64,000 bases of DNA, from the NCBI RefSeq assembly GCF_021513195.1, contig NZ_CP090974.1, positions 570,001 through 634,000 on the forward strand, read 5' to 3'. Position 1 is the stretch's first letter. Each line of letters starts with the position of its first letter. The stretch is from Shewanella sp. OMA3-2 (GTDB taxonomy: Bacteria > Pseudomonadota > Gammaproteobacteria > Enterobacterales > Shewanellaceae). A program made the position numbers and the translations under genes. The notes under the pieces are model-generated. The model worked only from the letters and a program-made list of their open reading frames with translations, was not told where the DNA came from and did not search any database. Of this stretch, positions 1-64,000 are shown piece after piece.

Positions 1-666
1 GTGATGTTGATTCCAATAAGCAATTGGATAACGTTCTACTTTACCGTCAGGCTGAATAAGCCAAGCAAAACTATTTTCGGAGTCATTAATTGGCATAGCC
101 AAATCAATATAGGCTGTGGCTTGTTGATTCGCTTTAAATGGTAATGGGCCGTTTTTCTCTACAGCACCGAGTACCAATACATAGTCTGGTTTTGTTGGTA
201 AAGTCAGTAAATATTTGCCAGCAAGCAGAGGGTTTAGTGCTTTTTTTAATCGAATGGTATCGAAATCAAGTGGAATAAATTCTCGCTTAATGAAGTGGCT
301 CTTATGTACCCATGAGGACAGTGTTTTTAATGCACTAATATTTTGCGGATGACCCATGTCAGCATATTGAGTTTTGAGTGAATTCAGTATTTTCTGCTGT
401 TTTTGTTGAAATTGAACTGCCGTTTTAGAGTCGTACAGCCCAGCTGATAACCAATAAATAGCCTTGGGCTGTTGTTTTATGGCTAGTTGGTCACTGTTTA
501 ATAAGCTATCTTGGATAACCTGTACCAGTCTAGGCGACTGCTCATACAGCAGTGTCAGAGATTCCTGTGCCGTAATTGACTGTTTAACCGTAATTGAAGT
601 GCTTGCATTGATATTTTGTGAAAAAGCTACCACAAACACCAAGCATAATTGAATGAAAGACTTCAT
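1..666 (-). CDS. GfcC/YjbG-like capsule or exopolysaccharide export protein (partial)
   Basis: The reading frame is open from an ATG at 666 down to base 1, so the C-terminus lies outside the window. The first 20 or so residues form a signal peptide (Met-Lys then a hydrophobic run ending near Asn-Ala-Ser), which points to the periplasm. The body has the pattern of the GfcC (YjbG) family, a periplasmic partner in group 4 capsule and related exopolysaccharide export. Its start overlaps the stop of the upstream YjbF-like gene in an ATGA motif, so translation is probably coupled. Gene order (yjbE, yjbF, yjbG) matches the E. coli yjbEFGH operon, and a YjbH-like gene would be expected just beyond the left edge. 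The family call rests on context plus sequence character. Confidence 0.75.
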   Translation of the reverse strand, partial: MKSFIQLCLVFVVAFSQNINASTSITVKQSITAQESLTLLYEQSPRLVQVIQDSLLNSDQLAIKQQPKAIYWLSAGLYDSKTAVQFQQKQQKILNSLKTQYADMGHPQNISALKTLSSWVHKSHFIKREFIPLDFDTIRLKKALNPLLAGKYLLTLPTKPDYVLVLGAVEKNGPLPFKANQQATAYIDLAMPINDSENSFAWLIQPDGKVERYPIAYWNQHH

Positions 667-1382
667 TTAGCGTCTCCAAAACCGTATGGTTTTAACAGGG
701 TGATATCGATATATGGCAAATTAGGCGCAATTTTTTGACGACTTTTCAGCACTAATCCTGTGGTGCTATCGACCCAGAATTGATTGGTATATTCCATATT
801 CAAATTGCTAACAACGACGTGTTCATTAAATTTTTTAACTAATACAGGTTTGTCATTAATCGATAATGTTTCATCGGCGATAAAAGTAAATATCGAGTGC
901 TGTGGATAATTAATGTGGTAACCTGGCTGCCAATCAATAGTGCTTTGCCATTGTAAGGGGGTACTGGCTAAATGCAGTCCTAATGCAATAGGATCTGTTT
1001 GATCGCTACTTAAACTCACCCTGTTGCCATCATAAAGATTGACGGTTTTTAATAAGCGGCTATTGCGGGTAACTAACATACCTGCATCAGATGAGATCCA
1101 TTTTAACTCTGCATTCTGTGGGGTAAATTGAGTGGATGGAAGTGTTTGTGGTGCTTCGGCTAACGCTAATAAAACATAGGCTTGATGTGCATCGTTAATA
1201 GTAACGTACACACTCGAATATGGGCTGCTTGCTATTTCACTTGCCGGAATATTATCACTAGGTAGGCCGACAACGCTTTCTTTTAGCATTGATCCCACCT
1301 GCATAACCGAATTGGTACAGCCTGTGAGTGCCAAGATGGTGATAATAAATGACAAGGCTTTGTTATTGAAAGTCGGATGCAT
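663..1382 (-). CDS. YjbF/GfcB-family polysaccharide lipoprotein
   Basis: 239 residues. A short N-terminal hydrophobic segment ends in a lipobox (Leu-Thr-Gly-Cys, Cys about 22), so this is a lipoprotein, probably in the outer membrane. The rest is soluble and beta-rich, as in the YjbF/GfcB family (group 4 capsule lipoproteins) associated with exopolysaccharide export. It is the middle gene of a minus-strand operon: the YjbE-like gene lies 92 bp upstream and the GfcC-like gene overlaps its stop codon. An AAGGAA ribosome-binding site lies about 12 bases before the ATG. The exact biochemical role of this family is unsettled. Confidence 0.8.
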   Translation of the reverse strand: MHPTFNNKALSFIITILALTGCTNSVMQVGSMLKESVVGLPSDNIPASEIASSPYSSVYVTINDAHQAYVLLALAEAPQTLPSTQFTPQNAELKWISSDAGMLVTRNSRLLKTVNLYDGNRVSLSSDQTDPIALGLHLASTPLQWQSTIDWQPGYHINYPQHSIFTFIADETLSINDKPVLVKKFNEHVVVSNLNMEYTNQFWVDSTTGLVLKSRQKIAPNLPYIDITLLKPYGFGDAK

Positions 1383-1432
1383 ACGAGCTCAATTCCTTAA
1401 GCTTTAAGATGATGGCTAAAAAAAGAAAATAA

Positions 1433-1458
1433 AAAAGCACATTAAAAAATGTGCTTTT
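1433..1458 (-). terminator. Hairpin between yjbE-like and yjbF-like genes
   Basis: An 11-bp perfect stem (AAAAGCACATT / AATGTGCTTTT) with a 4-base A loop is followed on the minus strand by a T-rich run. It lies after the YjbE-like stop and before the YjbF-like start, so it probably works as a partial terminator that makes the first, short gene more abundant than the rest of the operon. Confidence 0.6.
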
Positions 1459-1474
1459 AGTACAGCAAAACTAA

Positions 1475-1777
1475 TTAGTTTGATACTGAAGTTGTTGTCG
1501 TGCCAGTACCAGTACCAGTGCTAGATGTTGTTGTACCAGTGCCAGTACCTGGAGTAGTACCAGTACCTGGATTGGTATCTTCAGCAGCATTGTCTTGTGT
1601 TACGGTTACAATACCAGCAACAGCAAGAGCACTACCTACAACCAATCCTCCAGTTGTAAGAGTTGCACCCGTAGTCGTAGTTGTTGTGGTCGTAGCAGTA
1701 CCAGTGTCAGCAGTAGTTGCAGAAGCTGAACCGATTGTTAATAAAGCAATTGATAACGCGATAGCTGATTTTTTCAT
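1475..1777 (-). CDS. YjbE/GfcA-like low-complexity secreted protein
   Basis: 100 residues from the ATG at 1777; a TTG two codons upstream is less likely. A clear signal peptide covers roughly residues 1-21. The mature protein is almost all Thr and Gly, with a nine-Thr run, one hydrophobic segment (about residues 43-58) and a Thr-Gly/Pro-Gly repetitive tail. This is the composition of YjbE/GfcA (YmcD), the small first protein of yjbEFGH and group 4 capsule operons. The DNA has imperfect hexamer repeats (GTACCA/GTACCT on the plus strand), which makes the tail prone to length change. The long antisense frame over it is a by-product of that repeat. Function of the family is unknown. Confidence 0.7.
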   Translation of the reverse strand: MKKSAIALSIALLTIGSASATTADTGTATTTTTTTTGATLTTGGLVVGSALAVAGIVTVTQDNAAEDTNPGTGTTPGTGTGTTTSSTGTGTGTTTTSVSN

Positions 1778-1920
1778 ATTCAAAGTCTTCCCATAAAAAA
1801 TAATTCAAACAAACCTGATGGAATATTAGCACATAACCGACCTACATCCATATATAATTCGACATAATTGCTCAATTAATATTCAGCCCTATCGAATGGT
1901 AAATTTACACGGTTTTATGA

Positions 1921-2517
<597 letters not shown>

Positions 2518-2533
2518 CAAGGGTAAGTCAGCC

Positions 2534-4027
2534 ATGACAAAAGGATTTAATACCACGAAAGTGGCAGCAATTGGTTTTAGTGCATTATTTGCTTGTCAGT
2601 TGGCTCAAGCTGCACCTTGGGTAGATACTTCAGATATTTATCTGCGAGCAGATATTCAAACACTTGCTGATGCTGGGGTTATTAATGTGCCTATTAATAC
2701 CTACCCATTAATGTGGGCTGGTATTGGTAACGACTTAGCAAAAGCAGAGCCTGCTTTGTTTGCTGAAAATATCGTAAGTGCTTACGCACGAGTTAATTTT
2801 TATTATCAAAATGCGGTTAATAACCGCGCTAATACCGCAATTAAAGTCTCTGCAGCATCTGATGCTGCTCGTTTTCAGCATTTTGGGTCTGATTATCGAG
2901 AAAAAGGGCAATTACAAGCTTCGAATGAATATATGGGCGACCGCATAGCGTATAAACTTAGCGCCTCTGCGGTATATGATCCTCTAGATGATAAAGAAGT
3001 TCGCTTTGATGATAATTATGTCGCATTAATATTAGGTAATTGGGTGACAACCTTCGGGACTGTGGCGCAATGGTGGGGGCCAGGTTTTGATTCCGCTTTA
3101 CATATGTCGACTAATGCAAGACCTATGTCTTCATTAATGATCAGTCGTCATAATCCACAAGCATTTGAAACCCCGCTATTATCATGGTTAGGCCAATGGA
3201 CTCTAAATGCTGGGGTGAGTTTGTCAGAGCAAGAACGTTATGCTTCCAATGCCTTGCAGTGGAGCTTACGAGCTGGTATTAAACCATTAAAACAGTTAGA
3301 GCTTGGTTTATCTTGGACAACGCAGTTTTGTGGTGAAGGCCAAGAATGCAGTGTAGAAAGTGCAATTGAATCGATAACTAACCCTAAAGATTGCCAAATG
3401 GGGGCAAGCGATAATAGCGAGTGTGTCTCGAATACGAATCAAATGACAGGATTTGATGCTCGTTATGCAGATACCTGGTTTAACGTACCAGTGGGGTTGT
3501 ACTTGGAGCGAACTTGTGAAAATGCCTCCGGCGACTCTTGGACCATGGCCGATTGCGGGCAGATGGTGGGCGTTGATAGCCGATTTAACTTTTCAAAACA
3601 ACAGTATAAATTATTTATAGAGTATTCAGATACTAAGGTTAATTGTGGTAAAGAAGGTTTGTATAACTGTTTTTACGAACACTCAACCTATAAAAGCGGC
3701 TCTCGTTATTATGGTCGCGCACTCGGTAGCACCTATGAAAGTGATGCTAAAGTGGCGGTGCTAGGCTTGGTTGGCCAATTTCAAAATAGTCATGGTTTCA
3801 CCTCTATACTACGCTACGCTCAACTTAATAATGATGGTGAAAACATAGCCAGTGAATGGTCACCGCAGCCTTTGAAAGAAGATCTTATCATGCTTGAGTT
3901 ATCATATCGTTTACCGATATTTAAGGGGATGTTGACCTTAGGAGGCAGTGTGTCGAACTCTACTTATGACATTGAAGAAGATGATTCACAGGCAAGTATT
4001 TTTTCAGCCTATGAATATCGATTTTAA
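2534..4027 (+). CDS. Capsule assembly Wzi family outer-membrane protein
   Basis: 497 residues from the ATG at 2534, preceded by AAGGG about 10 bases upstream; an in-frame ATG at 2507 inside coaD is less likely. A signal peptide ends around Ala-Gln-Ala-Ala. The N-terminal part has the Wzi-like layout: an Asp/Tyr-Leu-Arg-Ala-Asp segment, then a long beta-rich barrel ending in an aromatic residue plus Arg-Phe, typical of outer-membrane barrels. Wzi proteins help anchor or organise surface polysaccharide. Several Cys pairs lie in the middle (about residues 265-385). It follows coaD by 16 bp and may be co-transcribed. The nearby YjbEFG-like operon supports a polysaccharide role. Confidence 0.8.
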   Translation: MTKGFNTTKVAAIGFSALFACQLAQAAPWVDTSDIYLRADIQTLADAGVINVPINTYPLMWAGIGNDLAKAEPALFAENIVSAYARVNFYYQNAVNNRANTAIKVSAASDAARFQHFGSDYREKGQLQASNEYMGDRIAYKLSASAVYDPLDDKEVRFDDNYVALILGNWVTTFGTVAQWWGPGFDSALHMSTNARPMSSLMISRHNPQAFETPLLSWLGQWTLNAGVSLSEQERYASNALQWSLRAGIKPLKQLELGLSWTTQFCGEGQECSVESAIESITNPKDCQMGASDNSECVSNTNQMTGFDARYADTWFNVPVGLYLERTCENASGDSWTMADCGQMVGVDSRFNFSKQQYKLFIEYSDTKVNCGKEGLYNCFYEHSTYKSGSRYYGRALGSTYESDAKVAVLGLVGQFQNSHGFTSILRYAQLNNDGENIASEWSPQPLKEDLIMLELSYRLPIFKGMLTLGGSVSNSTYDIEEDDSQASIFSAYEYRF

Positions 4028-4110
4028 ACTATGATGAACAAATAAAAAGAGCCAAGTGGCTAATGCCGATCAGTTAAGAAATAAATTAATCGGTTAACCG
4101 ATCATGTAAA

Positions 4111-4156
4111 GACATAAAAACCCCAATATCATTGCTGATGTTGGGTTTTTTATGTC
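4111..4156. terminator. Bidirectional terminator hairpin
   Basis: Two 21-base arms (4111-4131 and 4136-4156) pair almost perfectly around a TTGC loop. The A-rich and T-rich ends make it usable on both strands. It ends the coaD-wzi transcript and may also stop minus-strand transcripts leaving mutM. Confidence 0.75.
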
Positions 4157-4497
4157 TTTAGAACAAGCTTTTTGCACCGCCTTTGAATATCACCACGAAA
4201 TGCTAACGCTTTCAAATTTGGTTATTTACTTGATGAAGATATCATTAAGCAGACCTTCCAAACCGCTGACGTAACCACTATCAGGAAACGTCGATTACCG
4301 CTTGAGGCTGTCATGTGGTCAGTCATTGGAATGAGTTTTTATAGACAACAATCCGTTTGGGATTCAGCCAACCAGGCAATTGACACTTCCAAGTACAAAA
4401 CAACTTATTGCATCTAGCGCACTTGTTCAAGGTAGACAGAGGCTGGGAGCTCAAAGTATAAAAAATGCCTTTCAAATGATGGTTAAACATTTCTAGC
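4152..4497 (+). pseudogene. IS4-family transposase remnant, N-terminal part
   Basis: Three pieces of one protein can be read in shifted frames. They are a start beginning Met-Ser-Leu-Glu-Gln-Ala-Phe; a middle with Arg-Lys-Arg-Arg-Leu-Pro-Leu-Glu-Ala and Trp-Ser-Val-Ile-Gly-Met; and an end with Ala-Leu-Val-Gln-Gly-Arg-Gln-Arg-Leu-Gly-Ala. Together they match the N-terminal domain of IS4-group transposases. Frame changes fall near 4205 and 4405, a stop follows at 4495, and the DDE catalytic domain is missing. No intact terminal repeats were seen. It is a dead fragment of about 110 residues between coaD-wzi and mutM. Confidence 0.75.
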
Positions 4498-4524
4498 CTA
4501 AAAATGTAAAGCCAAATGGTTATG

Positions 4525-5340
4525 TTATCGTGTTTGGCACACACCGCAAAAAACCGTCGTGCGCTGGCCTAATTTTATTTCGCTCAATAAATTGCCACAG
4601 ACGGTGCAGATTTGACCGCCGCGGCCATATACATGCAGTTTTTGGGCAAAGTAACCAGGTTTGCCATCGGCATTGGTAAAATCTTTAAGCGTTGTGCCAC
4701 CTTGTTTGATTGCATGCGCTAGAATTAATTTTACCTCATTAACTAAGATAATTAGCCGCTCAATATCTATATCACCGGCCGCTGTTTGTGGGTGAATTCC
4801 TGCCGCAAATAATGCTTCATTGGCATAAATATTACCTACTCCGACGACAATATGATTATCCATCAAACAAAGTTTAATGGCCTTTTTCTTACCTGCTAGT
4901 GCCGTCTGTAGTTGGATATTATTAAAGGCATCGCTCAGTGGTTCAGGACCCAACTTAGACAATAGCGGATGAGCTTCTTCAGGTAATTCATACCATAACC
5001 AAGCACCAAAGCGACGGGGGTCGTTATAGCGAAGCATGCGACCGTTATTGAGTATTAAATCGATATGGTCATGTTTTTCTGGCGGAGTATTACGCGGTAA
5101 AATACGTAAACTGCCAGACATGCCTAAATGTATAATAGTGATGCCTGCATCGGTATCTATGAGTAGATACTTAGCCTGGCGACGCACGCTGTTAATTGTT
5201 TGACCAACAATGTTTTGCGCCACATCAGGCACTGGCCAACGTAATGAGCTATTGCGGACAATTAACTGGTCAACAGTCTGATCAACAAGGAAAGGGCTGA
5301 CACCTTGGCGGGTGACTTCTACTTCTGGTAATTCTGGCAT
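4525..5340 (-). CDS. mutM: Formamidopyrimidine-DNA glycosylase MutM (Fpg)
   Basis: 271 residues, the normal length. This base-excision repair enzyme removes 8-oxoguanine and formamidopyrimidines and cleaves the abasic strand. The N-terminus is Met-Pro-Glu-Leu-Pro-Glu-Val-Glu, giving the catalytic Pro2 and Glu3 after Met removal. The middle holds the helix-two-turns-helix region with Gly-Val-Gly-Asn-Ile-Tyr. The C-terminus is a CxxC-x16-CxxC zinc finger that ends two residues before the stop. An unknown membrane-protein gene lies 51 bp upstream and may share its transcript. Confidence 0.97.
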
Positions 5341-5391
5341 GGCTTAGCAATCTCTCTTAGGGTGGGTCATTTACAATTATTCATTTGCTGC

Positions 5392-5844
5392 TCAGCGGGA
5401 TTTTACCTTGATGATGGGCAATAGATCAGCGCGTAAACTTGGGGGGATTTTATACCAATTGCCTCCAGGTGATAGCAATAAACCTTCCTCAGTGAATAGC
5501 TGCCACACAAGGGGTTCGTCAATATTGGCAATGGCAAAAGCAACCTTGATAGGCTTTGAGGTATGTATGGGGTCAACTTGTAATGCCGTTATAGCAATGT
5601 TTTGCCAAGCAGCAGCCCATTTCTGGCAGTTAAGGACGCCATCAGAACACTGCCATTGACCTTGAGAGTCAGCAAGCCATTGCTTATTAATATGCAGTTG
5701 CTTTAACGGTAAGCTACTGTCAAACAATGGCATAGCATCAACTGGTACTTGTTCGGTTTTACTATTAATAAAGCTCAGTACAGTAATCATTATTGCTGTG
5801 ACGAGAATAATAATGGTATTCCATTTTTTACGTGATAAAGCCAT
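5392..5844 (-). CDS. Hypothetical membrane-anchored protein
   Basis: 150 residues. Residues 1-8 are basic and about 9-26 form one membrane segment, so the rest is probably periplasmic. The soluble part is Trp-rich with two Cys near residues 67 and 72 that could form a disulfide. I do not recognise the family; it is probably a conserved Shewanella protein. It sits 51 bp upstream of mutM on the same strand, with no terminator between them, so the two may be transcribed together. No catalytic motif is visible. Confidence 0.6.
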   Translation of the reverse strand: MALSRKKWNTIIILVTAIMITVLSFINSKTEQVPVDAMPLFDSSLPLKQLHINKQWLADSQGQWQCSDGVLNCQKWAAAWQNIAITALQVDPIHTSKPIKVAFAIANIDEPLVWQLFTEEGLLLSPGGNWYKIPPSLRADLLPIIKVKSR

Positions 5845-5993
5845 AAGCTCAACAGGGTAATGAAACGTTATTTGAGTTTATCATCTATGGTGAGAAATAC
5901 TAACTAACCTCAAAGAGGAAGCGCAGGAGATAAAAGTAATCACCTGCATGATTGTAGTAATATCTGCACCTCTTGTTTTACTGCTTTAGTAGA

Positions 5994-7823
5994 TTAAAGC
6001 GCCGCTGCAAAAGGTTGAATAAAAACATGCTCTCCCTTGGCGATATGTTCATCGACCTCACCTATGACAATCAAGCAGTTAGCGGTAACCATCGAACTTA
6101 GCATGCCAGAACCTTGAGCACCGTTTGAAATAACATGGACTTGTCCGTCAGCAGCAATATGATAAAACCCGCGTAAGAATTCAGTGCGGCCTGTTTTACT
6201 GCGTAAAAATTCATCGGCAATTGCAGGCATATAATTAGGTTGCCACTGTTGTTCTTCAGCCAGTGAATGCTCACCCGCTAATTTGCGTAATGCTGGCTGA
6301 ACGAATTGTAAAAATGACACCATAACAGCGACAGGATTTCCCGGTAAACCGAAGAACAAACTGTTATTGATTTTACCTACCGCAAGCGGTCTACCTGGGC
6401 GCATATTGATGCGCCAAAAGTTAATTTGACCAATTTTAGCCAGTACGGTTTTAATGTAATCGGCATTGCCTACTGACACGCCACCAGAGCTGATCACAAT
6501 ATCTGCTTGTTCAGAGGCCTGCAGTAAAGCGGTGGTCAGTGCCTGTTCATTATCTTCAATAATGCCTAAATCGATAATGTTGCAGCCTAACTTTCGTGCC
6601 ATCGCTTTGATGGTGTAGCGGTTAGAGTCGTAAATACAATTTGGCTTAAGGGTTTCACCTGGCTGGCTGACTTCATCACCCGTTGAAAAAACCGCCACTG
6701 TCGGGGCATTAATTACCTGTACTTGGTGATAGCCTAGCGAGGCTAACAACCCCAGTTCTGCTGCGCCTAAACGGGTTCCTTTGCTTAAGGCTACATCATT
6801 AATAGCAATGTCTTCACCCGCCAAACGCACATGTTGACCTAGCTTAATATTAGTGGTTTCTAGCAGCGTTAATTGGTTATCTTGAATGTCGCACAGCTCC
6901 CGAGGTTGAATGGTATCGACCCCTTGTGGGGTTGGCGCGCCGGTCATAATTCTTACCGCTTCTCCCGATTTTACTGCTTTATTATAGCCATGGCCTGCTA
7001 GCACCTCAGCAACTATGGTGAGTGGCTTAGCAGATGCGATATCCTGATAGGCAAATCCGTAACCGTCCATAGCCGAATTAGTTTGCTGCGGAACATTAAC
7101 CGGAGAGATACAATCACTGGCTAACACGCGGTTATCCAGTTCGTCTAAATCGACTAATTCAGTTGCAATAAGCGGGGTAACTTGGCTAAGAATGTGGTTA
7201 ATGCCTTGGGCGACCGAAAGCCCTTGCTGGCCTTCACTTGGTATTAGGGCCGTTATAGTGTCAATGGGTAACGCGACAGGTTTTGCTTGCCAGCTTTGTT
7301 GGTATTGCACCACAAAATCAGCAATCTGGGTGATATTGTTGAGATCTAGGCGAGTCATTTCAGCCAGGGTTTGTGTGTCATTGCAGCAGGCAATAGCAAC
7401 AATATTGTCATCATGGGTATGGATCAAAGGTTTGCCATGTGCAGCGCGATGTAATTCAATTTTAGGCAAGGCCAGTTTTTTAAAACCTTCGACTAAGACA
7501 ATATCGACTTTATCCGTTTCAATTTGTTTAAGTAGATGCGGTAAGCTTGGATCAGTATCTAAAGCATCTTCTGTCATTAACGCCCAGCGAACATGGGAGG
7601 CAACAAGCACTTGCTTAGCACCTGCCTTGCGCATTTCATAGCTGTCTTTACCAGGAATATCGACATCAAAATTATGATGGGCATGCTTGATCACCGCTAA
7701 ACGAAGCCCGCGACGATTAAGTTCAGGAATAAGCTGTTTCAGTAGCGTAGTTTTACCGGTGCCACTGTATGCACAAAAACCAAGAACAGGGATAGACAGT
7801 GGATTATTAAAAACGGAAGACAT
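5994..7823 (-). CDS. MobB-MoeA fusion: MGD adaptor / molybdopterin molybdenumtransferase
   Basis: 609 residues. Residues 1 to about 175 are MobB, a P-loop GTPase-like protein with a Walker A (Gly-Thr-Gly-Lys-Thr-Thr) and a conserved Lys-His-Ala-His-His stretch. It helps MobA attach GMP to the cofactor. Residues about 200-609 are MoeA, which inserts molybdate into adenylylated molybdopterin. They show Asn-Ser-Ala-Met-Asp-Gly-Tyr, Ser-Gly-Gly-Val-Ser-Val-Gly and Gly-Leu-Pro-Gly-Asn-Pro motifs. The frame is intact. It is the last gene of the minus-strand tupABC-mobA operon, 87 bp after mobA, so ligand uptake and cofactor maturation are linked. Confidence 0.93.
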   Translation of the reverse strand: MSSVFNNPLSIPVLGFCAYSGTGKTTLLKQLIPELNRRGLRLAVIKHAHHNFDVDIPGKDSYEMRKAGAKQVLVASHVRWALMTEDALDTDPSLPHLLKQIETDKVDIVLVEGFKKLALPKIELHRAAHGKPLIHTHDDNIVAIACCNDTQTLAEMTRLDLNNITQIADFVVQYQQSWQAKPVALPIDTITALIPSEGQQGLSVAQGINHILSQVTPLIATELVDLDELDNRVLASDCISPVNVPQQTNSAMDGYGFAYQDIASAKPLTIVAEVLAGHGYNKAVKSGEAVRIMTGAPTPQGVDTIQPRELCDIQDNQLTLLETTNIKLGQHVRLAGEDIAINDVALSKGTRLGAAELGLLASLGYHQVQVINAPTVAVFSTGDEVSQPGETLKPNCIYDSNRYTIKAMARKLGCNIIDLGIIEDNEQALTTALLQASEQADIVISSGGVSVGNADYIKTVLAKIGQINFWRINMRPGRPLAVGKINNSLFFGLPGNPVAVMVSFLQFVQPALRKLAGEHSLAEEQQWQPNYMPAIADEFLRSKTGRTEFLRGFYHIAADGQVHVISNGAQGSGMLSSMVTANCLIVIGEVDEHIAKGEHVFIQPFAAAL

Positions 7824-7910
7824 AATGACCTCTAATTGAAAAACTGTGCTAGTTTTTGCCTAATAATTTGACTAATAATACTACTCATAACTTGCCTAAT
7901 AGCTGGCAAG

Positions 7911-8531
7911 TTACTCGACTAATGGTTCTGCAAGTTGCTCGGCGAGTTGTTGTTTTTGTTCTGGGGTATTCACATTGATAAATGCGTTAGGCTGATCAGC
8001 AAAGCTGGTCACTTCATAGTGATGTTTGGCGTACCAAAAATCGATTTTACGTTCACCGGCATCTAAAAATGCTTTCATGGAATCACGTAAACTTGGCTTA
8101 AGTAATAACACCACAGGTTGTTCACGTATGCCATCGCTAGCCACAACCAGCTCTGCGCCGGTCTGCTGCATAGTGGCTAACATTCTACTGGCTAAATCAT
8201 GTGGTAATAATGGGCTGTCACAGGGCACCACTAATAATAAGTCTGCTTGAGTATGTCCCATCGCGGTGATCATGCCTGCTAAAGGGCCTAAGTATCCAGA
8301 GTCAATATCACTCATCACCAGGTAACCGAATTCAGCATAACGTTGTTGATTACGATTGGCATTAATCATAATGCGCTGCACTTGTGGTGCTAATCTATTA
8401 ATCGTATGACTAATCATCGGCTGGTTGTTTAACTCGACTAAGCCTTTATCTTCTCCGCCCATACGCCTAGCCATGCCGCCGGCAAGAATAACGGCTTCAA
8501 GAGTGGGTTGGTGTTCAGTTGGCAATGACAT
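7911..8531 (-). CDS. mobA: Molybdenum cofactor guanylyltransferase MobA
   Basis: 206 residues. MobA transfers GMP from GTP to Mo-molybdopterin to give the MGD cofactor used by DMSO-reductase-family enzymes. The N-terminus has the nucleotidyltransferase signature [14 protein letters not shown], and a Pro-Cys-Asp-Ser motif near residue 105 holds the metal-binding Asp. The start ATG lies inside the end of tupC (17-bp overlap), so translation is probably coupled. It is followed by the MobB-MoeA fusion. Confidence 0.95.
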
Positions 8532-9279
8532 ATTGTGATTCCATAACAGAGTGATCTTGTTGAGTATCTAAATTGGGCACATGCTGGCTTGTGTGTACAA
8601 CATTTTGTGTAATATGCCAATGCTGCTGGCATAAAGCTGTCAAGCCACAGGTTTGATGACTGCTAATAAGTAACCCCGTCCCTTCTGATTTAAGCTGATT
8701 GATCATGGCAAGCACAAGGCGTTGAGAATGCTTGTCCATATTAGAAATAGGTTCATCGAGCATGAGTAATTTAGGCTGACAGATCCACGCTCTAGCAATC
8801 GCTAGCCGTTGGCGTTCACCGCCTGACAACTCACTGGAACAATGGCGCATCAAGTCGGTAAGATGAGCCATTTTTATTGCCTGAAGCAAGCGTTGCTGTA
8901 TGGCTGGTGAGCGAGTTTGTCTTATCGTTAACCCGTAGGTTAAATTGTATTGCACACTGCCATCAAATAAGTAAGGGTGTTGGTGCAAATATACAGCTTT
9001 ACCCAGTAAAGAGTCTGCTTGCCACCAGGCTGGTTTATTAAAACCTTGGCTATTAATGGATCCTTGCGAAGGAGATATTAATCCCGCCAGAATTTTCATT
9101 AATGTCGATTTTCCTGAACCATTATCCCCCTGTAAATAAATCACATCCCCTTGGGTAAAATGCAATTCATTTACGCTAAAAAGTGTTTTTTGATCAAATC
9201 GCATCGATACATCAGTGGCATTGATCGTCGCTTTTACGGTTGTCGTTACTGAGTCAGTTGGCGGTTTTTGGCGGTTCAT
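8515..9279 (-). CDS. tupC: Tungstate ABC transporter ATP-binding protein TupC
   Basis: 254 residues. It is an ABC ATPase with Walker A Gly-Asp-Asn-Gly-Ser-Gly-Lys-Ser-Thr near residue 50, signature Leu-Ser-Gly-Gly-Glu-Arg-Gln-Arg, and Walker B Leu-Met-Leu-Asp-Glu-Pro. It powers uptake of tungstate, and possibly molybdate, with TupA and TupB. The start overlaps the tupB stop in a TAATG arrangement and the end overlaps mobA by 17 bp. The specificity call follows from the TupA-type binding protein in the same operon rather than from the ATPase itself. Confidence 0.88.
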
Positions 9280-9985
9280 TAATGACTCCTCGGCAGGGCT
9301 TTACCCCGTAATGAGCCCAGGGAAAAATTTAACACTAACGCCAAAATAAGTAAGACTAAACCCAATGCAATAGCCTGGGCAAAATCGCCCTTGCTGGTTT
9401 CTAAAGCAATAGCGGTAGGAATATTGCGGGTGACATGCATAATATTGCCACCCACCATCATTGAACACCCAACTTCAGTCAGAATTCGACTAAATGCCGC
9501 AACAACCGCAAGCAATAATGCCGCTCGTAACTCTCGGCATACAGTCCAAATAGCGTGTAACCAGTTAGCACCTAATGTGCGTGAGGTTTCCCATGCCTGG
9601 CGGTCGACGCTGGTAAAGGCAGCTTGTGATAAAGCGATTAACACAGGAGCGCAAATTAGCATTTGACCAAAAATCATCCCATTTTGGCTAAACAACCATT
9701 TTAAATCGCCCATAACACCGTTACGGGTCAGTAGTAAGTACACTAACAACCCAATAACAACCGTGGGGATGGATTGCAAAGTTTGCACTAAGTTAGTGAC
9801 AATCCAGCGGCCAGGGAAGTGAGTGAAAGCCAGCAAAAAACCCAGCATGATAGAAGGTATTAGCGTGATCAATAGCGCCGCGAACGAGACGGAGAAAGAC
9901 ACATGAATAATTGACCACACATCGGGGTCAAAGAGAGCAGCAAGCTAAATGCTTGCTGTAAAAGGGCTAACCAGCCTTCACTCAT
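9279..9985 (-). CDS. tupB: Tungstate ABC transporter permease TupB (frameshifted, reconstructed)
   Basis: As written, the frame runs only from a GTG at 9920 with no ribosome-binding site. An ATG at 9985 overlaps the tupA stop (TAATG), and its frame encodes a sensible TupB N-terminus of about 20 residues. It falls out of frame near the AAA run at 9930-9932 (plus strand). Adding one base there joins the two parts into a 235-residue permease with several membrane segments and the inner-membrane transport signature region. Spacing and overlaps with tupA and tupC are ideal. The break is equivalent to a single missing base, and I judge a sequence error likely. Confidence 0.85.
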
Positions 9986-10815
9986 TATTTATACGTTGCC
10001 TTAAACAATTGCTCTCCTTGCACGGTGAACTCATTAATCATTTTTTGTGTCGCAGGGCTGATTAACCAGTCACTTAATGCTTGTGCACCTTTATGGTTCA
10101 GTTCAGGGTATTTAGTCGGGTTAATCAACATAACTTGATATGGATTGGCTAATTCCGCACCGCCTTCAAAGCTAATAGTTAACTCCAACTTTGCTTTGTA
10201 AGCCACAAATGTACCACGATCTGTTAGCGTATAAGCTTGTAATTCATTTGCCATTAATAGGGTTTTACCCATGCCTTGGCCTATCGAAGTATAGCCTGCA
10301 AAATCAGGCTTTACGTTAGTTTGTTGCCAAATTTGTAACTCTTTCATATGTGTGCCAGAGTTATCGCCGCGGGAGATAAACGTGCTTGGCTTAGCCGCGA
10401 TACGTTCAAATGCCTGAATAACGCTTTTAGCATCGTGCACGCCAGCAGGATCATTTTTAGGGCCTAAGACTACAAAATCATTCTCCATAATGCCGCGGGG
10501 TTGAATGCCATAACCGTCAGCGACAAATTTTGCTTCAGCTGCTGGAGCATGGGTCATTACAATATCAACATCGCCTTGGCTGGCGAGTTTAATTGCCTGG
10601 CCCGTGCCTGTTGCTATGACCTGTACCGAGTAGCCTGACTGTTTTTCAAACCTAGGTAATAGTGCACTTAATAACCCCGAATTTTCAGTGCTGGTGGTGG
10701 TGGCTAATTTTATTACGCCATGACTTTGATGCTCATGCGCTTGCAATAATGGACTAAAAACCAAGCTAGCCATCACGCTAAATGATGCCGTAATCCCTGC
10801 GATTTGCTTTAACAT
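9985..10815 (-). CDS. tupA: Tungstate-binding periplasmic protein TupA
   Basis: 276 residues with a signal peptide ending near Leu-Gln-Ala (about residue 26). The mature start includes Ala-Thr-Thr-Thr-Ser-Thr-Glu-Asn-Ser-Gly, the Thr-Thr-Thr-Ser oxyanion-binding motif of TupA/WtpA-like proteins. The family binds tungstate with very high affinity in the periplasm and delivers it to TupB/TupC. It is the first gene of the operon, with a sigma-54 promoter about 100 bp upstream and a divergent NtrC-type regulator gene beyond that. A His-rich stretch follows the signal peptide (His-Glu-His-Gln-Ser-His). Confidence 0.92.
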   Translation of the reverse strand: MLKQIAGITASFSVMASLVFSPLLQAHEHQSHGVIKLATTTSTENSGLLSALLPRFEKQSGYSVQVIATGTGQAIKLASQGDVDIVMTHAPAAEAKFVADGYGIQPRGIMENDFVVLGPKNDPAGVHDAKSVIQAFERIAAKPSTFISRGDNSGTHMKELQIWQQTNVKPDFAGYTSIGQGMGKTLLMANELQAYTLTDRGTFVAYKAKLELTISFEGGAELANPYQVMLINPTKYPELNHKGAQALSDWLISPATQKMINEFTVQGEQLFKATYK

Positions 10816-10908
10816 TAAATTATCCTTTTAAACTGCGATGAAATTGCATAATCCATTACTGGAGGTTGTAAGACTCGGTTTTGTAACCGTTAATACAGCT
10901 CTACTGTT

Positions 10909-10926
10909 AAGCAAGTTAAATGCCAA
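10909..10926 (-). promoter_or_regulatory. Sigma-54 promoter of the tup operon
   Basis: On the minus strand the sequence TTGGCATTTAACTTGCTT fits the -24/-12 consensus: GG at 10924-10923, ten bases, then GC at 10912-10911. It lies about 95 bp before the tupA start. The divergent gene encodes a sigma-54 activator, as such a promoter requires. Confidence 0.75.
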
Positions 10927-11002
10927 TTGAATAATGTGCAAATTCAGTTCACGGCAAAAGCTTAATATGTGAAGCAGATCCCACTGTGATTAAAAACACC
11001 TA

Positions 11003-11015
11003 AGACAAATTGTCT
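11003..11015. promoter_or_regulatory. Inverted repeat, possible activator site
   Basis: AGACAA-A-TTGTCT is a perfect 6-1-6 inverted repeat. It lies about 80-90 bp upstream of the -24 element of the tupA promoter, where an enhancer-binding regulator usually binds, and about 100 bp before the regulator's own start. Assigning it to this regulator is inference. Confidence 0.4.
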
Positions 11016-11110
11016 CAAGATCACTTTTTGGTGGTTCATCCTGACCTAGTTTGTATCCTTGAGTGCTAAAGTAGCGCCATGTTGAGTCAAAATGTCCAAT
11101 TGGAGTGATC

Positions 11111-12490
11111 ATGAGCATAGCAGTAAGCGTGAATACCAGTATGTCGGTTTTAATTGTTGACGATGAACCTGGAATGCGCAGCTTTTTAACTAAAGCTATG
11201 TTGAAAAAATTTGCGTTAGTCGAAACCGCATCAAGTATTGCAGAGGCAGAGCAACTTCGTAGCCAAGGTCATTTTGATTTGTTAATCGTCGATATTCGAC
11301 TACCCGATCGTTCAGGCATTGAATGGCATGAAGCATTAGATGATACAGACCGTCAATCCGATATTATTTTTATGACGGGTTATGCCGATATGGATGTGGC
11401 GATTAGAGCATTGCGAGCGGGCGCATCAGACTTCATTATGAAGCCGTTTCACCTTGAACAAATGATGACAGCTGTCGATCGTTGTATTGAAAAACGTTTA
11501 CTAAAGCGTGAAAACTTTATGCTAAAACGTCAGCTATCCCATGGGCAATCTTCTACTATTATTGGCAGCAGTGACGCTATTAACGAAGTAAAGCAAGTGA
11601 TAAGCCGTGTGGCGCCGACTCATGCTGTGGTGTTAATTGAAGGTGAGTCTGGTACAGGTAAAGAGTTGGTCGCGCGTCAGTTGCATCAATTAAGTGGACG
11701 AACAGGTCCGTTTGTACCAGTAAACTGTGGTGCTATTGCGCCAGAGCTATTAGCCAGTGAATTGTTTGGTCATATAGCGGGGTCATTTACTGGAGCAAAA
11801 AACTCTCGGGAAGGGTTATTTAGTTTTGCCTCCGGTGGCACCATTTTTTTAGATGAAATTGGTGAAATGCCAATGAACATGCAAACGGCATTATTAAGAG
11901 TACTAGAGCAGCGTTCAATTCGCCCTGTGGGCAGTGAGAAAGAAGTCGCAATTGATGTACGAGTTGTCGCGGCCACCAACCGACTATTAATTGAAGAAGT
12001 CGATAAAGGGCATTTTCGCCGAGATCTATATTACCGTTTAAATGTGCTTAATATTTTAATACCGCCTTTACGTGCTCGGCCTGAAGATGTGGTGGAATTA
12101 ACCCATCATTTTACGGTGCAGATATCACAAGACTTAGGCATTAAACCTGTGCTGTGGTGCCATGAAGATTTACAAGTGTTAAAGCAACATGAGTGGCCAG
12201 GTAATATCCGCGAGCTTAAGAATATGATTGAACGATGTATTTTACTTGGTAAGCCTCCGGCAGAATATTGGAAAAAAGCTGAACTGGCAGAAACCCTAGA
12301 CAATCACGGTTATCCTTTAAGTTGGACATTAAAAGATGTTGAAAAGCAGCATGTAACACAAGTGGTTGATTCACATGCTGGCAATAAGTCCGCTGCTGCA
12401 AGGGATTTAGGGGTCTCACGCAAAACCTTAGACAGAAAATACAAAGATTGGCTCGGTCAAGATAATAGTGGTGAGCAAGGGGAAGATTAA
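11111..12490 (+). CDS. NtrC-family sigma-54-dependent response regulator
   Basis: About 459 residues from the ATG at 11111 (GGAG six bases upstream; a GTG at 11105 is possible). A receiver domain (about residues 14-125) has the acidic pair Asp-Asp-Glu, phosphoacceptor Asp61 and a conserved Lys in Met-Lys-Pro-Phe. The AAA+ domain has Walker A Gly-Glu-Ser-Gly-Thr-Gly-Lys-Glu and Walker B Phe-Leu-Asp-Glu-Ile-Gly. A Fis-type helix-turn-helix ends the protein. The sigma-54 contact loop reads GSFTGA rather than GAFTGA. It is followed 2 bp later by its kinase gene and faces the tup operon, which carries a sigma-54 promoter, so tungstate uptake is its likely target (inference). Confidence 0.9.
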   Translation: MSIAVSVNTSMSVLIVDDEPGMRSFLTKAMLKKFALVETASSIAEAEQLRSQGHFDLLIVDIRLPDRSGIEWHEALDDTDRQSDIIFMTGYADMDVAIRALRAGASDFIMKPFHLEQMMTAVDRCIEKRLLKRENFMLKRQLSHGQSSTIIGSSDAINEVKQVISRVAPTHAVVLIEGESGTGKELVARQLHQLSGRTGPFVPVNCGAIAPELLASELFGHIAGSFTGAKNSREGLFSFASGGTIFLDEIGEMPMNMQTALLRVLEQRSIRPVGSEKEVAIDVRVVAATNRLLIEEVDKGHFRRDLYYRLNVLNILIPPLRARPEDVVELTHHFTVQISQDLGIKPVLWCHEDLQVLKQHEWPGNIRELKNMIERCILLGKPPAEYWKKAELAETLDNHGYPLSWTLKDVEKQHVTQVVDSHAGNKSAAARDLGVSRKTLDRKYKDWLGQDNSGEQGED

Positions 12491-12492
12491 CC

Positions 12493-14622
12493 GTGTCTCT
12501 TTTTAAACGAATATTCCATATCAGTTGGCAACAAATGCAGGCTAAGGTGCGTTATCGACTATTAATTCTAACTCTATTGCCGATCTTAATGACATTAATC
12601 AGCTTAGTGTTTATTACTATTTATTGGAATATTAGCTATACCAGTCAACAGTTATTTATGAAGGTTAAAGCGGATTTAACCGTTGCTGAAAATACCCTGC
12701 AGCAAGTTCAAATCCGTCAAGAGCAACAACTGGTTCACGTGGCTAATTCATGGGGGTTTCAAACCGCATTGAGTCAGCTGCAGCAAGATAACAATAATCA
12801 ACATGCTCAACAGACTATCGCGGCAGTATTAACGCAAACTAAGCAACAATTGAACTTAGATTTTTTACGGATTATCAGTGTAGAACAAGCCGAAAGCGAT
12901 GCTGATTTAAGTACATTATTGCGTCAAACCCCTAGATCTCCTGCTTCAGGCCTCATGGTACTCAATCCTGAGAGTTTAAAGCAGATAAATCCACAGTTGG
13001 CACAATATGCCACGATTGATCTTAAAACCACTCAAAGAGCATTAGCGCCGAGTCAACAGCAAGAGCCCCGAGGTTTAGTTAGTCGAAGTATATTACCGAT
13101 AATAAATTCAGACGCTTCAGTGCACTGGTATCTTGATGGGGGAAATTTATTCAATAAAGATACTATGATAGTCGATTACATTCGCAATCTTGTTTATGAC
13201 AAAGGGACTTTGCCCACACTCTCAATCGGCACTGTAACCATTTTTTTAGACAATATTCGAGTCAGCACCAACGTACCAATCGATGGCACATTATCACAAT
13301 ATTCTGAACAAAATCGCGCGCTAGGTACCTTAGTGTCAGAAGACGTGAAGCAAAAAGTACTCGTGGATGGACAAACTTGGGTTGATAGGGCGTTTGTGTT
13401 TAATGACTGGTACATTTCCGCTTACTCTCCGTTGCTTGATATCTATGGCAAGCGAGTGGGTATGATATACACAGGCTTTTCTGAAGGGCCTTTTATTAAG
13501 AATTATCTGCTGAATATTATCGAGTTAGGCAGTATTTTAATGCTGGTGTTATTGGGTTCAGGCTTACTGGTTTATCGTGGTGCTTACAGTTTATTAAAAC
13601 CTATCGAGCGCATTCATCAGGTGGTTAAGGCGGTGCAATCAGGTCGAAATGTGCGCATAGGTGAGCTAGGTTTAGATCGCGATAATGAATTGGCTAATTT
13701 AGCCGAGCAGTTCGACAGCATGCTGGACTTGCTACAAAGGCGAAATTTACAGATTCAAGCGGCGGCAGAGCAACTCGAATTGAAAGTGGAGCAACGCACC
13801 AAAAGCCTGCAAGACAAAACAGAAGAATTACAACGTAATGTCGAATTACTGAATGAAACTCGTCAGCAGTTGGTCACTAATGAGAAATTAACGGCATTAG
13901 GTGAGTTAACTGCGGGTATTGCCCATGAAATTAATAACCCTACAGCGGTGATTTTAGGCAATATGGAATTATTAAAGTATGAATTAGGCGATCAAGCTGA
14001 GCAAGTAGCTGAAGAGATTGATCTCGTTATCCAGCAAGTGGGGCGTATAAGCACTATTATCCGCAGCTTGTTGCAATATAGCCGCCCTGGTGAATTCAAT
14101 GCTCCCATCGAAATGCATCAAATGACGCCCATGGTTGAAGAAGTTTTAGTATTAGTGCGTCACTCAATACAAAAGCAAGAGGTTGTACTAATCAAAGAGC
14201 TTAATGCCAGCTGCCCAGTTGAGGTAAATCGGCCGCAGTTACAACAAGTACTTATAAACTTGGTCGTTAATGCCGCCCATGCTATTGAGGCAAGAAATGA
14301 TACTACTAAGGGCAAAATTTGGATTAGAAGCCAAGATTGGCTGCAAGCTGATGAGCCTATTGGGATTAAAATTGAAGTTGAAGATGAGGGCATAGGCATA
14401 AACCCAGAACAACTAAGCCGCATTTTCGACCCTTTTTATACCACCCGTAAAGACGGCACTGGCTTAGGGTTATCACTCAGTTACGGAATTATAAAGCGCT
14501 TAGGCGGTACGATTGAAGTGAAGTCTACCGAAGGTAAGGGCACAGTATTTATTATTGGTCTTTATCATAGAGCTAAAGATGAACAGCCCAATAATCCTTA
14601 TGAGGGGTTGCAGTTTAACTAA
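12493..14622 (+). CDS. Membrane sensor histidine kinase (partner of the NtrC-type regulator)
   Basis: 709 residues from a GTG start with AAGGGGAAG upstream. The order is: membrane segment about 23-45, a long periplasmic sensor region (about 46-345, Cache-like), a second membrane segment about 346-370, HAMP, and a coiled coil. A HisKA domain with His478 in Gly-Ile-Ala-His-Glu-Ile-Asn-Asn-Pro and a HATPase domain with Asp-Glu-Gly-Ile-Gly-Ile and Gly-Thr-Gly-Leu-Gly-Leu follow. It should phosphorylate the regulator encoded 2 bp upstream. The ligand is unknown; the divergent tungstate operon suggests an oxyanion-related or binding-protein signal. Confidence 0.9.
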   Translation: MSLFKRIFHISWQQMQAKVRYRLLILTLLPILMTLISLVFITIYWNISYTSQQLFMKVKADLTVAENTLQQVQIRQEQQLVHVANSWGFQTALSQLQQDNNNQHAQQTIAAVLTQTKQQLNLDFLRIISVEQAESDADLSTLLRQTPRSPASGLMVLNPESLKQINPQLAQYATIDLKTTQRALAPSQQQEPRGLVSRSILPIINSDASVHWYLDGGNLFNKDTMIVDYIRNLVYDKGTLPTLSIGTVTIFLDNIRVSTNVPIDGTLSQYSEQNRALGTLVSEDVKQKVLVDGQTWVDRAFVFNDWYISAYSPLLDIYGKRVGMIYTGFSEGPFIKNYLLNIIELGSILMLVLLGSGLLVYRGAYSLLKPIERIHQVVKAVQSGRNVRIGELGLDRDNELANLAEQFDSMLDLLQRRNLQIQAAAEQLELKVEQRTKSLQDKTEELQRNVELLNETRQQLVTNEKLTALGELTAGIAHEINNPTAVILGNMELLKYELGDQAEQVAEEIDLVIQQVGRISTIIRSLLQYSRPGEFNAPIEMHQMTPMVEEVLVLVRHSIQKQEVVLIKELNASCPVEVNRPQLQQVLINLVVNAAHAIEARNDTTKGKIWIRSQDWLQADEPIGIKIEVEDEGIGINPEQLSRIFDPFYTTRKDGTGLGLSLSYGIIKRLGGTIEVKSTEGKGTVFIIGLYHRAKDEQPNNPYEGLQFN

Positions 14623-14744
14623 GCGATAAAACTAATGTGAGTCACCGGTGGCTAAATGAAGCTTGATGATTAACAGCATGGCATGCAGTTGTTAATTACA
14701 AACTAAGGTTGTCGTGTAAATGTGTCTGTTGCTAAATTTTAGAC

Positions 14745-14861
14745 AAAAAAAAGCCGGATGATTAATCCGGCCACAAAGAGTGTGAGCAATGTCGTGCTTG
14801 CGAACTCAGCGTAATAATAAAGGTGATGAATCTTTAACATCGTAACTGAGTTTTGGAACGC
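14745..14861 (-). ncRNA. ryhB: RyhB-type iron-responsive small RNA
   Basis: The minus strand carries the conserved RyhB core AAGCACGACATTGCTCAC (14799-14782), identical to the E. coli target-pairing segment as I recall it. Downstream is a GC-rich terminator stem (GCCGGAT/ATCCGGC, 14771-14753) followed by eight T residues (14752-14745). Upstream is a Fur box within a clear promoter. The predicted RNA of about 117 nt starts near 14861. RyhB acts with Hfq to repress iron-using genes when Fur is inactive. It lies between the kinase gene and yhhQ, about 145 bp past the yhhQ stop on the same strand, with its own promoter. Confidence 0.92.
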
Positions 14862-14867
14862 AAATAA

Positions 14868-14896
14868 ATAATAATCATTCTCATTATCGCTTGCAA
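14868..14896 (-). promoter_or_regulatory. ryhB promoter with Fur box
   Basis: On the minus strand there is a -35 TTGCAA (14896-14891), a 17-bp spacer and a -10 TATTAT (14873-14868). A 19-bp Fur box (14870-14888) matches the GATAATGATAATCATTATC consensus at 15 of 19 positions and overlaps the spacer and -10, so Fur-Fe should block RNA polymerase directly. Confidence 0.85.
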
Positions 14897-15006
14897 GTTA
14901 AATAAACTCTTTTTTGACTCTTTACACTTCATTGACGTACTTCAAGACAATAGAAAAGCGTGATAGCCGACATCATCACGCTTATTATTTTATTATCACA
15001 ACAGGG

Positions 15007-15669
15007 TTATAAAATACGTCTTGAATGCTGGTGTGTGCTTAATAATCTATCTTGCAACACCCGCAGTAGCACTCCGTAAGCCGGTAAAAATAATCCCAAA
15101 CTCACAATCAATTTAAAACCATAATCAATAGTCGCAATTTCTGGCCAGTGTTGTGCCATAAAAGTATCGGTAGAGGCATAAAATGCCACACTGAAAAAGA
15201 CTAAGGTATCGACTAGGTTACCTATTAAGGTTGACGCCGCTGGCGCTATCCACCATGCACGTGCTTTTCTTAGCTGAGCAAATACAGTGATATCCATTAA
15301 TTGGCCAATAAGATAAGCAATGAAGCTTGCAAAGGCGATGCGAAATACAAAGGTATTGGCTTCGAGTAAGGCGTCAAACTGTTGAAGTTGGCCTTGATGA
15401 AATAGCACGCCAATTAAATATGACACAATTAAAGCAGGAAACATGGCTTTGAAAATGATTTGTCTGGCAGCTTGCTGGCCAAATATACGCACGGTGAGAT
15501 CCGTTGCTAAGTACACAAAAGGAAAGCTAAATGCCCCCCAAGTAGTGTGATAGCCGAATACTTGAAACGGCAATTGCACTAGGTAATTGCTGGCGCAAAT
15601 TATCAGTATATGAAAGCTGACTAAAAATAGCAGCGCACGACGCGTCTGCGTCGGGGTAAGTGTTAACAT
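15007..15669 (-). CDS. yhhQ: Queuosine precursor transporter YhhQ
   Basis: 220 residues with about six membrane segments. It belongs to the YhhQ (DUF165, VUT/ECF-like) family that imports queuosine precursors such as preQ0 and preQ1 across the inner membrane. The conserved N-terminal region Ala-Ser-Asn-Tyr-Leu-Val and the Tyr-Leu-Ala-Thr-Asp-Leu-Thr segment are present. An AAGG ribosome-binding site lies seven bases before the ATG and is part of a possible preQ1 riboswitch. The ryhB gene lies downstream on the same strand. Confidence 0.9.
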   Translation of the reverse strand: MLTLTPTQTRRALLFLVSFHILIICASNYLVQLPFQVFGYHTTWGAFSFPFVYLATDLTVRIFGQQAARQIIFKAMFPALIVSYLIGVLFHQGQLQQFDALLEANTFVFRIAFASFIAYLIGQLMDITVFAQLRKARAWWIAPAASTLIGNLVDTLVFFSVAFYASTDTFMAQHWPEIATIDYGFKLIVSLGLFLPAYGVLLRVLQDRLLSTHQHSRRIL

Positions 15670-15676
15670 CTTGTGG

Positions 15677-15713
15677 CCTTTTTATTGAGATTAGGCGGGG
15701 TGAGGGAACCCGC
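15677..15713 (-). promoter_or_regulatory. Candidate preQ1-I riboswitch upstream of yhhQ
   Basis: On the minus strand a GCGGG/CCCGC stem encloses a pyrimidine-rich loop. It is followed by an A-rich tail that ends in the yhhQ ribosome-binding site (AAAAAGG). The loop CCU can pair with the AGG of that site, giving the small H-type pseudoknot typical of translational preQ1-I switches. The regulated gene (yhhQ) fits. The consensus match is partial, so this is a candidate only. Confidence 0.45.
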
Positions 15714-15850
15714 AATTTTATTGGTTCTGGGTGTTCAGTCCCAAAACGTGTACAGAAATTTATTATGATTATATCTTGCCCAGTGTTCACTATCACAATG
15801 TTATGGATAGCAGCTGCTAGCAAGGGGGCAGGATAATACCACCACAGTAT

Positions 15851-15875
15851 AAAAAAGCCCAGCTTAAGCTGGGCT
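15851..15875 (-). terminator. Terminator of the RND pump operon
   Basis: GCCCAGC/GCTGGGC stem with a TTAA loop, followed on the minus strand by six T residues, 26 bp after the pump stop codon. Confidence 0.8.
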
Positions 15876-15900
15876 ATTTATTGTTCAATCTCTAACGGGG

Positions 15901-18900
15901 TTAAGCGTCAGGCTTACTGCTTGTTGCAGCAGGATCTATAGTGGTTGTTTCAGCTTGGCTTTTTTTCTTACTGAAAATTCTTTCAACTACTACAAAGAAC
16001 AGTGGAATTAAGAAAATACCTAAGAAAGTCGAGCTCATCATGCCGCCTAGTACACCTGTACCAATAGCATTTTTACTACCAGAACCTACACCTGTACTTA
16101 TTGCTAATGGTACAACACCGAAACCGAATGCTAATGATGTCATTAGAATTGGACGTAAACGCACACGAACAGCATGCAATGTTGCTTCGATTAGTCCAGC
16201 GCCTTTGTCGTAGAATTCTTTAGCAAATTCGACGATTAAGATGGCATTTTTAGTTGCCAGCCCCACGGTTGTTAATAGACCTACTTGGAAGAATACGTCA
16301 TTAGATAAGCCGCGGCCATTCATAGCGAGTAATGCACCAATAACACCTAAAGGTACAACTAATACGACGGCAAATGGCACCGACCAACTCTCATAGAGTG
16401 CAGCAAGCACCAAGAAGACCACTAAAATGGACAAGGCATATAACGCAGGTGCTTGGTTGCCCGATAAGCGTTCTTCATAGGACAGACCGCTCCATTCAAC
16501 GCCAAACCCAGGTGGTAACTGTTCGACCATTTTCTCAATAGCGACCATAGCATCACCGGTACTGTAACCCGGCATGGTCGAACCTTGAATATTAACAGCA
16601 GGTAAACCACCAAATCGTTGTAACTGTGGTGAACCAAAGCTCCAAGTACCTGTTGCGAAGGCCGAAAACGGCACCATTTCACCTCCAACGTTACGCACGT
16701 ACCATGTGTCTAAATCACTCGGTTTCATACGATATTTAGCTTCACCTTGCACGTAGACTTTTTTAACTCGGCCGCGGTCAATAAAGTCATTCACATATGA
16801 GCCACCCCATGCTGTAGCCAGTACGCTATTGGCACTATTGATATCAACACCTAGCGCACGCACTTTAGCGTGGTCGATATGGATTTCGTAAATTGGGGCA
16901 TCTTCCTGGCCATTAGGACGAACGCCTACCAAGTTTGGATTTTGTGCCGCCATAGCCAATAACTGATTACGTGCCTCAATTAGTGCATCATGGCCTTTAC
17001 CGTTTCTATCTTGCAGGTATAAATCGAAACCATTGGCGGTTCCCAGTTCAATCACTGCTGGAGGAACAAAGGCAAATACCATAGCTTCTTTTATTTGCAT
17101 AAAGCTGCCCATTGCACGACCTGCTATAGACTGTACATCCTGGCCAGGCGCTTCTCGTTCAGACCAATCTTTTAAGCCAACAAACGACATACCCATGTTT
17201 TGGCCCATACCCGCAAAGCTGAAGCCCGCAACACTGAATACAGATTTAACCGTATCACCTTCTTGGGTGAAGAAGAAATCGTTGACTTTTTCTAATACTT
17301 TTACGGTGCTTTCTTGGGTTGAGTTGGTTGGTAAAATAGCTTGAGTAAATAAAATACCTTGATCTTCATCCGGTAAGAATGCCGTTGGCATACGTAAGAA
17401 GATCCACGCTGTGGCTATTACAAGCACAATATAAATGCCCATCATACGGAAGCTGCGCTTAAGAATTTTGGCAACACTGGCTTCATAGCGTGAGGTCATG
17501 CGGTCAAACATACGGTTAAACCAACCAAAGAAGCCGGTATTAATATGGGTATGACCTTTAGGCAGTGGCTTTAACATGGTTGCACATAATGCAGGTGTTA
17601 AAATTAATGCCACCAATACAGATAAGGCCATAGCTGACACAATAGTGATTGAGAACTGACGATAAATTACCCTGGTAGACCCTGACATAAACGCCATAGG
17701 TACAAATACCGCCGAAAGAGTTAAACCAATACCAACAAGTGCACCAGTGATTTGATCCATCGACTTACGGGTTGCTTCTAGAGGGCTTAAGCCTTCTTCA
17801 GACATTAATCGCTCAACGTTTTCGACTACCACAATGGCATCATCAACGAGAAGACCAATTGCCAGTACCATGGCGAACATCGTCAGGGTGTTAATAGAGA
17901 ACCCTGTAGCTGACAAAATAGCGAATGTACCAAGTAATACTACAGGTACCGCAATGGTTGGGATCAGGGTTGCTCTGAAGTTCTGTAAGAACAGATACAT
18001 GATCAAGAACACTAATACGATGGCTTCGATTAACGTATGAACTACACCTTCAATTGATTTCTCAACAAATGGCGTAGTGTCGTAAGGGTAGTAAATTTCT
18101 AACCCTTCAGGAAAATAGGTTTTTAAGTCATTTAAACGATCACGGATATTATTCGCGGTATCCAGTGCGTTAGCGCCTGTAGCCAATTTAAAAGCTAAGC
18201 CAGATGCAGGTTTACCATTATAGAAAGATTCAACCGCATAGCTTTCGGCACCCAGCTCAACACGGGCCACATCTTCAAGATAGACATTGGCGCCAGAAGA
18301 ATCTGATTTTAGAATAATACGTTTAAATTGTTCTGGGGTTTGTAAACGGCTTTGTGCGGTAACTGTGGCGTTTAACTCCTGACCGGGCATGGCAGGAGAA
18401 CCGCCTAATTGGCCCGCTGATATTTGAGCGTTTTGCTCTCTAATTGCCGCCATTACGTCAATACTGGTTAAATTGTATTGGGTTAGCTTTAGCGGTTCAA
18501 GCCAGATGCGCATCGCGTACTGTGCACCAAATAACTCCAGTTCACCCACGCCGGAACACGGCTCATAGGATCTTGAATATTGGCTGCTACGTAATCTGAA
18601 ATATCGGTCTTAGCCAACGAGCCATCTTCAGACACAAATGCAACTACCATTAAGAAACCCGCGCTGGATTTATTAACGTTTACCCCTTGAGATTGCACTT
18701 CTTGAGGCAATAAAGTCATTGCCGCCTGCAATTTATTCTGCACTTGAACTTGAGCGATATCTGCATCTGCTTCGGCGTTAAACGTTAAGGTGACGGTAGC
18801 GTTACCAAAACTATCACTGCTAGACGAAATATAGCGTAAATGGTCAATACCCGTCATGCGCTGCTCAATAACTTGAGTCACGGTATCTTCCATGGTTTTA

Positions 18901-19061
18901 GCCGAGGCACCAGGGTAAAACGCAGTAATTACCACCGTTGGCGGTGCAATACTAGGGTATTGTGCAATGGGGAGACCTTTAATGGCCAATATCCCAGCTA
19001 ACATAATCAGAATTGAGATCACCCAAGCAAAAATTGGCCGATCGATAAAAAAGCGAGCCAT
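15901..19061 (-). CDS. RND multidrug efflux pump, AcrB/MexB-like (frameshifted, reconstructed)
   Basis: Two frames cover one protein: 19061 to about 18552 (N-terminal 170 residues) and about 18552 to 15901. They join exactly if one base is added in the short C run at plus 18551-18552, turning the local codons into Pro-Gly-Val-Gly-Glu-Leu. The rebuilt protein has 1053 residues, normal for AcrB/MexB pumps. It begins [11 protein letters not shown] and has two sets of membrane segments with large periplasmic loops. The intramembrane Asp-Asp pair lies in Leu-Leu-Val-Asp-Asp-Ala-Ile-Val. It exports drugs or other amphipaths by proton exchange. The adaptor gene lies 9 bp upstream; no outer-membrane channel gene is in the operon. 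Confidence 0.9.
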
Positions 19062-19070
19062 AATAATATC

Positions 19071-20218
19071 CTATTTTTGTGGAGTGTCTTCAGTTAATAC
19101 TTGTGGTGATACCGCAGCACCTGGGCGAATTTTTTGTAAGCCTTCTACAATTAATTTGTCGCCAGCTTGCAGGCCATCAATAATGCGCCATTGGTTATCA
19201 ATCACTTCAGCGGTCGTGACAATACGCACTTCGACATTGTTATCTTGATTAACAATCATCGCTATCGCCTGACCTTTGGTATTGCGAGTAATAGCCCTTT
19301 GGGGCACTAAAATTGCTTGTGGATCAGTGCCCGTATCTAAACGTGCACGTACATACATGCCTGGCAATAGCACACCATCAGGGTTAGGGAACTCTGCACG
19401 CAATGTCACAGAGCCCGTCGTTTCATCAACACTGACTTCGGTAAACTGCATAGTACCTTGCTGATCATAGGTGGTACCGTCTTCTAAAATTAGCGTAACA
19501 GTAGCATTGTCACTCTTAAGTAATTTACCTGCTTTTAGTTTGCTTTTAAGGCGTAATAACTGGGTACTAGATTGAGCGATATCAACATTGATAGGGTCTA
19601 ATTGTTGAATTGTCGCCAAAGTACCGCCTTGGTTAGCGGTAACTAAAGCGCCTGCTGTTACCGATGATTTACCAATGCGCCCAGCAATCGGCGCTTTTAC
19701 TTCAGTATATTCAAGGTTTATTTTCGCAGTGTTGATATTGGCTTGTGCCACAGTGACTGACGCTAACGCTTCTTTATAAGCCGCTTTGGCTTCATCAAAA
19801 TCTTGTGCGCTAACGGCATTGGTTTTAACCAATGTTTGATAGCGAGCTGCTTTAGCCTTAGCAGATTCCAAGCTTGCATTTGCACGGGATAAATCAGCTT
19901 CTGCACTGACTAAAGCCGCTTTATAGATAGCTGAATCAATTTGATACAGAGACTGGCCTTTTGTGACCTCCTTGCCTTCAATAAATCCACGCTCAGTTAT
20001 AATACCAGACACTTGTGGGCGAACTTCAGCTTCTAAAAAAGATTTGCTACGACCGGTAGTTCTACTTGAATAGACTGTGATTGGGTTGTGACGATCATTA
20101 CGCCCACTGGAGTAGGCGGATGCTCTTGCTGAGCTTGTGCTCCTTCGTCTTGTTTGCCACAGGCTGTTAGCCATAACGTCGCAGTAATAACTGCGGCAAT
20201 TTTCAATGCTTTGTGCAT
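19071..20218 (-). CDS. RND efflux adaptor lipoprotein, AcrA/MexA-like (frameshifted, reconstructed)
   Basis: The start is the ATG at 20218, with AGGAG six bases upstream. The first 20 residues are a lipoprotein signal ending Leu-Thr-Ala-Cys. The frame breaks at the CCGG at plus 20053-20056; one added base restores Val-Glu-Leu-Pro-Gly-Arg and gives 382 residues, normal for the family. The rest has the lipoyl-like domain, a helical hairpin (about 95-160) and a beta-barrel domain. It bridges the pump to an outer-membrane channel in the periplasm. First gene of the operon; the pump follows at 9 bp. A TetR-type regulator gene lies divergently 620 bp away. Confidence 0.88.
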
Positions 20219-20245
20219 GAGAGCTCCTACTCTTAATGTTCTCAC

Positions 20246-20836
20246 ACTAGTAGGTTACTGTGTGAAAAGGCTATTTCAATTCTAACTGTATATTCTGCTA
20301 CGCGATTAACATTGCTCATAGCAAGATCCGCAAAACCAATGGGTTAAATTGTAAATAAATACGTTAATCCGCTTGATTGATACTAATTTGTTAACAACTT
20401 TGAGTAAAATAATCTCTTAATGGATAATTTAACTAAAAGTGTTTATTCAGTGTGGTTAACTTAACTGCAGCATAGTGCCGTTACACGAGTAAATTTAGCT
20501 TACCTTGCTGACAGTTATTGTAGTATTTCACTATAAATGATTTTTGTCTGTTAGCTCTTTTGCTTAATTGAGTATATTTTTCTATAACGGCCGCTTGTTG
20601 CTTTGGTTCTACAGCGTTTTACCACTACGCGCTATGCGTTTAAGTACCGCTGTACTCAAATAACTGCTGTTATGTTTAACATTGCAGGTCTAGCCATTAT
20701 CAATAATTTCATTACCCAATTAAAAAAAGTAAACTATACGGTGTAGTTTATCGCGGTGTAGTTTATTGTGGTACAGTTGAAAAGTAAACTGGTCAGTGTA
20801 AAATAACTTCCATTAACTTTGTGAATATGAAACGCC
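20246..20836. other. Intergenic region between efflux operon and TetR gene
   Basis: 590 bp, AT-rich, with no supportable gene. The right end (20730-20795) holds the repeated operator described separately. The left part should contain the efflux operon promoter, but no clear -35/-10 pair stands out. Confidence 0.5.
20730..20795. promoter_or_regulatory. Repeated TetR-type operator
   Basis: An inverted repeat TAAACTA-N7-TAGTTTA (20730-20736 and 20744-20750) overlaps a direct repeat CGGTGTAGTTTAT. The direct repeat starts at 20739 and 20754, with a weaker third copy at 20769, all 15 bp apart. A further AGTAAACTGG follows near 20783. The cluster lies 40-105 bp before the TetR-family gene, where autoregulation would occur. 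Confidence 0.6.
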
Positions 20837-21454
20837 ATGGACATTGAAAATAAAAGTCGCAGTCAGCTAAAACGACATGCCATTATCGAAGCTGCAAAGC
20901 GTACCTTTAAAGTAATAGGTGTTGCAGCGACTAGTATGGATAAGTTAGCTGAAGAGGCGCAAGTATCTAAGCGCACAGTGTATAATCATTTTGCGACTAA
21001 AGAAGCTTTAGTCATGCATTTGATCAGCGAGTTATGGCAAGAAGCCATGACCAAAAATCAAGGCCGCTATCAGTCTGGTATTGCGTTGAAAAGCCAGTTC
21101 TCTGCCATTATTCTCACCGAAATTGAGTTTATTAATTCACAGGAACATATTGATTTAGCGCGGGTAGCAATTGGTCATCTGTTTTATAACAATGATGAAA
21201 TGGCTCGAGAAATTGAAAAAATGAAACAGCAAGAAACGGCCCTGATACGTTGGATAAAAGCGGCCATAAGTGATAATAAGCTATCATTAACCGACGCTAA
21301 TTTTGCCAATGAACAGTTAATGCACTTAATAAAAGGACATTGTTTTTGGCCACAATTATTGGGCTATCAACCCCTACTTACTACTGAAGAACGTCAGCAC
21401 TTAGCAAGTGAAACCGCACAAATATTTTTAAGCCGTTATCAAGTTACAGCTTAA
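20837..21454 (+). CDS. TetR/AcrR-family transcriptional repressor
   Basis: 205 residues. The N-terminal helix-turn-helix (about 12-60) has the TetR pattern with Ala-Ala-Thr-Ser-Met-Asp-Lys-Leu-Ala and Lys-Arg-Thr-Val-Tyr-Asn-His-Phe. The C-terminal part is the ligand-binding and dimer domain with an AcrR-like end. It is divergent from the AcrAB-like operon and probably represses it and itself through the repeated operator just upstream. The Shine-Dalgarno is weak. The ligand is unknown, probably a pump substrate. Confidence 0.88.
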   Translation: MDIENKSRSQLKRHAIIEAAKRTFKVIGVAATSMDKLAEEAQVSKRTVYNHFATKEALVMHLISELWQEAMTKNQGRYQSGIALKSQFSAIILTEIEFINSQEHIDLARVAIGHLFYNNDEMAREIEKMKQQETALIRWIKAAISDNKLSLTDANFANEQLMHLIKGHCFWPQLLGYQPLLTTEERQHLASETAQIFLSRYQVTA

Positions 21455-21469
21455 TATCCGCTATCACTT

Positions 21470-22159
21470 CTACACATAGTTATCACCGACGCCGAGTGAA
21501 ATAATTCGGCTTATTTCAGCTAATGTTAGTCCTGATTCTTGCTGCCAAGTATTGAACGCTGCTTGAGTTTGTTTAAGGCCTGTTTGTGAAGTAAATCCGG
21601 CATCGACAACGTTTTTAGCTTTTAAATACCCTTGTACATCGTTGGATAATATAAAAGTCTCTTTGCCAATCGATCGTAGAAAGTAGGCGCCAGTATTACC
21701 GCCTAAACGGGTGCCTTGTTTTTTCAGCAACTGCCATAAGCCGATAATATCTTCGTTTGGCCAGTGGGCGATAAGTTCGGCAAAGCTACCGTGTTTAGCG
21801 GATAATGATTGCACCATATAGGCATTGTCCACAATCGCTTGGGTTTTCTTTTGATGGCGTATTAATGTTGCATCTGTCGCACGTTGCTGAATTTGCTCAG
21901 GTGATAACATCAGCACTTTTTGTGGTTCAAAATCAAAGAAGGCTTTTTCATAAGCGGGCCATTTGTTTTCAACGACACGCCATACAAAGCCACTTTGAAA
22001 TACCCGCTTAGACATAGCCGATAATAACTGGGCATCGCTATACTGAACTATTTCCTTGCTTGATAATGTCTCTGGCAGTAGTGCTTCAACTGCCGCTATT
22101 CCGCCTTTGCGTTCACAGGCTCGTGACATGATGTCAGCAAATTTTTCTAACTTAGCCAC
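21470..22159 (-). CDS. DNA-3-methyladenine glycosylase I-like protein (HhH-GPD)
   Basis: 229 residues from a GTG start with AGGAT upstream. The sequence resembles the DNA-3-methyladenine glycosylase I (Tag) group: an N-terminal Ala-Asp-Ile-Met-Ser-Arg-Ala region, a Phe-Gln-Ser-Gly-Phe-Val-Trp motif and a C-terminal helical part. It would remove alkylated bases from DNA. It differs from classic Tag in lacking the usual N-terminal Cys-rich zinc motif, so it may belong to a Tag-like subfamily of uncertain substrate. It is convergent with the TetR gene (15 bp apart). Confidence 0.7.
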   Translation of the reverse strand: MAKLEKFADIMSRACERKGGIAAVEALLPETLSSKEIVQYSDAQLLSAMSKRVFQSGFVWRVVENKWPAYEKAFFDFEPQKVLMLSPEQIQQRATDATLIRHQKKTQAIVDNAYMVQSLSAKHGSFAELIAHWPNEDIIGLWQLLKKQGTRLGGNTGAYFLRSIGKETFILSNDVQGYLKAKNVVDAGFTSQTGLKQTQAAFNTWQQESGLTLAEISRIISLGVGDNYV

Positions 22160-22247
22160 AGTATTATCCTCAAGAGTATTAATGTCATTTAGCGTTTGAG
22201 TCGTGTGTTAAATTAACAGGTTTAAATAGCCGTATAACACAAACAAA

Positions 22248-22270
22248 ACAGCCATCTATACGATGGCTGT
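22248..22270. terminator. Terminator hairpin
   Basis: ACAGCCATC/GATGGCTGT stem of nine pairs around a five-base loop, 24 bp after the thioesterase stop on the minus strand. The upstream flank is A-rich, giving a weak T-tract on the minus strand. Confidence 0.6.
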
Positions 22271-22294
22271 GGTGATTTAGATTAACATTGGCTG

Positions 22295-22825
22295 TTAAAT
22301 ATTTCTTTCTTTTTTAAGCTGTAAAAACTGCTTCCACTTTACCACTTCGGGCGGTAACTCAGGTGCAGCACCTTCATAGCCTGCTTCAAAGACTAAGGTG
22401 TTAATTGGCACTTGTTTGCCTTTGCAGATAAATACACCGCGCACATGTACAATACAATGCAAGCCGCGTGCGGTAACAAAACGTTGCTCAATATAAAAAT
22501 ATTTTTCATCCCAGCCAACCACTTTAGTTTCAACGTCAAACTTTTCAAATGGTTTAATATCACGGATATAGGTAAATTCAGACGCGTTAACAATCGGCAT
22601 CCACTTCATCTTTAAAAACTTTTTCATTAACCCCATGTCGGCGATCATATAGGTACGTGCTAAGTCCATAAATGCAGGGTAGCGCGAGTTAGTGAGATGC
22701 AAGTTTACATCGCAATCAAACGGCAACACTCGATAACTAATTCTGCTGGTACCTAAAAAACCAATACCAGGACAATGGCGAATACGCCACATGAACAACC
22801 ACACTAATCGAAAATACAGATTCAT
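22295..22825 (-). CDS. Acyl-CoA thioesterase-like protein (hotdog fold)
   Basis: 176 residues, start supported by AAAGGAG nine bases upstream. An N-terminal hydrophobic stretch is followed by Ser-Arg-Ile-Ser-Tyr-Arg-Val-Leu-Pro-Phe-Asp-Cys-Asp and Asn-Leu-His-Leu-Thr-Asn-Ser-Arg-Tyr, the pattern of the 4HBT_2/THEM6-like hotdog family. Members hydrolyse acyl-CoA thioesters. The substrate cannot be told from sequence. It stands alone between the glycosylase gene and the divergent ribB riboswitch. Confidence 0.75.
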   Translation of the reverse strand: MNLYFRLVWLFMWRIRHCPGIGFLGTSRISYRVLPFDCDVNLHLTNSRYPAFMDLARTYMIADMGLMKKFLKMKWMPIVNASEFTYIRDIKPFEKFDVETKVVGWDEKYFYIEQRFVTARGLHCIVHVRGVFICKGKQVPINTLVFEAGYEGAAPELPPEVVKWKQFLQLKKERNI

Positions 22826-22979
22826 TTACAACCACTCCTTTGTGAGCGCAACAGGCTAGCAGAGGTCATACCAGCTAGCAAGCAAGTTTTTGCGATTTTA
22901 ACCTGTGTTTATGCACTGAGTTGATTGAACTTATATGGCGTGGACATTACTATAGTGCTGCTGAATTTTCAGCATTAAT

Positions 22980-23162
22980 TCTCAGGGCGGGGCGAAATTC
23001 CCCACCGGCGGTAAAATACTTGAGGCCATTTTTTATGGCATAAGCATAAAGCCCGCGAGCGCTCGATTCGTCGAGGTCAGCAGATTTGGTGACTTAGTCT
23101 ATTACTCATATAGTAATCACTAATATTCCAGAGCCGACGGTTAAAGTCCGGATGAGAGAGAA
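22980..23162 (+). promoter_or_regulatory. FMN riboswitch (RFN element)
   Basis: The conserved RFN blocks are present in order: GGGGCGAAATTCCCCACCGG with GCGGT (22988-23011), AGCCCGCGAGC (about 23051-23061), and GAGCCGACGGTTAAAGTCCG with GATGAGAGAGAA at the end. A long variable stem lies between blocks. It is followed by a CATCAG/CTGATG hairpin and then ribB, so FMN binding should lower ribB expression. Confidence 0.97.
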
Positions 23163-23260
23163 TAGCAACACCATCAGTAGACTCTGTCGGCTGATGCAAT
23201 TCTATTTGGCGTAAAAACCCTCTTCAAAGCCCTGATTCTGGTATTTTTTAGGAGTAAACC

Positions 23261-23917
23261 ATGAATCAGTTATCTTTACTTGCACCTTTTGGTGATCCAA
23301 TCGAACGCGTTGAAAAAGCCATTATAGCCTTACAGCAAGGCCAAGGTGTGTTATTGCTTGATGATGAAGACCGTGAAAACGAAGGTGATATTATCTATTC
23401 AGCGCAGCATCTGACCACAGCGCAAATGGCATTAATGATCCGTGAATGCAGTGGCATAGTGTGCTTATGTTTAACCGATGAGCAAGCTAACAAGCTTGAG
23501 TTGCCACCCATGGTGATGGATAACAACAGTGCTAATCAAACGGCATTTACGGTATCGATTGAAGCCAAAGTGGGCGTGACCACCGGCGTTTCTGCGGCAG
23601 ATCGTGTTACTACAGTAAAAACGGCAACAGCAATAAATGCTAAAGCCAGCGACTTAGCAAGACCTGGACATGTGTTTCCATTACGCGCCCGTGCTGGTGG
23701 GGTCATGTCTCGTCGTGGCCATACTGAAGGCACGGTTGATTTGATGCAAATGTCAGGTTTAGCGCCTGCTGGGGTGTTGTGTGAACTGACCAATGAAGAT
23801 GGCACTATGGCTAAAACAGCAGAAATTGTCGCTTTCGGTTTAAAACATAATATGCCAGTTTTAACGATAGAAGACATGGTAATGTATCGATTAAAGTATG
23901 ACTTAAAATTAGCCTAG
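23261..23917 (+). CDS. ribB: 3,4-dihydroxy-2-butanone-4-phosphate synthase RibB
   Basis: 218 residues. It converts ribulose 5-phosphate to 3,4-dihydroxy-2-butanone 4-phosphate plus formate, for riboflavin synthesis. The active-site loop [10 protein letters not shown] is near residue 37, and [13 protein letters not shown] follows near 145. The length fits a stand-alone RibB without a GTP cyclohydrolase II domain. AGGAG precedes the ATG, and an FMN riboswitch lies in the leader. Confidence 0.97.
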
Positions 23918-23964
23918 TTGCTTTGAGCAGGCTTAATCGTATTTGAAATTCGATAACTCAAAAC

Positions 23965-23985
23965 AGGCGCTGATGCGCCTTTTTT
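23965..23985 (+). terminator. ribB terminator
   Basis: AGGCGC/GCGCCT stem with a TGAT loop followed by five T residues, 48 bp after ribB. Confidence 0.85.
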
Positions 23986-24042
23986 ATTGTTATGTAGCTT
24001 GCGCTTTAATAGAGTCTGAGTGAGTCACTGAGGTTATGTCGA

Positions 24043-24705
24043 TTACAATTCGATAAAGAGTTGATTTAATAGTTTTTTGACCTGTTCATCATCTTCTTTA
24101 AATTGCACACCGACATTCACTTTGCCATTGTCAAAACGACTATTGCACACTCTAGCTGGAATGGTAATTTCAATATCACTGGGTGAGCGCAAAACGACAA
24201 AAATATCTTTTTGATTTACTTTCACTTTAGGGTTATCTGTTTTAAAAGCAAAGCCACAACCTTTAGCGGAAATATCAGAAATAATTCCCTTTAATTGGGC
24301 CGTTTTTTTAACGCCTTGATCATATCTAGCAATAATAGAGGCAGGTAAATGCGTGATATAACGTTGGTGAGTGCGCAGCTGTCTGTTTTCTATTTTTTCT
24401 GGATAGGTCAAAAATATGAATTTTTCAGGAATTTTAGTGATATTTCGAATGGTAGCTTTAAAAGCGTAACATTCTCCTTGCTGACCTTCTAATAAATAAC
24501 GAACGACAACCACATTTCCTTCAGCCAACACATCACTATAGTTACTCATATTCTGCGGTGCTGGGTGTTTTAAGATAATATATTGGCCCAAGTCATACCC
24601 AGCTAACGTGGCTTTAATACGTAGCTTAACAGGATGGTCAATTTGTAAGTCGACGATTTTTCCTGGTTTTAAATCAAAGTAGATAGGCTGTATATTGGCA
24701 GTCAA
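24043..24705 (-). CDS. PilZ-domain c-di-GMP-binding protein (YcgR-like)
   Basis: 220 residues from a TTG; an in-frame TGA two codons upstream rules out a longer start. An N-terminal YcgR-type (PilZN) domain spans about residues 5-100. The C-terminal PilZ domain has the binding motifs Arg111-xxx-Arg115 and Asp144-x-Ser-xx-Gly149, so it should bind c-di-GMP. Proteins of this kind often slow the flagellar motor or affect surface attachment. It is a single gene between ribB and prlC. Other c-di-GMP proteins lie in the window (GGDEF-EAL, HD-GYP), but no direct link is visible. Confidence 0.88.
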   Translation of the reverse strand: MTANIQPIYFDLKPGKIVDLQIDHPVKLRIKATLAGYDLGQYIILKHPAPQNMSNYSDVLAEGNVVVVRYLLEGQQGECYAFKATIRNITKIPEKFIFLTYPEKIENRQLRTHQRYITHLPASIIARYDQGVKKTAQLKGIISDISAKGCGFAFKTDNPKVKVNQKDIFVVLRSPSDIEITIPARVCNSRFDNGKVNVGVQFKEDDEQVKKLLNQLFIEL

Positions 24706-24837
24706 CGTTCAAGTCCGTTTGTGAATTATCGCAATGAATAAGGACTGGTTAATGTATTGCGATAGCCTCTATAAGGCAATGCTTTTTATGCCAATAGTTG
24801 ATAAATCGCTATCATTTATAGGCTGTTAATCTTGTAT

Positions 24838-24871
24838 CAACAAAAAAGCGCTTTAACAGCGCTTTTTGTTG
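24838..24871 (-). terminator. prlC terminator
   Basis: AAAAAGCGC/GCGCTTTTT hairpin with a seven-base loop, 15 bp after the prlC stop on the minus strand; T-rich on exit. Confidence 0.8.
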
Positions 24872-24885
24872 ATTATTACATATTG

Positions 24886-26927
24886 TTAAGCAGCAATACC
24901 GCAGTGTCTTAACAGTGCATCTGTATTCGGTTCGCGTCCCATAAAACGTTTAAATAGCTCCATAGGTTCTTCACTGCCGCCCATTTCAAGTATGTTGTGT
25001 AAAAAGCTTTTGCCTGTTTCTGGGTTGAAAATGCCTTCTTCTTCAAAACGAGAAAACGCATCTGCAGACAATACTTCAGCCCACTTATAACTGTAATAAC
25101 CCGCTGCATAGCCACCGGCAAAAATATGGGCAAAACCATGCTGGAAACGGTTAAAGCTAGGGGGGTTAATACTGCTATTTTACTGCGAACTTCATCTAAA
25201 ATACCTTGAATATCGGCACCTTTAGCAGGGTCGAACTCATGGTGCATTCTAAAGTCGAATAACGAGAACTCTAGCTGACGTAACATCATCATCCCCGATT
25301 GGAAGTTCTTTGCGGCTAACATTTTATCCAGTAAAGCTTTAGGTAGCGGCTCTCCAGTTTCAAAATGACCTGAAATCTCCGCTAATGCTTCTTCTTGCCA
25401 GCACCAGTTTTCTAAAAATTGGCTAGGTAATTCAACCGCATCCCATGGTACACCATTAATACCCGATACCCCGCCAACATCTACCTTGGTTAGCATATGG
25501 TGAATACCGTGACCAAACTCATGGAATAAAGTGATCACTTCATCATGGGTAAATAAGGCTGGTTTGCCATTTACTGGGCCATTAAAGTTACAGGTTAAGT
25601 AAGCAACTGGCTTTTGCAAACCTGTTGAAGTAATTCTACGACCTCGGCAGTCGTCCATCCACGCTCCGCCTCGTTTACCCGTGCGAGCATATAAGTCGAG
25701 GTAGAAGCTACCACGATGAATGTTTTCAGCATCAAAAATATGGAAAAAACGCACATCTTTGTGCCAGGTATCAAATTGTTTTTCTTCTTTAATGGTTAAA
25801 CCAAATAGCTTGTTTACCGTAAAGAAAAGCCCTGATAACGCTTTGTTTTCAGGAAAGTATGGACGTAATACTTCTTGAGACACTTCATACTTATGTTGTT
25901 GCAATTTTTCGGCGTAAAAGCTTAAATCCCACGAGGCCATTTCAGTGACATCATAATGTGCTTTGGCAAAAGCTCGCAGTTCAGCCAACTCATTGGCTGC
26001 TTGATCTTTTGAGCGTTCACCTAATTCATTTAAAAAGCCCAGTACTTGCTCAGGGGTTTCTGCCATTTTGGTGGCTAAAGACTCATCAGCATAACTTTTA
26101 AAGCCGAGTAAATTAGCGATTTCATGGCGTAGTGCGATGATCTCATTCATGTTGTTACTGTTATCAAACTCACCCGCATTTGGGCCTTGGTCCGATGCGC
26201 GAGTCACAAATGCACGGTAGCACTCTTCACGTAACTCACGGTTTTCGCTATAGGTCATAACCGGTAAGTATGATGGAAAATCTAAGGTGAATAGCCAGCC
26301 TGTTTGCCCATTTTCTTGAGCCATCGCTTTTGCTGCTGCGATAGCGGATTCAGGTAAACCAATTAACGCTGATTCGTCAGTGATTAATTTGGTCCATGCC
26401 TGAGTTGCATCGAGTAATTGGTTGGAAAAATTGCTGGTGAGTTCAGACAGGCGTTTCACTATGTCACCATAACGGGCTTTATCAGTATCACTTAAACCAA
26501 TACCTGATAATTCAAAGTCACGCAGACTTTGTTCAATTACCATTTTTTGTGCCTGAGTTAATTGGGCAAAATCGGCTGATTGGTGAATCGATTTATACGC
26601 CTGATACAAACCTTGGTGTTGGCCAACATAGGTGCCGTAGTCTGATAGTAACGGCAAGCAGTCATCGTGTGCTTCACGCCATTCATCATTACTGAGAACT
26701 GAGTTCATATGAGAAACAGGTGACCAGATCTTACTGAGCGCATCATCAACTTCTTCGAGTGGTGCGATGAGGTTGTCCCAAGTGTATAGGCTGTTCTTGG
26801 CGAGGAGTTCGTCAATACTGTTGCGGCAATTTTCGATTGCTTGTTCCACAGCGGGTTTAATGTGTTCGGTTTTTATCTGTGAAAAAAGGGGTAATTCTGT
26901 GCCACTTAGCAATGGGTTGCTCATCAT
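24886..26927 (-). CDS. prlC: Oligopeptidase A PrlC (frameshifted, reconstructed)
   Basis: An M3-family zinc metallopeptidase that degrades peptides in the cytoplasm, including cleaved signal peptides. The zinc motif His-Glu-Phe-Gly-His is present. The frame breaks in the six-base G run at plus 25160-25165. A seventh base restores [10 protein letters not shown] and joins the C-terminus ending at 24886. The rebuilt length is 680 residues, the same as E. coli PrlC. As written, the C-terminal 85 residues are replaced by unrelated sequence. A homopolymer undercall is the simplest explanation. Confidence 0.93.
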
Positions 26928-27214
26928 GTTTCCTCGAAGAATAGGCGTATGTGATCTTTATGAGGGCGACAGAGTGGAATTTCAAGTCAAATAGGTCGAG
27001 CTGACAGAGAGAAGGTATGCCTAATTGGTTTGTTGCAGACGTGTCTACGCTAGAAACGAACTTAAAAAAGTGATTTAGCTCTCGATTTGCATTTACATAG
27101 TATTTACACTGCAAGTATTGACAGCCAGATAGCAAATGCAACTAGTTATCATTACCTTTTACACGGCTATTGGTTAGTATCACTAAAATTGTTAATTTCT
27201 GTTTCCATGAGTAC

Positions 27215-28003
27215 ATGATCACTATGGTAAAGTTACCTTCTGTTTCTGCAATCATCAGCCCCTATATCTTAAGTCAAGTTGGTCTTTTTCGAACTGTGGT
27301 TATGGGATTCACCTTGGCAGGTATCCTGATATCTTCATCCGTATCAGAGCTGTCAGCATCTGAGTTTACACTAGATATGGCTTGGGATAGCGAGTACATC
27401 TCTGAGGGGCGTAATAACCTTAATAAAGGCGGTATTGCCTGGGGCGTAGCAAGTGTTCATCAAGATGATTTAGTCGTTTTTGCTGCATTGGGACGTGGTG
27501 ATCAAACACATTATATTGAGTGGAACTTTGGTGTTGAATATACCCTTCATTTACATGCACAACTTGAGGCGACTATAGGTTATCAACGATTAGAATTTTA
27601 TGGTGATGAACGCGCCTCAGATAACGAGCTATTTAGCTCACTCACCTATACCTTAGTTAATTGGTTATTGCCTACCGTGAGCTACACCTATGCCACTGAA
27701 GCGGCTGGGTATTTTGTAGAAGTAAGCTTACATAGCCCATGGGATATAACTGAACAATTAAGTGTGACACCGTATATGCTTCAAGGTTTTGATTTTCAAT
27801 ATGTGACCGAACAACATGATGGCGCTAACCATATACAGTTTGGCGTGGAGGCGGGTTATGCGTTATCTAACAATGTGAAGTTGTCTATGCATATTAGCCG
27901 CACTAAGGCATTAGAGGATATTAAGCGTGAAGCGTCGGTTGATGGTGTAACGGGGAGTTTAAATCAAACCTATGCAGGTGTGCATATTAATTGGGCTTTC
28001 TAA
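27215..28003 (+). CDS. Putative outer-membrane beta-barrel protein
   Basis: About 262 residues from the ATG at 27215; ATGs at 27224 and 27302 are also possible and none has a good ribosome-binding site. A long hydrophobic N-terminus resembles a signal peptide that ends before Ser-Glu-Phe-Thr-Leu-Asp-Met. The rest alternates polar and hydrophobic residues in about ten strands and ends in Trp-Ala-Phe, the aromatic C-terminus of outer-membrane barrels. The start Ala-Trp-Asp-Ser-Glu-Tyr-Ile-Ser-Glu-Gly-Arg-Asn recalls the Gcw_chp family. Function unknown. Confidence 0.65.
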   Translation: MITMVKLPSVSAIISPYILSQVGLFRTVVMGFTLAGILISSSVSELSASEFTLDMAWDSEYISEGRNNLNKGGIAWGVASVHQDDLVVFAALGRGDQTHYIEWNFGVEYTLHLHAQLEATIGYQRLEFYGDERASDNELFSSLTYTLVNWLLPTVSYTYATEAAGYFVEVSLHSPWDITEQLSVTPYMLQGFDFQYVTEQHDGANHIQFGVEAGYALSNNVKLSMHISRTKALEDIKREASVDGVTGSLNQTYAGVHINWAF

Positions 28004-28107
28004 CTCGCTCAGAAGCCATTACACCTTTATGGAAAATGTAGTCTACACTTTAATCGCAACTAGATGGTTGCGCTTTTTATTCACCTCTGTTTTTGCAAGG
28101 ATGCAGC

Positions 28108-28632
28108 ATGAAGACTCTTACACTATTTCGTTTTGTCCTTTTTTCAGTCATTTTCCAGTTAAGCCTAAATCAAAGTGTTGCAGGGGATGATTGGGCACAG
28201 CTGACTGATAAGGCTAAGTCAAAACAAACTGAGCTTAATAATCAATCCGCAGTCGAGCTTGGTAAAGACGGTGTTTATGACAGTGAAGGTCGACCGATTA
28301 AAATAAGCCAGCCTGCATTTGCACTTGAATATAATGCAGATGAGGCATCAATAGCGCCGTATCAACAAAGTGCCAAAAAATCTACTAAAGGTGCTATAAA
28401 AACATCTGCAAAAACAAAACCATCCGCAACGGCTAACATGGCCGATGATCCCAGTTGTCGCTGGCTGAATAACCGTATTAGCTACTTACAAGGTAAAGTT
28501 CGATCAGAAAACCGCCATCAACAACATTTTGACAAAGAATTGTCCGCCAGGTTATCTGAGTGGAAGTGTTTGCAATGTGCAGAAAAAGGACCCTCTCAAG
28601 GGGATCACGACCGATGTCAGTATAAACGTTAA
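28108..28632 (+). CDS. Hypothetical secreted protein with C-terminal Cys residues
   Basis: 174 residues from the ATG at 28108, chosen for the AAGGA seven bases upstream. A signal peptide ends near Ser-Val-Ala-Gly (about residue 26). The middle is Lys/Ser/Ala-rich and probably disordered. The C-terminus has four Cys, with the last three in Trp-Lys-Cys-Leu-Gln-Cys and Asp-Arg-Cys. I do not recognise the family; it looks like a Shewanella-specific periplasmic protein. It stands just before gorA but is probably a separate unit. Confidence 0.65.
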   Translation: MKTLTLFRFVLFSVIFQLSLNQSVAGDDWAQLTDKAKSKQTELNNQSAVELGKDGVYDSEGRPIKISQPAFALEYNADEASIAPYQQSAKKSTKGAIKTSAKTKPSATANMADDPSCRWLNNRISYLQGKVRSENRHQQHFDKELSARLSEWKCLQCAEKGPSQGDHDRCQYKR

Positions 28633-28710
28633 CGCGAGTTTATTAATGCTACCTAGCATCCAAGTCATTTCCTCCCTACAATAGCCCTATCAATTGCAGC
28701 GGAGATTATC

Positions 28711-30066
28711 ATGGCTCAACATTTTGACTATATTGCTTTGGGTGCCGGCAGTGGCGGTATCGCATCAGCAAATCGTGCAGCAATGCGCGGCGCAAAAGTA
28801 TTAATTATTGAAGCAAAACATGTGGGTGGCACCTGTGTAAACGTAGGTTGTGTCCCTAAAAAAGTAATGTGGTATGGCGCCCACGTTGCTGAAGCCATTA
28901 ATCTTTATGCCAAAGATTATGGTTTTGATGTCACAGTGAATAAATTTGATTGGAACACCTTAGTTGATAATCGTGAAGCATATATTGGACGTATTCATGA
29001 AGCTTACGGCCGTGGTTTTGCTAGCAACAAAGTCACTCTGCTTAACGGCTATGGTAAGTTTGTTAATAACAATACTATCGAAGTAAATGGCGAACATTAC
29101 ACTGCCGACCATATTGTAGTGGCTACCGGCGGCGCACCGACTATTCCTGATATTCCTGGTGCAGAATACGGTATTGATTCAGATGGATTCTTTGAACTAC
29201 GTGAACAGCCAAAACGCGTTGCCGTGGTTGGTGCTGGCTACATTGCCGTTGAGTTAGCAGGTGTATTACACGCTCTGGGTAGCGAAACCCATTTAATGGT
29301 GCGTAAACATGCACCATTACGTAACTTTGACCCTATCTTAGTGGATGCGCTTGTTGAAGCAATGGCAACCGATGGGCCAACTTTACATACCAATAGTACG
29401 CCAAAGCAAGTGATTAAAAATGCTGATGCTAGCTTAACGCTAGAGCTTGAAAACGGTAATAGCATTACAGTCGACACGCTAATTTGGGCGATTGGTCGAT
29501 CACCTGCAACAAATAATATTGGTCTTGAAAATACTGATGTTACCCTTAATGCCAAAGGCTATGTGGTGACAGATGAGCAGCAAAATACTACCGCTAAAGG
29601 CATTTACTGTGTTGGCGATATTATGGAAGGTGGCGTTGAGCTGACTCCTGTCGCAGTTAAAGCGGGACGTTTATTGTCAGAGCGCTTATTTGGCCAAATG
29701 CCTAATGCTAAAATGGATTACAGCGTGATCCCTACGGTAGTATTTAGCCATCCTCCAATTGGGACTATGGGACTGACCGAACCAGAAGCCATTGAGCAGT
29801 ATGGTAAAGATAAAGTGAAAGTGTACACCTCAGGTTTTACCTCAATGTACACCGCTGTGACAGCGCACCGTCAAGCCTGTAAAATGAAGCTAGTATGTGC
29901 TGGTGATAATGAAGTTGTGGTAGGTATTCACGGTATCGGTTTTGGTATGGATGAAATTCTGCAAGGCTTTGGCGTTGCAATGAAAATGGGCGCAACCAAA
30001 GCAGATTTTGATTCAGTTGTTGCGATACACCCAACGGGTGCAGAAGAGTTTGTTACCATGCGCTAG
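28711..30066 (+). CDS. gor: Glutathione-disulfide reductase Gor
   Basis: 451 residues. An FAD/NADPH flavoenzyme that reduces oxidised glutathione. It has the N-terminal FAD site Gly-Ala-Gly-Ser-Gly-Gly-Ile, the redox pair in [13 protein letters not shown], and an NADPH site Gly-Ala-Gly-Tyr-Ile-Ala-Val-Glu. The C-terminal catalytic His-Pro-Thr-Gly-Ala-Glu-Glu is intact. A GGAG site precedes the ATG. A strong terminator follows about 85 bp downstream, so it is a one-gene unit. Confidence 0.97.
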
Positions 30067-30595
30067 GTTTTTTTTACTGTGTTAATATTGGTGCTGTGGC
30101 AAACATAACTAACTTAACTGACAGTAAACAGATAGGTACATAATAGAAGAGGCGACCCGTGGGTTGCCTTTTTTGTCGTTAAATTCCTGACTTAACTAAA
30201 TGTATCTCAATATCATTAACATCAAAAAATAAGATAAGCATACCATCAGGAAATCAGTGCTATCGTCCTTAACCTCAAAGACAGCGCGATATTTTATAAT
30301 GTCATTCATTAGGTCACTATTGTGCTGTTTTCTGCATTAATACAACTTTATTGTAACCCCAGTTTGGGATGGCCGATAAACAATCAATTAAAGGCATCTA
30401 CACCAATAGCCGCATTAGTTTCATTGCTGGTTATGGTCACTCTTTTGCAGCCAGTTTCTACCTTAATAACATAAATCTGTTAGGAATAAATGGGGTAGAA
30501 TGAGTGACAACGGCATTGTAAGGATATAAATGACTATACAAATAAACGATAACTTTCAATAATGCTCTTCATCACCTTTAGCTGAACCTTATCAT
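30067..30595. other. Intergenic region gor to CYTH gene
   Basis: About 530 bp. It holds the gor terminator (30150-30174). A 44-codon frame from ATG 30369 to TGA 30503 reads as plausible protein, but it has no good ribosome-binding site and the opposite strand is also open. I do not call a gene here. Confidence 0.4.
30150..30174 (+). terminator. gor terminator
   Basis: AGGCGACCC/GGGTTGCCT stem followed by six T residues, 84 bp after gor. Confidence 0.85.
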
Positions 30596-31069
30596 ATGAC
30601 TGTCGAAATTGAACGTAAGTACCTTGTGCATAATGACCAATTTAAATCGCTTTCTCACCGCTCGAGCAGAATTGTTCAGGGGTATTTAAACTCTGAAAAA
30701 TCGCGCACTGTCAGAGTTAGAATAATGGGTGATCAAGGTTTTTTAACCATTAAGGGTATGAGTAACCAAGCCAGGTTATCACGCTTTGAGTGGGAAAAAG
30801 AAATCAGCGTACCAGAAGCACAAGACTTACTTAACTTGTGTGAACAAGGTGTAATTGATAAAACCCGATACTTAGTTGAATATCAAAACCAAGTATTTGA
30901 GGTTGATGAGTTTTATGGTGAGAATCAAGGTCTGATAGTGGCTGAGCTGGAACTAGAAAGTGAGCAGCAAATCGTGATTAAACCAGATTGGTTAGGTGAC
31001 GAGGTGACCGGCGATAATCGTTATTACAATTCTTCATTAATGAAGCAGCCATATAGCCAATGGGTATAA
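30596..31069 (+). CDS. CYTH-domain protein (triphosphate-binding, YgiF/NE1496-like)
   Basis: 157 residues, a single CYTH domain. It starts with the family signature Glu-Ile-Glu-Arg-Lys-Tyr-Leu-Val. It continues with basic strands (Arg-Val-Arg-Ile, Thr-Ile-Lys-Gly), Glu/Asp-rich strands (Glu-Val-Asp-Glu-Phe) and Glu-Leu-Glu-Leu, the charged tunnel that binds triphosphates with Mg. Bacterial single-domain members are usually inorganic tripolyphosphatases; the substrate here is not settled. It lies alone, convergent with the XRE regulator gene. Confidence 0.85.
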   Translation: MTVEIERKYLVHNDQFKSLSHRSSRIVQGYLNSEKSRTVRVRIMGDQGFLTIKGMSNQARLSRFEWEKEISVPEAQDLLNLCEQGVIDKTRYLVEYQNQVFEVDEFYGENQGLIVAELELESEQQIVIKPDWLGDEVTGDNRYYNSSLMKQPYSQWV

Positions 31070-31100
31070 GCTGTTATCGGCCGCATCTTTTTTAAACTAA

Positions 31101-31138
31101 TAACATGCCGTTTAAATTGATATTTAAACGGCATGTTA
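31101..31138. terminator. Perfect 17-bp hairpin between convergent genes
   Basis: TAACATGCCGTTTAAAT pairs perfectly with 31122-31138 around TGAT. It lies between the ends of the CYTH and XRE genes. There is no T-run after the stem, so it may work by Rho or RNA stability rather than as a classic intrinsic terminator. Confidence 0.55.
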
Positions 31139-31157
31139 ACTGCCGCAATATTTTGAC

Positions 31158-32685
31158 TTAACTATCATCACATAAACTTTTGCCCGCGGCATAGCAACTA
31201 GGCTGTCTTGGGCACACTGCGCCGCGTGAGCAAATCAAGCGGGCGTCGTTTTTAATGCCGCGTTCAATCCAATTAATGTTAAGAATTTTAGCCACACTGA
31301 TCAGATCTTGTTTGATGTGCCGTGGGATCACCACAGAGCCACCATTGGAGGCACACGCTTGTTTCAAGTCATTAGCAATCGACAATGAATCTTTACCTTG
31401 GGCATCAATAGCTGGATTCAAATCAATACCGGCACACAACACATGTGGATTGCCAGCTGAGTCTTCAACCTTGATAGATTCACAGCAATATATTCGAGGT
31501 TGATTACCGACATTAAGAATCGAAATTTGCGCTGAAGTACCAGATGAAGGCTCATTAATCATTCTGAACACCGCCCAGTGCTGACAAGGATCCTCAACTA
31601 AACGCATATTGCCCCACGGCAGCGGAATACCATTACCGCGATATACCGCTTTTAATTTGCCAGGCGCATAAGCATCAAAGAAATGCCAATGTGGATAAGG
31701 TGACACTACCGTCATACGGCGCATGGCGACCGATGCAGAAACCTGTAATTGCTTGTGCACACTAATTTCATAACCGTGACGGTCAAGTAATTGCCTAAAG
31801 GGAACCTTAGGACATAATAATGCGCCGGCAAAAAAGCTTGATTCAAAATCACGCCAGGCATGTAAAATATCTTGGGCGTTTAGGGTGTTTGATTGTGGAA
31901 TGCCGTTGTCATCACCTTCTTCTTTTCGCCCTGATGTCATGACTGACTTTAAACCATCTTTATTGTGTAATACACAATGACCAATATGCACAGCTAAATC
32001 ATATTTCAAACGATGAGGGCGATTTTTTAAAGTGTTGTTGAGGTAAATTGTGCGGGAGGCTCAAAAAAAGAGGTCACTAATTGACGTGAGCTGGCCCCCA
32101 TTTCATCACGAATTTCTTGCGGTGTGCGGTCAATCCACTTAATCACTAGCCCCATTCTGGCGGCAATGGTCAGCATGTCATCGGCCATTAATGGCATGCG
32201 TTTTAAACCAACATCTTCAGCGGCACGCTCTAAATCAGGAAAATGGTTTTGGTGATGTTCTTGGTGCGCGCGGATCAACAAGTGGGCAAATTGTCTGCCC
32301 GATGTCCGGTTTGCGACAGCATTTCGGGTATCGCGATTTGTAAAATATCATTAGAGAATAAAAAGCTTGGCTCTAGCGGCATACCACTAATGCCACCTTT
32401 ATTACCTTTTTCAGGCGTAATGGCGTGATCTTCTGGCACATCATCAAGAAACCAGCCCGCTTCTTTTTGAAAAACCACCGCAATAACCGCTAACATATCG
32501 GCACTTGGTACACGCTTACCACGTTCAATCATAGATAAATATGACACAGAAGGTGAGTTGTTAGCGTCCACCCGCATGCAGCGGGCAGATAAATCTTCCA
32601 TGGTTAAGTTATTGCGTTTACGCAAATTTCTTATCTTTGTGCCCAAAAAGTGGGTCTTTCGCATCAAGCTTTTATCATTTCTCAT
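31158..32685 (-). CDS. XRE-family regulator, DUF3612/ScfR-like (two frameshifts, reconstructed)
   Basis: Three adjoining frames form one protein: helix-turn-helix part from 32685, middle part to about 32046, and C-terminal part to 31158. One missing base near 32305-32308 and one near 32045-32049 (plus strand) break it; repair gives 509 residues. The XRE helix-turn-helix is near residues 15-70. The rest resembles the DUF3612 / short-chain acyl-CoA regulator (ScfR/RamB) group, which controls acetate and glyoxylate-cycle genes in several bacteria. The C-terminus has a Cys cluster (about eight Cys in the last 100 residues). It is divergent from a malate synthase G-like domain gene, which fits such a role. 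Confidence 0.8.
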
Positions 32686-32694
32686 TTTGTATAA

Positions 32695-32721
32695 TTCACA
32701 CTGTAAAATTTTTATTGTGAA
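32695..32721. promoter_or_regulatory. Inverted repeat between XRE regulator and malate synthase-like gene
   Basis: TTCACA-N15-TGTGAA with an AAAATTTT centre, in the divergent promoter region directly before the regulator start. It could be the regulator's operator; no second copy was found to support it. Confidence 0.3.
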
Positions 32722-32842
32722 ATTCTTTGTAAAAATAGCATAGACTAAAAATCAAGCTGTGAACAAGGCTTAAATTAAAAACTACTTTGAATCATTATAA
32801 ATAAAATAATGTGACCTACGATTAAAAGAAGAGGATAAGGCT

Positions 32843-33361
32843 ATGAACATGTCTACTCAAGCAAGCAAAACATCTACCCAAAACCTTAACCACTTCATTG
32901 GTGAGCAATTTGTGGCAACCACTAACCCATTGGACCGTTCTATTAATGCGAAAGAATTTTTAGACGCTCAATTTCCATTAGCGACAGGTTCACACCAAGA
33001 TGTGACTAGCTATGTGGTTTACTACACTCATTTGCTTGCATTTTTAAAAGATGGCACACAATGTGGCTTATTAAATCCCTGCCAGTTCGTTGCGCTAACG
33101 GGTCATAAAAGCGAGCCAACGTCAGTGGTATTAAAAAATAACGACACTCATATTGAAATTTGTTTTGACCGCCAAGGCGATATTGGTACAGATGATTTAG
33201 CACACATTGAAGATATTCAAATTGAAATGCCTATTAAGAATTTACCTACACCTTACAAACAGTGGATCAGCTTATTACACGCAAGCTGCAAGCCTACCGA
33301 AGGCCGTTGTAAAGTGTTTACCGCTAAAGATGGCAGTGATTACGCTATGCACCTGCGTTAA
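32843..33361 (+). CDS. Free-standing malate synthase G alpha/beta-domain homologue
   Basis: 172 residues; start has AGGATAAGG upstream. Residues 39-127 align by eye with the inserted alpha/beta domain of malate synthase G (GlcB). Matches are Phe-Leu-Asp then Pro-Leu-x-x-Gly-Ser-x-Gln-Asp-Val; Gln-Phe-Val; Leu-Lys-Asn-Asn-x-x-His-Ile-Glu; and Ile-Gly-x-Asp-Asp-x-Ala-His-Ile-x-Asp. Residues 158-172 (Phe-Thr-Ala-Lys-Asp-Gly-Ser, ending His-Leu-Arg) match the second half of the same domain. The catalytic barrel segment that lies between them in GlcB, and the rest of the enzyme, are absent, so it cannot be a malate synthase by itself. It is divergent from the XRE regulator. Role unknown. Confidence 0.75.
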   Translation: MNMSTQASKTSTQNLNHFIGEQFVATTNPLDRSINAKEFLDAQFPLATGSHQDVTSYVVYYTHLLAFLKDGTQCGLLNPCQFVALTGHKSEPTSVVLKNNDTHIEICFDRQGDIGTDDLAHIEDIQIEMPIKNLPTPYKQWISLLHASCKPTEGRCKVFTAKDGSDYAMHLR

Positions 33362-34918
33362 ACGTGTAGCTAACATTAGCGGATTAAGAAAAGCATTTTT
33401 GAAAGCCAGCGGGATAAAACCGCTGGCTTTTTCATTACTTGCTTGAGTTGCTTGGCCAAAAAAATTAGAGTGTTGGCTGACTCTGTTTGATGGAGTTGTT
33501 TGGTCGGCGATATAAAAGTTGATGGTTTGTTTACTCATCGATGTTGTGTTTTCTGACAGCTTACAGCGTAAAGTCACCGGATATTCAATTTGCTCACCTG
33601 GTTGAATATGGACTTTATTGTCGGTGATAAGGGTGAGAACGCAACCCTGATACAGGCTATCGACACCAATAATATAATCGACAGCTTGTTGGGTTTTATT
33701 ACGAATTTTGAGCTGATAGCTATTTTCGACAAACTCTCCAACTTCGCGATAGAGACTTTGGCGGTCTCGGATGACATTAAGTTGAATTAAGCTGCGATTG
33801 GCTAAGTCTACGATCATTAATGCGCACATAATGATCAACGCCAATGCGTATCCTAGCGCTTTTAACGATAGCTTTTTAGCTGGAATACTGGTTTTTGGGT
33901 TTGTATGGCTTTGAGCTATTTGACTTTGGGGAGCCAGAAGCGGTGGCGTTGGCTTTAGGGCATTCTCGCTGGTAAAACTGATTAAATTCGGTAAATAGCC
34001 AAATTTTTCCATCGTTTGATTACATGCATCGACGCAGGCGCCACAGTTGATACATTCGTATTGTAAACCATTGCGAATATCTATGCCTGTTGGGCAAACA
34101 TCGACACATAAATTACAGTCAACACAATCACCTAAATCGGTATTTTGCGAGCGTTTTCGTGGCCCTCTTGATTCGCCTCGGGCAGCATCATAGCTGACGG
34201 TTTTGGTATTTGAGTCAAACATAACGGCTTGAAAGCGCGAGTATGGGCAACAATGTAAACACATCATTTCGCGCATCCAACCGGCATTGATATATGTACA
34301 AAGTGCAAAAAACCATACCCAAACGCCAGTCCAAAAACCGCTAGATAAAGTGAAAATATCGATATATAACGTTCTGGCGGGCATAAAGTAACCCATAAAA
34401 CCACAACCAGTCACTAATGCGGTAAGGGCCCACAAACTGTGCTTGGTAACACGTTTACGGATTTTTGATACAGATAATGGCGCTTTATCTAATGCGGCAC
34501 GGTGATGGTGATTTCCTTCAACTTTAGCCTCTATCCACATAAACATAGCGGTCCAAGCGGTTTGAGGGCATAGAAACCCACACCATACTCTGCCCCAATA
34601 AACGGTCACAAAAAACAACGCAAATGCCGCCGCCATAAACATCCAGGCTAGAATGGTAAAGTCTTGTGGCCATAAGGTGATATTAAAAAAGAAGAACTGT
34701 TGCTGGGTTACATCAAGTAAAATAGCCTGCCGGCCTTGATAGCTTATAAAGGGTAATAAAAAGAAAACGGCTATCAGTAAAGTATTACTGTATTTTCTGA
34801 TCCGCTGATATACACCGTATTGTTCACGCACATGAATTTTGCCTGAGGGAGGGGAGCTGACATTCACAATCGGGATGCGTTGGGATGAAGTTAATCGACT
34901 TAATTCTGATGCTGACAT
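33275..34918 (-). CDS. ccoG: Cytochrome c oxidase accessory protein CcoG (RdxA/FixG)
   Basis: A membrane iron-sulfur protein needed for copper delivery and assembly of cbb3-type oxidase. It has several membrane segments, then two 4Fe-4S motifs (Cys-x2-Cys-x2-Cys-x3-Cys-Pro around Asp-Cys-Val-Asp-Cys-Asn-Leu-Cys, and Cys-Ile-Asn-Cys-Gly-Ala-Cys). A further membrane segment and an Ig-like periplasmic end follow. As written it has 547 residues and reads through a terminator into the neighbouring gene. One extra base in the seven-A run at plus 33458-33464 would end it at a TAA (33437-33435) just before the terminator, at 494 residues. I think 33435 is the true end. A sigma-54 promoter lies upstream; ccoNOPQ are not in the window. 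Confidence 0.9.
   Translation of the reverse strand: MSASELSRLTSSQRIPIVNVSSPPSGKIHVREQYGVYQRIRKYSNTLLIAVFFLLPFISYQGRQAILLDVTQQQFFFFNITLWPQDFTILAWMFMAAAFALFFVTVYWGRVWCGFLCPQTAWTAMFMWIEAKVEGNHHHRAALDKAPLSVSKIRKRVTKHSLWALTALVTGCGFMGYFMPARTLYIDIFTLSSGFWTGVWVWFFALCTYINAGWMREMMCLHCCPYSRFQAVMFDSNTKTVSYDAARGESRGPRKRSQNTDLGDCVDCNLCVDVCPTGIDIRNGLQYECINCGACVDACNQTMEKFGYLPNLISFTSENALKPTPPLLAPQSQIAQSHTNPKTSIPAKKLSLKALGYALALIIMCALMIVDLANRSLIQLNVIRDRQSLYREVGEFVENSYQLKIRNKTQQAVDYIIGVDSLYQGCVLTLITDNKVHIQPGEQIEYPVTLRCKLSENTTSMSKQTINFYIADQTTPSNRVSQHSNFFGQATQASNEKASGFIPLAFKNAFLNPLMLATRLTQVHSVITAIFSGKHFTTAFGRLAACV
33402..33432. terminator. Bidirectional terminator
   Basis: AAAGCCAGCGG/CCGCTGGCTTT, an 11-bp perfect stem with a seven-base loop and T-rich exit on both strands. 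It separates the malate synthase-like gene from ccoG. The ccoG frame as written runs through it. Confidence 0.85.
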
Positions 34919-34951
34919 ATTGTTTTCCTAAAATGACATTACGTCGATATA

Positions 34952-34969
34952 TAGCAATAGGTAAGCCAA
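34952..34969 (-). promoter_or_regulatory. Sigma-54 promoter of ccoG
   Basis: On the minus strand TTGGCTTACCTATTGCTA fits the -24/-12 pattern: GG at 34967-34966, ten bases, GC at 34955-34954. It is 34 bp before the ccoG start. Confidence 0.65.
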
Positions 34970-35029
34970 GATGTTTTTTAGTTATGCACTTGATTTAAAA
35001 TGATAAATTATTAGCTTGCTTGATGGTGT

Positions 35030-35065
35030 GTCACGATATATCGCTATTTGGCGATATATCGTGAC
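35030..35065. promoter_or_regulatory. Perfect 15-bp inverted repeat, putative enhancer site
   Basis: GTCACGATATATCGC, six bases, then its exact reverse complement. It lies 63-99 bp upstream of the -24 element of the ccoG sigma-54 promoter. A shorter relative occurs upstream of yeiH (36618-36635). The gene between the two sites encodes a sigma-54 activator, the likely binder. Confidence 0.65.
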
Positions 35066-35125
35066 TTGGTGACTGTGATGTTTAAGTCTGCGGTAAGATT
35101 GATCTGATATTTACTCGGCGTGAGG

Positions 35126-36566
35126 CTAACGCTCAATACCCAGTTTTTTCATCCGCGAACGCAATGTGCTTGGCGGTAATGCCAGCATCGCCGCCGCGCC
35201 ATTTGGGCCTGATATCCGCCATTGAGTCAATTCTAATGTGTCGATAATATGCGCAGTTTCGGCTTCTACCATGGTCATGGGCTGCTTAATGTGGGGGTTG
35301 CTTCCTTTGAGTGTCGGCAGTACCAGACTATCAAAGGTTAGCGTGTTGTCGTGGGTTATAATGATTTCTCTTTCAATTAAATTTTGCAGTTCACGTACAT
35401 TTCCGCCAAGGATATTGTTGTAATTTGTGTAAGCCTTTTGCGCTCACTTTAGTTATTTTTTTTCCGAGTTTTTGACTGAGTGATGCGACCAAATCACTCA
35501 CCAAGTTAGGTAAATCTTCTTGTCGATCGCGCAGAGGAGGAACTTGAATAGGGAAAACATTAAGGCGGTAAAATAAGTCCATCCTAAATAACCCTTGCTC
35601 TACACGGGTAGGTAAATCATGGTGAGTTGCCGCAATAAGGCGAATATTAACTTTAATGGTTTCGCTGCTACCAACACGCTCAAAAGATTGCTCTTGAATA
35701 ACACGTAATAGCTTTGACTGTGCTTCAAGACTGAGTTCAGCTATTTCATCTAGAAATAGCGTGCCGTTATGGGCTAATTCAAAGCGGCCTTTACGTCGAC
35801 TAATTGCCCCTGTAAATGCGCCTTTTTCATGGCCGAATAACTCACTTTCTAAAATGGATGCCGAAAACGCAGCGCAATTGACGCTCACCATGGGGTGGTT
35901 TTTTCGGTGGCTTAATTGGTGCAGGCTTCGCGCGACTAATTCTTTTCCTGTGCCATTTTCACCGCAAATTAATACCGTGCTATCGGTATTGGCAACAAGA
36001 TTAATTTGTTGGGTTAAATGGTTTATCGCTTTACTGTTGCCAGACAAACCCATAGCCCCTTGCTTACCTTGCAGTTCGGTGAGTAAGTATTGATTCTCTG
36101 AGGTTAATCGCTCTGATAGTGCCTGTACTTGTGCCAGGGCATTACGTAATGAATCTTCGGTGTGTTTTTGAATGCTCACATCTCGAAATATGGCGATAAC
36201 ACCAATTAGAATATTGTTATCATAAACCAGGGTTGAACTATAATAAACAGGGAAATAACTGCCATCTTTACGCCAGAACACATCATCACTGACTTGGCGG
36301 GCAATACCGTCATGCAGAGTACGATATATAGGACAATCTTGGTGAGGATAAGGGCTGCCATCGGCATGACTATGATGGTGACAATTATGGATGTTTTTGC
36401 CGATTAACTCTTCACTATGCCACCCCGTCATGAGTTCTGCCGCAGGGTTAATGAAAACGGCATTACCCTGAAGATCAAAGCCATATACCCCTTCCGTCAT
36501 CGCATTGAGCAGTAACGTATTCTTAGGTAAAAAATGGCTGGTGGCTAGGCTAGTTTTTTCGGTCAT
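35126..36566 (-). CDS. PAS-domain sigma-54-dependent activator (frameshifted, reconstructed)
   Basis: A PAS domain (about 15-130) carries an unusual Cys62-His-His-His-Ser-His67 ... Cys78 cluster. A coiled linker follows, then an AAA+ domain with Gly-Glu-Asn-Gly-Thr-Gly-Lys-Glu, an intact GAFTGA loop and Phe-Leu-Asp-Glu-Ile-Ala. The frame breaks near plus 35400-35405 at Tyr-Pro-Trp-Arg. Adding two bases (or removing one) continues with Gly-Asn-Val-Arg-Glu-Leu and a Fis-type helix-turn-helix ending at TAG 35128-35126, for 480 residues. There is no receiver domain, so it senses its signal directly. Shared inverted repeats suggest it controls ccoG and yeiH. Confidence 0.88.
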
Positions 36567-36617
36567 ATGTAAACTTATAAAAATTCATCAGCAAGATATT
36601 TTTGTCATTATAGTTAA

Positions 36618-36635
36618 GTCACGATATTTCGCGAC
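36618..36635. promoter_or_regulatory. Inverted repeat upstream of yeiH
   Basis: GTCACGATATTTCGCGAC is an 18-bp near-palindrome sharing the GTCACGATAT half-site with the perfect repeat at 35030-35065. It lies between the divergent activator and yeiH genes, about 180 bp before yeiH. It is probably a second site for the same activator. Confidence 0.55.
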
Positions 36636-36815
36636 CTAAATCGAATGCTCATTATAATCGATGCGATTATGTTGAGTTTTATGAGAAATTGCATCTTGGT
36701 AGAGGTTGCCGCGCTAGCACTCATTTGCATATCAGTTGAAAATATCCACTATAAACATCGTTTGGGGACAATCAAGTTGCTACAATAACGCATTGCTTTT
36801 TTAAAGTGTTATTCC

Positions 36816-37751
36816 ATGACTAACTTATCTAATCCACATTATAAAATGTGGTTGTTTGTTGCAGTGGGCTTGTTATGCCTCACGCCGTTAATATCTTCTC
36901 CGGTAGCCTTACTCATAGGATTTACCTTGGCGAGTGTCGGTTTAGTGCCTGACAGTATTGATTTAGGCAAGTGGACTAAAAAGTTATTGGCGTATTCGAT
37001 TGTTGGTTTGGGTTTTGGGATTAACTTACCCGAGGCGATTGACGCCAGTAGTAATAATCTTGGCCTGATAGTGGGGTCTATTTTCTTTACGTTAATTCTA
37101 GGTTACGGCCTAACACGGTTGATGGGCTTAGACAGTAAAACTGGGCATTTAATCAGTTGTGGTACCGCTATTTGTGGTGGTAGTGCTATTGCAGCAGTGG
37201 CTCCGGCGATTAATGCTAAGAATGATCAAATTGCGGTATCGTTAGCCTGCGTATTTTTACTCAATTCAATTGCCTTGTTTGTGTTTCCAACGATTGGTCA
37301 TGCGCTGCAATTGTCTCAATATGATTTTGGCGTATGGAGCGCAATTGCTATTCATGACACTTCGTCGGTTGTGGGGGCCGCAGCTGCCTATGGTGATGAA
37401 GCATTAAAAATTGCCACCACAGTTAAATTAGCCAGAGCATTATGGATAATTCCCATCGCATTATTAAGTGCTATTGCCTTTGGTGGTGATAAAAGCAAAA
37501 TTACCATCCCATTTTTTATTCTATTTTATTGTGTCGCGATTCTGGTGGCGTACTTTATCCCCCAAGGCCAACCGGTTTATAACCTATTGTTTGCTGCGTC
37601 TAAACAAGTGTTAGTGTTGTGCTTATTTTTAATTGGTGCGGCGATTACAGTGAAAAAAATGCGTGCCAATGGCCCTAAACCGTTATTGTTAGGTGTGCTG
37701 TTATGGTGTGCTATTGGTGGTAGTTCATTGTTTTACATTGTTAAATTTTAA
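36816..37751 (+). CDS. YeiH/UPF0324 family membrane transporter
   Basis: 311 residues with about ten membrane segments, in the YeiH (UPF0324) family often annotated as putative sulfate exporters. The conserved Gly-Thr-Ala-Ile-Cys-Gly-Gly-Ser-Ala-Ile motif is at about residue 120, followed by a conserved His-Asp-Thr-Ser-Ser-Val region. Substrate is not proven for the family. It is divergent from the PAS/sigma-54 activator and followed 75 bp later by a DUF1971 gene. A TTGCTA box near 36777 resembles a -12 element, but spacing to the nearest GG is 11 rather than 10, so I do not call a sigma-54 promoter here. Confidence 0.85.
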   Translation: MTNLSNPHYKMWLFVAVGLLCLTPLISSPVALLIGFTLASVGLVPDSIDLGKWTKKLLAYSIVGLGFGINLPEAIDASSNNLGLIVGSIFFTLILGYGLTRLMGLDSKTGHLISCGTAICGGSAIAAVAPAINAKNDQIAVSLACVFLLNSIALFVFPTIGHALQLSQYDFGVWSAIAIHDTSSVVGAAAAYGDEALKIATTVKLARALWIIPIALLSAIAFGGDKSKITIPFFILFYCVAILVAYFIPQGQPVYNLLFAASKQVLVLCLFLIGAAITVKKMRANGPKPLLLGVLLWCAIGGSSLFYIVKF

Positions 37752-37826
37752 TCTTTAGCTTTTAAGTTGTAAATTTGATGTATGATGCTTTAGCGTTAGT
37801 CGACTTTTCTTTTTTGCAGGATTTTA

Positions 37827-38165
37827 ATGATGAATATTCCAACTGATTTTGTTAATTATAAAACGACGGCAGTATTTACTAAAACCAACGTTCCTAAATT
37901 ATTCTTGTTTGAGCACAATACCAAAGCCGGTGTGTATGGCAAAATATGTGTGTCAGTTGGATCATTAAAGTTCTATGGGTTTGCTGAAAGGCGCGGAGCA
38001 ATAGACAAAGAAGTGGTAATTAATGCTGGCGAGTTTGGTATTTCTGCCCCTGAATATTGGCATAAAGTTGAATTTTTAACCGCAGATACAGCGTTTACCG
38101 TGCAGTTTTATGCACATAAAGACTCTGAAATCGTTAAGCAAAACCTATCAGAAAGAAATGAATAA
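37827..38165 (+). CDS. DUF1971 (YeaR/TehB-like) small protein
   Basis: 112 residues, start with AGGA upstream. A single cupin-like beta domain of the DUF1971 family, as in YeaR and in the N-terminal part of some TehB proteins. It has Phe-Glu-His-Asn-Thr-Lys-Ala-Gly-Val-Tyr-Gly-Lys and a C-terminal Pro-Glu-Tyr-Trp-His-Lys-Val-Glu stretch. YeaR in E. coli is induced by nitrate, nitrite or nitric oxide; that link is family knowledge, not shown here. Probably co-transcribed with yeiH. Confidence 0.8.
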   Translation: MMNIPTDFVNYKTTAVFTKTNVPKLFLFEHNTKAGVYGKICVSVGSLKFYGFAERRGAIDKEVVINAGEFGISAPEYWHKVEFLTADTAFTVQFYAHKDSEIVKQNLSERNE

Positions 38166-38214
38166 CTTGCTTGAGTGGATATGTTCCGTTGCACCATCTT
38201 ATAAGATTTAACCG

Positions 38215-38397
38215 TTAGACATCGTGCTGTTTTATATCAGGCTTGCTTAATGCTAGCCAAATAAGACTACCGAAAGCAATTAATTCGATTAACGCACGCG
38301 TGAGTCCTGTGGTTTGTATGGAGGCAATAACGGCGATAATACATAAGATAATAATCACAGCAGATTTAAGCCGAGGTGATAACCATAATTGTGTCAT
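38215..38397 (-). CDS. Small hypothetical membrane protein
   Basis: 60 residues with two hydrophobic segments (about 11-27 and 33-50) and a charged tail. A strong TTGGAGGAAAT ribosome-binding site directly before the ATG supports real translation. It is convergent with the DUF1971 gene. No family recognised. Confidence 0.6.
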   Translation of the reverse strand: MTQLWLSPRLKSAVIIILCIIAVIASIQTTGLTRALIELIAFGSLIWLALSKPDIKQHDV

Positions 38398-38880
38398 ATT
38401 TCCTCCAATATAATCATAAAAAGCGAGTGATATTATCGAGGCAAGGACTTTGTTGACGCCAATATTAATTTTAACTATCTCATAACTGATTGGTTATCAT
38501 TCTGTGGTGACTGGATTGGCTGAGTTAAATACGGTGTTCAATCATGTGCCAAATGCAAAGTGTTATTTCGAGTGAATAGTTCCCCACGATAACGGGTAAG
38601 GCAAAAGTGAGTTGTTGATATTATCGGGGTCGGTTAATGGGTATCTGAGTTTTATGTTGACGCACCTAACACTTGTTTGCTGGTATGGATAAACCTCAAC
38701 AACGTAAATCATGTTATTCGTTATAATTAGTGATATTAGTAATAAGTTGGTTATATTTAGTTATATATTGCTTATATTGGTCATATTTAGTTACATAGTG
38801 AACAGAATTATATTGTGCAGTTAAGCAAAGGGTTAAGCTAAACTTGCTACAAATGTGTCATCAACCAAGAAGAGATGTAA
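38398..38880. other. AT-rich intergenic region with 21-bp direct repeats
   Basis: 480 bp without a gene. It holds two copies of TTGGTTATATTTAGTTATATA (38747-38767 and 38777-38797, 19 of 21 identical), exactly 30 bp apart. They lie 80-130 bp before the cupredoxin gene and so are placed to be regulator sites for that operon. The rest shows nothing clear. Confidence 0.5.
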
Positions 38881-39561
38881 ATGCTGATTTTTCGATTGCG
38901 GGTGTTGATATTGTTAGTTTTTGTTACCTCATCTTTTAGCGCGTCTGCGACTATTGTTGATGTTAATGTTAGCGACCTTGAAGGTACTTTAATCAGCGAT
39001 GCTGTGGTGGAGTTGATCCCAGAACATAGCATGCCATCATCAGCCATTAACAATCATGAAATGAGGCAGCAGAATCGAATATTCCAGCCTTTTGTATTGG
39101 CTGTTCAACAAGGCGATAAGGTGAACTTTCCTAACTTTGATCGTACTCGGCACCATGTGTATTCGTTTTCACCCGCGAAACCGTTTGAATTAAAGTTATA
39201 TGTCGGCAAAGCAGAGGAGCCCATCGAATTTGCGCAGCCGGGTATTGTCGCTATAGGCTGCAACATTCATGATTATATGCAGGCATTTATTTATGTCGCC
39301 CAAAGCCCACTTTATGCTGTTAGCGATAATAAAGGCCATGTAAGCTTTAATGATTTAATCCCAGGCACATATAACGTTAAAATATGGCATCCATGGCAGA
39401 AAGTCCCTGTGATAGCCGCGCCAATAGTATTAACAGGTGAAACCAAACAAACGCTTGAGCTACAGTTTGATATAGAACATCAAGACAAGCCAACATCTCC
39501 CCAGGCCGGTTTTGCTTTAATAAATCAGTCGACGCAAATTGAGTTCGCCAATGCGACATAG
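38881..39561 (+). CDS. Periplasmic cupredoxin-like (methylamine utilisation-type) protein
   Basis: 226 residues with a signal peptide ending near Ser-Ala-Ser-Ala (about 23). The domain has the ligand set of a type 1 copper site: His91 or His92 in Arg-His-His-Val-Tyr, then Cys127, His130 and Met133 in Gly-Cys-Asn-Ile-His-Asp-Tyr-Met. This is the pattern of small cupredoxin-like proteins often labelled methylamine utilisation protein. A carboxypeptidase-regulatory-like fold covers the C-terminal part. It is the first gene of a four-gene operon with a GGDEF-EAL protein, a DUF3034 protein and a globin lipoprotein. It may sense or carry copper; this is inferred. Confidence 0.8.
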   Translation: MLIFRLRVLILLVFVTSSFSASATIVDVNVSDLEGTLISDAVVELIPEHSMPSSAINNHEMRQQNRIFQPFVLAVQQGDKVNFPNFDRTRHHVYSFSPAKPFELKLYVGKAEEPIEFAQPGIVAIGCNIHDYMQAFIYVAQSPLYAVSDNKGHVSFNDLIPGTYNVKIWHPWQKVPVIAAPIVLTGETKQTLELQFDIEHQDKPTSPQAGFALINQSTQIEFANAT

Positions 39562-41848
39562 CTTTCGACATCGACTGATTTGGGTTTTCCTTGCCGTACT
39601 CACCGTGGTGCAACTACTAACGGCTGTATTTGTGTTAAACGCGACTCAAAATGCGAGTCGGCAGCAACAAATGCAGCGATTAAGTGTTGGTATTAATGTT
39701 TTTAGTGATATTTTGGCCAACCGCAGTCAACAGTTGAACCAAAGTTTGTCATTGCTGAGTGCTGACTTTGGCTTTAAACGTGCGGTTGCCACTAAAGAGC
39801 AAGAAACTATTTCTTCAGTGTTATCAAATCACGGTAAACGTATTAATGCGAATGCGGCTATATTGCTCTCGCCGCAGGGGCAGTTATTATCGTCAAGTTT
39901 GACTGATTTATCAGCCGACGATGTCGCCAGCTTATTTGCCAAACATAAAAGTGAAGATAACGACTTTGTGATGTTAAATGTTAATCACGCTAATTATCAA
40001 TTTGTGTTTCAGCCGGTAAAAGCACCAACATTAATAGCCTGGGTTGGTATGGGCTTTTTACTTGATGAAAATGTCGCTCAACAAGCTAAGACCATGACCG
40101 GAATTGATGTTAGCTTTATTAACTCAACGTCAGTACCTGTTGAGATTATCTCTACTTTAGCGCCAGAATTGATTCAACATTTAAGCGATACGCCATTCAG
40201 TTTTATCGATGCCACGCGTCACGCCAAAGGTAATTACCCTGATAACTACTTGTCTCAAGCTATTCAGTTAGATGCACAAAGTGATGCACAGTGGGTAGTA
40301 TTGCATCAGTCTAATCAACGCTGGCAGCTCAATTATCAGCAATTGCGTAATAACATGTTGATGATATTCGCATTCACTTCCGTTTTAGCTTTTATTGTCG
40401 CTATGTGGGTGACCAATGGATTAACTAAACCTATTGATGCCCTAGTTAATTTTGCTAAAAAAGTTGGCCAGGGCGAAAACCCCACCAGAATTCAAGGTGC
40501 TCCAGCAGAATTACAAACCCTAGCAGATACCTTGTCGACAATGCGCAGCAATATCGAACAGCGCGAACAAGATTTTATTTATCAGTCAGAGCACGACTCC
40601 TTAACGGGATTGTTTAATCGTTTTGCCGCCGAAAAGCACATCAAGAATAGAATAGTAGGTCTAACCAGGACCTTACTATTGATTGATATTAAGCACTTTA
40701 GGCAAGTTAATGACATTATTGGTTTTGCTAATGGTGATCAGCTTCTGATTAGTTTCTCTGAGCGACTTAGTCGGTTACCTCTTGATGCATCCTTATTAGC
40801 AAGGTTAGATGGTGATGCTTTCTTATTATTACTGGAGCAGCCGATAACTCAGGCAGAGGCTATCGCACATTTACAAAATGTTATTTTGCCATTTGATGTA
40901 GCAGGGTCAAAAATTACGCTTACGATCAGAACCGGCATAGTTCAATTAGATGGGCTTTATCAACATATTGATACTTTATTACGCCATGTCGAGATAGCGT
41001 TAAATCATGCATGTACCCTAGGTGATGATGCCTATGTTTATCAGGAAGGCGATGATGATAAATACCAACGAGAGTTGTCATTGGTGCGGGATTTACCGCA
41101 AGCCTTAATTCAAGGACAGTTACACTTGGTGTATCAGCCTAAGGTGAATATCCAGTTAAATACTTGCTATGCCGTTGAAGCGCTTATTCGTTGGCAGCAT
41201 CCAGAGCTTGGCTTTATTCCACCGGATGAGTTTATTCAGCTAGCGGAAAATTCAGGTAATATTTCTATTATTAGTGAATGGGTAATTGCAGAAGCGATTC
41301 GTCAGGCTCATGTTTGGCATCAACAGGGATTGGCTATTTCAGTGGCCATTAATTTATCTGCCCATGACTTAACCGATGAGACATTACCTACCCGCTTAGC
41401 CCAGCAAATATACGCAATGGATCTCCCTATAAATGCTATAGCGATAGAAGTGACTGAAGGTGCTGTGATGACTGATACTGAAACCACCATTAATGTGCTT
41501 AATCAGTTTAAGGATAAAGGTTTTCATATTGCGATTGACGATTTTGGTACAGGGCACTCATCACTGTCTTATTTAAAGCTACTGCCAGTAAATGAAGTCA
41601 AAATAGATCGTAGTTTTATTAAAGATATTCATCAAAATGCAACAGACCGTATGATAGTTGAAACCAGTATTAAGCTGATAAAAGGACTGGCGTTGTCTGT
41701 GGTTGCCGAAGGGGTTGAAACCCCACTAGGGATTGATATTTTAAAGCAAATGAACTGCGATATTATCCAAGGCTATGTGTATTCTAAACCGATAAAAGCT
41801 GCCGAACTGCAGGTTTGGGTGAATGAATTTAATCGCACGTCAGCTTAA
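39551..41848 (+). CDS. Membrane GGDEF-EAL protein, probable c-di-GMP phosphodiesterase
   Basis: 765 residues from the ATG at 39551, overlapping the previous gene by 11 bp. Membrane segment about 7-29, a periplasmic sensor region to about 270, second membrane segment, HAMP, then GGDEF and EAL domains. The GGDEF motif is degenerate (Leu-Asp-Gly-Asp-Ala-Phe), so cyclase activity is unlikely. The EAL domain keeps Glu-Ala-Leu-Ile-Arg-Trp, Asp-Asp-Phe-Gly-Thr-Gly-His-Ser-Ser and Lys-Ile-Asp-Arg, so it should degrade c-di-GMP. Operon position suggests its periplasmic part responds to the cupredoxin. Confidence 0.92.
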   Translation: MRHSFRHRLIWVFLAVLTVVQLLTAVFVLNATQNASRQQQMQRLSVGINVFSDILANRSQQLNQSLSLLSADFGFKRAVATKEQETISSVLSNHGKRINANAAILLSPQGQLLSSSLTDLSADDVASLFAKHKSEDNDFVMLNVNHANYQFVFQPVKAPTLIAWVGMGFLLDENVAQQAKTMTGIDVSFINSTSVPVEIISTLAPELIQHLSDTPFSFIDATRHAKGNYPDNYLSQAIQLDAQSDAQWVVLHQSNQRWQLNYQQLRNNMLMIFAFTSVLAFIVAMWVTNGLTKPIDALVNFAKKVGQGENPTRIQGAPAELQTLADTLSTMRSNIEQREQDFIYQSEHDSLTGLFNRFAAEKHIKNRIVGLTRTLLLIDIKHFRQVNDIIGFANGDQLLISFSERLSRLPLDASLLARLDGDAFLLLLEQPITQAEAIAHLQNVILPFDVAGSKITLTIRTGIVQLDGLYQHIDTLLRHVEIALNHACTLGDDAYVYQEGDDDKYQRELSLVRDLPQALIQGQLHLVYQPKVNIQLNTCYAVEALIRWQHPELGFIPPDEFIQLAENSGNISIISEWVIAEAIRQAHVWHQQGLAISVAINLSAHDLTDETLPTRLAQQIYAMDLPINAIAIEVTEGAVMTDTETTINVLNQFKDKGFHIAIDDFGTGHSSLSYLKLLPVNEVKIDRSFIKDIHQNATDRMIVETSIKLIKGLALSVVAEGVETPLGIDILKQMNCDIIQGYVYSKPIKAAELQVWVNEFNRTSA

Positions 41849-41871
41849 CTCTTACAGCGTGGAAATTTAAG

Positions 41872-42723
41872 ATGCAACGTATTCTACAGACCATATCAGC
41901 CGTAATGTTATTCTTTTTCATGGTTTTCATCCCCAATAGCCAGGCTGGGTCGAGCAGAATCATTGCCACCGGCGGCACCAGTGAAATAGAGGGCTCAGCG
42001 GGTGGTGGTATTGTGCCTTGGGCGGTGATTAATGGTTATGGTAGTAGTGGTGAGTGGGCGGCAACCGCAATGGCAAGCTGGGTAGCAGTTGATGACTTTA
42101 CCCTCAATGTTGTGGGCGCATCAGTCAGTTATGATAATCAATTTGAACTTAGCATTGCCAAACAAACATTTAATTTAGATTCTTTAGGTGGTGAACTTGG
42201 CCAAGATATTTTAGGCATAAAATATAAACTGGCAGGCGATCTACTTTATAGCAAGATGCCACAAATCAGTGTGGGTATGCAGTATAAAAAAGTTGATGAC
42301 TTTGGTTTGCCGAGCGCCGTAGGCGCCCAAGATGATTCAGGTTTAGATATTTATATCGCCTCTAGCAAGGTGTTTTTAGATGTTGTAGCAGGTCGAAATT
42401 TATTACTTAATGCTACAGTGCGTGCCACTAAAGCCAACCAAATTGGCTTACTTGGTTTTGGCAGTGTCAACTCAACAGACTATCAGTTGATGGTAGAGGG
42501 CTCGTTAGCGGTTTTACTGCGCGATGATCTCGCTTTGGGTTATGAGTATCGCCAGAAACCGAATCAGTTAGATTTTGCTAAAGAAGACGACTGGCAAGAT
42601 ATTTTTCTTGCCTGGTTTGTGAATAAACATTTTTCAGTCACAGCCGCTTATGCTGATTTAGGTGATATTGCAGGTTTTGAGCAACAAAAAGGTTGGTATC
42701 TGTCGGTAGAGGGCGCGTTATGA
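41872..42723 (+). CDS. DUF3034 family outer-membrane-type protein
   Basis: 283 residues with a signal peptide ending near Ser-Gln-Ala-Gly. A Gly-rich N-terminal segment (Ala-Thr-Gly-Gly-Thr-Ser and Gly-Ser-Ala-Gly-Gly-Gly-Ile) precedes alternating strands typical of an outer-membrane barrel, ending in Leu-Ser-Val-Glu-Gly-Ala-Leu. It matches the DUF3034 family, whose function is unknown. It sits 23 bp after the GGDEF-EAL gene and overlaps the globin gene by four bases (ATGA). Confidence 0.8.
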   Translation: MQRILQTISAVMLFFFMVFIPNSQAGSSRIIATGGTSEIEGSAGGGIVPWAVINGYGSSGEWAATAMASWVAVDDFTLNVVGASVSYDNQFELSIAKQTFNLDSLGGELGQDILGIKYKLAGDLLYSKMPQISVGMQYKKVDDFGLPSAVGAQDDSGLDIYIASSKVFLDVVAGRNLLLNATVRATKANQIGLLGFGSVNSTDYQLMVEGSLAVLLRDDLALGYEYRQKPNQLDFAKEDDWQDIFLAWFVNKHFSVTAAYADLGDIAGFEQQKGWYLSVEGAL

Positions 42724-43154
42724 GACATATTGGCATGATGCTGGTTAGTTGTATTTTGTTAGTGACGTGCTTAGGGTGTTCTATAGCCAAGCCATCTAGC
42801 AACCTGCTTTACCAACGTTTAGGCGGTTACCATGGTCTTGAATTGATTGCCGATGATTTGTTACAGCTTATTTCACAGGATGAACGCATAGTTGGTCACT
42901 TTCGTGAAACAGATATTAGTATTTTTAAACAAAGGTTAGTAGAGCATTTGTGTGTAGTGTCGGGTGGTGGGTGTGATTATCAAGGCGAGAGTATGCTTAA
43001 TGCGCATCAGGGGTTAAACATTAGCCAAGCTGACTTTGACGCCATAGTTGGCCACTTGACTCAAGCAATGCAACAGAACGATATTCCGATACAAACTCGC
43101 AACGCTTTACTCGCTAAGCTTGCTCCAATGTACGGGGACATTACTAATCATTAG
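42720..43154 (+). CDS. Group 1 truncated hemoglobin lipoprotein
   Basis: 144 residues from the ATG at 42720, which overlaps the DUF3034 stop; an upstream in-frame ATG at 42693 would remove the lipobox from its normal place. A signal with lipobox ends at Cys20, so the protein is lipid-anchored outside the cytoplasm. The rest is a group 1 truncated globin with Leu-Gly-Gly near residue 34, Phe61 and the probable heme-binding proximal His96 in Asn-Ala-His-Gln-Gly-Leu. A globin on the outside next to a cupredoxin and a membrane GGDEF-EAL protein suggests gas or redox sensing. Last gene of the operon. Confidence 0.85.
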   Translation: MRHIGMMLVSCILLVTCLGCSIAKPSSNLLYQRLGGYHGLELIADDLLQLISQDERIVGHFRETDISIFKQRLVEHLCVVSGGGCDYQGESMLNAHQGLNISQADFDAIVGHLTQAMQQNDIPIQTRNALLAKLAPMYGDITNH

Positions 43155-43189
43155 CTTCTATTATTAATGATGAGTATTCATTATGGCCA

Positions 43190-44383
43190 TTAATAAAATG
43201 GCGCAGGGTCTACATCTAATGCGCTGGGCGAGATACCGCGTTCAATGTTAAGGTCAGATTTACGTAAATCTACCATAGTGACATCGGTATAACGTTTGTA
43301 CCTTAACGAGTAGAAACATTTCACAATCGGATGCAATGCATCACGGTCTTTCGCTTCCCAGACAATGCCGACGCGCTCGTCAGACAGTTGTACCAGTGAT
43401 CCCACAGGATAGACGCCAATACAACGGATAAATTCGTACACTAAAGACTGGTCTAAATGGAATGGTGTTAAGCTAATTAATATTTTAAATGCGGCGGCGG
43501 GGCTCATGGCTTCTTTGTAACAACGTGCCGCTGTTAGCGCGTCAAAAATATCAACAATACAGCTCATGCGTCCATGTACAGGCAGTGCATCACCTTTTAA
43601 GCCTTTAGGGTAACCTCTGCCATCCAGTTTTTCATGGTGCATCAAGCAGACGTCCTTACTTATCTGCGACAAGCCTTTAGTATCCTCCATAATTTCAACT
43701 GCATACACTTGATGCAGCTTCATATGTTCGAACTCTTCTGGTGTTAATTTACCAGGTTTATGTAAAATTTCATTATCAACTTTTACTTTGCCAATATCAT
43801 GCAAAATACCCCCAACAGCCATTTGACGCAGCATGTCGACATCGAGTTTTAAGTGTTTACCAAAAGTGACGAGTAAGAATGCAACATTAATAGAGTGCTC
43901 TAGTAAATAAGCATCTTTTGATCTCAGTGCTGAAATACATTTAAATGCGTCAGCATCATCCATAACTGACTCAATCATTTTATCAGCAACTGCTTCAAAA
44001 GGCGCAACCTCAACGGCTTTACCATCAAATGTTTCAGATAAGACTTTTTTGATTAAATTTTTAGCTTCTTCAAGAATTTTCTTCGCTTGAACTTGCTGAG
44101 TTTCACGACTGACATTGGCTTTTTTAGCCATGGGTTTGGCTGCAACTTCTTGTTTTTCCGGCTTCTTTAGGCCGCAGCTGTCTGATGAGCGGTCAATGTC
44201 TACCCATACGTGCTTAATATTATTTTGAACGAGTTTAATCACCGCTTCACGGCTTTTTATTTGGCCAGCATTGGCAATAGCAACCGTGCCGCTATTATGA
44301 TCGATAGCGGTAACAAACATACCAAGGTTTAATTTGGCGACTGGAATTTTTATTATATTTGACGATTCTATAGAATCACTCAT
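43190..44383 (-). CDS. HD-GYP c-di-GMP phosphodiesterase with DUF3391 domain
   Basis: 397 residues, start with AAGGGCG eight bases upstream. An N-terminal DUF3391 domain (about 10-65), a Lys/Glu-rich linker, then an HD-GYP domain with His195-Asp196 in Gly-Ile-Leu-His-Asp-Ile-Gly-Lys and Gly257-Tyr258-Pro259 in Asp-Gly-Arg-Gly-Tyr-Pro. It should hydrolyse c-di-GMP. No membrane segment, so cytoplasmic. It is convergent with the cupredoxin/GGDEF-EAL operon, 36 bp apart. Confidence 0.93.
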   Translation of the reverse strand: MSDSIESSNIIKIPVAKLNLGMFVTAIDHNSGTVAIANAGQIKSREAVIKLVQNNIKHVWVDIDRSSDSCGLKKPEKQEVAAKPMAKKANVSRETQQVQAKKILEEAKNLIKKVLSETFDGKAVEVAPFEAVADKMIESVMDDADAFKCISALRSKDAYLLEHSINVAFLLVTFGKHLKLDVDMLRQMAVGGILHDIGKVKVDNEILHKPGKLTPEEFEHMKLHQVYAVEIMEDTKGLSQISKDVCLMHHEKLDGRGYPKGLKGDALPVHGRMSCIVDIFDALTAARCYKEAMSPAAAFKILISLTPFHLDQSLVYEFIRCIGVYPVGSLVQLSDERVGIVWEAKDRDALHPIVKCFYSLRYKRYTDVTMVDLRKSDLNIERGISPSALDVDPAPFY

Positions 44384-44647
44384 CTGGCAAACGCCCTTAA
44401 GATCAAGATGTACTTAACTGTCTAGATTTTGATTAACCTAGTGTTGGTTTAATAAATGTTAAGCCTTCCCTGGGGGGTAAATCTAAGTATGTTTGTACGT
44501 TATAGCATGCACTATAGTTTACATCATTAGTTTATCTATATTAACAGATTAACTCATTATAGATCACAGTGTATAAAGTAGATGATTGACATCTTATTCT
44601 TTGGTTGATTAACTTTATCTCAGTATCGTCACAGAGGGGAGTTAATA

Positions 44648-46006
44648 TTGTCTGGTCACTTTTTTAGTTCACAATTTAATGAGTTAAAGCAAAAGCTTGA
44701 ACAAATAATTTTGGTGCCTAACATCACACCCATTGTGCAACTATCTGTAGAGGCTCCAGCACTTCCGCTGTTATCTTGGCTGAGCGCACAAACCCAGTAT
44801 CCGCGTATTTATTGGCATGGTCGCGATAAAATAGAAGAGGTGGCCGCTATTGGGGTCTGTAAACAATTTTATTATCAAGACCAAGTTGATGATCATCAAT
44901 TGGCCGCGGATTATCAGGCGCAGCGAAGTAAAGATGTAAGCCAAGACTTACGTTATTACGGTGGTGTCGCGTTTGACCGTACAGTAGAGTGCTGGGCAGA
45001 CTTTGGACGGGTTCGATTTGTGCTGCCTCGTATAGAGTTAAGACGTAGCGGTCATAAAATTAAAATTTTGCTCAACTTAAATTTCGATGATCAAAATCGT
45101 GATTCGGAATATCAGCAAGCACTGGCTGCTATTGCTAAAATTGAAAAACCAAAACCATTATCACCACCGAATAAAACACGTCTAATAAGCCGCAGAGATT
45201 TACCTGATCAAGACAGATGGCGTGAGTTAGTTGAGCAAGTGACTCAAGACAATTTTAATCAAAGTACACCCAAAGTGGTGCTGTCGCGACAAACACAAAT
45301 TGATATTGCTGAATCACTTGACCCCTGGACTGTATTGGCTTGCTGGCAAGGGCGTAACCCCAATAGTTTTCAGTTTGGGTTTCAATTTAGCCCTGAACGG
45401 GCGTTTATATCTTGCTCACCAGAACGGTTGTATTTACGTCGTCAAAATGAGTTATTTACCGAAGCGCTAGCGGGTACAACCACTCGAGGACTAAATCAAG
45501 AAGAAGATGATATTCTGGCGCAGCAGTTATTGAATGATGCAAAAAACAGTCATGAAAACCAGTTGGTTAGGCAACATATTGTTGAGGCGTTAAAACCACT
45601 TAGTCAATATGTCGGTGCTGATAAGCAAGCTAGCATTTTTAAACTAACCCATATTCAGCATTTACATCGTGCTATTCGTGCAGAGTTAAAAGCTGGGGTG
45701 AATGATTTTGACTTATTACGCGCGTTGCACCCAACCCCCGCGGTAGGAGGCTTGCCTCGCCACAGTGCATTGAGCTTTATACGTCAGCGTGAAGGTTATG
45801 CACGGGGTTGGTATGCCGGTGCTTGTGGTTATTTTAATCATTATGAATCTGAGTTTTCAGTGGCTATTCGCAGTGCATTGATTGAGCCAGGTCGAATTAG
45901 TTTATTTGCGGGTGCAGGAATAGTGGCAGGATCAGACCCAGATGCAGAATGGCAAGAGTTAGAGAATAAATTGGCAACAATTTTGTCGATACTAATCGAT
46001 TTTTAA
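44648..46006 (+). CDS. menF: Isochorismate synthase MenF
   Basis: 452 residues from a TTG, supported by GAGGGGAG six bases upstream. Converts chorismate to isochorismate, the first step of menaquinone synthesis. The C-terminal chorismate-binding domain shows Ser-Pro-Glu-Arg-Leu, Ala-Gly-Thr-Thr, His-Pro-Thr-Pro-Ala-Val-Gly-Gly-Leu-Pro and Tyr-Ala-Gly-Ala-Cys-Gly. The N-terminal part is as variable as usual for MenF. No other men or ent genes are adjacent; EntC is the alternative but the siderophore genes it would need are not seen. Confidence 0.88.
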   Translation: MSGHFFSSQFNELKQKLEQIILVPNITPIVQLSVEAPALPLLSWLSAQTQYPRIYWHGRDKIEEVAAIGVCKQFYYQDQVDDHQLAADYQAQRSKDVSQDLRYYGGVAFDRTVECWADFGRVRFVLPRIELRRSGHKIKILLNLNFDDQNRDSEYQQALAAIAKIEKPKPLSPPNKTRLISRRDLPDQDRWRELVEQVTQDNFNQSTPKVVLSRQTQIDIAESLDPWTVLACWQGRNPNSFQFGFQFSPERAFISCSPERLYLRRQNELFTEALAGTTTRGLNQEEDDILAQQLLNDAKNSHENQLVRQHIVEALKPLSQYVGADKQASIFKLTHIQHLHRAIRAELKAGVNDFDLLRALHPTPAVGGLPRHSALSFIRQREGYARGWYAGACGYFNHYESEFSVAIRSALIEPGRISLFAGAGIVAGSDPDAEWQELENKLATILSILIDF

Positions 46007-46065
46007 GGTTATTAAATCGTTATTTTTCAAGCTGGTGGTTTATTAATGAGTTAATCCGTTTTAAT

Positions 46066-46096
46066 AAAAAACGCATCTAATATCGATGCGTTTTTT
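46066..46096. terminator. Bidirectional terminator
   Basis: AAAAAACGCATC/GATGCGTTTTTT hairpin between the convergent menF and AbgT-family genes; T-runs on both exits. Confidence 0.85.
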
Positions 46097-46120
46097 ATGC
46101 GTCATGTTGTAATCTACGGG

Positions 46121-47737
46121 TTATGGGGCGTAGTAAGTTCCAGCATTGGGACCGACGGGAATACCTAATACAAATACCCACAGGAAGAAGAACATAGTCC
46201 AACCAATAAAGAACACAATACTGTAGGGCAGCATAGTGGCAATTAAGGTGCCGATCCCTAAATCCTTCTTGTAACGGCAAGCCACAGCTAAAATTAGACC
46301 GAAATAGCTCATCATTGGGGTGATAAGGTTAGTGACTGAATCACCAATTCGATAGGCCGCTTGAATGGTTTCTGGGGCATAACCGACCAACATCAACATG
46401 GGGACAAAAATAGGTGCCGTAACAGCCCATTGCGCAGATGCGCTGCCTAGCATTAGGTTGATAACGCCGCAAAGCATAATGAATAACACAAACACCAATG
46501 GTCCAGTTAATCCAATGGTACTTAATGCTTGCGCGCCACCAACAGCCAAGACAGCGCCTAGGTTTGTCCAATTAAAAAAGGCCACAAACTGAGCAGCGAA
46601 AAAGACTAACACGATGTACATGCCCATGGTACTCATACTGTGTGACATGGCATTGATGACATCAACATCCTTTTTCATGGACCCAACCACTTTACCGTAC
46701 ACTAAACCTGGAATGGCGAAGCCGATAAAAATAAAGGCAACAATTCCTTTCAAAAAAGGTGATCCAGCCACTAGGCCTGTTTCTGGGTGACGTAACGGCC
46801 CATTTTCAGGAATAATTGTCAGTGCTAATAAAGCGGAAAATGCGACCACAGCCAAGGCTGCCATTTTTAAGCCGCGCTTTTCAATGTTACTGACCTTTTC
46901 CATGGTTTGGTCATCTAAATCGCTGGCTTCGCTGGGATCATATTTACCGAGTTTAGGTTCAACAATTTTTTCAGTGACCAAGCCTCCTAGCAAGGTAATT
47001 AAAAACGTGGAGGCAAACATAAAGTACCAGTTAACTTCTGGTCCAACGGTATATTCAGGGGCGATCATTTGCGCTGCGGCTTCGGTAATGCCTGACAATA
47101 ATGGGTCGACAGTACCCAGTAATAGGTTAGCACTATAGCCGCCAGACACTCCGGCAAAAGCGGCTGCTAACCCCGCTAAAGGATGGCGGCCTAATGAATG
47201 AAATATCATAGCCGCCATTGGAATTAGCACAACATAGCCTAGCTCTGCCGCGGTGTTAGATATAATGCCCGCAAACACAATTGTGTAAGTGACTAAACGT
47301 TTTGATGCTCCCATTACCAGCAAACGCATAGAGGCTGACAACAAACCCGAGCGTTCGGCAATGCCGACACCTAGCAAGGCCACTAATACAGTGCCTAATG
47401 GGGTAAAGCCAGTAAAGTTAGTGACTAAGCCTGACACTATGCGCTGTAATCCTTCAGCACTGAGCAGGCTAACAACATGAATTAAGCCATCAGGGCTTCG
47501 GCCTGAGGTGCCTTCGGGTCTAGGGTCTACGACCGATAATTCAAAGTATCCCGCAATACCGCTTATCACTACTACAGCGACACAAAATATAGCGAATAAC
47601 GTTATTGGGTGGGGTAATAAGTTACCGAGTTTTTCGACTGTGTTTAAAAATCGAACAAATGCCCCTGAGGAAGTTATATCAGGGGGCGCGGCGGCTGGTT
47701 CAGGTTTTTTGGTATCTGGTTGGTTTGTTTGACTCAT
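46121..47737 (-). CDS. AbgT family transporter
   Basis: 538 residues from the ATG at 47737, chosen for AAGGAA seven bases upstream; an in-frame ATG at 47776 would add 13 residues. About twelve membrane segments in the AbgT pattern, with Leu-Pro-His-Pro-Ile near residue 45 and conserved Gly/Asn-rich motifs (Asn-Thr-Ala-Ala-Glu-Leu-Gly-Tyr; Gly-Asp-Ser-Val-Thr-Asn-Leu-Ile-Thr-Pro). Family members import p-aminobenzoyl-glutamate or export sulfonamides. No abgAB genes are adjacent, so the substrate is open. Confidence 0.9.
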   Translation of the reverse strand: MSQTNQPDTKKPEPAAAPPDITSSGAFVRFLNTVEKLGNLLPHPITLFAIFCVAVVVISGIAGYFELSVVDPRPEGTSGRSPDGLIHVVSLLSAEGLQRIVSGLVTNFTGFTPLGTVLVALLGVGIAERSGLLSASMRLLVMGASKRLVTYTIVFAGIISNTAAELGYVVLIPMAAMIFHSLGRHPLAGLAAAFAGVSGGYSANLLLGTVDPLLSGITEAAAQMIAPEYTVGPEVNWYFMFASTFLITLLGGLVTEKIVEPKLGKYDPSEASDLDDQTMEKVSNIEKRGLKMAALAVVAFSALLALTIIPENGPLRHPETGLVAGSPFLKGIVAFIFIGFAIPGLVYGKVVGSMKKDVDVINAMSHSMSTMGMYIVLVFFAAQFVAFFNWTNLGAVLAVGGAQALSTIGLTGPLVFVLFIMLCGVINLMLGSASAQWAVTAPIFVPMLMLVGYAPETIQAAYRIGDSVTNLITPMMSYFGLILAVACRYKKDLGIGTLIATMLPYSIVFFIGWTMFFFLWVFVLGIPVGPNAGTYYAP

Positions 47738-48268
47738 GTTGTTCCTTGATTTATTAGGACCTTTCCTCATCGACATGAATACATGTATGTATTTATGTGA
47801 GCATGATTGTCAGGATAATTAATATAGTTTTTCCAGCCTATTAACTTACACATGCTGAGTTAATTGAAAATTAATTTCTTTTTATGCATTAATCAGCTTT
47901 GGGTCAAAATGAATGCTTTAGCGGGTAAAAAGAGGCGTTTTACAGTGAGTTATTGTATGATATGACGGTGTTTATTACTGTGTGGGTTAAAAAGTGTTCA
48001 CCAGGTTTTTTGTTTAACGCATTGTTTTAAATATATTTATGTTTTATTTTTAAGCTGTTCATTGAGTGTTGTTGTATCATTACTTATTTAGTCACTATAT
48101 TGAGCCAGATGCAATAGAATTGTTTATTTTGTCAACCAAGTGTTACTGTTTACTATTGTGGTGCAATAAATATAGTTGCTACTTCACTGAGAATTAAGTG
48201 AAATATGAAGTAAATTGTGCTTATTATGCAGCATAAGAATTATAAAAATCATCATTAAGGAAAACATC
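47738..48268. other. Intergenic region between AbgT-family and LemA-like genes
   Basis: 530 bp, AT-rich, between divergent genes. It should hold both promoters. I see no gene, strong hairpin or repeat in it. Confidence 0.4.
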
Positions 48269-48787
48269 ATGCAAGCATTGCTGCTGAGTGTAAGCTTAGC
48301 TGTTATTCTATGCTACCTATGGTACGCCAGTTTAATCAAGAAACGTCAATCAGCGGTAGATTCACTGATTGTTTTGAATCAAAAAATTGATGCACGCTTG
48401 ATTTTATTAGCCCAGCTATCTGATGTAAGCCAGCAGTATCAACCTTTGGATGTCACGCAAGCCGCTCAATGGCAACAGTTACGTGCCTTGGCCGATAAAA
48501 GCCAGTGGTCAAATGAAGTTGACGAGCATTTAATTCATGTTCTAGCTACCTGGTCAGAAATGGACATGTTACAGAAAGGATTGTTTTCAGCTTTGCATGG
48601 CGATGATCTGGATGAGCAGCAGGTGAATGAATATTTGCAATTAGAATTAGATTATCAAAATGTTGTTGAGTTTTATAATCAAACCGTAACAGAGTTGAAT
48701 CAAGGTGTTGGTATGTTTCCTGGTTCTATTGTAGCCAAGTTAGCCAAGGTGTCGGTTATGCCTCAACTTACCCATACCGCAGGTTAA
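48269..48787 (+). CDS. LemA-like membrane protein
   Basis: 172 residues from the ATG at 48269 (AAGGAAA upstream; the longer frame from 48215 lacks a site). One N-terminal membrane segment (about 3-20), then a helical coiled domain with Leu-Ile-x-Leu-Asn-Gln-Lys-Ile-Asp-Ala-Arg and Phe-Tyr-Asn-Gln-Thr-Val-Thr-Glu-Leu-Asn-Gln...Phe-Pro-Gly-Ser-Ile-Val-Ala-Lys, the LemA family pattern. Role of LemA is not well defined. The lytic transglycosylase gene follows 2 bp later, so the two are co-transcribed. Confidence 0.75.
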   Translation: MQALLLSVSLAVILCYLWYASLIKKRQSAVDSLIVLNQKIDARLILLAQLSDVSQQYQPLDVTQAAQWQQLRALADKSQWSNEVDEHLIHVLATWSEMDMLQKGLFSALHGDDLDEQQVNEYLQLELDYQNVVEFYNQTVTELNQGVGMFPGSIVAKLAKVSVMPQLTHTAG

Positions 48788-48789
48788 TC

Positions 48790-49722
48790 GTGTTGAATTG
48801 TTGCTCGTTTTTAACCAATATATGTAAACGAGTACAGTTGAGTGTTGTATTGATAAGTTTGGGGTTTTGTTCTGGGTTACTGGCTAATCAAACTGAGGCC
48901 GCTAAAGCAGAAAAACCACTGATAAAAGCGGTATATCAAGCCAATTCTCAACCTATACCCGCTGAAAAAACCCATCTTAGTTTGTTTCCAAACCTCAATG
49001 AGCGAGCTGTGGTGCCGCTAAGAACTCCGCCAAGTGCGGATGGTAAAAATAAATCGATTACATCAACAGTGGTGCTAGACAATAGCTATCCACTTGCAAA
49101 ACCAGATATCAGCAAGCCGACTAAAAAACAACTTAAAGCCAGCTATTCAGAACACGGTATTTTATCCGACCTAGGTGTGGAAAAGCGCAAAGTCTATCAA
49201 TATGAAAAAGATGGTATTACCGCATTTAGTGACAAACAGCCAGATCATACTAACTACCGAGTGTTACTTTTTGAGTGCTATGCATGCCGTCCAGATTCGA
49301 CCATTGATTGGTATAAAACCCCATTATTCACTCAGGATTATGCGAGTTATGTCGCCGTTGCTGCATCACGATATAAACTCGAACCTGCATTAATTAGAGC
49401 GGTTATTCATGCCGAGTCCGCTTTTAGAAGTAATGTAGTGTCTAAAGCTGGTGCTATGGGGTTAATGCAACTCATGCCAGGCACGGCTAAAGATATGCAA
49501 GTGCTAGATGCGTTTCACGCGGAGCAAAATATCAACGGGGGCAGCCGTTATTTAGCTTTGCTACTGACTCGATTTAATGGTGATATGGATCTGGCCTGTG
49601 CGGCCTATAATTCAGGTCCATCAACGGTTGCGCAATATAATGGTATACCGCCATATCCTGAAACCCAAGCATATGTTCAGCGGGTAAAAATTTTATACAG
49701 CCGCTACCGTAAAGCCAGTTGA
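48790..49722 (+). CDS. Lytic transglycosylase (SLT) with DUF4124 domain
   Basis: 310 residues from a GTG 2 bp after the LemA-like gene. An N-terminal signal segment (about 15-33), a Pro/Lys-rich linker, a DUF4124-like domain (about 135-165, Tyr-Glu-Lys-Asp-Gly-Ile-Thr-Ala-Phe-Ser-Asp), and a C-terminal SLT domain. The SLT catalytic Glu is in Ile-His-Ala-Glu-Ser-Ala-Phe, followed by Gly-Ala-Met-Gly-Leu-Met-Gln-Leu-Met-Pro-Gly-Thr and Ala-Ala-Tyr-Asn-Ser-Gly. It cleaves peptidoglycan in the periplasm. Confidence 0.9.
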   Translation: MLNCCSFLTNICKRVQLSVVLISLGFCSGLLANQTEAAKAEKPLIKAVYQANSQPIPAEKTHLSLFPNLNERAVVPLRTPPSADGKNKSITSTVVLDNSYPLAKPDISKPTKKQLKASYSEHGILSDLGVEKRKVYQYEKDGITAFSDKQPDHTNYRVLLFECYACRPDSTIDWYKTPLFTQDYASYVAVAASRYKLEPALIRAVIHAESAFRSNVVSKAGAMGLMQLMPGTAKDMQVLDAFHAEQNINGGSRYLALLLTRFNGDMDLACAAYNSGPSTVAQYNGIPPYPETQAYVQRVKILYSRYRKAS

Positions 49723-49840
49723 GTTGATTGATAAAGTGCACGCTCAAATAATAAAATAGTGATTCACATCATTAATACCAAAGAGAATTCCAATAAATAA
49801 CCCTGCCTGATGATACAGGCTAAAAACTAAAGGAATGTTT

Positions 49841-51241
49841 ATGACTTTTTCACCCGTTATTGCGTCTCTATCGGTTGCCATTGCAGCCCTGTGTTTATCT
49901 TCCTTAGGTTATGCAACCGCAGCTGTGCCAACTACCGCCATTAATACTGCGCCATCCCAAGAGGATGTGCGCTTATATGACATAGCCACCGCGCCACAAG
50001 CGAGTCGGCTAGAACAAGATGTGCGTAAACTGGTGAGCTTTGGCACTCGTCATACCCTGTCTGAAACTGAATCAGACACCCAAGGTATTGGCGCGGCAAG
50101 ACGTTGGATAGAGGCCGAGTTTAACCGTATATCTAAAGACTGTGGTGGCTGTTTAGAAGTGATTACTGTCAGTGAGACTGTTCAGGGTAATCGTATTGCT
50201 AAGGCTACCGATGTCGTCAATGTTATTGCTATTCAGCGCGGTAAAACTGACCCCAAGCGTGTGGTGATGATGAGCGGAGATATCGACTCTAGAGTTACCG
50301 ACGTATTAGATGCTACCTCTATTTCACCTGGCGCAAACGATAATGCATCAGGCGTAGCTGGCGCAATTGAAGCTGCCCGCGTGCTGTCTAAATATCAGTT
50401 CAATGGCACCATTGTTTATGCCGCTTTGTCAGGGGAAGAGCAGGGGCTTTATGGCGGTGATATTCTTATCAATTATGCTAAAAAGCAAGACTGGCAAGTG
50501 CAAGCTGTATTGAATAACGACATGATCGGCAATATTGCTGGCATTAATGGGGTGATAAACAATTCCACAGTGCGGGTGTTTTCCGAAGGCGTTCGATTTG
50601 CTGAAACCGCCGACGAAGCCAAAGAACGTTATTTTAGCGGTGGTGAGAATGATTCTGCCTCGCGAAATTTAGCCCGTAAGATTAAAGCCTTAGTTGATCA
50701 GTATATGACTAATCTTGATGTTATGTTGGTATATAGGCTGGACCGATTTGGCCGCGGCGGACATCACTTACCCTTCAATAAAGCCGGTTTCCCCGCTGTA
50801 CGAGTGATGGAAACAAATGAGCATTATGATCGCCAGCATCAAGACATTCGTACTGAAAATGGCATTAATTATGGTGATGTTATCGAAGGTGTTGATTTTG
50901 ACTTTAATGCCAAGTTAACCGCACTCAATGCTATAAGTTTAGCCTCAATGGCATGGGCACCCGCGCCACCGTCAAATGTGACCATAAAAGGTCAAGTGTT
51001 ACCGAGTACCACACTTAATTGGGCCAAAACAGCAGATAAAGATGTAGTTGGATACCGTGTTTACTGGCGATTAACGACTGAGCCTGAATGGACTCACAGC
51101 CGTTATGTTGGCAATGTGAATGAATTTATTCTCAACAATATGGTCATAGATAATTATCTGTTTGGTGTTGCCAGTGTGTCTGCCAATGGCAATGTAAGTC
51201 CCGTGGTGTTTCCGGGGGCGGCAGGTAGTTTTTTAAACTGA
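49841..51241 (+). CDS. Secreted M28-family zinc peptidase with C-terminal Fn3-like domain
   Basis: 466 residues from the ATG at 49841 (AAAGGA upstream; ATG 49835 is too close to that site). A signal peptide ends near Tyr-Ala-Thr-Ala. The M28 domain has Gly-Asp-Ile-Asp-Ser, Asn-Asp-Asn-Ala-Ser-Gly-Val-Ala-Gly-Ala, Ser-Gly-Glu-Glu-Gln-Gly-Leu-Tyr-Gly (catalytic Glu pair) and Asn-Asp-Met-Ile-Gly-Asn, the usual two-zinc ligands. A late His comes from Asn-Glu-His-Tyr-Asp. The last 90 residues look like a fibronectin type III domain. Probably an exported aminopeptidase. A small lipoprotein gene follows. Confidence 0.88.
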   Translation: MTFSPVIASLSVAIAALCLSSLGYATAAVPTTAINTAPSQEDVRLYDIATAPQASRLEQDVRKLVSFGTRHTLSETESDTQGIGAARRWIEAEFNRISKDCGGCLEVITVSETVQGNRIAKATDVVNVIAIQRGKTDPKRVVMMSGDIDSRVTDVLDATSISPGANDNASGVAGAIEAARVLSKYQFNGTIVYAALSGEEQGLYGGDILINYAKKQDWQVQAVLNNDMIGNIAGINGVINNSTVRVFSEGVRFAETADEAKERYFSGGENDSASRNLARKIKALVDQYMTNLDVMLVYRLDRFGRGGHHLPFNKAGFPAVRVMETNEHYDRQHQDIRTENGINYGDVIEGVDFDFNAKLTALNAISLASMAWAPAPPSNVTIKGQVLPSTTLNWAKTADKDVVGYRVYWRLTTEPEWTHSRYVGNVNEFILNNMVIDNYLFGVASVSANGNVSPVVFPGAAGSFLN

Positions 51242-51264
51242 AATTTTACAACTAAGGATTAAAC

Positions 51265-51525
51265 ATGAAAAAAAGGATTTCAATTGTCAGTGTTTTGTTA
51301 CCTAGCCTACTACTGACAGCGTGTACCTCTAATTCAGGAGTCAATGCGGCTTGTGATTTTGTTGATGGTGCAACAGCTAGCAAGAGTCAGACTCAGCATA
51401 AAACGTCGGGTGAGCCATATTACGAGAAAGAGGTTCCACAGGAATTTAATCCCTCAATGGGTGGTGCGACGGCAATAGTAGGATTTATTTTTCGACCATT
51501 ATTTGGCGATGATGAATGCGATTAA
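51265..51525 (+). CDS. Small hypothetical lipoprotein
   Basis: 86 residues with a lipoprotein signal (Leu-Leu-Thr-Ala-Cys, Cys20). The mature part is short, with one Gly-rich hydrophobic segment (about 65-78) and an acidic end with two more Cys. AAGGAT upstream supports the start. It follows the M28 peptidase gene by 23 bp and ends before a strong terminator. Unknown function. Confidence 0.65.
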   Translation: MKKRISIVSVLLPSLLLTACTSNSGVNAACDFVDGATASKSQTQHKTSGEPYYEKEVPQEFNPSMGGATAIVGFIFRPLFGDDECD

Positions 51526-51546
51526 ATGCGTAAATATTGAATGCTT

Positions 51547-51590
51547 AGATAAAAAGCCCATTTAACGTAAATTAAATGGGCTTTTTATCT
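51547..51590. terminator. Bidirectional terminator
   Basis: A long hairpin (AAAAAGCCCATTTAA core arm) between the lipoprotein gene and the convergent rlmJ, with T-runs on both exits. Confidence 0.85.
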
Positions 51591-51611
51591 AATATCAGCG
51601 AGCTAGCAAGA

Positions 51612-52454
51612 TTACTCTGGCACTTCTAGCTTCACTACCGTTTTACCACCGCTATGGCCTAAACGACGCTCTAAGTAATTAAGCGTTTCTTTTGCGGTGA
51701 CATCTAGTTGCCAAGGAGGATTAATAATCCATAATCCTGCTGCAGTCATACCAAATTCATTACTGTCAGGTTTAATTGCTTGCTCAACTCGTAGCTGATT
51801 TTTAATGCCGCTATTTTTAAGTAAATTGAGCATGGATTCAGTTTGTTCACGCTTAACCACCGGATACCACAACATATATACCCCAGTCGAAAATCGCTTA
51901 TGGGCTTTAATGATAGCTTCCGCAACATCAACGTAATCAGATTTAATCTCATAACTTGGGTCGATTAATATTACCCCACGACGCTCTGGCGGTGGCACTG
52001 CTGCGATTAAACCCTGTAAACCGTCACCTTTAAGTACCTTGACTTGCCTATCTTTAGCAAAATATTCTGCTAATAGATCGTGATCAGTACTGTGTAATTC
52101 GTGTAATAACATCCGATCTTTTTCACGTAATTCGGCATCGACAAAACTGGGTGAACCTGGGTAAACCGTTAACTGATCATATTCAGCGTTAAATACTTTA
52201 ACGGCTTCGACATAATCCGCTAATGCTGCTGGTAGATTGCTGGCATCCCACAGTTTGGCCACACCGTCTAAGTATTCACCGGTTTTTTGAGCAAACTCAT
52301 CGGTTAATGAATAAGCTCCCGCACCCGCATGGGTATCAATATAAGCAAAAGGTTTGTCTTTTTTCTGCATTAATTTAAGCACTTGCAGCAACATTGAATG
52401 CTTTAGTACATCGGCATAATTGCCAGCGTGATAACCGTGACGATAACTTAACAT
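51612..52454 (-). CDS. rlmJ: 23S rRNA (adenine(2030)-N6)-methyltransferase RlmJ
   Basis: 280 residues from the ATG at 52454, where the conserved start Met-Leu-Ser-Tyr-Arg-His-Gly-Tyr-His-Ala-Gly-Asn begins; four extra codons upstream are unlikely. It methylates A2030 of 23S rRNA using S-adenosylmethionine. The catalytic motif IV Asp-Pro-Ser-Tyr-Glu is present near residue 165. It is convergent with the lipoprotein gene and divergent from rsmJ. Confidence 0.95.
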   Translation of the reverse strand: MLSYRHGYHAGNYADVLKHSMLLQVLKLMQKKDKPFAYIDTHAGAGAYSLTDEFAQKTGEYLDGVAKLWDASNLPAALADYVEAVKVFNAEYDQLTVYPGSPSFVDAELREKDRMLLHELHSTDHDLLAEYFAKDRQVKVLKGDGLQGLIAAVPPPERRGVILIDPSYEIKSDYVDVAEAIIKAHKRFSTGVYMLWYPVVKREQTESMLNLLKNSGIKNQLRVEQAIKPDSNEFGMTAAGLWIINPPWQLDVTAKETLNYLERRLGHSGGKTVVKLEVPE

Positions 52455-52607
52455 GAGATATTCCAAAAAATTGGCAGCGTGGACTGCAAGATAATCACAT
52501 TATAAGTTTTATCTGGGCTAATACCAATCGGCTTAAACGCAGTAGAGGTATTCACTGCGGTAGCCTTTTGGCATAATAGGCTTATTCACCCTAAAGTAGG
52601 TAATACA

Positions 52608-53366
52608 GTGACCGCGATTTATTTCAATCAACAATACCCAAGCCTTGTCGATATTTGCCAGCGATGGTCACTGAATTATGAGCCAAGCGCCCCCTTTGAG
52701 CTGCGTTTCGAGCAAAATCAATTAACCCTTCACAAACGCGACGAGCCAAAGCTTGACGGTATTTTGGTCGACTTTGTTACCGGTGCCGTTGCCCACAGAC
52801 GTAAGTTTGGTGGTGGCCGTGGTCAATCAATTGCCAAAGCCGTTGGTCTTAAGCAAGGTGTCACTCCAACAGTGGTAGACGGTACAGCAGGTTTAGGCCG
52901 TGATGCATTTGTGTTAGCTAGCTTAGGTTGCAAAGTCATTATGGTTGAGCGTCATCCCGTTGTTGCAGCGTTATTAGAAGACGGTTTACGCCGTGCCTAT
53001 GAAGACGCTGAAATAGGCGATTGGATGACGGAGCGCATGAGCTTGTTTCATGGTTCAAGTATTACCGCATTAGCCGATGCTGCAAAAAACAGTGGCACTG
53101 AAATAGATGTTGTCTACCTTGACCCAATGTACCCACACCGTGAAAAATCAGCCCAAGTAAAAAAAGAAATGCGCGTGTTTCAAACCTTGGTCGGGGCCGA
53201 TTTAGACGCCGATGGTTTGTTAGCTCCCGCAATCGCACTCGCCACAAAACGCGTAGTGGTAAAGCGTCCTGATTATGCTGAAGACCTAGACGGGGTAAAA
53301 CCGAGCATGGTGATTGAAACAAAGAAAAATCGCTTTGATGTGTATGTTAATGCCGCAATGAAATAG
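52608..53366 (+). CDS. rsmJ: 16S rRNA (guanine(1516)-N2)-methyltransferase RsmJ
   Basis: 252 residues from a GTG with AGGT upstream. An S-adenosylmethionine-dependent enzyme that methylates G1516 of 16S rRNA. Conserved motifs are Lys-Phe-Gly-Gly-Gly-Arg-Gly-Gln near 65, [11 protein letters not shown] for cofactor binding, and the catalytic Asp-Pro-Met-Tyr-Pro. Adjacent to rlmJ, so two rRNA methylase genes stand together. Confidence 0.95.
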
Positions 53367-53608
53367 CGGCTATTTAGGTGGTCAAAATTAGTGTACCACT
53401 ACTGTCGCTGAATCCATACATTGACATAATGCACCCATAGTTTGACAAAAAATTGCTATTTGTAGTTAAATTACAAATAGTAATTTAACAACATCAGATG
53501 GTTGTCAGAATATTGAAGCATAGTCTGACAAATTCAATAAAACCACGAGCCTTAATACTATTAAAGCGCATATGGAACCTCCTTTAATTCCGTTGCTTAT
53601 CCATGAAA

Positions 53609-53880
53609 TGCCCCAAGGTTTGTTTGGAATATGGCCTGCGGTCACCAACGTCGTGGCGCTTCGCTTATAGCAAAGCATGTATCGTGAAGTTTATCTATGT
53701 AGGTTCAGCATGGCATTTACTCACCGACACGCGCAAGTACGTCCTTGTAGCTCAACCGACCCATCCCTGGGTCGGATGGTCGGCTCGCAAACTACCATAA
53801 TGAACCTTTTCAGTATTTTCTTAATCTGCTGGTTTTAAAGATTGAGTAGAATAAGATTATTTTTAACACTGACTTGGTTT
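53609..53880. repeat. 272-bp intergenic tandem repeat, copy 1
   Basis: First unit of a direct tandem repeat. The core 53658-53806 is about 95% identical to the second copy; flanks are less similar. It contains a GC-rich hairpin (CCGACCCA with TGGGTCGG). A 65-codon frame inside it (53603-53800) is not supported as a gene because the second copy is not maintained as protein. Confidence 0.85.
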
Positions 53881-54154
53881 TGCCCCAAAGCTTGATTAGA
53901 TGTATGGCCTAGGGCCACTATGAGAATGATGCTTCGCTCATAGCAAAGCATGTATAGTGAAGTTTATCTATGTAGGTTCAGCATGGCATTTACTCACCGA
54001 CACGCGCAAGTACGTCCTTGTAGCTCAGCCGACCCATCCATGGGTCGGATGGTCGGCTCGCAAATCACCATAATGAACCGTTCGAGCATTTACTGAATGA
54101 ACGAGTTTTAAAGAGAGAGTAACAAAAGATTATTTCAAACATGCAAACTTGTTT
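53881..54154. repeat. 272-bp intergenic tandem repeat, copy 2
   Basis: Second unit; core 53931-54079. The hairpin here reads CCGACCCAT with ATGGGTCGG, keeping the stem. A third, degenerate unit seems to begin at 54155 (TGCCCC...). The remaining sequence to 54544 holds no gene I can support; the macA promoter must lie near its end. Confidence 0.8.
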
Positions 54155-54544
54155 ATGCCCCGTTGTGGGTTACGCCTTGAAGTTCGAATAAATATGTTCA
54201 GGTAATTTGGATATAAAAATCTAATGAATGGCAAAAAGCAAGATCTAACCCTATTGGCGATAGAATATTTAGCCGTATTAACCATATACATACTCTCCAA
54301 CTAAGTCTTAGCGCATGGTTATGTTGATATAGACTCACGACAACAAGTTTGAAAAAAGAAATGGTGCAGAATTTCCTGGGTTGTGGCTAGTTACTTCTCT
54401 TATCGCCACACACTCACTACACAATTCAATCTTACCCAACCAAAGCCATTTATTATCAATGGTTTATAATTTAATCTTGTCTCAAAGTTCCCTCACATTT
54501 TTCCGTTATCCTAATAACAATTAAAAAATTGGGAAAACTTGCAC

Positions 54545-55771
54545 ATGAAAAATATCAAACGTTTAGTGACGATCACTTTACTTGTTGTCGCTACCGGTGC
54601 CGTCGCCGCTTATTTTTATACGAAGAACGACGCCTCAACCGTGGCGTATTCTACGGAGCCTGTTCGCATCGGGAATATTGAAGATGTGGTGCTAACTAAC
54701 GGTGTGTTATATCCGTCCAAAATGGTGAATATTGGGGCCCAAGTATCCGGTAAGTTAGAGTCGATAGCCGTTTCGCTTGGCGACAGGCTTGAAGCGGGGG
54801 CACTCATTGCGCAAATTGACAACCTTTCTCAAGAAAACGCATTAAAAGAAGCTCAAGCATCATTGACCAGTATTAACGCTCAATATAAAGCGAAAGTAGC
54901 GCAAATTCATCAATCAGAAGTCTCTTTCGAAAGGCAGAAGGTGATGCTTGAAAAAAATGTCACCTCACAGTCTTTGTATGACGCTGCGGAAGCGGAACTT
55001 ATTGTTTATAAATCGGAATTAGACCAACTGGTTGCTGAAAAAGAGAAAGCGTTGATCAATGTTGATGATGCCCAGTTGAACTTAGGCTACACGACGATTG
55101 AGTCACCCATTCATGGCACTGTTGTTTATCTCTCTGTCGAAGAGGGGCAAACCGTGAATACAAACCAGTCTACACCTTCTATTGTGGAAGTGGCTCAACT
55201 CGATGTTATGACGGTCAAGGCGCAAGTATCTGAAGCCGACATTATTCACGTTACGACAGGACAAAAAGTATATTTTTCGATTTTAGGCGCCCCACAACAC
55301 TATTTTCATGGTGAACTAAGAACAATAGAGCCAGGGCCAACCCTTCTTACCGGTGATGATAGCAGGATTAACATTGGTGATGATGATGCCATTTACTACA
55401 ATGCGGTATTTGATGTCGACAACACGAAAGGTTTGCTTCGTTTCGGTATGACAGCGCAAGTGTCGATTGTTTTAGATTCAGCGCAAGATGCATTACTGGT
55501 TCCATCCCAAATTCTCACTCGCAAGTTGCCGGGCGATAATCGCTATCGTATCCCTGTATTGGTTGATGGGGCGTTGGAAATGCGAGAAGTTGAGATTGGT
55601 ATCGACAATAAGGTGTATGCGCAAGTGCTGAGTGGGTTAGAGCAAGGCGATCGAGTCGTTATGGGTCAGGCGAACACCAAATCGGCATCAAGTTTTAATA
55701 TGTCATCCACATTAGGACAAGAAAAAGGCGGGCGAGGCAATGGTGGCCCGGGTAAAGGCGGGAGATCTTAA
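54545..55771 (+). CDS. macA: MacA-like periplasmic adaptor of an ABC exporter
   Basis: 408 residues from the ATG at 54545. An N-terminal membrane anchor (about 7-25), then lipoyl-like, helical hairpin (about 95-165) and beta-barrel domains of the RND/MacA adaptor family. The Gly/Arg/Lys-rich tail is unusual. It connects MacB in the inner membrane with an outer-membrane channel, which is not encoded here. macB follows after 2 bp, so they are translated together. With the kinase and regulator genes behind, this is a self-regulating export unit. Confidence 0.88.
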   Translation: MKNIKRLVTITLLVVATGAVAAYFYTKNDASTVAYSTEPVRIGNIEDVVLTNGVLYPSKMVNIGAQVSGKLESIAVSLGDRLEAGALIAQIDNLSQENALKEAQASLTSINAQYKAKVAQIHQSEVSFERQKVMLEKNVTSQSLYDAAEAELIVYKSELDQLVAEKEKALINVDDAQLNLGYTTIESPIHGTVVYLSVEEGQTVNTNQSTPSIVEVAQLDVMTVKAQVSEADIIHVTTGQKVYFSILGAPQHYFHGELRTIEPGPTLLTGDDSRINIGDDDAIYYNAVFDVDNTKGLLRFGMTAQVSIVLDSAQDALLVPSQILTRKLPGDNRYRIPVLVDGALEMREVEIGIDNKVYAQVLSGLEQGDRVVMGQANTKSASSFNMSSTLGQEKGGRGNGGPGKGGRS

Positions 55772-55773
55772 CC

Positions 55774-57783
55774 ATGAGTGACGTATTATTAGAAGTCTCA
55801 GGTCTTAGTCGTCGTTTTCCTGCTGGTGATGAGGAATTAACGGTATTGAACAACGTCAATCTGACTATTCGTCGCGGCGAAATGATTGCGATTATGGGGG
55901 CATCCGGTTCGGGTAAATCAACCCTAATGAATATTTTAGGTTGCTTAGATACACCCAGTGAAGGGGCGTATCTGGTCAATGGTCAAGATACCTCCACAAT
56001 GAATCCAGACCAACTAGCAGAGTTACGACGTGACTATTTTGGTTTCATATTTCAGCGTTATCACTTGTTGGATGATCTAACCGCTATCGGAAACGTTGAA
56101 ATTCCGGCGCTCTACTCGGCAGAAAATAAATTATCGCGTCAGGCACGCGCAGAGAAGTTGTTAAACAGATTGGGATTAGCCGATCGTATGAGTCACAAGC
56201 CTAGCCAATTAAGTGGTGGACAGCAACAACGGGTCAGTGTCGCTCGCGCTTTAATTAATGGTGGTACGGTGATCCTTGCCGATGAACCGACCGGTGCACT
56301 TGATAGTCATAGCGGTAAAGAAATGATGCAGCTACTTCGAGAGTTGCATCAGCAAGGGCACACTATTGTACTGGTCACTCATGACCCTAAAATTGCCGCA
56401 TCAGCAGAGCGTGTTATTGAAATATCTGATGGTGAAATCGTTAGTGATATCACTAACGATAACGCCTCAAATAAACATTCAGTAATAGCTAATTCGGAAA
56501 TAGCTAATTCGGAAATAGATACTTCATCGACAAGTGTTGCAGAACAAAAAAAAGCGAATACATTCACATCAAGGCCATTTTCCGCACAGTGGTTCAGCTT
56601 TGTTGAAGCGTTCAAAATGTCACTATCGGCGATGGGCAGTCACCGCCTAAGAACGTTTTTAACGATGCTGGGGATCATCATCGGTATTGCCTCGGTGGTA
56701 TCCGTAGTGGCGATTGGTAATGGTTCTCAGGCACAAGTGTTGTCACAAATGGCTTCGATGGGGACCAATACCATTGAAATTAAACCCGGATCTGGTTTAG
56801 GTGATAGACGTGCGGGACGAATAAGAACGCTAACCGCAAGTGATGTAAATGCCTTAACGAATCTATCATTTGTTGATAGTGTGACGCCAACCGTACGTGC
56901 TAATGTCACTGTACGCTATGCTAGTGAGGTCGTCACCGCAGAGGTGCTAGGCGTTGGTCCTGACCATTTTCGCGTGCAAGGTTTAGAGTTAGCACAAGGG
57001 CAATTGTTTGATGATAAAAGTGTCGCTTCATTGGATCAAGTCGCAGTCATTGACAATAACACCTTAAACGATCTCTTTCCTGATGGTGATGCACTTGGGC
57101 AGGTGATCTTTTTGGGCCAGTTGCCAGTGCGCATTATCGGAGTCACTGCAGCAAGTAAAATGGCAGCTGGTAATAGCGATGCTCTGAATGTATGGCTGCC
57201 TTATAGTACGGTAAACTCTCGTATCTTCAGCCAAAATTACGTCAATGATATTACAGTTAGGGTGAGTGATGACGTATCGAGTGTCGCCGCAGAGCAAGCG
57301 ATCATTAACTTAATAAAAATGCGTCATGGCGTAGAAGACTTCTTTACTGTTAATACGGATACGGTAAGGGAAAACATTGAACAAACCTCATCAACGATGA
57401 CGTTACTTATCTCGGCCATTGCCTTTATTTCATTGGTGGTTGGTGGTATCGGTGTGATGAATATCATGTTGGTGTCGGTCACCGAGCGCACACGAGAGAT
57501 TGGTATCCGAATGGCCGTAGGGGCAAGACAAGCGGATATTATGAGACAGTTTTTAATCGAGGCGGTTCTGGTGTGTCTATGTGGCGGTGCTTTGGGTATT
57601 GGCTTAGCTTACCTTGTGGGCTTGGTTATCTCATCAATGAGCAGTGGATTGAGTCTGATTTATTCGACCAACTCAATTATTGCCGCCTTTATGTGCTCAA
57701 CACTGATTGGGGTTCTGTTTGGTTTCTTACCGGCCAGAAATGCAGCAAGATTAAACCCTGTAGATGCGCTATCTAAAGGATAA
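55774..57783 (+). CDS. macB: MacB-like ABC exporter, ATPase-permease fusion
   Basis: 669 residues. The N-terminal ABC domain has Walker A Gly-Ala-Ser-Gly-Ser-Gly-Lys-Ser-Thr, signature Leu-Ser-Gly-Gly-Gln-Gln-Gln-Arg and Walker B Ile-Leu-Ala-Asp-Glu-Pro-Thr. A linker of about 45 residues leads to a four-segment membrane domain with a large periplasmic loop (MacB/FtsX fold). Family members export macrolides, peptides or toxins; the substrate here is unknown. The linker DNA has a small direct repeat (Ile-Ala-Asn-Ser-Glu twice). GGGAG in the macA end is its ribosome-binding site. Confidence 0.93.
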   Translation: MSDVLLEVSGLSRRFPAGDEELTVLNNVNLTIRRGEMIAIMGASGSGKSTLMNILGCLDTPSEGAYLVNGQDTSTMNPDQLAELRRDYFGFIFQRYHLLDDLTAIGNVEIPALYSAENKLSRQARAEKLLNRLGLADRMSHKPSQLSGGQQQRVSVARALINGGTVILADEPTGALDSHSGKEMMQLLRELHQQGHTIVLVTHDPKIAASAERVIEISDGEIVSDITNDNASNKHSVIANSEIANSEIDTSSTSVAEQKKANTFTSRPFSAQWFSFVEAFKMSLSAMGSHRLRTFLTMLGIIIGIASVVSVVAIGNGSQAQVLSQMASMGTNTIEIKPGSGLGDRRAGRIRTLTASDVNALTNLSFVDSVTPTVRANVTVRYASEVVTAEVLGVGPDHFRVQGLELAQGQLFDDKSVASLDQVAVIDNNTLNDLFPDGDALGQVIFLGQLPVRIIGVTAASKMAAGNSDALNVWLPYSTVNSRIFSQNYVNDITVRVSDDVSSVAAEQAIINLIKMRHGVEDFFTVNTDTVRENIEQTSSTMTLLISAIAFISLVVGGIGVMNIMLVSVTERTREIGIRMAVGARQADIMRQFLIEAVLVCLCGGALGIGLAYLVGLVISSMSSGLSLIYSTNSIIAAFMCSTLIGVLFGFLPARNAARLNPVDALSKG

Positions 57784-57794
57784 GGAAACAGACG

Positions 57795-59221
57795 TTGAAA
57801 GTGAATTTCAAGCTGAAGATCATTCATAAGTTCTTTCTAGCGTTTTGTATTACAAGCTTTTTGGCTGTGTGCATTATGCTCGCTCTGATCATGCAAAACC
57901 TGTCAACAGGTTTTCATGATTTCATTAAAGATGCGGAATCGAGCTATGTCGAACAAGTCAGCCAGAAATTAGGCGAGTTTTATCAAGAAAATGGGTCGTG
58001 GCAATCGTTAAAAGACGATGAAAGCAATTGGCGACGCCTCGTTGGCACGAGAAGATCGGGTGATGATCATACGTCGCTATCTGTACCTACAGATACAACA
58101 GGTATAAGCCAGTTATTGCAAACACAGCGAAGGCTCAGTTTGTATGATGTGAATAAAACGGTCGTGGTTGGCCGTTCTCAAATTGATGAAAGCCTGTTAA
58201 CTCAAACCATAGAGTACGAGGGTAGCGTGATTGGTTGGTTAAGTTATGTGCCATCACAACTGGCCGAACAAAGCCCTGCGAATATATTTTTGGCTGAGCA
58301 ATATCAAAGTTATGTCTCTATTACGCTCGCCGTCATTGTCCTTGCGTTTGTCACTGCCTGGTTTTTCTCACGTCACTTGGTTGCGCCCATATTTAGGGTC
58401 AATCAAGGTACGACTCAATTAATTCAGGGTAACCTTGCTACAAGAGTGGTTAGTAATAGCAACGATGAGTTAGGTGTCCTAACGGACAATATAAATATTC
58501 TGGCTCAGACGTTGGAGAAGAACAAAACGGAACGTTCTAAATGGATGTCAGATGTTGCACACGAACTGAAAACCCCCTAACGGTTGTTCGAGGGCAACTC
58601 AATGCGATTCAAGACGGAATTTTTAAAGCAGATGAAAAGCGTTTACAGGTGATGATTGACCAAATAGATGGAATGAGTCATTTGGTGGGTGACATTTATC
58701 AATTGTCTATTACCGACATTGGTGGATTGTCATACAAAAAAACATTATTTAATCTCGTTGAACTCCTCAAAGATATCTTACTTGGCTTTAAGGTGAAAAC
58801 CGATGAGTTTGGGTTGGCATTACATTGTGAAGCGTTGTATTTGAAAGAGAATGCTGAGTGCTTCGTCATCGCAGATAGAGATCGTTTGACGCAGTTGTTT
58901 ATCAATATAATGGAAAATAGTTGCCGTTATACCGACGCACGGGGAGGTATTACTTTATCATTTCGCAAAGATAAAAATAATGTTGAGGTGATTATCGAAG
59001 ATACATCGCCATCGATACCAGAAGGCGCTTTCACTCAAGTATTTGAACGCTTTTATCGAGTAGAACAATCTCGCAGCCGAGAGCATGGCGGCTCCGGTAT
59101 TGGTTTGGCATTGTGTCAGCAAATTATCGAGGCACATCAAGGCACTATTTGCGCTAAAAAGTCAGATATGGGCGGTGTTAAAATGATGATAACCCTACCG
59201 ATCCATCGCCATACTAGCTAA
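57795..59221 (+). CDS. Sensor histidine kinase, BaeS-like (frameshifted, reconstructed)
   Basis: Starts at a TTG with AAGGAA seven bases upstream. The order is: membrane segment about 12-32, periplasmic domain, second segment about 173-193, HAMP, then HisKA with Val-Ala-His-Glu-Leu-Lys-Thr-Pro. Right after this the frame hits TAA because the C run at 58574-58578 is one base short. A sixth C restores Leu-Thr-Val-Val-Arg-Gly and the HATPase domain to 59221, for 475 residues. It should phosphorylate the OmpR-type regulator encoded next and control macAB. Confidence 0.9.
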
Positions 59222-59250
59222 CAATAAGACTTCGATAGAGGAAGAAGAGA

Positions 59251-59955
59251 ATGAAGACGCATATTTTGATTGTGGAAGACGAAGAATACATTGCCGAAGT
59301 CTTGATTGCGTATTGCCAAAATAGCGGTTTTGAAGTGACCCATCTTGCGTCGGGTGCAGAAGTCGTGGCGACGGTGAAGTCGCAGACGTTTGACTTAATG
59401 CTGCTTGATTTAATGTTGCCAGATATGGACGGTATCGAGATATGCAAACAGGTACGCCAGTTCTCTCAGTTGCCCATTATTATGGTGACCGCAAAAAGTG
59501 AAGAGATCGACCGATTGATTGGTTTAGAGCTCGGAGCCGATGATTATATTTGCAAGCCGTTTAGCCCTAGAGAGGTGATTGCGAGGGTCAAAACGGTACT
59601 GCGCCGAACTTTGGCGATTCAACCGAATCCTGCCATACATAGCCCTGAGTTAGTTTTAGGACAATTTGTATTGAAGCCTGACGAGTATGAGGCTCGATTT
59701 AGCGGCTGCTTTCTCGACTTAACGCCCAAAGAGTTTATGTTACTTCGTCTATTGGTTGAGCATCCAGGGCGAGTGTATAGTCGTGATGATATTCTCAATG
59801 CGCTTTACAGTGATCTTGCGGATGTATCAGACAGAAATATTGATACCCACATTAAGAATATCCGCAAAAAAATACATGCCGTTGCACCAACAGCTAACCC
59901 TATCCGTTCGGTTTATGGGGTGGGCTACAAATTGTTGCATGAAACACTTAAATAA
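59251..59955 (+). CDS. OmpR-family response regulator, BaeR-like
   Basis: 234 residues, start with GAGGAAGAAGAG upstream. A receiver domain with Glu-Asp-Glu acidic pair, phosphoacceptor Asp in Leu-Leu-Asp-Leu-Met-Leu-Pro (about 53) and Lys in Cys-Lys-Pro-Phe, then a winged-helix DNA-binding domain ending Tyr-Gly-Val-Gly-Tyr-Lys. It is the last gene of macAB-kinase-regulator and probably activates that operon, as BaeR does for efflux genes in E. coli. Confidence 0.92.
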   Translation: MKTHILIVEDEEYIAEVLIAYCQNSGFEVTHLASGAEVVATVKSQTFDLMLLDLMLPDMDGIEICKQVRQFSQLPIIMVTAKSEEIDRLIGLELGADDYICKPFSPREVIARVKTVLRRTLAIQPNPAIHSPELVLGQFVLKPDEYEARFSGCFLDLTPKEFMLLRLLVEHPGRVYSRDDILNALYSDLADVSDRNIDTHIKNIRKKIHAVAPTANPIRSVYGVGYKLLHETLK

Positions 59956-60573
59956 TTTGTGTATAGCCAGTTAGCGAGATGACGATTGGGTGTACAGTGG
60001 ATGATCAAAACTGGCCACTCGAGCAGAAGTTTTGCCATACCCTTGATAATTCGCCAGAAGCTAAATTAGCAAATTCACTGACACAAAAATGTCCAGAAAT
60101 GAGCTAATTTTTTTATGTTTATCGTTTTCCACAGCCATCAATAAAGCTAAATCGAAGAAACAAAAATTCGGGTGCAGATGAGCCAGCGAGTATCCAAAAC
60201 AGGGATGTTTTGGTTAAGCCCACATGGACGTGCTTGCAGCGTCTCGCGGGATCATTTGCACTTGAAGTCACCTTCCTACCAAATTTTGTCCAAAAGATAA
60301 CTTCTCATCCACGGTTACATTTCCTCGCTTATCTTGAAGGCAGGCATTTTCGCTACGCTCAAGTAAGACGCTGACGACTAAGTCTGCGGTATTTTTTGGT
60401 TTTTAGGTTTGTGCTTGGTTGAAAGTTAATATCTAAACTTGTATTGGCAATTAGCGGCCAATCGTTATTTTCTGATTAACGGTGTTAATCCTTATGCCGC
60501 CATTCATTCAAGATGCTTAGTAAGAGGAACAGTGATATTGTGATGCTTTGTACTTGGCGACATCTTATTCATT
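59956..60573. other. Intergenic region with a second repeat-like element
   Basis: 618 bp with no gene. It contains CCAAAACA-GGGA-TGTTTTGG (60194-60213), then a GC-rich stretch with CATGGACGTGCTTGCAGCG (about 60222-60240). This has the look of a dispersed Shewanella intergenic repeat; only one copy is in the window. Confidence 0.5.
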
Positions 60574-61086
60574 ATGATTAAATATTTTATGGACTATCTG
60601 CGCATTATTTTATTTGTGTGTGGGGTGTTAATCGGTATTCAGGTGCCGGGTTTTGTTGATCAATACGGTCAACGGCTCGAGGCGCATCAATTGGAAGCGA
60701 AACTGAGCTTAGCTGAGTTTCAGCGCGATGCAGATCGTTTTTTTGCAGGAGATATTAGCCGGTTAATTAGACATTATCGGCAAAATAATGATCCGATAGT
60801 GAATGCCGGCGGTGAAAGTATTGAATCTATTTATCAACGTTATGTGTTGCTTACCGATGCGCTTACTCAGTTCCGTCAACACAGTTACAGCCCTTATCAG
60901 CAAATTATTCTGGCACCGCAACAGGACATTCAAGTTGAGGTATGGAAAAATTATTCCCATGTCATCTTGTTAAAGCCAGAGGCTATTGCCATTGGGATGT
61001 TGCTGGGGCTGTTGTTTGCCGTGTTGTGTGAATCGATATTATCGATATTATATTTGGGTTGCCGTAAGGTATTTGTGTCAAATTAG
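60574..61086 (+). CDS. DUF2937 family membrane protein
   Basis: 170 residues with an N-terminal membrane segment (about 8-25), a helical central region, and a C-terminal membrane segment (about 137-160). It has the DUF2937 start pattern Asp-Tyr-Leu-Arg then Pro-Gly-Phe-Val-Asp-Gln-Tyr-Gly. Starts at 60574 or 60589 are both possible and neither has a good ribosome-binding site. The function of the family is unknown. It stands alone after the macAB unit. Confidence 0.75.
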   Translation: MIKYFMDYLRIILFVCGVLIGIQVPGFVDQYGQRLEAHQLEAKLSLAEFQRDADRFFAGDISRLIRHYRQNNDPIVNAGGESIESIYQRYVLLTDALTQFRQHSYSPYQQIILAPQQDIQVEVWKNYSHVILLKPEAIAIGMLLGLLFAVLCESILSILYLGCRKVFVSN

Positions 61087-61175
61087 TACATCTGAACAGG
61101 TTATGTATTGCTTAGCCTGTTCGTTAATGTCAAACAATGGGTAAGCATGTGGAATTTAGTCGATTGAGACTCAGG

Positions 61176-61787
61176 CTAATCGGCACACTTAATTAATTGG
61201 GTGATTATTACGGGAGTCGCGTGTTTAAAATGCCATTGAGTGATGATGTTATTTGAAACAGTTAATAAATCATATTGAGCTATTGAATGTGTTTTAGCTG
61301 TTTCATCTAAATATTCAGCATTGGCTAAAAATAGCACCATAAGCTCATCATGACACTCAGTCTGAATATCAGGCAGATTGCCTGTGGTTAATAGATGTTG
61401 GGTGACAGTAGCCCGATACACCCCTCGACGTACCATGACATTAAAATCTAACACCTGTGAGTCCATTAGCTCACTATCAATAGACCATTCGCCTTTAAAT
61501 GCATAAGGCGCAGTGGTTTGAGTTAACTCTACTGCAGGGTGATTAGCGGTATTAGACGTGGAATTCTCTGTAAAGGTTAGCCTCAGCCCATTACCTTCAA
61601 GCACTGCTAAATAACGGTCAACGCCATTAAATATTGAAAAAGGTCCAGAAGTTTGCACCTTTGCCATGCTGATCCGTACATCAAAGTTATCTAGGTTAGC
61701 ACCAAGGGGAAATATATAGCGCTGAAAGGTACTGCCTAAGCCATTTTTCCAGGGAGTGGCTTGGCATTGGTCGAATTTGAATAACAT
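61176..61787 (-). CDS. HutD/Ves family protein
   Basis: 203 residues of the HutD/Ves family (double cupin-like fold). The N-terminal signature Trp-Lys-Asn-Gly-Leu-Gly-Ser-Thr is present, followed by Arg-Ile-Ser-Met-Ala and Gly-Pro-Phe-Ser. HutD is often linked to histidine use and Ves to cold-related functions, but no activity is established. No hut genes are nearby. The start lacks a good ribosome-binding site. Confidence 0.8.
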   Translation of the reverse strand: MLFKFDQCQATPWKNGLGSTFQRYIFPLGANLDNFDVRISMAKVQTSGPFSIFNGVDRYLAVLEGNGLRLTFTENSTSNTANHPAVELTQTTAPYAFKGEWSIDSELMDSQVLDFNVMVRRGVYRATVTQHLLTTGNLPDIQTECHDELMVLFLANAEYLDETAKTHSIAQYDLLTVSNNIITQWHFKHATPVIITQLIKCAD

Positions 61788-62100
61788 TTTTGTGCGCTTA
61801 TATGACTTTGATGATTTTTAAAAATAAGCGTAAAGCTTTGCGAGTACAAGTGGCTATTGAAATATAAGTATTCAGAGTTATGATCAACAGACCAATACAG
61901 GTGCTAGTGGTGCATGACAACCGTGGTCTTAACCCATATATAAAAAATGTGGCTAGACGTTTAGCCAAAGCCTAGTTTTAGCTATCGTTTTAATACATAA
62001 AAAAGAGGCTCACATAATGTGAGCCTCTTTTTTATTGAGATATTCATAGCTGGTTAACTCGTAAATGCTTTAACGGCTTTCACGGGCTAAAAGCTAATGA
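61788..62100. other. Intergenic region between HutD/Ves gene and proA
   Basis: About 310 bp. It holds the proA terminator (61999-62033) and a smaller GGCTA/TAGCC hairpin near 61950-61970. No gene is visible. Confidence 0.5.
61999..62033 (-). terminator. proBA terminator
   Basis: AAAAGAGGCTCACAT pairs with ATGTGAGCCTCTTTT, with T-rich exits on both strands, 68 bp after proA. Confidence 0.85.
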
Positions 62101-63348
62101 CTAGCCTCTAACGTGGCCGTTACCAGACACTAAAAACTTTTCGGCTGTTAAGGCTTCGAGTCCCATTGGACCATAAGCATGCAGCTTAGTGGTGGCAATA
62201 CCAATTTCGGCACCTAAGCCCAACTGGCTACCATCAGAGAAGCGCGATGAAGCATTAACCATAACAACAGATGCATCAACACTGCGCTGGAAACGTTGAG
62301 CACGCTCAGCATTCTCTGTGCAGATTACTTCGGTGTGATGGCTGCCATTTTGATGGATATGATCTAAGGCTTTATCCATACTATCAACCACTTTAATCGC
62401 GATTTCTAAATCAAGATATTCCTGACCAAAACCGTCATCAGCTAACAAGTTCGCTTGCTTAAAGAATGGTAGGCTGGTGGCGCAGGCATTAATAGTAACA
62501 TCATGTTCTGCTAAGCGCTTTGCCACTAACGGCATAAAGTCGTTAGCAATTTTCTGATGAACCACTAGACCTTCTAGTGCGTTACACACCCCAGTACGCT
62601 GGGTTTTTCCGTTTAGCAGAATATTGATCGCTTTGTCAAAATCTGCATCTTTATCAACATATAAATGGCAAACACCTTTGAAATGCTGAATAACCGGTAC
62701 TTTGCTATTATCTGTGACAAAGTTGATTAACCCTTCACCGCCACGAGGAATGATCACGTCAATCAGGCCGCGTTGATCCATTAAATCCATTAGCAGTTGT
62801 CTATCTGCATTCGGCACTACACTGATTAATGCTTCAGGTAAGCCGAACGAAGCTAAGGCTTTTTGTAAAATAGTGGCAATGGCTTTGCTTGAATGAATAG
62901 CTTCTTTGCCGCCGCGCAAAATAATAGCATTACCTGACTTGAAGCACAGGGCACCAGCATCTGCTGTCACGTTTGGTCTTGCTTCATAAATCATGCAAAC
63001 TACGCCTAAAGGCATGCGCATTTTACTGATTTTAAGTCCATTAGGTTGTTCACCTATATCGCGTATTGTGCCGACAGGGTCATCTAGCTTAACAATGTCT
63101 TCTATGCCTTTGGCCATTAATTCAATACGTTCTTCGTTTAGCAATAAACGGTCAAGCATTGCACTGGCAACATTATCTTGCTTGGCGCCATCCATATCTA
63201 ACTTATTTGCTTCAAGTATTGCGGATAAACCTTTACGTAGCTCTGCGGCCATGACTAATAAAACGTTATTTTTTGTTTCTGTATCTAAATTTGCTAACAC
63301 GCGTGCTGCTTGTGACGCCTGCTGTGACATAGTTGTCATTAAATTCAT
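62101..63348 (-). CDS. proA: Gamma-glutamyl phosphate reductase ProA
   Basis: 415 residues. The second enzyme of proline synthesis: it reduces gamma-glutamyl phosphate to glutamate semialdehyde with NADPH. An aldehyde-dehydrogenase-like fold, with the catalytic Cys in Lys-Thr-Gln-Arg-Thr-Gly-Val-Cys-Asn-Ala-Leu-Glu and conserved Ile-Leu-Arg-Gly-Gly-Lys-Glu. Its ATG overlaps the proB stop (ATGA), so the two are translated together, which suits channelling of the unstable intermediate. Confidence 0.97.
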   Translation of the reverse strand: MNLMTTMSQQASQAARVLANLDTETKNNVLLVMAAELRKGLSAILEANKLDMDGAKQDNVASAMLDRLLLNEERIELMAKGIEDIVKLDDPVGTIRDIGEQPNGLKISKMRMPLGVVCMIYEARPNVTADAGALCFKSGNAIILRGGKEAIHSSKAIATILQKALASFGLPEALISVVPNADRQLLMDLMDQRGLIDVIIPRGGEGLINFVTDNSKVPVIQHFKGVCHLYVDKDADFDKAINILLNGKTQRTGVCNALEGLVVHQKIANDFMPLVAKRLAEHDVTINACATSLPFFKQANLLADDGFGQEYLDLEIAIKVVDSMDKALDHIHQNGSHHTEVICTENAERAQRFQRSVDASVVMVNASSRFSDGSQLGLGAEIGIATTKLHAYGPMGLEALTAEKFLVSGNGHVRG

Positions 63349-64000
63349 GTGTTCTCCAAAACGGTTAAATGCTCTTTTGCGATAATAGAATTGTCTTCAG
63401 AAAAATAGCCGTCGGTTGTTTTTATATCGTCTTGCTCTTGGGCGATATAATTTAATAAACAACTACTGTAATTCGTCATGGCTTTAGCCACTCTAGTACC
63501 ATCGTCTGTGGTGACTAGAATCGTATCTCCCGCAGAAAACTGACCCCTTACTTCAATAATATTTTCGCGGGTCAACATATCTTCATTATCGCCAAATGCT
63601 GTTGTGGTGTCATTGATGATCACTTCGCCACGTTCGCGAACCGTGTGAGTCATCCAATGCACTGCCGGTGATAATGGCTCGTTGCTAGGTAAAAAGTGAG
63701 TGCCTGGGTTGTTACCTTCAAGTAACTGGTTAAAAGAGTTAACGTCAAAACCATTTATAATAAAGGTATCAATACCATGTGCGGTGGCTTTTTCTGCAGC
63801 TTCAATCTTAGTTTGCATACCACCTGTGCCAGTTGAGCTTACCGCTCCACCTGCCATGGCGTATATTTCTGGCGTAATCACATTCACTTGCTGTAATAAT
63901 TTTGCATCACTGTGGCTGTGTGGGTTTTTATCGTAAAGCCCATTCACGTCAGTACACATAATTAAAGTATCAGCATTGATAGCTGCAGCAGCCATTGCGG
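63345..64000 (-). CDS. proB: Glutamate 5-kinase ProB (partial)
   Basis: The C-terminal 218 residues of ProB; the N-terminus lies beyond the right edge. The kinase domain end has Thr-Asp-Val-Asn-Gly-Leu-Tyr-Asp and a Gly-Gly-Ala-Val-Ser-Ser-Thr-Gly-Thr-Gly-Gly-Met-Gln-Thr-Lys stretch. The last 80-90 residues form the PUA domain. It phosphorylates glutamate in the first step of proline synthesis and is normally feedback-inhibited by proline. Confidence 0.96.
   Translation of the reverse strand, partial: AMAAAAINADTLIMCTDVNGLYDKNPHSHSDAKLLQQVNVITPEIYAMAGGAVSSTGTGGMQTKIEAAEKATAHGIDTFIINGFDVNSFNQLLEGNNPGTHFLPSNEPLSPAVHWMTHTVRERGEVIINDTTTAFGDNEDMLTRENIIEVRGQFSAGDTILVTTDDGTRVAKAMTNYSSCLLNYIAQEQDDIKTTDGYFSEDNSIIAKEHLTVLENT

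Follow-up and report, generated by a model that had tools for sequence, protein, structure and literature searches.

We found that the window analysed here, a stretch of 64,000 nucleotides from Shewanella sp. OMA3-2, encodes a free-standing insertion domain of malate synthase G (MSG), hereafter called MSGi, opposite a regulator of the DUF3612 family. Comparisons across genomes leave, in our judgement, little doubt that MSGi descends from an MSG encoded beside such a regulator and that it is linked to the DUF3612 regulator. Since, in related bacteria, MSGi lies beside one regulator and carries the likely DNA switch of that regulator, its role is probably that of a partner in regulation and not of an enzyme.

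The open reading frame of MSGi spans exactly positions 32843-33361 of the forward strand and its product has 172 amino acids. Residues 34-99 match the Pfam model MSG_insertion (PF20658) with 70.4 bits (cut-off 24.8), the one match to this model in the genome, and residues 1-170 match the NCBIfam model NF006511 (PRK08951, "malate synthase") with 217 bits against a cut-off of 173, which places the protein in that family. Hence, the standalone protein family is already in NCBIfam and the protein itself is not new. Both MSG equivalog models fall far below their own cut-offs on MSGi, TIGR01345 (malate synthase G) reaching 71 bits where 989 are needed. In the solved MSG chains (1d8c, 1p7t) positions 171-267 correspond to MSGi residues 37-133 (E about 1e-18), and all matches to solved chains lie between residues 35 and 134. 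We also aligned 66 standalone rows with full-length MSGs, in an alignment that still contained three unlinked rows in the wrong frame (C_L122, C_L125, C_L128). In a regulator-linked MSG taken as reference (L069), the segments 161-270, 285-307 and 316-333, as well as most of the first 30 residues, are represented in at least half of these rows. As far as alignments can tell, the standalone form is made of the protein start and the fused halves of the insertion domain, with the intervening and catalytic parts absent. The reading of the initial annotation, a free-standing MSG insertion domain with its halves joined and the barrel gone, is thus borne out by both family models and by the alignment. 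MSG (GlcB; TIGR01345) is the source of the domain, and its regulator-linked members have 13 diagnostic insert positions in common with the standalone form. Unlike MSG, MSGi has neither the malate synthase TIM barrel nor the C-terminal domain. The catalytic residues of the E. coli enzyme, given as Asp631 and Arg338 in the excerpted text of PMC3832036, lie outside the part kept in MSGi. A search for MSGi homologues at E<=1e-3 returned 76, so the frame is no product of chance, and the relatives retrieved with names come mostly from Shewanella. The names given to relatives include malate synthase, hypothetical protein and, for certain UniRef entries, one that refers to a Malate synthase G alpha-beta insertion.

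The association with the regulator turned out to be nearly invariant. A scan of species genomes, in which we considered the best 80 of 125 loci, placed the regulator divergently next to the MSG-derived gene at 79 of these 80; at the last one (L053) the domain gene lies at the end of a contig. In ten of the 80, nine from Marinomonas and one from Alteromonadaceae M269, the slot is occupied by a full-size MSG followed by isocitrate lyase, and in the other 70 by the standalone domain, with isocitrate lyase not nearby. Among 394 genomes of the order of the window, 95 have DUF3612 above the cut-off (one more has a weak match), and next to every one of these 95 genes, at most 4 kb away, an MSG-derived gene is encoded divergently. 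The neighbouring frame is shorter than 260 amino acids at 66 loci, has 700 or more at 25, and 346-453 at four. Ninety-three of the 95 loci, all except the window and G077, were tabulated from retrieved sequence, giving 65 standalone genes (157-221 amino acids), three intermediates (334-403) and 25 full-size genes, one of which (L111) is split in frame. Isocitrate lyase follows 21 of the 25 full-size genes, none of the three intermediates and none of the 65 standalone genes, one of which has under 1700 bases of downstream sequence; at L069 both MSG and isocitrate lyase exceed the enzyme cut-offs. The survey of genomic neighbourhoods that the initial annotation had proposed therefore shows a link between MSGi and the regulator that is real and stronger than had been guessed (95/95 loci). 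At four loci of family f20 (L114, L178, L187, L188) a full-size MSG stands by the regulator and the retrieved flank lacks isocitrate lyase, which is perhaps a first step in the break-up of the operon.

Further standalone copies number at least 18 among the matches listed, 17 elsewhere in the genome and one as a tandem second copy. Copy counts in the 394 genomes refer to the matches listed, and weak standalone copies may be missing from them. All 18 occur in genomes carrying the regulator gene, and no regulator was found within the stretches retrieved around the 17 non-tandem ones. Since 16 of them belong to family f21 (Vibrio, judging by names) and two to one other genus, they stand for few events, probably few duplications. 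In the tandem arrangement (L104, 7708-9242) two MSGi genes follow each other, with three boxes of the kind described below before each. In one f21 genome (L101, 1672-7574) the extra MSGi, also with three boxes, comes directly after a full MSG, and a LysR-like gene and isocitrate lyase lie on the other side of this pair.

The boxes form an element of 37 bp (32688-32724) located between the two start codons, beside that of the regulator, and composed of three direct repeats with the consensus TGTAAAATT-N5-TGTAAAATT-N5-TGTGAAATT, which we regard as a putative operator. The spacing pattern located the three boxes in 88 of 94 intergenic stretches; they were seen in the remaining six, and in G077 too, on a rescan of the whole locus, the six having been missed at first owing to start-codon calls that truncated the intergenic stretch. 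With a matrix of 46 positions, the three boxes are found at 95 of 95 regulator loci with scores of 47.5 or more out of 63.7. Since 88 of these loci served to build the matrix, only seven are out of sample, and the other tests count more. All 18 further standalone copies have the element 50-120 bp upstream. It was found at none of the 28 unlinked MSG loci of the class, none of which has the regulator (best score -22.4), and in none of four unlinked malate synthase or isocitrate lyase stretches from genomes that carry MSGi or one of the intermediates (best score -23.6). Hence, every standalone copy examined carries the boxes of the regulator. From position and co-occurrence we infer that the DUF3612 regulator binds the three-box element. 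A consensus promoter scan of the stretch between MSGi and the regulator found none. Downstream of MSGi, a terminator-like hairpin (33401-33431, forward strand; -21.7 kcal/mol, z -5.86), absent from the listing of the consensus scan, suggests that MSGi is a single-gene unit.

The regulator facing MSGi is an XRE protein, as the initial annotation had it, although in this assembly it is spread over three frames of the reverse strand (31158-32685), reaching residue 509 of an intact relative. The N-terminal piece with the helix-turn-helix (HTH) occupies 32305-32685 and corresponds to residues 1-127 of that relative, the middle piece (32030-32305) lies in a second frame and corresponds to residues 128-220, and the C-terminal piece (31158-32069), in a third frame, starts from about residue 207 and holds the IrrE-like end and DUF3612. 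Together the pieces comprise HTH_3 and a C-terminal DUF3612 (PF12268) that scores 359 bits, enough for membership, and this is the only DUF3612 copy in the genome. Intact relatives have about 509 amino acids in one frame, with the HTH, a weak IrrE-like match and DUF3612; in Shewanella sp. ANA-3 (L024), for example, the MSGi gene and the regulator gene are both uninterrupted. Four other proteins from L005 and four from L007 each align with the window in a single frame. The pieces are 92-96% identical to the regulator of L004, despite a dS of about 1.0 between the MSGi genes of the two loci, so that inactivation, if real, would be recent. The broken frame may reflect either such a recent inactivation or an assembly error.

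The further claim that this regulator is of the ScfR/RamB type did not hold. The C-terminal domain is DUF3612, and PF09856, the C-terminal domain of ScfR, has no match in the genome of the window, nor in four intact DUF3612 regulators at E<=10. When a DUF3612 regulator was compared with one ScfR protein using hhalign, the alignment was restricted to the HTH. The four intact regulators consist of HTH_3, then Peptidase_M78 (a weak match, E 0.00013 to 0.36, in one of the four just over the cut-off), then DUF3612, and DUF3612 regulators end in conserved cysteines. By sequence, they do not appear to be members of ScfR.

The history of the locus can be followed through forms that lie between the enzyme and the domain. 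For INTERMEDIATES and origin, the relevant loci are L108-L110, all of one genus, where the MSG lacks part of the N-terminal region and everything beyond the first part of the barrel. Their mean identity to regulator-linked MSG is 45% in the insert, 37% in the N-terminal stretch and 24% in the barrel stretch, and they are half-degraded enzymes in which the insertion domain is best kept. In a tree of 105 regulators, those of L108-L110 are sister to the regulator of the full-MSG locus of M269 (99% SH-aLRT), and the three gene states require at least five changes by a quick method. In a tree of 140 insert columns, which still held the three wrong rows as an isolated long branch, the intermediates group together (99/94) and the standalone label requires four changes. 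The reduction of MSG to the standalone domain was probably not a single event. At thirteen positions of the insert, 66 standalone proteins agree with 32 regulator-linked MSGs (65% or more in each set), whereas the frequency is below 25% in the 25 unlinked MSGs left after C_L122, C_L125 and C_L128 were dropped for their wrong reading frames.

The sequences themselves show the descent, the linkage, the common boxes, purifying selection on the protein, the half-degraded forms and, in this genome, a near-exact box pair upstream of aceBA; we bring these together as follows. MSGi is the retained insertion domain of an MSG that was once encoded, usually with isocitrate lyase, opposite a DUF3612 regulator and beside three boxes. 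The domain, the protein start, the boxes and the regulator stayed together as a pair while MSG catalysis was lost. The regulator would bind the boxes and control both itself and MSGi. With less certainty, MSGi would be its feedback partner, a small protein that binds the regulator and tunes its DNA binding, perhaps jointly with some small metabolite from the acetyl-CoA/glyoxylate branch; in species that keep a full-length MSG at the regulator locus, the whole enzyme may play the same part. The feedback step is suggested by the strict pairing, by the insert positions specific to regulator-linked MSG and by the box-carrying copies. For the whole of this explanation, from descent through control by the boxes to feedback, we see the chances as evenly balanced. 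Against it, the regulator is frame-broken in the very genome of the window, and the counts are not independent, the further copies coming mostly from f21; the aceB site is strong in few Shewanella genomes (see below), and malate synthase and isocitrate lyase widely occur in the same genomes as MSGi, which leaves room for a role of MSGi on these enzymes. One might speculate further, and more tentatively, that the ancestral MSG was a trigger enzyme whose insert reported the activity of the shunt to the DUF3612 regulator, that the insert was freed more than once as a co-regulator where the enzyme was redundant, and that the pair captured aceBA in the clade of the window; such a scenario is possible, but we would not yet lean towards it.

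Could MSGi instead act on the enzymes of the shunt? Acting in trans on malate synthase or isocitrate lyase, it might inhibit them or serve as a regulatory subunit, with the DUF3612 regulator only setting its level. MSGi did arise inside a malate synthase, one Vibrio copy directly follows a full MSG, and both enzymes are present in all of the 58 standalone genomes examined (of 66; eight f21 genomes were left out). Yet, the malate synthase is not always of one type. Most of these genomes have malate synthase A (MSA), but in four (G128, G379, G244, G302), and in the three intermediate genomes, the only malate synthase among the matches listed is of MSG size and is encoded at a distance from the regulator. 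The enzymes are also found in the other genomes of the survey (malate synthase in 11/12, isocitrate lyase in 12/12), and isocitrate lyase occurs in 80 of 80 surveyed genomes among the matches listed. Both being nearly universal with and without MSGi, their presence discriminates little and was dropped as a clue to its partner. What accompanies MSGi throughout is the DUF3612 regulator, and we find a role as subunit or inhibitor of the shunt enzymes rather unlikely. A narrower possibility named by the initial annotation, that the excised domain binds the full enzyme, is not supported as it was put, because the genome of the window has MSA and no MSG, and the domain is kept both with MSA and in some genomes for which only an MSG-size enzyme is listed. 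MSGi could also be an independent effector, binding a ligand or acting otherwise, which is a target gene of the DUF3612 regulator and never contacts it. That further copies in Vibrio and in a second genus lie away from the regulator and yet have boxes is what one would expect of ordinary members of a regulon. But no other target is equally constant, and among MSGs the signature of the insert is peculiar to those linked to the regulator, so we hold this for unlikely, if worth keeping in mind.

Two other readings were weighed. MSGi might be a decaying remnant, inactive as a protein and kept only for the DNA of the divergent promoter, and the clear loss of catalytic parts through intermediate stages would fit with this. 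However, selection on the protein is purifying: among 13 close Shewanella MSGi sequences, the 67 usable pairs of 78 (those with dS under 2) have a median dN/dS of 0.057 and a maximum of 0.114. MSGi is also conserved across genera, with invariant residues, and has duplicates away from the regulator, so that decay seems very improbable. Because of purifying selection, MSGi very likely has its own function, in line with what the initial annotation had derived from the precise excision of the domain. Alternatively, a sequencing error might conceal a full malate synthase G, a hidden frame that the annotation itself had named as the finding that would overturn it. The neighbouring regulator is indeed frame-broken in this assembly. 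Yet, the MSG model run over the genome matches only the MSGi frame and AceB, and there is no barrel near MSGi in any frame. For the MS_TIM-barrel the genome yields a single match, this same MSA-type AceB, located at 3.37 Mb of C1 (MSGi is at 0.60 Mb), which matches TIGR01344 with 806 bits and is adjoined by AceA. Since the gene is also standalone at 65 of the 93 tabulated loci of the order, we consider an error of this kind practically negligible.

Control of aceBA by the same regulator is likely only in the clade of the window. Allowing up to three mismatches, the two-box pattern has 18 matches in this genome and the reversed control pattern has 12. With at most two mismatches there are three, two overlapping at the MSGi locus and one upstream of aceB. 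The latter is a near-exact box pair (one mismatch) 366 bp upstream of aceB, the only other place in the genome with at most one mismatch. The matrix of 46 positions found nothing when run on aceBA, and the site scores 3.1 of 63.7 on the three-box matrix, i.e. two of its boxes are good and the third is poor. When 40 Shewanella genomes were searched, the matches listed included an exact box pair outside the regulator locus in three (G000, G223, G071), each time 366-371 bp upstream of aceB; the best 30 pattern loci are all beside the regulator. In the 30 aceB upstream regions obtained from these 40 genomes, three sites are strong (26-40 of 39.9), one (L278) is weak (11) and the others are at noise level, and the idea of a genus-wide control of aceBA was dropped, a strong site being present in only 3 of 30. 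The same regions (L277-L306) contain several conserved blocks, e.g. GTAATTNAATTACGTAAT and TTGGTNNNACCAATT, the second of which resembles what we take to be a PdhR site, and other regulators probably act there.

Our searches of the literature listed no paper on DUF3612 and none on a free-standing MSG domain; PMC1630690 contains the terms but deals with other matters. The genomic context of the standalone domain, i.e. its linkage to the regulator, was likewise not found in the literature searched. The model NF006511 describes the same protein family as MSGi, but its name implies an enzyme, of which MSGi lacks the barrel, and the model line does not mention a regulator or an operator. The nearest working analogue that we found is RamB of Paracoccus denitrificans, an ScfR protein that, in the excerpted text of PMC10370305, recognises a motif of repeated boxes in front of the gene for malate synthase and also binds CoA esters; that motif has two boxes with an 18-bp spacer, whereas the MSGi locus has three boxes with a period of 14 bp. 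PrpR of Mycobacterium tuberculosis has HTH, IrrE-like and C-terminal domains and binds CoA and an iron-sulfur cluster through a C-X2-C-X4-C motif, as given in the excerpt of PMC6765138. The conserved cysteines at the end of the DUF3612 regulators, noted above, offer a point of comparison. The ScfR regulators RamB (Paracoccus; M. tuberculosis) and PrpR resemble DUF3612 regulators in being HTH regulators, and act on acetate and propionate pathways. The order of domains may be parallel, the IrrE-like match being weak, and DUF3612 stands in place of the ScfR C-terminal domain; the protein partner that we propose for the DUF3612 regulator would be a further difference from RamB and PrpR.

Trigger enzymes that signal to regulators include glutamine synthetase with GlnR and TnrA, and CysK with CymR. 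In the case proposed here, the regulator of an operon would likewise receive its signal from a metabolic enzyme (or a part of it) which that operon encodes, except that only one non-catalytic domain would remain and that the interaction is a proposal. A family often labelled malate synthase, probably misannotated as such in Shewanella, Vibrio and their relatives, gains a testable non-enzymatic role, and the DUF3612 regulators gain a predicted target sequence. The locus also provides a natural experiment on the purpose of the MSG insertion domain, which was kept, probably more than once, when the enzyme was discarded; the path can be seen in the half-degraded forms that occupy this locus in some genomes.

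Two neighbouring genes of the window deserve mention. A CcoG/FixG-like frame of 547 amino acids (33275-34918, reverse strand) overlaps the 3' end of MSGi; its homologues in L009 and L013 have 508-509 amino acids and end before MSGi, so that the end of this frame looks altered in the window. A sigma-54-type regulator (35391-36566, reverse strand), with 391 amino acids, is about 90 residues shorter than its homologues in L013 and L009 (483-487 amino acids), which is possibly another frame break.
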